From positions 1 to 21,148 of the IMG/VR virus record IMGVR_UViG_3300005515_000064: a DNA stretch of 21,148 nt. One strand, 5' to 3'. Positions 1-21,148 of this stretch are shown piece by piece. The stretch's first letter is position 1. Each line of letters begins with the position of its first letter. The notes beneath the pieces were generated by a model. The model worked only from the letters and a program-made list of their open reading frames with translations, did no database searches and had not been told where the DNA came from. The position numbers and the translations under genes are program-made. The stretch comes from a virus.

Positions 1-2071
1 CGTCGATCAGGTTCGGATCGGCCACGCCGTACCACGCGGTCGCACTGGCCGCGTCGAGGCGCGGATCCTCGATCACTTCGAACGAGTTGCGAACGATGTT
101 CGGCGTGGTGAGGTTCTTGCCGCCGCTGACTTCGAACTGGCTTTCGAGCACCGTCCGTGCCAGACCGCCGAGGCCGACCGGCACCACCAGGTACTTCAGC
201 GGCACGCGGATCGTCTGGCCGTCCGAGGTGGTCTGCGTGGCCATCAACACGCGCATGCCATCGACGCTGGTGGTGCTGATGACCGAGCCCGAGGTGATCA
301 GGTTCTTGTGGCTGGCATGGAACAGCGCGACGCCGTCGGCGAGCGTCGGGTTGCTGGTCAACAGGCTGTACACCGCGTCGCCCACCGAACGCTTGGCGGC
401 CATGCCCATCTTGCGCGGGACATCCGACAGCACGCCGAGGTCATCGTTGATGACGGCCTGGCGGCTGATCGCGAACATCTTGCCGTAGGTGACCAGCTTG
501 ATCGGCGAGCCGGCTTCGCTGAACTTGCCGTACTTGTACTCGCCGCTCTCCGGAACGATGTCCAGGCTGCTGAAGAGGCCCAAGCCCGCGAGCGTGTTCG
601 CTTTGAAGTCGCTGACCGGCACGGGGCGCGTGAAGCTGGAGAACGACTCGGCCTGGTCGTTGTAGCCCCGCAGCAGCGCCTTGTTGGCGGTGTTGCCCAG
701 CAGCTGCGGGAAGTCGCTGGAACTGTGCGTGAACGCCAGGCCGACGACATCCATGCGGTCCATGCCGCGCACGTTGGCACCCGCACGTTCGGCGCAGGCG
801 CGGGCGAGCTCCAACATGGTGAAGCCGCGGAACGGGTTCTGGCCGTCGGTGGCAGCCACGCCCACACGATTGTCCAGCGCCTGCGCCATCGCGGTGCGCT
901 CCTTGTCGCGCTGGTCCTGACCGGCGATTACCGACGCATTACCGCCGAGCGGACCGCGCCCCTTCGCCATCAGCGCCAGGATCTGCTTACCTACATCGCC
1001 GGCCGTCACCTGCGGGTCCGCAGCAGCGATGACGCTGTCGACGTAGGCACGGACCTCTTCGTTGCTGAGGTGCGGCTGCGCCAGCGCGACGATCTCGGCG
1101 TTGCGGGTCTGCAGCGCGGCAACGGCGGCAGCCACCGCGGCGGCGGTATCGCCACCGGTCACGATCACCTGCGTCGGCGCCGCGGCGACGGGCGCGGCCG
1201 GCTGCGGGTTGTTGCCGCCGCCGTTCGCGAGGATGGTCTGGAGCTGGAGTTTGTGCATGGGATCCTCGATGTGGGCGACGACCGCCCGTTGGGTTACCTC
1301 GGGTAGCGAGGCGAAAATTTGGGGAGTGGCCGCGGCTTGGATGCGGCTCCGCAGACCGCCGCCGATGTCTGCCGGGGCGTGCGCGATCGCGCTCAGGTAG
1401 CTGACCATCGCGGCAGCAGCGGCGGCCTGCGGCACCGGCTCTTCGACCTCTTCGTCGATCCGATCGCACAGGCCAAGTTCAAGCGCCTGGGCGGCGGTGA
1501 AGTAGTGGTCCAGTCCGTCGGCAAGCAGTGCTTCGATCTCATCACGCTTGCCGGTTTTCGCGACGTAGCTCTCAGCCATCGCTGCGGCCATCGTGTCGAG
1601 CACGTCAGCCTGAGCGCGCTTCTGCACTGCGTTGCCGCCTTGGTTGATGTACGGCGCGTGGATCATCATCAGCGTGTTGCGCGGCATGATCACTTCGTCG
1701 CCGGCCATCGCCACGAGCGACGCGATCGACTCCGCAGAGCCGTCGATGACCACGACGATGCGCGCCTTGTGGCGCTTGAGCGCGTTGTAGATCGCAATGC
1801 CTTCGGTTGCCACGCCTCCACGGCTGTTGATGCGCACGCGAATAGTGTCGACGTGGAGCTGCTCAAGCGTGGCGACCATCGCCAGCGCCGACACGCCCTC
1901 CCAGAAGATGTCGCCGATCGGACCATAGATCAGCAGCTCGGCCTCGTTGCCCTGCTGCGACAGAGCCAACACAGACGGCACCGGCGGACGATCGATGCCA
2001 TCGCCGTTCGCCATCGGCGACGACGCAGCCATGGCGAGGATCAAGGCAGTGGACAGCAGACGGGATTTCAT
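1..2071 (-). CDS. ClpP-like prohead protease / major capsid protein fusion (partial, C-terminus off the left edge)
   Basis: Reading from 2071 leftwards there is one open frame of 690 codons with no stop. Residues about 30-210 match an S14 ClpP-like head maturation protease: SRGG at 83-86, DGSAES at 110-115 with Ser115 as nucleophile, MIHAP at 136-140 with His138, and a possible acid at Asp188. Residues about 215-390 form an Ala/Gln-rich, probably scaffold-like linker. From about 410 the frame reads as a Mu gpT-type major capsid protein. The protease cleaves scaffold during head maturation and the capsid part builds the shell. Fused protease-capsid genes are a known phage family. The start is supported by GAGGAG eight bases upstream and by TGATG overlap with the portal stop. 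Oddly, the first 21 residues look like a signal peptide (Lys-Arg, then a hydrophobic run). Confidence 0.9.
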   Translation of the reverse strand, partial: MKSRLLSTALILAMAASSPMANGDGIDRPPVPSVLALSQQGNEAELLIYGPIGDIFWEGVSALAMVATLEQLHVDTIRVRINSRGGVATEGIAIYNALKRHKARIVVVIDGSAESIASLVAMAGDEVIMPRNTLMMIHAPYINQGGNAVQKRAQADVLDTMAAAMAESYVAKTGKRDEIEALLADGLDHYFTAAQALELGLCDRIDEEVEEPVPQAAAAAAMVSYLSAIAHAPADIGGGLRSRIQAAATPQIFASLPEVTQRAVVAHIEDPMHKLQLQTILANGGGNNPQPAAPVAAAPTQVIVTGGDTAAAVAAAVAALQTRNAEIVALAQPHLSNEEVRAYVDSVIAAADPQVTAGDVGKQILALMAKGRGPLGGNASVIAGQDQRDKERTAMAQALDNRVGVAATDGQNPFRGFTMLELARACAERAGANVRGMDRMDVVGLAFTHSSSDFPQLLGNTANKALLRGYNDQAESFSSFTRPVPVSDFKANTLAGLGLFSSLDIVPESGEYKYGKFSEAGSPIKLVTYGKMFAISRQAVINDDLGVLSDVPRKMGMAAKRSVGDAVYSLLTSNPTLADGVALFHASHKNLITSGSVISTTSVDGMRVLMATQTTSDGQTIRVPLKYLVVPVGLGGLARTVLESQFEVSGGKNLTTPNIVRNSFEVIEDPRLDAASATAWYGVADPNLID

Positions 2072-3600
2072 CACTCGGTCTCCTCGGGAGCGGCTAGCGG
2101 CGCCGAAGGCGCCTGCGATGGGATCTGGAGACCGTGCTCGTTGAGCTGCGCCTGCCATTCCGCGCTCTGCTGCAGCACGTCGTTGGGATCGCTGCCGAGC
2201 TCGAGCACGTTCTTCTGCGGAGCGACCCAGCGCCGGTCCTCCTGCATGGCGCGCGCGTCGGCTTCCTTTTTCGGGTCGATCCACGGCATCACCGGGCGCA
2301 CGTAGGTCGCTGCGGCGAGTTGGCGCAAGGTCCAGCCCTTCGGCACGCGAACGCGGCCGCTCAGCACCGCGGCCTCGACGAAGCGACGCCAGATGGGCCG
2401 CACGACCTGGGCGATATAGAACTCGCCGGCCTTGTGGTACCCGCCCCACTTCTCCACGAGTTCCTGACGCTGCGAGCTATACGAACCGTTGTAGTCCAGC
2501 GACAAGCTGCTATAGCTCGTGCCGAAACCACCGGCGGCTGCGCGCAGCTGGCCGGTGCGGAACGTTTCGGTGTTCGGATTCGGCCGCTTGCTGTCGATGA
2601 CCTCGACGCGTTCGCCGGGGAGCAGGTCATCGGCGATGAGTCCCGGGCGCATGGTGAGCGCGCGGTAGGCCTGTCCCGATTCGACGACGGCTGCAGTCGC
2701 CATGCCGTCGCCCGCGCCGTACATTTCGGGCTGACCCTTGATGATCTGAGCGCACAGCGACGCCGCGACCTTCGCAGCGATTCGCTCGCTGTCCTCGTAG
2801 TCCTTGATATCTTCCAGCCGCGCGATGACGCTGGCGAACACGGACAGACCGCGCACCTGGTGAATGCGATCGATGAGCGCAATGTGGTGAACGAACTCAG
2901 CGGGGACGCGCTTTGTCTCGGTCGAAAAGGAGTCCGGGTCGCCCGGGTGACGCTTGTACAAGTGGTACGCCGTGCGGCGCCCCCACGCATTGCGCTCGAT
3001 CCCTTGCAAAATGCCGCGAGCGCTGTCGTTGAAGTCGAGCGGCAGAAGATCCGCTTCGAGCATCTCGATGGAGAACGGCACGACAGTGCCGTGGTCGAGC
3101 AGCGGCACCGGACCGGCCAGCGCCTGGAACAGCGCTTCGCCGTCGCGGTACCAGCTGCGCGCGATGAGGTCTTGGCACTTGCCGAAGTCGTGCGTCCACG
3201 TCACCTCGGGGCGATCCCACCAGTCGTCCCACAGGTCGCGCAACTGCTGCGCGAGCTCGCGATCAACCGGCTGCCCGGGAAGGCGTGGCGCCGGGATCAC
3301 GTCAATGCCGGAACCAACCGTGTTCTGCACCAGCACGTTGAGCGCGTTGCGGGAGATGTCGTGATCGCGCTCGAGCCGGCGAGCCTGGTCGCGGAGCGTA
3401 CGCGCGTCCTGACCAACAACCGAATTGCCGCTGCCGTAATCCGGCGCGATACGGCGTCCACGCGATGGGCGAACTGCCTCGTGTACCCGCGCCATAGCGG
3501 GCTGCGTCGATTCGACGCGACGTTCGATGACAGCAACGGCGCGATCGGCGGCGACGATAGCGCTGAGGCGCGACACGCCAGTGGCCGCGGAGCCCGTCAT
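2071..3600 (-). CDS. Phage portal protein, lambda gpB family
   Basis: The 509-residue product reads as a lambda-type portal. It would form the dodecameric ring at one capsid vertex through which DNA is pumped by the terminase and to which the tail joins. Family-like stretches include an N-terminal segment with RDQARRLERDHDISRNAL, a WDDWWDRPEVTW region near residue 145, and a central DRIHQVRG/ASVIARLEDIKDYEDSE helix region; the length is normal for the family. Its start overlaps the stop of the gpW-like gene (ATGA) and its stop overlaps the start of the protease-capsid gene (TGATG), so the head genes are translationally coupled. The gene order gpW-portal-protease/capsid is the same as lambda W-B-C-E. 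Confidence 0.92.
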   Translation of the reverse strand: MTGSAATGVSRLSAIVAADRAVAVIERRVESTQPAMARVHEAVRPSRGRRIAPDYGSGNSVVGQDARTLRDQARRLERDHDISRNALNVLVQNTVGSGIDVIPAPRLPGQPVDRELAQQLRDLWDDWWDRPEVTWTHDFGKCQDLIARSWYRDGEALFQALAGPVPLLDHGTVVPFSIEMLEADLLPLDFNDSARGILQGIERNAWGRRTAYHLYKRHPGDPDSFSTETKRVPAEFVHHIALIDRIHQVRGLSVFASVIARLEDIKDYEDSERIAAKVAASLCAQIIKGQPEMYGAGDGMATAAVVESGQAYRALTMRPGLIADDLLPGERVEVIDSKRPNPNTETFRTGQLRAAAGGFGTSYSSLSLDYNGSYSSQRQELVEKWGGYHKAGEFYIAQVVRPIWRRFVEAAVLSGRVRVPKGWTLRQLAAATYVRPVMPWIDPKKEADARAMQEDRRWVAPQKNVLELGSDPNDVLQQSAEWQAQLNEHGLQIPSQAPSAPLAAPEETE

Positions 3601-3815
3601 CGGCTGAAGTCCGCTTGCGAGAAACGACCGCCGCGGCCGCTGGCCGCCGCGTGCTCCTGATTGACGATGACCTGCAGCCGGGAAATCTCGGCGCGAACTT
3701 CCGCCAAGTCGGCACGTTGCAGCAGCCGATCACCAAGTCGCACCGTCTGGCCGCCGAGGATCTGAGCCTCGGCGTCCAGGTAGCGCTGCAGTCGCGTTTC
3801 GTTGATGGTCCCCAC
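3597..3815 (-). CDS. gpW-like head-tail joining protein
   Basis: This is a 72-residue protein directly upstream of the portal and overlapping it by four bases. It has the size and helix-strand-strand-helix pattern expected of lambda gpW (68 residues): a first helix around RLQRYLDAEAQILGG, a short hairpin around QTVRLGDRLLQ, a second helix around ADLAEVRAEISRLQ, and a polar tail ending in Phe-Ser-Arg. gpW proteins plug the portal channel and prepare the head for tail attachment. The start used is a GTG with no clear Shine-Dalgarno sequence. The frame stays open upstream to 3848 with plausible residues (WDARLAKL), so a longer product from a rare start codon cannot be excluded. The assignment rests on size, fold pattern and position. 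Confidence 0.75.
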   Translation of the reverse strand: MGTINETRLQRYLDAEAQILGGQTVRLGDRLLQRADLAEVRAEISRLQVIVNQEHAAASGRGGRFSQADFSR

Positions 3816-3938
3816 GCTGCATAGCTTGGCGAGGCGGGCGTCCCAAATCTAAAAATCCGTGAAACGCCTCGACGCGGAAACCATGTGAATCTAAGTGTTC
3901 GCGGTGGTCCGCGTCTCAACCTTTAGCGAAAGTTGGGA
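3816..3938. other. Intergenic region between the Mor-like and gpW-like genes, with two hairpins
   Basis: This 123-base gap is the only sizeable gap inside a module whose other genes overlap. It contains an inverted repeat CGCGG-TGGT-CCGCG (3900-3913), a second hairpin with CAACCTTT/AAAGTTG arms and one bulged base (3917-3935), and two copies of AATCTAA (3846-3852 and 3888-3894). It is locally richer in A/T than the genes beside it. No T-run follows either hairpin in the minus direction, so I do not call a terminator. It could hold an activator-dependent promoter, an attenuator or an RNA processing site. Confidence 0.4.
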
Positions 3939-4253
3939 TTAGGCTGCCGGTTGCACGCCCTTGGGGAGCCCGCCTGGAAACATTCGATAGAGCGTGGCGC
4001 GCGACATCGCGTGCGCGCGACACACCTCAGCGGGGGAAACCCCGCGCTCAAGGGCTGCGCGGATCTGCAACACGTCGTACTGCCGCGCAGGCGCAGGAAT
4101 GTAGAGCGTCTGCCCTGGATACTCGCGCTGCAAGTACGTCATCAGACTGTCCGCGATCGGCAGCGCCATCACCTCCCGCATGCCGGTTTCCTGGACAATC
4201 GCGCCGACCAGTTCACGGCGAAGCGCTTCCGAACGATCAAGGTCCTTGCTCAT
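3939..4253 (-). CDS. Mor/C-family transcription activator-like protein
   Basis: The 104-residue protein resembles the Mor/C family of phage Mu middle and late activators. Residues about 25-52 read as the dimerisation part (a helix around ALPIADSLMTYLQREY followed by the family-typical GQTLYIP strand). Residues about 65-93 form a helix-turn-helix (AALERGVSPAEVCRAHAMSR, then ATLYRMF). Such proteins bind as dimers upstream of a phage promoter that has a poor -35 and recruit RNA polymerase. The ATG overlaps the stop of the large terminase gene by four bases. Its position inside the packaging operon, just before the module's only gap, suggests that it acts on the head genes downstream. A diverged HTH protein with another role is the alternative. 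Confidence 0.78.
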   Translation of the reverse strand: MSKDLDRSEALRRELVGAIVQETGMREVMALPIADSLMTYLQREYPGQTLYIPAPARQYDVLQIRAALERGVSPAEVCRAHAMSRATLYRMFPGGLPKGVQPAA

Positions 4254-6166
4254 CCGATCACCCAGTCGCCGTCAACCAAACCGCGCGCGTTTGTTCCACG
4301 GGAATCTTTCTGGGGAACAGCCGGAACCGAAGCTGGGGTCGCAGCCGGAAATGTTTCACGGGAATCACTCGGCGACTCCACTCCCAATCGCGCAGCCCGG
4401 GCATCCCAGTCCGCTTTGGATGCTCTATGCAGGCGGAGCTCCGGATGGTGCGTGGCCGCATAGCTGTATACCCACGTGTCGAGCGGCTCGTTGCGCGCGC
4501 CACGGCGCTTATCGAATCGGTTCTTGCTGGGGTTATAGGTTTCGCTCACCAGGCCGGTGAAGTACTCCGGCGGCAACTCGTCGCTGAAATGCACCAGGCG
4601 CGCGTCGGCTTGTTTCTCGGCGTCTGTGCTCAGGCGACTGAAGAGGAGGTGTTTGATGGCTACCGTGCCTACTGCATTGGTCAGCACGCCGCGCTTGTCC
4701 AGTTGCCCGCGCCAGTTGATGTCCTGCAGTTTGCCCTTGCCCAGCACCGGCGCGTTGTTCTGCGACGCACCAAAGATGGCCAGCGGTCGGCGGATGCGGC
4801 GCGCACGCACGAAGGACTTGACCGCCTCGGTGCGATGGCCACCGGTGTCGATCGCTGTCGCCTCCACGCGGAGCAGCCCGCCGAGCGCATGCTCAATCGG
4901 CTTGTTGAGCAGATCAACCAAGGCGACCCACACGGCCTCATCAGCGGGATCGCCCATCAGCTCGACGTAGTCCAGCGTCCAGCACGCCATGCCGCGGCCC
5001 CAGCCGGTGATGTGGACGGCCAGGCGGTTGTCCTGCGTGTCGACGCCCGCGGTGATCGCCAGCACGCCCGCCGGCGCGACACGCAGGCGATACGACTCGG
5101 CGCGGTCGGCGATGACGTTGTGCTTCACCGAGCGCATGGCCGGGTCTTCCCACGGCTCAGCCAGGCGATCGTTGACGAAGGTCTTCAGCTTTGCCGGATC
5201 GTTCTGCGCATCGCGCCACATCGCCACCAGGTCGGCCCAGCGTGGGCCCAGGCCGATCGGGTAATACAAGCAGTTGATGTGGTAGCCGCGGACCCTGCGC
5301 TCGGGGTGCGCGGGGATCCAGCGACCGGCCGCGATCATATCGGTCTTGCGATGCTCGGGGATCACGACGCCGCACTCGCGGCACGTGTACCAGACCTCGC
5401 TGCCATCAGGCGTCCAGTGCAGACCACTCCACTCCAGCGGCTGCTCGTGGCGGCAGTCCGGGCATGCGACGTGGAAGCGCCGCTGGTCGCTCTTGTTCCA
5501 AAGTTGCTCGATGCGGCTCAAACCCTGCACCTGCGGCGTGCTGATGTACAGGCGGCGGAACGTGGCCGGAAACGCTGACGTGCGGCCGTCGAGCATCGAC
5601 ACCGGATCGTCGCCACCCTGAAGATTGTTCGAGAACTCGTCGAGCTCGTCGACTACCAGGTCGCGAACCGATGTCGATTTGAGGCGGGCTGGGCTGCCGG
5701 CGTGCTCCAGGTACAACTGACCTCCGGCAAAATCCTTGAACGTGCGCTGGTTGGCCGCGTCTCGGCTGGCTACGCTGGTCAGCGCCTTGCGCATCGCAGG
5801 CGTCTCCTCCAGTGCCGGCTGCAGCTTCTGCGCGGACCATTTGCCCATCGAGACCTCGCCCGGTAGGCAAACCATGATCGGGCCGGGGTTGTGGTCCATG
5901 GTGTAGCCCATGAAGTTGACGGCCACTTCGGTCTTTCCGAACTGGATGGGAAACATCATCACCACGTCGTGCACGTTGCTGCGTAGCGACAGCGCATCCA
6001 TCGGCTCGCGCAGCGGCGGGTTGCGCGCAGTACGCCAGCGGCCCGGCTCGGCGCTGCCCTTGCTCGACAGCACGCGTTCGGCATCCGCCCACTGCGAGAC
6101 GGTGAGTGGCTTGCGCGGCGCGATCGCACGGCCGATGGCGATGTTGACTCGCGCAGCCGCCCTCAT
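4250..6166 (-). CDS. Terminase large subunit, lambda gpA family
   Basis: The 638-residue product is the DNA-packaging motor ATPase and nuclease. The Walker A-like segment is FPIQFGKT at 72-79, and the Walker B segment lies around VVDELDEF at 171-178. A zinc-binding pair of CxxC motifs sits at Cys235/238 and Cys262/265, as in many GpA proteins. The C-terminal nuclease domain shows acidic residues in GVDTQDNR (Asp376) and AIDTGGHR (Asp440), followed by NEPLDTWVY near residue 575. Length is normal for GpA, with a Ser/Ala/Pro-rich tail. Its ATG overlaps the small-subunit stop (ATGA), so the subunits are probably made in a fixed ratio. GpA terminases usually cut at a cos site, which would place a cos-type site near 6757-7074. 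Confidence 0.95.
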   Translation of the reverse strand: MRAAARVNIAIGRAIAPRKPLTVSQWADAERVLSSKGSAEPGRWRTARNPPLREPMDALSLRSNVHDVVMMFPIQFGKTEVAVNFMGYTMDHNPGPIMVCLPGEVSMGKWSAQKLQPALEETPAMRKALTSVASRDAANQRTFKDFAGGQLYLEHAGSPARLKSTSVRDLVVDELDEFSNNLQGGDDPVSMLDGRTSAFPATFRRLYISTPQVQGLSRIEQLWNKSDQRRFHVACPDCRHEQPLEWSGLHWTPDGSEVWYTCRECGVVIPEHRKTDMIAAGRWIPAHPERRVRGYHINCLYYPIGLGPRWADLVAMWRDAQNDPAKLKTFVNDRLAEPWEDPAMRSVKHNVIADRAESYRLRVAPAGVLAITAGVDTQDNRLAVHITGWGRGMACWTLDYVELMGDPADEAVWVALVDLLNKPIEHALGGLLRVEATAIDTGGHRTEAVKSFVRARRIRRPLAIFGASQNNAPVLGKGKLQDINWRGQLDKRGVLTNAVGTVAIKHLLFSRLSTDAEKQADARLVHFSDELPPEYFTGLVSETYNPSKNRFDKRRGARNEPLDTWVYSYAATHHPELRLHRASKADWDARAARLGVESPSDSRETFPAATPASVPAVPQKDSRGTNARGLVDGDWVIG

Positions 6167-6756
6167 GCCTCAGCCTCCGCTTTGCCGAGAGCTTGGAAGC
6201 GGCGCGCGGTGTCGTCCAGCGCGTGCTCGATCGTCTCCGCCATCAGCGCTCGCACGCGCCCTTCGTCAACCTCCGCAGCCAACTGCGGACCGAGGACATC
6301 GGGCAGGCTCTCCAGGCGCGTGCGCAACGTCGCGATCGCAGCGGTGACGGCAGCAACAACTTCGGCCGCGTCCAGGAGCTCGCGATCGCGCAGGCGGTTC
6401 TCTCGCTCCAGCCCCAGGGCCTTCGCGCGCTCGCTGCGTTCGCGCCAGTGCTGGTAGCCGCTGGTCGCCTGGGTGTCGTCTTCGTCGTCCTGCGTGCCGG
6501 CCGCGGGCGCGACGATGGCGCCCAGCCCCTCCCCGTGCCCCACGGGATTGCGAGCCCCCTCGTGGCGCGCGGCTACGCCTTCCTTCGACGGGTCGCGCGT
6601 GGCGGCGATGCGCGCCAGAGATTCCGCCACGCGGATGCGCTTGCCATCCTCGGTCAGGACTAGGCGGCCCGCTGCCTTGAGTTCCGTGATGTAGCTGCGC
6701 GTGCGTTCCGCGATGCGCGCGAACTCAGCGGCCGAGGCGGTCTCAGGATGGCTCAT
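6163..6756 (-). CDS. Terminase small subunit (Nu1-like)
   Basis: This 197-residue protein has an N-terminal winged-helix-like segment (residues about 8-52: EFARIAERTRSYITELKAAG, then a short wing LVLTEDGKRIRV), a flexible acidic linker (about 80-98), and a long charged helix (about 100-130, YQHWRERSERAKALGLEREN) leading into a C-terminal helical domain. That order matches Nu1-type small terminases, which bind specific DNA next to the packaging site and hand it to the large subunit. A strong Shine-Dalgarno sequence, AAGGGGAGG, lies seven bases before the ATG. Directly upstream is the inverted-repeat array at 6829-7061, which could be its binding site. Confidence 0.85.
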   Translation of the reverse strand: MSHPETASAAEFARIAERTRSYITELKAAGRLVLTEDGKRIRVAESLARIAATRDPSKEGVAARHEGARNPVGHGEGLGAIVAPAAGTQDDEDDTQATSGYQHWRERSERAKALGLERENRLRDRELLDAAEVVAAVTAAIATLRTRLESLPDVLGPQLAAEVDEGRVRALMAETIEHALDDTARRFQALGKAEAEA

Positions 6757-6828
6757 CGACCAGCCTCCCCTTCTACCTTTTCTTCAAGGCAAGGCAGCAA
6801 AAATGATTGACGCGCGCGCGAACACGAC

Positions 6829-7061
6829 TGTGCGGCATGGCGTGCGGTTCGGTGTGCGGTATGGAACCCGCGCCACGCATGGCCTGTGCGGTATGTGCGG
6901 TATGTGCGGGAGGGATGCGCATGCGCGCGCGCGCCTGCACGGGTGTGCACGCGGGCGCACGCACGCACTATAGAGAGCGTGCCGCACATACCGCACAAGC
7001 CAGCAATGGCGAGGGTTTGAAGGCGCACGCGGTACCGCACGCCATGCCGCACATACCGCAC
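6829..7061. repeat. Two-armed inverted array of GTGCGGTAT-type repeats; candidate cos/pac, origin or late control site
   Basis: The left arm has six copies in plus orientation, at 6830, 6842, 6854, 6886, 6895 and 6904; the last three are in tandem. The right arm has five inverted copies ending at 6987, 6996, 7040, 7052 and 7061. The 20 bases 6829-6848 are a perfect inverted match to 7034-7053. A 15-mer (GTGCGGTATGTGCGG) occurs at 6886-6900 and 6895-6909 and inverted at 6982-6996 and 7047-7061. The centre of symmetry is near 6945, beside a GTGCAC palindrome. Short ORFs through it are repeat translations with no protein character. The array lies between the primase-helicase and small terminase genes, where lambda-type phages keep cos upstream of Nu1. 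Confidence 0.85.
6911..6978. other. Alternating purine-pyrimidine core of the repeat array
   Basis: Between the two repeat arms the sequence alternates purine and pyrimidine in three runs: 6915-6934, 6943-6952 and 6955-6968. It includes the palindrome GCGCATGCGC (6917-6926). A further CG run lies outside the left arm at 6810-6820. Such tracts readily adopt left-handed DNA under supercoiling, and the two arms could extrude as a cruciform. A CTATAG palindrome at 6967-6972 is the only A/T-rich spot and could be part of a minus-strand promoter, but I find no -35 at proper spacing. Confidence 0.5.
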
Positions 7062-7074
7062 ACAGTTGGCCGCA

Positions 7075-9456
7075 TCAGCCATAGGTCGCCGCCTTGTAGT
7101 CCTTCACCGCGTCTCGGAACTTGCCCACCTGCTCGCCGAGCCACCCCGTCTCGCTGGAGCCATCGGGCGCGGTCTGGTCGAACATCACGATCCCGTGCGG
7201 CCCCTTGAGGTCGCTTCCCATCTGGTAGCGCTTTCGCACCGCTGGCGATCGATGCTTGCGGTCGAAGGCGTTGAGCAACTTAGGCAGCGGCGCCGGCCGA
7301 TGTCCGCCCTTGTGGCACCAGGCCTTGTAGAGCTCGTAGAGGTCCTGACTAAGGGCGGGCCTCGGGAGAATTCCACCGACATCGCGCTGCGTGAGCTCGT
7401 AGTAGAACCGGCTCGTGCTATCGAGGCTGAGGTTCACCAGCTCGTTCTTCGCCGCCGTCATCGGCGGCAAAGTCCCCGGCCCGAAATCGCCAAGGTCCAG
7501 GTGCAGCAGGTGGTCGTGCAATGCAGCGACGCCGCCGCCTTCGATCTCGGCCAACAACGCTAGGTAGAAGTCGCGCTCCAGCTTCTCCGGCGTCCAGATC
7601 ACCGTGTGCCGTCGGTCGTCCTCTTCGAGCACGACCGGCATGGCTTCGTTCGACAGGAACACGACGTTCACGTGGTTGCGCTCGTCGTAGGCCGCCATGT
7701 TCTTCGGGTTGATGCGGATCCACTCGCCCGTGATGAACGCCTTGAGCTTGTTCTTCACGTGGTACAGGTCCGACCTGGCCACGACTTCGTCGGCGATCAG
7801 AAATAGCTTGCGGCTCGCCCAATCGTTGAAGCGGTCCTCGATCGCGCTCTGATCGATCACGCGACCGTATCGGCCGTAGATCGCCATGAGCGCTTCGAAG
7901 AACATGTTCTTGCCGGTGCCCTGCGGGCCGTGCAGAACCAGCGTCGTCTTCATCTTCGCGCCGGGATGCTGGAGCGGGTATGCGATCCAACGGATCACCC
8001 AGTCGTACAGCACCTTGCTGTTCCGCTCGGCGCTGCACATGTACGCGAGCAGCTCCAGCAGGCGCTCGCACTTCCCTGCCTTCGGCGTCGTCGGCCAGCC
8101 GGCCCACAGGTTGCACGTGATATTCGGATCGTCATCGGCGGGGTCGAATCCGACTTCTGACACGCGCACGATCGATCGCTCCGGATGCTCTTGCCAGGCC
8201 CGATGCGTGTCACGCGACATGCACGCGTCGCGCATGTCCGACAACGCGAGCAGGCAGTGTTCCTGTCGATCGAAGACCGTGCCGCCTTGACCGAATACCA
8301 GCGCGAATCGGTCGAGCAGTTCGTCGAGCGTTTCGATCGGGCGCAGTGCGCTCCCCTGCCCCCCGGTGTTGGAAGGCACGCGCGGCTGGCGCGCCGCGGA
8401 TGACCAACCGAGATCCGAGAGGCGGGCCTCGATCTGGGAACGCACGACGTGCAGGCCTTCGGCCGCGTGCAGGTCGTTGAAGTCGCTTGCCTTGCGGCCA
8501 TGTTCGAGGAACGCCGCCTGGCGTGCCGACTCCCCTCGGAACTGCGGCACCACCCACGCGCCGCTAACCTCCAGCGCTGCGGCGCTCGCCGCCGTCACGC
8601 CAGTGTTCGTGCGCGTGTGCGGCGCACCGCAGTGCGGGCAGTCGTGCGGGTGCTGAGGGAGCACGACGCGGCCGTGGCAGCCGATGCACTTGCCGTAGAT
8701 GTCGTCGTCGGCGCAGATCAGCACGCGCGCCTGCTTGTAGCGCTTGTGCAGCGCGGCGGCGACCGCCCCGAGGTTGCCGGCGTCGAACGCTACAGCAACC
8801 GGAAAGCCCGTGGCCTCGTGTAGCGTCGCCGCCGTCGCATACCCTTCCGCCACGAGCACGATCCAGCTGGGCGCGCCGATCAGGTGGAAGTGGCCCTTGG
8901 TGGCCACGCCGCGCGGCCAGTATTCCTTGTCGCGCTGGCCAGGCTTCGCCGCCTTGCCGCGGATGATCTGCAGGCCGTGGATCTTGCCCGAGGCATCGAG
9001 CATCGGCACGGCGATCGCGCCCGAAGGCGAGAAGCGAACACCGTGCGCGATGACGCCCTTGCGCACCAGGTACTCGCTGTCTCCGGTTGCCGAGCACGCC
9101 GTCCATGCCTTCGCCGCCGCCGCAGCCGCGCGTTCCGCTTCTGCCTTGCGCACGCACTCTGCGCGCTTGCGGTCTTCAGCTAGGCGGCGGCGCAGCGCTT
9201 CGCGCTGCTCGCGACTGACTTCGCGCTTGCGCAGTTCCACCTTCGTGGCGCCGTTGTCGTTGCCGTGCCACTGGCCAAAGCTGCCGACGAGCACGTCGTC
9301 GCCGTCGTCCAGGCGCAGCTCGTGCAGGCTGTACCAGCCGCGCTTCTCGCGGTCGCCCTCCACCTTCGTTCGAACCATGCGTCCGATCTGCAGGGTGTCG
9401 ACCACTAGGCCGGCTTCGCGCAGCTGCTGCAGGACGTCGTCGTAATTGGCAGCCAT
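7075..9456 (-). CDS. Phage primase-helicase (Toprim plus SF3/DUF5906-type helicase)
   Basis: This 793-residue replication protein joins two activities. The N-terminal half holds a Toprim-type domain: EGYATA at 204-209 and ADDD at 249-252, with an inserted zinc ribbon (Cys257/260 and Cys273/276) right after the acidic motif. The C-terminal half is a superfamily 3 helicase: Walker A GPQGTGKN at 510-517, Walker B LFLIADE at 551-557, and the sensor-like stretch VVFLSNE at 598-604. It would make primers and unwind DNA at the phage origin. A coiled charged segment spans about 75-115. The ATG has GGAG nine bases upstream. It is the last gene of the early minus-strand operon and ends 14 bases before the repeat array. 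Confidence 0.93.
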   Translation of the reverse strand: MAANYDDVLQQLREAGLVVDTLQIGRMVRTKVEGDREKRGWYSLHELRLDDGDDVLVGSFGQWHGNDNGATKVELRKREVSREQREALRRRLAEDRKRAECVRKAEAERAAAAAAKAWTACSATGDSEYLVRKGVIAHGVRFSPSGAIAVPMLDASGKIHGLQIIRGKAAKPGQRDKEYWPRGVATKGHFHLIGAPSWIVLVAEGYATAATLHEATGFPVAVAFDAGNLGAVAAALHKRYKQARVLICADDDIYGKCIGCHGRVVLPQHPHDCPHCGAPHTRTNTGVTAASAAALEVSGAWVVPQFRGESARQAAFLEHGRKASDFNDLHAAEGLHVVRSQIEARLSDLGWSSAARQPRVPSNTGGQGSALRPIETLDELLDRFALVFGQGGTVFDRQEHCLLALSDMRDACMSRDTHRAWQEHPERSIVRVSEVGFDPADDDPNITCNLWAGWPTTPKAGKCERLLELLAYMCSAERNSKVLYDWVIRWIAYPLQHPGAKMKTTLVLHGPQGTGKNMFFEALMAIYGRYGRVIDQSAIEDRFNDWASRKLFLIADEVVARSDLYHVKNKLKAFITGEWIRINPKNMAAYDERNHVNVVFLSNEAMPVVLEEDDRRHTVIWTPEKLERDFYLALLAEIEGGGVAALHDHLLHLDLGDFGPGTLPPMTAAKNELVNLSLDSTSRFYYELTQRDVGGILPRPALSQDLYELYKAWCHKGGHRPAPLPKLLNAFDRKHRSPAVRKRYQMGSDLKGPHGIVMFDQTAPDGSSETGWLGEQVGKFRDAVKDYKAATYG

Positions 9457-9634
9457 GTTCAGTAACTCCAGCGGCTGCTAACTAGGTGGCAAACGGGGTC
9501 CGAATTACCCTCGACGGGCACCCCTAGGGAGGACCCATTCCCGGCCATCGACGTCGCCTTATGCGTGGCACCGCGCGTTGCGTGCAAGGTCGCTGTTGCG
9601 CGCTCCTGCAACACATGGGGAGATGGGGCGCGGG
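9457..9634. other. Leader region upstream of the primase-helicase gene
   Basis: This 178-base stretch lies between the small 9635-9856 gene and the primase start. An 80-codon frame on the minus strand (9459-9701) runs across it, but it begins inside the upstream gene and looks like neither a phage protein nor a domain. I see a CCCTAGGG palindrome (9522-9529) and the primase ribosome binding site, and nothing else I can name. Confidence 0.4.
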
Positions 9635-9856
9635 TCACGCGTTCGGTCTCAGTGGGAGCACGGCCTGAGGGCTGCACTCGGCGTCGTGCTCGCGGTCCCA
9701 TTGCGCCTGCAGCGCCGCAAACGCATCCGCGGGCAACGCGTCACCCTCGCCTTCCAAAGCCGCGCGAGCCGCTGCCAGGCCTCGCGCGGCGCACTGGTTC
9801 GGCCGGGTCGGGAGGCATGAGCGTCGTGATGGAATGCGCCGATGGCGAGTGGCCAT
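9635..9856 (-). CDS. Small hypothetical phage protein
   Basis: This 73-codon frame starts three bases after the stop of the TraR-like gene, a spacing typical of coupled translation. The first 25 residues are Arg/Pro-rich and undistinguished. The rest (about 26-73) has a natural amphipathic composition, with an Ala-rich helix (RGLAAARAALEGEGDAL) followed by AFAALQAQWDREHDAEC. I recognise no family. The real start might be internal, since the N-terminal third looks less protein-like than the remainder. Position in the early operon suggests a replication accessory or host-takeover role, but nothing in the sequence shows it. Confidence 0.5.
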   Translation of the reverse strand: MATRHRRIPSRRSCLPTRPNQCAARGLAAARAALEGEGDALPADAFAALQAQWDREHDAECSPQAVLPLRPNA

Positions 9857-9859
9857 GAG

Positions 9860-10087
9860 TCAACGACCCCACGTCCGGAAGTGCACGGCCTGCGATTCCT
9901 CGGCTGTCGCGCAGGGCACGCACAAGCGTGCGCCCATGCCCTGACGCTGCTGCGAGATGGGTTCTCCGCAGTCTAGGTTCTCGCAATGCGTCCGCCCTTG
10001 CGGGCGCGCGCGGTTGGCGTGGTGGTTAAGCGCGTTCTCGAGCTGAGCGTCGGTCTGCGCCTGCACAGCGTCCATCAAGTCGGGCAT
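9860..10087 (-). CDS. TraR/DksA-family C4 zinc-finger protein
   Basis: This 75-residue protein has the short TraR/DksA layout: an N-terminal helix (residues 3-25, DLMDAVQAQTDAQLENALN) and a C4 zinc finger with CENLDCGEPI at about 35-44 and CVPC at 56-59. The typical ARPQGRTHCE lead-in and the final helix are present. Family members insert into the RNA polymerase secondary channel and change promoter response, as TraR of F plasmid and phage DksA-like proteins do; the acidic tip residues are carried in the N-terminal helix. It sits between the possible CII-like gene (27 bases away) and the small 9635-9856 gene. It may shift host transcription towards phage promoters during early infection. Confidence 0.88.
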   Translation of the reverse strand: MPDLMDAVQAQTDAQLENALNHHANRARPQGRTHCENLDCGEPISQQRQGMGARLCVPCATAEESQAVHFRTWGR

Positions 10088-10114
10088 CGCTGCCGTCCCC
10101 CTGAGTTGCGTTAG

Positions 10115-10681
10115 TTACTTCCCCTGCCCTCGCCGCTCGGCGAGGTGGGCTCTGAATTCGAGAACGGACGACATGACGTCGTCGCTTTCCGCCACCAGGC
10201 GCACGTACTCATCGCCGGTGATCTCGCCATCAGCGAGCGCCTCGCCCCACGCACTGCACAGTTGCCCGGATTCGGACAGGACGTGGGCGATCGTGGAGAA
10301 GTCACGACCCGTTGCGTTCTGCGGCAACTGGTACGTCACGCGCTGCCGGCGCTGCGCTAGGTCGCGCTCGCATTCGGATCGGAACGGTTCCGGCAACGCG
10401 AGCACCCATGCGTCTTCGAGATCCGCCGGCAGCACCTTCACCGTGCCATCCATGTAGCGCCGAAGGATCTGGCCGTTGTTCTTCATCGCGGCGAACAGAT
10501 CGTCGCCCTCACCCAACCGAAACGGCACGGCGCGTACGTCAGGCGCCGTGGTGGCCATGTAGCGCCCGGCGACCGCCATCGCGAAGCTATTCGCGTTGAT
10601 GGCCGTCTGGTCGAGCATGCGGCGCGTGTGCGCGTAGATGACAGACTGGCGCGGCGGCAAGAACTGAGGAGCGGGCTTCAT
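10115..10681 (-). CDS. Early-operon protein, possible CII/CP76-type regulator
   Basis: This is a 188-residue protein encoded right after the Cro-like gene, with which it overlaps by four bases (ATGA). That is the position of cII in lambdoid phages. No clear HTH is visible. The C-terminal third (about 125-185: a Phe-Ser-Thr-Ile helix, then WGEALADGEITGDEYVRLVA and a final helix) resembles the end of the CP76/CII-like regulatory family of P2-like phages, but from memory only. The N-terminal part begins IYAHTRRMLDQTAINANSFA and contains a PFRLGEGDDLFAAM stretch. It is soluble, mixed-charge and has no membrane segment. If it is a regulator, it would affect the lysogeny decision; otherwise treat it as an unknown conserved phage protein. 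Confidence 0.6.
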   Translation of the reverse strand: MKPAPQFLPPRQSVIYAHTRRMLDQTAINANSFAMAVAGRYMATTAPDVRAVPFRLGEGDDLFAAMKNNGQILRRYMDGTVKVLPADLEDAWVLALPEPFRSECERDLAQRRQRVTYQLPQNATGRDFSTIAHVLSESGQLCSAWGEALADGEITGDEYVRLVAESDDVMSSVLEFRAHLAERRGQGK

Positions 10682-11001
10682 GCGTTGCTGCCCACAGCGC
10701 GGCGATGCTGTTCCCCATGAGAACGAGCCGACTCAGCTTTAGGTTTGATGCACTCCGCCACTACGCCCATGACGGCGGCGCCGGTACCGTGGTCGCCGTC
10801 TTCTTCGCTGTCGCTCAGCCCGGCGGTCTCAATCGCGGACTGAGCAAGTCGAACAAGCTTGTCGCCGACGGCCCACGCCGGATGCATCCGCCCGTGCCGA
10901 ATTCGATTGATCGTGGACTGCCCGGCGCCGACGGAGGCACCAATGGCCTTCTCCGTCATCCCGGCGGTGATGAGGTGCTCAATGGCTGCTGATGGCGTCA
11001 T
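10678..11001 (-). CDS. Cro-like HTH regulator
   Basis: Start chosen at the ATG at 11001-10999, giving 107 residues. A longer frame from 11139 would run through the operators and the divergent repressor start. Residues about 7-33 form a helix-turn-helix: AIEHLITAGMTEKAIGASVG, then AGQSTINRIRHG. The rest is a charged C-terminal extension without a known domain. It is the first gene of the minus-strand early operon and diverges from the repressor across an 85-base operator region, exactly the position of cro. No Shine-Dalgarno sequence precedes the ATG, and the best promoter places the transcript start close to it, so the message may be leaderless. It probably binds the same or overlapping operators as the repressor. 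Confidence 0.85.
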   Translation of the reverse strand: MTPSAAIEHLITAGMTEKAIGASVGAGQSTINRIRHGRMHPAWAVGDKLVRLAQSAIETAGLSDSEEDGDHGTGAAVMGVVAECIKPKAESARSHGEQHRRAVGSNA

Positions 11002-11009
11002 GGAGCCGG

Positions 11010-11038
11010 ACGTTATCCCGTTCGGGATAGTTTTGCAA
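11010..11038 (-). promoter_or_regulatory. Probable early promoter for the Cro-like/replication operon
   Basis: On the minus strand, TTGCAA (11038-11033) is followed after 17 bases by TAACGT (11015-11010), a weak -10. The -35 touches operator O2 and the spacer contains operator O1, so bound repressor would block polymerase. The same arrangement recurs at 12043-12071. The -10 lies so close to the ATG that initiation would fall within a few bases of it. Confidence 0.5.
11015..11028. promoter_or_regulatory. Repressor operator O1
   Basis: ATCCCGTTCGGGAT fits the shared form ATCCNNNNCGGRAT and lies in a longer symmetric TATCCCG-TT-CGGGATA (11014-11029) with seven perfect base pairs per arm. It sits inside the spacer of the early promoter. 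Confidence 0.75.
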
Positions 11039-11051
11039 TCCGTTTCGGAAT
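11038..11051. promoter_or_regulatory. Repressor operator O2
   Basis: ATCCGTTTCGGAAT fits ATCCNNNNCGGRAT. Its centre is 23 bases from that of O1, about two helical turns, which would allow side-by-side dimers. It abuts the -35 of the minus-strand early promoter. Confidence 0.72.
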
Positions 11052-11073
11052 TCGCTCCGACGAGCGGTATACG
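11044..11073 (+). promoter_or_regulatory. Possible repressor maintenance promoter
   Basis: TATACG (11068-11073) is the best -10 for the rightward repressor gene, with a poor -35 TTCGGA (11044-11049) 18 bases upstream that lies within operator O2. A weak -35 touched by an operator would fit activation or autoregulation by repressor, but this is an inference from position. Confidence 0.35.
11054..11065. promoter_or_regulatory. Palindrome of a second class (GYTCGTCGGARC)
   Basis: GCTCCGACGAGC is a palindrome with GCTC/GAGC arms and a CGAC centre (GTCG on the minus strand), flanked by one more pair. The same design with GTTC/GAAC arms occurs at 12006-12017 beside the second early promoter. It differs from the ATCC-type operators and may bind a different protein, for example the Cro-like or CII-like product. 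Confidence 0.45.
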
Positions 11074-11078
11074 TGACC

Positions 11079-11092
11079 ATTCCGATATGGAT
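11079..11092. promoter_or_regulatory. Repressor operator O3
   Basis: ATTCCGATATGGAT is the complement of ATCCATATCGGAAT, so it fits the operator form ATCCNNNNCGGRAT on the minus strand. It overlaps the repressor start codon (11087-11089), so occupation would shut off repressor synthesis, as OR3 does in lambda. Confidence 0.65.
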
Positions 11093-11575
11093 AACGTCCG
11101 ACAAAACATCCGACGCCTGATGGGCGACCGCAGCGTCAAGGAAGTAGGCGACGCTTCCGGCGTCGGCCAGTCCTGGCTCCAGCGCTACTTGAATCCCGAC
11201 AAGCCAAGCGGGATACAGGACGCGCGGCACGCCAAGCTCGCGTTGCTTGCGGGCTACTTCCAGGTCTCGGTCGCGGAGCTTACAGGCGACAACCTCGGGT
11301 CGTGGGGCGCTTCTCAGTTTGCGCGACCCGACTTCGAGAAGATGGGGAACGCGGTGACCGTGCTGCGCGAGTACTTGGACGTGCTCGGTAAGCCGCCTGA
11401 ATGGCTATCCGATCCGGTTCTCCTGGAAACGTCATACCTGGTGGTCGAAGAATTCGGCGGCCCGGTGACGCGCGAGAACGTGATCGATTTGACGAAGAGG
11501 CTTGGGCAAAAGGTACGAGAGGGGGGATTTGATGAGCAACGACAGGTTCAAGGAGCTAGCGCAAAGGCTGGCTAA
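11087..11575 (+). CDS. Short CI-like HTH repressor without S24 domain
   Basis: The ATG at 11087 gives 162 residues; the frame stays open upstream but crosses the operators. Residues about 5-65 form an XRE-type HTH domain: a first helix QNIRRLMGDR, the HTH VKEVGDASGVGQSWLQRYLN, a Lys-Pro-Ser-Gly loop and a following helix RHAKLALLAGYFQVSVAELT. The C-terminal part (about 75-160) is helical and lacks the Ser/Lys autocleavage motifs of S24 repressors. Induction would therefore not use LexA-like self-cleavage and may need an antirepressor or another signal. It diverges from the Cro-like gene and probably binds the ATCCNNNNCGGRAT sites at 11015-11092 and 12030-12066, holding both early operons silent in the lysogen. 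Confidence 0.85.
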   Translation: MDNVRQNIRRLMGDRSVKEVGDASGVGQSWLQRYLNPDKPSGIQDARHAKLALLAGYFQVSVAELTGDNLGSWGASQFARPDFEKMGNAVTVLREYLDVLGKPPEWLSDPVLLETSYLVVEEFGGPVTRENVIDLTKRLGQKVREGGFDEQRQVQGASAKAG

Positions 11576-11918
11576 TCGGGTGCAAGAGTTGGAGGGATGC
11601 GGCTCGACGCCAACCCTGTCAGTTGTCTCAAACGTCTTCGAATTTCGTCCCAACGCTACTCACCAGGGCTGGACCGAGATTGAGCGTGAGTCGCGCATCC
11701 GTTGGCTACGCGCGCTTCGCCGCCACCTCAAGTACATGCAGGTGGAGCTTTTCTTCGAGCAGGCCCTGGTCGGAAAACGCGATCTGGAAGAACTGAGCGA
11801 CAACGAGATTATCGATCTGCACCGCATGATCGATAAGGCGCGCGACCACTTCCACAACAGCGATGGGATCTCCTACTACGAGGCCGGGCTGCTGCGGCCC
11901 CAAGACGAAGTGGCATAG
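11532..11918 (+). CDS. Unknown protein co-transcribed with the repressor
   Basis: The ATG at 11532 is preceded by a strong purine-rich ribosome binding site (GAGAGGGGGG) and gives 128 residues; an earlier in-frame start at 11502 is possible. The gene overlaps the end of the repressor gene by 44 bases and is followed by a terminator, so both are probably made in the lysogen. The sequence is soluble and largely helical, with RIRWLRALRRHLKYMQVELF and ELSDNEIIDLHRMIDKARDH as clear amphipathic helices, and no membrane segment or known motif. A product expressed from the prophage with the repressor is a natural candidate for superinfection immunity, exclusion or modulation of the repressor, but no family is recognised. 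Confidence 0.75.
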   Translation: MSNDRFKELAQRLANRVQELEGCGSTPTLSVVSNVFEFRPNATHQGWTEIERESRIRWLRALRRHLKYMQVELFFEQALVGKRDLEELSDNEIIDLHRMIDKARDHFHNSDGISYYEAGLLRPQDEVA

Positions 11919-11939
11919 CCGTCCGGCCAGTCCGCCGCC

Positions 11940-11966
11940 AAAAAGCCCCCGTTGGGGGCTTTTTTG
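11940..11966 (+). terminator. Rho-independent terminator of the repressor transcript
   Basis: AGCCCCC (11944-11950), loop GTT, GGGGGCT (11954-11960), then a run of T to 11965. An A-run precedes the stem, so it may also stop transcription from the opposite side. It lies 25 bases after the 11532-11918 stop codon and separates the lysogenic unit from the second early control region. Confidence 0.93.
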
Positions 11967-12003
11967 TTGCTCAAGCGCCTGGTTCCAGTCCCGATCCGCC
12001 CTA

Positions 12004-12019
12004 CCGTTCGTCGGAACGG
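12004..12019. promoter_or_regulatory. Palindrome of the second class next to the rightward promoter
   Basis: CCGTTC-GTCG-GAACGG has perfect six-base arms. Its core GTTCGTCGGAAC matches the 11054-11065 palindrome in the form GYTCGTCGGARC. Its centre is 25 bases from operator O4, while the partner site is 15 bases from O2, a difference of about one helical turn. Confidence 0.45.
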
Positions 12020-12029
12020 GCCACGATCT

Positions 12030-12043
12030 ATCCGTTTCGGGAT
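12030..12043. promoter_or_regulatory. Repressor operator O4 (second early control region)
   Basis: ATCCGTTTCGGGAT matches ATCCNNNNCGGRAT completely and differs from O2 by one base. It abuts the -35 of the rightward early promoter exactly as O2 abuts the minus-strand promoter. Confidence 0.72.
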
Positions 12044-12071
12044 TGCATTGTTATCCCGTTATGCATAGGCT
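12043..12071 (+). promoter_or_regulatory. Probable rightward early promoter (pL-like)
   Basis: TTGCAT (12043-12048), 17-base spacer, TAGGCT (12066-12071, weak). The same spacing and operator placement as the minus-strand early promoter support it more than the -10 itself. It would drive the 12126-18479 operon ending in the integrase. Confidence 0.5.
12053..12066. promoter_or_regulatory. Repressor operator O5 (degenerate)
   Basis: ATCCCGTTATGCAT has a perfect left half but a poor right half of the ATCCNNNNCGGRAT site. Its centre is 23 bases from that of O4, the same distance as O1 to O2, and it lies in the promoter spacer. Confidence 0.5.
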
Positions 12072-12125
12072 CCATTCCAGCGCCCCATGACACCGCCATC
12101 CGGCGGAGGGGCGAAGGAGACACAG

Positions 12126-12380
12126 GTGGCCTCTCTGCAGACCCCAGGGCAAATCCATGGTTCGCAGCCAGCGTTCCCCTCCTCGCGCGTCGAGGAGCAC
12201 GTTTCGGCCAAGCTTGCGTACCACGATGGGATGACGAAGCGCGAGATCTACGCCGCGCTGGCGCTGCAGGGGCTTCTCGCCCAGACCCCAATCGAGGTTT
12301 CTGCCGCAGTAGCCGCACGCCAAGCGGTGGTGTGTGCGGACGCACTCAGCGATGCGCTCGCCAAGGATGGTGCGCCGTGA
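12126..12380 (+). CDS. Small phage protein, first gene of the rightward operon
   Basis: The start is GTG at 12126, chosen because AAGGAG lies six bases upstream; an in-frame ATG at 12087 has no ribosome binding site. The product has 84 residues. The C-terminal half carries MTKREIYAALALQGLLAQ and an ADALSDALAK end, a pattern seen in many short phage proteins of unknown function that stand near early promoters. I know no activity. The stop overlaps the GTG start of the next gene (GTGA), beginning a chain of overlapping genes that runs to the integrase. Confidence 0.8.
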   Translation: MASLQTPGQIHGSQPAFPSSRVEEHVSAKLAYHDGMTKREIYAALALQGLLAQTPIEVSAAVAARQAVVCADALSDALAKDGAP

Positions 12381-12619
12381 GCAGGGGGCGGAAGAAGGGG
12401 CAGACTCTCCCGGCGTCGCGCATGTCCGCGCCACATGGCATGCCAATCGCGATGTGGGTCGCGGTCAATCTAGCTCAGGAATTCAGGGACGGCGCCGCGC
12501 CCACAGTGGGCGCCCTGATGCGCCGATTCGAAATGAGCCGAGCGACTGCGTATCGCTGGCGGCGCGCTTGGGTAGAGGCCGAATCCGTCGCCGCCGCTCG
12601 GGCAGGTGTGGCGCGATGA
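12377..12619 (+). CDS. Small helix-turn-helix protein
   Basis: The GTG at 12377 gives 80 residues. The N-terminus is basic (SRGRKKGQ). Residues about 42-68 form a HTH with TVGALMRRFEMSRATAYRWRR, resembling the helix pair of transposase-like and homeodomain-like DNA-binding domains. It is likely to bind DNA as a small phage regulator, but its target cannot be told from sequence. It overlaps its neighbours by four bases on each side. Confidence 0.75.
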   Translation: MSRGRKKGQTLPASRMSAPHGMPIAMWVAVNLAQEFRDGAAPTVGALMRRFEMSRATAYRWRRAWVEAESVAAARAGVAR

Positions 12620-12831
12620 ACTCGCACGCACTCGAGGCCGCGCTCACTGCGGCCTTCCCCGAACTGTTCGCCGACACGGCGCTGCCGAAGTCGCCATTCG
12701 ACGACCCCAGCCACGCCCCACTAACAACGCTCGATGCGTCCGACGCCGCGACGCTGTCGAGCGTCCGTCTCGCACTCGCTCAAAACCAGAGTCGTCACAA
12801 CGACGACTCTAGCCAGGAGAAAGCGGCATGA
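12616..12831 (+). CDS. Small acidic hypothetical protein
   Basis: This is a 71-residue product, MNSHALEAALTAAFPELFAD at its start, followed by a Pro/Asp/Ser-rich linker and a short Gln/Asn/Asp-rich tail. It has no Cys, no membrane segment and no motif I recognise. The start overlaps the preceding stop (ATGA), and an AGGAG ribosome binding site for the next gene is inside its 3' end. Position and overlaps, rather than content, are the reason to call it a gene. Confidence 0.6.
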   Translation: MNSHALEAALTAAFPELFADTALPKSPFDDPSHAPLTTLDASDAATLSSVRLALAQNQSRHNDDSSQEKAA

Positions 12832-12962
12832 CCGGCACCGCCCTCGCAGTCGTCGTCTACAGCGCCCTGAGCTTCGGTTTCTGCCTGGGTTTCATCGTGT
12901 CCTCGGCATTCCGTGGCACCGACCAGGACGACGAGCCGTCCCGAAACAGCTGGAGGCGCTGA
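12828..12962 (+). CDS. Small single-pass membrane protein
   Basis: This is a 44-residue frame with AGGAG nine bases before the ATG, overlapping the previous stop. Residues about 3-27 are hydrophobic (ALAVVVYSALSFGFCLGFIV) and form one membrane segment; the short tail is charged (Asp-Gln-Asp-Asp-Glu, then Arg-Arg). Likely an inner membrane peptide with the tail in the cytoplasm. Small membrane proteins in this position of temperate phages often act in exclusion or host modulation, but nothing here shows which. Confidence 0.7.
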   Translation: MTGTALAVVVYSALSFGFCLGFIVSSAFRGTDQDDEPSRNSWRR

Positions 12963-12963
12963 C

Positions 12964-13260
12964 ATGCACCAGATCGGACAACCCCTCCCTGATGGCGCAC
13001 GCCTGTGCGAGCGCGGCCATCACCCGCAGCTGATCGAGAGCCGCGGCACACCGCGTGGGCAGACCCTGATCGGCCGTGCGGTGCCGCCGCAGTTCCACGT
13101 CGAGTGCGTGCGCTGCAACACCGCCACCGTGCCGGCGTTGACGACGGAAAAGGCGCTTAAGCGCTGGAACGCCAATCGCCCCTCGATCAACCAGATCCCC
13201 CTTTGCGACCTCGGGCTCGTGCGTCAGCGCGTGTTCGATGCCATCGCTACCGCCGCCTGA
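12964..13260 (+). CDS. Lar-like zinc-ribbon protein
   Basis: The 98-residue protein carries ARLCERGHH near residue 15 and HVECVRCNTATVP at about 45-57, then TTEKALKRWNANRP. The pattern of Cys pair followed by a Thr and an Ala-x-x-x-Trp-Asn helix is typical of short Lar-type restriction-alleviation proteins and related phage zinc ribbons, although the first Cys pair is Cys/His rather than CxxC. Lar proteins blunt host type I restriction. A phage-encoded anti-restriction role beside an orphan methyltransferase would make sense, but it is an inference from a short motif. Confidence 0.65.
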   Translation: MHQIGQPLPDGARLCERGHHPQLIESRGTPRGQTLIGRAVPPQFHVECVRCNTATVPALTTEKALKRWNANRPSINQIPLCDLGLVRQRVFDAIATAA

Positions 13261-13267
13261 GGCCGCC

Positions 13268-13570
13268 ATGCTCCAACTCGCCGATCTAAAGCCCCTTCAG
13301 CGTGAGGCGCTCCGTGCAGCGCTGTCATCGCCGACTCATTCCTTCCAGCGAACGCGCGCGGGGTTCGTACCGGCCGGTGCGTGTAGCACTCACCGCAGCG
13401 AGACGCAGCACGTCCCGACATTCTCTCTGCGCCTCATGCGCATGCTCGACCGCGCGTACCTGGTCGAGCTCGACGACCCGATGTCGCCGAGCAGATCGAC
13501 GCTGACGAAGCCAGGACTGCAGCTCGCGAAACAGCTGGGCAGGGGCATCCCTGACGAGGTGCGCGCGTGA
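13268..13570 (+). CDS. Hypothetical protein, possibly winged-helix
   Basis: The 100-residue product starts MLQLADLKPLQREALRAALS. Residues about 50-92 read as a helix (SLRLMRMLDRAYLVELDD) and a second segment with LTKPGLQLAKQL, reminiscent of the recognition helix and wing end of winged-helix phage proteins. There is no firm family match. The stop overlaps the start of the next gene by four bases (GTGA), and the next product also begins with a winged-helix-like segment. Confidence 0.65.
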   Translation: MLQLADLKPLQREALRAALSSPTHSFQRTRAGFVPAGACSTHRSETQHVPTFSLRLMRMLDRAYLVELDDPMSPSRSTLTKPGLQLAKQLGRGIPDEVRA

Positions 13571-14190
13571 GTGACGTTCAATTCTCGCGCCAGCGACGCA
13601 TCCTCGACTGGCTTGCTGCGAATCCTGAAGGCGCGACCTTGCCGGTGATTCACCAGGAAGTCGAGCCGGGGATCACGTCTGCCCTGTTTGGCGCGTCGCT
13701 CGGCAACCTCATCACGAAGAAGAAGGTGCAACGCAGCGGCGCAAAGCGGAAGTTCGTCTACCGCCTTGCGGAGGTTCCCCCGGTCGATCGGCGAAAGCGT
13801 AACGCTCAGGCGCCTTCCGCCAAGACGCCGCCGGAGTCCACGACGCGTGCCGCGACGGCGAGCCCAATGGCGAAGCGCAAGCCGACAACCCCGCGCAAAG
13901 CCATTTCCACGCCTCCAGCCTCGATCCGGGCCTCCGAGGCGCTGTCTTTGACCACGCGACCAGGGTCGCCAATGCGCAGCCATGTCGTCAACGCAAAACA
14001 GGCGGAGCGGGACGCGATCGAGCGGGATATCGCTTCCTTCCTGAAGCGCGGCGGAAAGATCCAGAAGCTGCGTCATGGCGAACACAGCCAGTCGGGGAAG
14101 AGCCAGGCACAGCAGCAATCCGAGTTCCTCGCTGCGCGTTCGCGTGTCAGCGAGATTCCCCTTCATCGCCGCGCCAAGAACGCGGCCTAA
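13567..14190 (+). CDS. Putative DNA-binding regulator with disordered linker
   Basis: The 207-residue product starts at GTG 13567. Residues 5-70 look like a winged helix: QRRILDWLAANPEGATLPVI, a second helix ALFGASLGNLITKKKVQRSG, then a KRKFVYRLAEV strand. Residues about 75-135 are a low-complexity Pro/Ala/Thr/Lys linker, probably disordered. The C-terminal part (about 148-207) has a charged helix KQAERDAIERDIASFLKRGG and a basic tail. Domain order suggests a DNA-binding regulator whose basic tail adds non-specific affinity. Target unknown; it is part of the early rightward operon. Confidence 0.7.
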   Translation: MSDVQFSRQRRILDWLAANPEGATLPVIHQEVEPGITSALFGASLGNLITKKKVQRSGAKRKFVYRLAEVPPVDRRKRNAQAPSAKTPPESTTRAATASPMAKRKPTTPRKAISTPPASIRASEALSLTTRPGSPMRSHVVNAKQAERDAIERDIASFLKRGGKIQKLRHGEHSQSGKSQAQQQSEFLAARSRVSEIPLHRRAKNAA

Positions 14191-14200
14191 CGGAACCCCC

Positions 14201-14434
14201 ATGTACGACACCACCACCACGCACCTCGACGGCCCCGATTTTCTGGAAGCCGTCGCTGACGCCGAAGAGCACCTCGGCAACCACATCAACGCCGCCGAGT
14301 ACCGCCGGCGAGCTCGGCAGTGGGCTAACGAGCGCGCCCAACGTGAACGCGAGGACGCAGCGCCCACGCCCGCCCCCGCTGCGCGTACGTGCGCGCTGCC
14401 CGCGCATCACATCACCCCGTCGGACCGTCGCTGA
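14201..14434 (+). CDS. Small hypothetical protein
   Basis: This is a 77-residue product starting MYDTTTTHLDGPDFLEAV. The middle is a charged helix (ADAEEHLGNHINAAEYRRRA, then RQWANERAQRERED) that could be coiled coil. The C-terminal 20 residues are Ala/Pro-rich. It begins ten bases after the previous stop. No family is recognised. Confidence 0.65.
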   Translation: MYDTTTTHLDGPDFLEAVADAEEHLGNHINAAEYRRRARQWANERAQREREDAAPTPAPAARTCALPAHHITPSDRR

Positions 14435-14465
14435 CAGTTCGTCAACAACCTTTCGGAGCCTTCGC

Positions 14466-14999
14466 ATGGACCTCCAGATCAACCCGCACGCGCATTTGCT
14501 TGCCGCTTTCCTCGCCGGTTGCCGCATCCAGGCGTGGCACCTCAACGACGGTGCCCCGAATTCCAACGACGGCCGCTGGGACACGCTGACGCCGCCGGAA
14601 GGCCGCGAGCCGGAATTCGGCTGCGCGTCGCACCTGTACCGCGTGCACCCGGAGGACGAGGCGCAGGCGCTAGCCGCCTGGAACTACGGGTACCCGACGA
14701 TGCACCTGCCGGAGGGCGTGCGCTTCTACATCGAGCGGCTTGTCAGCAACACAGACCCGGCGGGGATGGTGCGAAACAACCTGCAGTTGCGCGAAGAAGT
14801 GCAGCGTCTAACGGCACTGGTGCTGGAGTCTGACGATGCACGCCCGGTGCAGAAGGCCGGGAAGGAGAAGGCTCTCGCCGAGTTCACGGACTACTTCGTG
14901 AAGAACTATCCCGGTCCGAACACGATCATCAGCGACCCGAACTGGCATGCGCCGCGGATCTTCCGAGCAGCCGTTCGCGCGATGGAGGCTGCGCCGTGA
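14466..14999 (+). CDS. Hypothetical phage protein
   Basis: The 177-residue product has an N-terminal half rich in Trp, His and Pro (LLAAFLAGCRIQAWHLNDG, then GRWDTLTPP and GCASHLYRVHP). This pattern occurs in short phage proteins with a compact beta domain of unknown role. The C-terminal half contains a helix NLQLREEVQRLTALVLE, probably coiled coil, and DYFVKNYPGPNTIISDPNWH near the end. The start has GGAG about ten bases upstream; an earlier in-frame ATG lacks this. The stop overlaps the GTG of the next gene. Confidence 0.75.
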   Translation: MDLQINPHAHLLAAFLAGCRIQAWHLNDGAPNSNDGRWDTLTPPEGREPEFGCASHLYRVHPEDEAQALAAWNYGYPTMHLPEGVRFYIERLVSNTDPAGMVRNNLQLREEVQRLTALVLESDDARPVQKAGKEKALAEFTDYFVKNYPGPNTIISDPNWHAPRIFRAAVRAMEAAP

Positions 15000-15187
15000 A
15001 CATCTTCAAGTCGCTCACCAAGGCAGCAGTCGGCGTGGTCGCCGTCCCGGTGGCCGTGGTCGCCGACGCGATCACCTTGGGCGGGGCACTGACCGACAAG
15101 GACAAGCCGTACACCGCCGATGCATGCAGCGACATCGTGCAGAACCTTAAGGACGCAACGAAGCCGCAGCGTGGGCCTAATGGCTGA
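14996..15187 (+). CDS. Short conserved-looking phage protein with hydrophobic segment
   Basis: This is a 63-residue product from GTG 14996. Residues about 8-31 (LTKAAVGVVAVPVAVVADAI) are hydrophobic to amphipathic, followed by LGGALTDKDKP, a short motif I have seen in many small phage proteins of unknown role. It may associate with membrane. The 3' end overlaps the methyltransferase start by eight bases. Confidence 0.7.
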   Translation: MNIFKSLTKAAVGVVAVPVAVVADAITLGGALTDKDKPYTADACSDIVQNLKDATKPQRGPNG

Positions 15188-16973
15188 CGGCTCGCGTGGC
15201 TTCAACTTCCCGCGCCCGCAGTCCTCCCGACTGCGCCCGGGCGAGATCGTCATCGACCTCTTCGCCGGCGGCGGAGGCGCGAGCGAAGCGCTGAAGCAGG
15301 CCATCGGCATCGATCCTGCGCTGGCTTACAACCACGACCAATGGGCGATCGGCATGCACGCGGCGAACCACCCGCTAACGATCCACCATCGCGAGGATAT
15401 CTGGCATGCGGATCCGCGCGTCGACGTCGCAGGCCGAAAGGTTGGCTGGTTCCATGCGTCGCCCGACTGCACCCATTTCAGCCAGGCGAAGGGCGGCCAG
15501 CCGCGAAGCCGGAAGACTCGCGCGCTCTCGTGGGTCGTGCTGAAGTGGTGCGGACAGCTGAGCCGCGTTGGTCTCGCACCGCGCATCGTGTCGCTGGAAA
15601 ACGTGTGGCAGATTCTGACGTGGGGCCCGCTGGTCGCGAAGCGCGACAAGGCGACAGGTCGCGTGCTGAAGATGGACGGCACCGTGGCGGCGCGCGGCGA
15701 ACGCGTGCCGGTCGAGAACCAGCAGCTGGTGCCCGACAAGAAGCGTACGGGGCGCACCTGGCGCCAATTCGTCGCCGCTCTGCGTGCGCTTGGCTACCAG
15801 GTGGAATGGCGGAAGTTGGACGCGAGCCACCATGGCGCAGGCACCGACCGCGAGCGGCTCTTCCTGCTGGCACGGCGCGATGGGCTTCCGATCCAGTGGC
15901 CCGCGCCGACTCACCGCGACACTGGCCCCGTTCGGAAGCGTGCAGCGGCCGACGCCATCGACTGGAGTGTGCTCGGAACCAGCATCTTCACGCGGAAGCG
16001 CCCGCTGCGGCCCAACACCATCAAACGCCTACTGGCGGGCGCCATTCGTGGCCGCTGGCCCCACCCGTACATCGACGCTTTGTCCGCGCTGCGCGATGGA
16101 CGAGACCCGTGTCTCGACATCACCCTGGAGCAGGCAGAGGAAATCGCGCAGCGCATGGGCCATCGCGCCGGCATGGTCATGGCAACGGGTGGAGGTGGCG
16201 CGGCCCGCCCGGTTTCCAACCCGGTGCCGACGATCACAACGGGGGGCAATGGCGCAGCACCTCACTTCCTCCGGCCGGTGATCCTCCATCGAAACGCCAG
16301 CGAAGGCGGTCGAAGCGCACGGCCCGTCGACGAGCCGTTGCCGACGATCCTCACCGGCGGCGCCGGGAACTTGGTCGAACCCGTGATCCAGCCGGTGCTG
16401 ATGGGAACGCAGGGCTCGTCCAAAGCTAAGCCCGTTACCGAACCGATGACGACGATCACGACCGGCGGCGCAGCGAACCACGCGAGGCCGGGTTGCGCAC
16501 GTCCGCAGATGTTCGAGCCCATCGTGGCGCCGTATTACGGCAGCGGAAGTGGCACGACCGGCCAGCCGTGTAGCGAACCCCTGCCGACCGTTACGACGAA
16601 GGGGCGGTTCGGACTCGTCGACCCGGTCGTCGTCAGCACCTGCAACAGCAGCAGTGCCGGCGTGCGTCTGGCCGGCGATCCCTTGCGCACCATCACGATG
16701 GCGCGCGGCGGCGACATGGCTGTTGGCGAACCGGTGGTGGTCGGTTATCGCATCGACATCCTCTATCGGATGCTCTTCGAGCGCGAGCTGTTCAACGCAC
16801 AAGGGTTCCCGCCGGACTACATCATCGACCGCACCGCGGACGGCCGGCGCATCACGCGCACCCAGGCCATCCGCATGGTCGGCAACAGCGTCAGCCCGCC
16901 GCCGCTGCGCGCGCTCGCGGAAGCGAATCTCGATCCGATCAATTCGTCCATCCGGATGGCAGTCGCCGCGTGA
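15180..16973 (+). CDS. Phage C5-cytosine DNA methyltransferase
   Basis: The start at ATG 15180 gives 597 residues; the longer frame would invade the previous gene. Motif I is DLFAGGGGASEA (26-37); the catalytic motif is SPDCTHFSQA with Cys97, a variant of the usual Pro-Pro-Cys that is common in phage enzymes; ENV of motif VI is at 140-142; GTDRERLFLL is at 221-230; motif X is GNSVSPP (568-574). The variable target-recognition region contains five related units of the form RPVxEPLPTITTGG starting near residues 343, 381, 417, 462 and 496. The enzyme would methylate cytosine at C5 using SAM and may protect phage DNA from restriction. No partner endonuclease gene is adjacent. The recognition sequence cannot be predicted. 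Confidence 0.95.
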   Translation: MADGSRGFNFPRPQSSRLRPGEIVIDLFAGGGGASEALKQAIGIDPALAYNHDQWAIGMHAANHPLTIHHREDIWHADPRVDVAGRKVGWFHASPDCTHFSQAKGGQPRSRKTRALSWVVLKWCGQLSRVGLAPRIVSLENVWQILTWGPLVAKRDKATGRVLKMDGTVAARGERVPVENQQLVPDKKRTGRTWRQFVAALRALGYQVEWRKLDASHHGAGTDRERLFLLARRDGLPIQWPAPTHRDTGPVRKRAAADAIDWSVLGTSIFTRKRPLRPNTIKRLLAGAIRGRWPHPYIDALSALRDGRDPCLDITLEQAEEIAQRMGHRAGMVMATGGGGAARPVSNPVPTITTGGNGAAPHFLRPVILHRNASEGGRSARPVDEPLPTILTGGAGNLVEPVIQPVLMGTQGSSKAKPVTEPMTTITTGGAANHARPGCARPQMFEPIVAPYYGSGSGTTGQPCSEPLPTVTTKGRFGLVDPVVVSTCNSSSAGVRLAGDPLRTITMARGGDMAVGEPVVVGYRIDILYRMLFERELFNAQGFPPDYIIDRTADGRRITRTQAIRMVGNSVSPPPLRALAEANLDPINSSIRMAVAA

Positions 16974-17137
16974 AAAGCACCACGACCACAGCCCGAGCCA
17001 TGACCGATGCGGAGCTTTCCGCAACGTCCGCTCGCCTGCGTCGCGAGATCCCTGCAGCGCAGTCGCTGTTAAACGCGCTCAAGCGCGAAATCGCCAGGCG
17101 CGCGCGAGTGGCGCAGCGCCGAGGGGGCCGGGAATGA
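16970..17137 (+). CDS. Small basic coiled-coil protein
   Basis: This is a 55-residue frame, too short to be noticed easily. It starts at GTG 16970 and overlaps both neighbours by four bases (GTGA and ATGA). Residues 11-50 form a single charged helix (MTDAELSATSARLRREIPAA, then LLNALKREIARRARVAQRR). The overlaps at both ends and the codon use argue for a real gene; function unknown. Confidence 0.65.
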   Translation: MKSTTTTARAMTDAELSATSARLRREIPAAQSLLNALKREIARRARVAQRRGGRE

Positions 17138-17349
17138 TCGGCCCCATTCTCCAATTCGAGGACCTGCAGGAGCTTTGCCAGCCAGGCGCGCACCCGCGGC
17201 TGGCCACAGTGGAGCGCTGGGCGCGCACTCAGGGCGTGCGGTACCGTTACGACGGCAAGGGCGGCATCTGGACGACGGTCGACGCGCTGAACGAGGCGCT
17301 CGGCGTCGGCGCAGCGAACGAAGACGCATATCCGACCGAGATCATGTGA
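17134..17349 (+). CDS. DUF4224 protein, probable excisionase-type factor
   Basis: This is a 71-residue protein directly upstream of the integrase and sharing one base with it (TGATG). It reads as a DUF4224 domain: ILQFEDLQELCQPG, a short helix ATVERWARTQGVRYRYDGKG, then GGIWTTVDALNEALG. The fold resembles small winged-helix excisionases. Together with its position this suggests that it binds att DNA and directs the integrase to excision. Experimental proof for the family is limited, so the role is inferred. Confidence 0.8.
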   Translation: MIGPILQFEDLQELCQPGAHPRLATVERWARTQGVRYRYDGKGGIWTTVDALNEALGVGAANEDAYPTEIM

Positions 17350-18479
17350 TGGCACCGCGCGAACGCAAACACGATCCTTCGATCCCGACGCACATTGACC
17401 AGAAGGCATTGCCCAAGGGCGTCTACTGGGACCGGACGGGCAAGGGCCGCTGGTACGTGTTCGTGCTCGACGAAGGTAAGCCGCGGCGCAAGACCGTCGC
17501 TGGCCCGGCCGCGCGTCTGTCCGATCTCCATTCGATCGCAGAGTCAGATACCGAGAAGGGCACCGTCGAATGGGTGTGCGAGCAATACCACGCCAGCGCG
17601 AAGTTCAAAAAGCTGGCCAAGACCACGCGTGATGATTACGAGTACAGCCGCGACGTGATGCTGGCCTTCCCAACTGCGCTCGGCGTGACGTTTGGGAAGC
17701 TGCAAGTGGGCAAACTGCGCAACCAGCATTTCCAACGCATGATCGACCGTCTGGAAAGCGATGGGACGCCAACGAAGGCGAACAAAGTGCTGCGCTATTC
17801 GCGCTTGGTCTTTCGTTGGGCGCTGAATCGCGGCCTCGTTCCCCAGAATCCGGCGCAGGGGTTGGAGGCTGCGAAGGAACGGAAGCAGCAGCGCTACCCC
17901 GAACACGATGCATACACCGCGCTGTTGCAGTTCGCGCGCGAGCGCGCGGCACTGCAGGCGCGAACGGAAGGATCGGTCGCGCCGTACTTGCCCTTCGTGA
18001 TGGAGCTGGGCTACCTCTGCCGTTTGCGCGGCATCGAGACCATCACGCTCACGGAAGCGCACGGCGAAAAGGATGGTTTGCGCACGAACCGCCGCAAGGG
18101 CAGCCGAGACAACCTGGTCGAGTGGACTCCTCGCCTGCAGGCTGCATGGGAGGGTGCGCTGGCACTCCGCCGAAGCATCGTCGCCAAGCGGAGGCAGCCC
18201 GAGCGGATCCGCGCTGAAGATCGGTTCCTGTTCTTGAACGAGGGCGGCGAACCGCTGCCGAAGTCGACGCTGGATACCGCTTGGCAACGCCTGATCCACA
18301 AGGCCATCGAGGCCAACGTCATCACTGAAGCCCAGCGCTTCAGCCCGCACGACTTGAAACGAAAGGGAGGCACTGACACCACGGGTAACCGAGCGGAGAA
18401 GCAGGATGCCCTTGGTGTCTCCGAAGCAATGATGAAGGTTTACGACAAGAGTGTTCCTGTCGTTAAGCCTTCCGCGTAG
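17349..18479 (+). CDS. int: Tyrosine integrase
   Basis: The start is ATG 17349, sharing its A with the preceding TGA; product 376 residues. Residues about 20-55 resemble an arm-binding domain (GVYWDRTGKGRWYVFVLDEG); 70-170 form the core-binding domain (QYHASAKFKKLAKTTRDDYE and a four-helix pattern); 185-376 form the catalytic domain. Visible active-site residues are Arg227 (in CRLRGIE), Lys250, His334 and Tyr365 (in MKVYDKS). The usual second Arg of HxxR is Lys337 (SPHDLK), a variant that recurs in some phage integrases. It would join attP to the 3' end of the tRNA-Lys gene, 2.5 kb to the right. Confidence 0.95.
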   Translation: MAPRERKHDPSIPTHIDQKALPKGVYWDRTGKGRWYVFVLDEGKPRRKTVAGPAARLSDLHSIAESDTEKGTVEWVCEQYHASAKFKKLAKTTRDDYEYSRDVMLAFPTALGVTFGKLQVGKLRNQHFQRMIDRLESDGTPTKANKVLRYSRLVFRWALNRGLVPQNPAQGLEAAKERKQQRYPEHDAYTALLQFARERAALQARTEGSVAPYLPFVMELGYLCRLRGIETITLTEAHGEKDGLRTNRRKGSRDNLVEWTPRLQAAWEGALALRRSIVAKRRQPERIRAEDRFLFLNEGGEPLPKSTLDTAWQRLIHKAIEANVITEAQRFSPHDLKRKGGTDTTGNRAEKQDALGVSEAMMKVYDKSVPVVKPSA

Positions 18480-18500
18480 GGTCGCGAACGTCGCGCCCTC

Positions 18501-18974
18501 TCACGTCTCTCCTTCGATCTCCATCAGCGTTCGCAATCCATCGACGATCTTCACGATCTCTTTGTAATAGCTGATCACGCGCACGAGGGTCACATCGCCC
18601 GGCTTGCCATGAGCAATCCCATGGCGAAGCGCGACCAGGCTGTCGATGGCGTCTTTTCGCTCGTCAGCGATCAGAGTTTCCAATGCAGCTTTCCAGCGCG
18701 GATCAAACGCAAGCAAGTGACTCGAAAGCTTTCCAGACTTAAGATTCGTTAAATTCGTTATTGACTGGGTCACGAAGTTCGAAACAACCGGAGAAGCACG
18801 CTTCGAAACATACTCCGTAGTGAAATTCTTCACCGTTTGATCAAGAAACCCCGAAACCAGAACGCACAGTAAGCGCGCGAAATCGGCCCTGAGCTCAATC
18901 TCTCCCGGATCAATCTTTCCCGCGCGGGCAAACGTCGCGTCGAGAGCAGCTTTCAAAGACGCATGCCGCTTCAT
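18501..18974 (-). CDS. HEPN-domain RNase-like protein (RiboL-PSP-HEPN type)
   Basis: The 157-residue protein is mostly helical and carries R-x4-H as ALRHGIAHGK, with Arg117 and His122. This is the catalytic signature of HEPN ribonucleases. The preceding helix (ETLIADERKDAIDSLVALRH) and the following one (LVRVISYYKEIVKIVDGL) complete the typical four-helix bundle; the text is closest in style to RiboL-PSP or MAE_28990/MAE_18760 HEPN families. These proteins usually cut RNA as dimers and act as toxins in abortive infection or toxin-antitoxin pairs. The start is three bases after the DUF262 stop, so the two are coupled. It converges with the integrase gene. The region is richer in A/T than the phage core, suggesting separate acquisition. 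Confidence 0.82.
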   Translation of the reverse strand: MKRHASLKAALDATFARAGKIDPGEIELRADFARLLCVLVSGFLDQTVKNFTTEYVSKRASPVVSNFVTQSITNLTNLKSGKLSSHLLAFDPRWKAALETLIADERKDAIDSLVALRHGIAHGKPGDVTLVRVISYYKEIVKIVDGLRTLMEIEGET

Positions 18975-18977
18975 CGG

Positions 18978-20078
18978 CTACACCGCGGCGAATGCGGCCG
19001 TGGCCAGCTTCAGTCTCGAAGCAACCTGATCTTCTCTGGCGGTTGCCTTGCTAACTGCATAGAGATAGTCAGTGTCGGAAAGCAGCCGGAAGTACGCCTC
19101 ACCAATTTTTCCCACATCGGCAGGCACTCCAGTGGCAAGCCGACGCGCGAGGCCGACCATGACCGAATCGAACACCGCGGCATTGAGTGCGTTCTTGAGG
19201 CGGAAGGGTTTGCTTCCGACAGCCTGAACGATCTTATGAATGGTGCCGCGAAACGCGTGAACGATGTCGTTGGCGGATTCTTGAGAAAGATCTTTGTTGT
19301 GCTGAGCGTAAGCAGTCAAAAAGTCCTTCATGGGACTTTCGTAAGGAATCGGCGCGAAGAAGAGCGCGATGAACCGGAGTATAAGTTCGTGGTCCTTCAG
19401 ACTTTTCGATGGACTTCCGAACGCACCTCGCCAGTACGTGTCGTTATTTAGCTCGCGCACCAGATGCATCAGCGGTCCGGGCACCAACGCGACGCGGATC
19501 TCATGCGGCGAGAGCCTCGTGCCGCCGGAGTTGAGCCTCTCAAAAAGCGTGTAGATGCTGGAAAGATCCTGCGAATCCTGTGTTTTCTTGATCACCGTTG
19601 CATGAATTATTGCATCGTCCAAAGTGCGACGCTGATCCTCGTCAAGGGTTGAGTACCCTTTCCCGCGAAATTGCTGTTGGACGTTCTCGAGAAGGAACTC
19701 CTTCTTGTTCAGGACGCCTGAATAGAACGCCGCAAGCGTCAGTAGCCGCTGCTGCCCATCCAGAACGAGCAACCGCCTGTTGGACTCCTGGACTAAGAAG
19801 ATCCCGGGCACCGGAAGGCCGAGCAGAAGCGATTCCACGAAACGTTCACTCTGCAGCTTCGTCCAGATGAACTTGCGCTGGAAGGCTTCAACTTCCAAAG
19901 GCATCTCGCTCGCCGGGTCGAACGACGGGATTACGACATCCCTGTTCTTGAGTCGCTTAACGAGACCGTCTACCGGGTAGTCCGCGCCGTAGAAGGTGAG
20001 GTCAAATTTGTATTCCGTCGACTCTTCCGCAACTTCCGAATCGTCGATGGGCTGATCTTCAAGCTCTTCAGGACACAT
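18978..20078 (-). CDS. DUF262 protein (ParB/Srx-like nucleotide-binding family), defence-associated
   Basis: The 366-residue protein has the DUF262 hallmarks in order: QRKFIW (67-72), SLLLGLPVPGIFLV (83-96), LVLDGQQRLLTL (104-115) with the invariant DGQQR, and FERLNSGGTRLSPHEIR (179-195). It is the length of a DUF262-only protein; the DUF1524 HNH nuclease domain of GmrSD is absent. DUF262 domains hydrolyse or sense nucleotides and act as the sensor or regulatory half of modification-dependent systems such as GmrSD, BrxU and SspE. Here a HEPN protein takes the place of the nuclease. AGGTGAT lies about eight bases before the ATG. Which trigger it senses is not visible. Confidence 0.9.
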   Translation of the reverse strand: MCPEELEDQPIDDSEVAEESTEYKFDLTFYGADYPVDGLVKRLKNRDVVIPSFDPASEMPLEVEAFQRKFIWTKLQSERFVESLLLGLPVPGIFLVQESNRRLLVLDGQQRLLTLAAFYSGVLNKKEFLLENVQQQFRGKGYSTLDEDQRRTLDDAIIHATVIKKTQDSQDLSSIYTLFERLNSGGTRLSPHEIRVALVPGPLMHLVRELNNDTYWRGAFGSPSKSLKDHELILRFIALFFAPIPYESPMKDFLTAYAQHNKDLSQESANDIVHAFRGTIHKIVQAVGSKPFRLKNALNAAVFDSVMVGLARRLATGVPADVGKIGEAYFRLLSDTDYLYAVSKATAREDQVASRLKLATAAFAAV

Positions 20079-20139
20079 ACTGACATCACCTTTATGTTCC
20101 AGTTTGTTGCATTACCACGCCCGCATCGAACGATCAGCG

Positions 20140-20862
20140 CTAATTGCTGGTTGCAGCTTTAGCCGAAGGTTCGTACAGCTTGGGATCAAAACCCGACACG
20201 TCGAACTCAAAAACTGGCTGCCCTTGCCTAAACACCTCAGGAGCAATGCGTACTGTCTTCGCCTTGCTCATCGATTTAACAAATCGCGCGTAGTCACGAA
20301 TGAAGAGTACTTCCGTCGAATTGTCTGAAGCACCGCCCGCTGCGAATTTCTGCGCCTGTCCGTCGTCAAACCTAACTAGCACGGAACAGCCGTCGTAGGA
20401 TCTGCACAAGAGCTGACCACGTTCGATCTGGAAGATGACATCTTTGCCGTGGCGCGGATGCTTCCTCAACGTAAGAGTTCCACGCTGAGGACCTGCATAT
20501 GGAAACTCGAACTCGACTGTGTTCGAGCTCTTTACCACGGCGTAATAGGTTCCGCCTTTTCCCATCGGATCGGGCTCGGCGTCATACGTCCATTGGGCGC
20601 CGTTGACCGGCAACGTCGGCGGGGGCGCAGCTGCATCCCGTGTCGGCGAACGAGCAGCTGCGTTAGAGCCTGTGGGCGACCTGGATGGATTGGATTCCCG
20701 CGAGCACGTTCCAATCACAAACAAGAGTGCAAGCAGCAGGAATCCCCCGGCTACTAGCTGCGCACAACCGGACGTGCGAACGGGTTTCGCGCCACAATTC
20801 GGGCACGCGACCGCCGTAGTGCTGATGTCCTTCCCACATTCCTTGCATTTCGTCATCGCCAT
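20140..20862 (-). CDS. Zinc-ribbon, single-pass membrane protein
   Basis: The 240-residue protein starts with a zinc ribbon (CKEC at 6-9, CPNC at 20-23), then one membrane helix (about 36-52, VAGGFLLLALLFVIGTC), a Ser/Pro/Ala-rich linker (about 55-85), and a C-terminal domain of beta character (TYYAVVKSSNTVEFEFPYAG, then RGTLTLRKHPRHGKDV and a Cys pair in LLCRSYDGCSVLVRFDDG). The zinc ribbon would be cytoplasmic and the C-terminal domain periplasmic. GGGGAG six bases upstream supports the start. It is 61 bases upstream of the DUF262 gene on the same strand and could share a transcript. Function unknown; membrane proteins at this end of prophages often act in exclusion or defence. Confidence 0.75.
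   Translation of the reverse strand: MAMTKCKECGKDISTTAVACPNCGAKPVRTSGCAQLVAGGFLLLALLFVIGTCSRESNPSRSPTGSNAAARSPTRDAAAPPPTLPVNGAQWTYDAEPDPMGKGGTYYAVVKSSNTVEFEFPYAGPQRGTLTLRKHPRHGKDVIFQIERGQLLCRSYDGCSVLVRFDDGQAQKFAAGGASDNSTEVLFIRDYARFVKSMSKAKTVRIAPEVFRQGQPVFEFDVSGFDPKLYEPSAKAATSN

Positions 20863-21148: not shown

Follow-up and report, generated by a model that had tools for sequence, protein, structure and literature searches.

The SF3 initiators SaPI Rep, P4 alpha and Cch2 use a C-terminal domain to bind iterons that adjoin their own genes, and they load as rings (PMC6092414). In SaPIs and PICIs, as we propose for the locus described here, the origin lies immediately 3' of the initiator gene and holds two iteron sets, which are read by the C-terminal domain of the initiator (PMC6092414, PMC7581432), and this two-armed layout has been called unique to PICIs (PMC6092414). 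In SCCmec, the C-terminal domain of the helicase Cch2 binds repeats directly downstream of its own gene (PMC7581432), a binding which at our locus we infer. The origin of the crenarchaeal plasmid pRN1 is likewise found 3' of the gene for a primase-SF3 helicase-winged-helix protein (ORF904), and an origin 3' of such genes, described as a stem-loop only, was foreseen for Bordetella phage BIP-1 (PMC4234260). The crr of phage P4 is located 45 bp downstream of the alpha gene and contains TGTTCAC repeats spaced 9 bp apart in both orientations.

The locus analyzed here lies within a viral record of 21,148 nucleotides (IMGVR_UViG_3300005515_000064), all of which we refer to as the window. An array of inverted repeats is located between the primase-helicase gene and the small terminase gene, in agreement with the coordinates given in the original prediction, and the features of the region are collected in Table 1. 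Beyond TerL, a portal gene and a ClpP-like/capsid gene follow on the minus strand. TerS signals or a separate cos may be located in the segment that divides the array from TerS. Two minus-strand genes are found between the integrase and the record end, a GmrSD/DUF262-like gene (18978-20078) matching the PADLOC models NsnA (2.6e-58) and PD-T4-2_A, and its partner, a small gene without a match (18501-18974), which together are a candidate prophage-borne defence pair. Past the integrase and these genes, near the record end, is a tRNA-Lys (TTT; 21029-21104, minus strand) that is a possible prophage attachment site. A known RNA family was also considered for the array and rejected, this tRNA being the only match.

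Table 1. Features of the putative origin locus and its flanking genes (window coordinates)
Feature	Position	Strand	Remarks
TerL	6166-4250	-	lambda gpA type
TerS, terminase small subunit	6163..6756	-	phrog_57; neighbour of the array, not its partner
Segment between array and TerS	6757..6828	.	G+C run at 6811-6820, then T-rich/A-rich stretch
Arm A, six TGTGCGG-type iterons	6829..6909	+	starts at 6829, 6841, 6853, 6885, 6894, 6903
Core, about 72 bp between the arms	6910..6981	.	73% G+C, CG/CA alternation
Arm B, five TGTGCGG-type iterons	6982..7062	-	7062-7056, 7053-7047, 7041-7035, 6997-6991, 6988-6982
Arm B, degenerate sixth iteron	7029-7023	-	
Primase / SF3 helicase, 793 aa	7075..9456	-	proposed initiator; 3' end 12 bp from the array
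Primase C-terminal winged-helix domain (predicted), residues 691-793	7078..7386	-	proposed iteron reader
CII-like regulator	10681-10115	-	

The array extends from 6829 to 7062. Its eleven GTGCGG units, six on the plus strand (starting at 6830, 6842, 6854, 6886, 6895 and 6904) and five inverted as CCGCAC (starting at 6982, 6991, 7035, 7047 and 7056), were all found where they had been reported, and the degenerate unit, which differs from its neighbour by a single mismatch, completes the second arm at six as well (6+6). The iterons of arm A point toward the core and follow each other at spacings of 12, 12, 32, 9 and 9 bp. The longest inverted repeat pairs 6829-6900 with 6982-7053 over 72 nt at 81% complementarity, and the perfect 20-base inverted match noted earlier between 6829-6848 and 7034-7053 is present in the sequence. 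A repeated 15-mer does occur four times as described, but it is actually a 16-mer, TGTGCGGTATGTGCGG. The G+C-rich, alternating composition that had led to the core being called Z-DNA-prone is likewise real, but relatives have no consistently special core composition and the Z-DNA idea is unsupported; the core sequence has no AT-rich melting region. In 2000 dinucleotide shuffles GTGCGG was found 0.85 times on average and at most five times, compared with the 11 observed, and even the commonest 6-mer of any sequence averaged 4.5 copies with a maximum of nine. The array was the top k-mer cluster in the whole window, and neither the window nor the complete genome of the related phage S1 contained a second cluster of its unit.

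About 130 relatives of the primase-helicase were gathered, five from bacterial genomes and about 120 from viral contigs, with S1, P4 and others taken from an annotated phage collection. Enough DNA downstream of the primase was available at 107 loci, whose identity to the nearest query ranged from 44 to 98%. A two-armed array of 9-bp repeats lay directly 3' of the primase stop codon in about 100 of these 107 loci, usually starting within about 65 bp of the stop and spanning about 240 bp, and it was usually the strongest k-mer cluster of its locus. The clear failure was a decayed primase fragment from Lysobacter (L010), where the array was absent; L103, L109 and L130 were weak. The distance from the primase stop to TerS varied from 248 to 2374 bp, and the array remained at the primase throughout. 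It was kept with P27-type terminases (in PG1, a P27-family TerS is 2 kb off), was found at a locus whose TerL is 28% identical (L049), and was present by inspection in Turba and SC_9. The phages and prophages that carry arrays come from Xanthomonadales, Burkholderiales, Pseudomonas, Halomonas and Moraxella, and no plasmid relatives of the primase were found.

One of these relatives, Stenotrophomonas phage S1 (L005), is a complete siphophage; GC skew across its genome was uninformative and gave no origin signal. Its gp2, annotated as a 'hypothetical protein' (L005:2454-2804), is an open frame spanning the iterons, and it is unlikely to be a real gene. The fragment in Lysobacter sp. MMG2 (L010:6001-6756) is 96% identical to the primase over residues 152-371 and is accompanied by neither array nor terminase; it is a prophage remnant, a hint that the host of the phage in the window may be Lysobacter-like. 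In Bordetella phage BPP-1, a near-identical sibling of BIP-1, TTGCCTCGT units form a miniature 2+2 array around a palindromic core (L141:2050-2680, about 26.55-27.18 kb); it is some 0.5 kb past the 3' end of the primase gene, in the region where the BIP-1 origin had been foreseen.

The layout of the arrays is conserved and the repeat sequence is diverse. Across 79 representatives, 908 of 956 iterons (95%) were in the expected, inward orientation, the dominant spacings were 9 and 12 bp, and the commonest arm sizes were 6+6. The mean AT fraction across the family was 0.42 in the core and 0.40 in the arms. We found 31 different 7-bp iteron cores, such as TGTGCGG, TGTGCAG, TGTGCCG, TGTGAGG, TGTCGGC and TGTTCCG, and the units within one array change together. 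In two arrays (L034:2462-2551 and L045:8384-8493) the outermost units are still TGTGCCGG, and the inner units are now TGTGCAGG or TGAGACGG. These mixed arrays look like a change caught midway and suggest that arrays convert stepwise.

In order to see which protein reads the iterons, iteron distances were compared with protein distances by partial Mantel tests over 60 loci. With the rest of the primase controlled, iteron distance tracked its C-terminal region (r = 0.281, p = 0.001); the body of the primase gave no correlation once the C-terminus was controlled (r = 0.008, p = 0.47). For TerS there was none when either the primase body (r = 0.062, p = 0.2) or the C-terminus (r = -0.033, p = 0.65) was controlled. 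Of the two partners that the original prediction had considered for the unit, covariation was thus seen with the primase and not with the terminase. Of all alignment columns, residue 755 predicted iteron base 6 best (leave-one-out accuracy 82%, baseline 53%), and eight of the 12 best predictor columns fell within the last 103 residues, 691-793 (P = 6.5e-5). In the well-registered set, a G at base 6 was accompanied by Gly, Ala or Ser at 755 in 30 of 30 representatives, an A by Thr in 11 of 18 and a C by Arg in four of nine; the exceptions include a C with Ala (L008) and some base-A loci with Phe, Met, Asn, Val or Ala. The iteron register of the most divergent loci is uncertain and they were excluded from these residue statistics, and mutual information at iteron positions 2-4 was not used, since kinship and doubtful register confound it.

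A tree from which the C-terminus had been omitted gave about 15 changes at base 6. The independent pairs on that tree, which are few, agree with the code or are neutral and none contradicts it; a tree-corrected sign test on supported branches alone gave p values of 0.03-0.5 depending on residue class, again from few pairs. One close comparison is provided by L034 (TGTGCAGGG) and L042 (TGTGCCGGG), whose primases are 95-100% identical over residues 1-640 and 87% identical over 641-793; the C-terminal differences lie within residues 693-775, and the iterons differ from C to A at base 6.

The primase of the window comprises a Toprim domain with the EGYATA motif at residues 204-209 and a DUF5906/VapE-like SF3 helicase. 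Its last 103 residues are predicted to form a winged helix (pLDDT 93) with a recognition helix at 724-735 and a wing at 739-757, and residue 755 (codon 7192-7194) falls in the predicted wing. The full-length model was used for the C-terminus only, and its pLDDT is below 50 at residues 531-613 in the helicase. Fold matches of the C-terminal domain included the RFX DNA-binding domain (Z 5.4), ORC/Cdc6 winged helices (Z 4-5) and the C-terminus of ASFV PrimPol (Z 4.4); since these are only middling, they back a winged-helix fold in general and do not point to any particular relative. Among the fold matches listed, the origin-binding domain of P4 was absent.

From these data we consider it probable, at roughly 85%, that the array is the iteron replication origin of a temperate siphophage, where the C-terminal winged helix of the adjacent primase-helicase recognizes the 9-bp iterons and two SF3 rings would load. 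An origin for this protein had been one of the options in the original prediction, and it is supported by the fixed position of the array at the primase, by its layout and by the covariation with the C-terminus. We infer that the protein binds the array directly and loads there as rings, and that the array is active as an origin and works in both directions. As a working model, the winged helix would dock on the iterons 3' of its own gene, the roughly six sites in each of the opposed arms would allow two oppositely oriented SF3 helicase rings to assemble facing each other, and the two rings would then open the core so that priming could start both ways. Since the core is G+C-rich, the melting of AT-rich DNA between the arms that has been proposed for PICIs does not directly apply. 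More tentatively, and with somewhat less than even confidence, we propose that complete temperate siphophages of many proteobacteria share a two-armed origin for two helicase hexamers (6+6), whose specificity diversifies fast through a wing code (residue 755 to base 6) and yields dozens of origins that do not cross-react.

TerL of the window is of the lambda gpA type, for which the classical place of cos is upstream of TerS, and this is where the array lies. As in lambda cosB, with its R sites, repeated sites here adjoin the small terminase gene, and the array might be a packaging site of this kind, with R-site-like repeats bound by the small terminase. However, the lambda sites are terminase sites, and the array described here is symmetric and two-armed, holds to the primase stop as TerS moves, occurs also in phages whose P27-type TerS is 2 kb further away, and has a unit without residual correlation with TerS. 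Because linkage and covariation are both with the primase, we reject the R-site reading of the original prediction as extremely improbable. A combined site, in which the array serves replication and the 70 bp beside TerS serve packaging (cos/pac), would fit the short-gap relatives, where the intergenic space consists of the array and a short G+C run/T-rich segment before TerS and nothing else. The segment adjoining the array differs when other genes intervene, however, and no cos-like feature was identified, so that we regard such a double function as rather unlikely.

A different kind of explanation is that a single hairpin is the functional element, as an RNA terminator or attenuator or as a DNA stem-loop origin like that of pRN1, which lies 3' of a primase-helicase gene (PMC4234260), with the repeats only forming the stem. 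The window strand does fold well (-102.6 kcal/mol compared with -68.8 for shuffles, z = -9.5), but the repeats of one arm change jointly, which a stem does not require, and the array has no Rfam match. In relatives, complementarity between the spacers of one arm and those of the other was 0.484 compared with 0.460 in shuffles, with eight of 58 above the 95th percentile, so that they are not clearly complementary beyond chance and do not form a conserved continuous stem-loop of the pRN1 type. A simple hairpin or terminator was rejected on this lack of conserved spacer pairing, and we consider a functional hairpin very improbable. P4, which carries both crr and a separate ori1, provides a precedent for the array being a site of the primase-helicase other than the origin (autoregulatory, for copy control or incompatibility, or accessory like crr), with the true origin elsewhere. 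The single unit cluster in both the window and the complete S1 genome speaks against this, as does the finding that a PICI rep-ori segment needs no more than one such array to replicate (PMC6092414), and we hold it to be improbable.

An iteron origin read by the primase-helicase would provide many temperate phages with an origin and an initiator where the literature searched describes none. A layout described as unique to satellite islands would belong also to full phages, which bears on the source of the replication modules of satellites. About 30 natural origin/initiator pairs offer a recognition code that is addressable by single residues and single bases, and the diversity suggests that prophages could coexist, each replicating independently, if their iterons differ.

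The systems described above are the closest known ones. In P4, the alpha protein also joins a Toprim primase (EGYATA) to an SF3 helicase and is homologous at 23% identity, and the crr, directly 3' of its gene, also has iterons beginning with TGT at 9-bp spacing in both orientations. In contrast, P4 is a satellite, its crr consists of two 120-bp repeats and a separate ori1 carries crr iterons, whereas the window has one array of about 6+6 and, like S1, lacks a second cluster. P4 alpha has an N-terminal zinc ribbon (PF08273) and a Pox_D5 C-terminus; neither was detected in the window primase, in which the Pfam Pox_D5 model gave no hit. PICIs have an AT-rich region between their two groups of iterons and do not carry all of the virion genes, whereas the core here is 73% G+C (family mean AT 0.42), the window has TerS, TerL, a portal and a ClpP-like/capsid gene, and S1 is a complete siphophage. 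The pRN1 origin is a stem-loop without iterons served by an archaeo-eukaryotic primase, in contrast to the iterons and Toprim primase here, and SCCmec Cch2 has three direct repeats only and is not fused to a Toprim primase. Because the zinc ribbon and ori1 of P4 are missing, and the AT-rich core and lack of virion genes of PICIs do not apply, we did not file the locus under either group. The array would work like the origins of P4 and of SaPIs/PICIs and is a member of neither, being distinguished by its presence in complete siphophages, its core that is not AT-rich and its highly diverse, co-evolving specificity.
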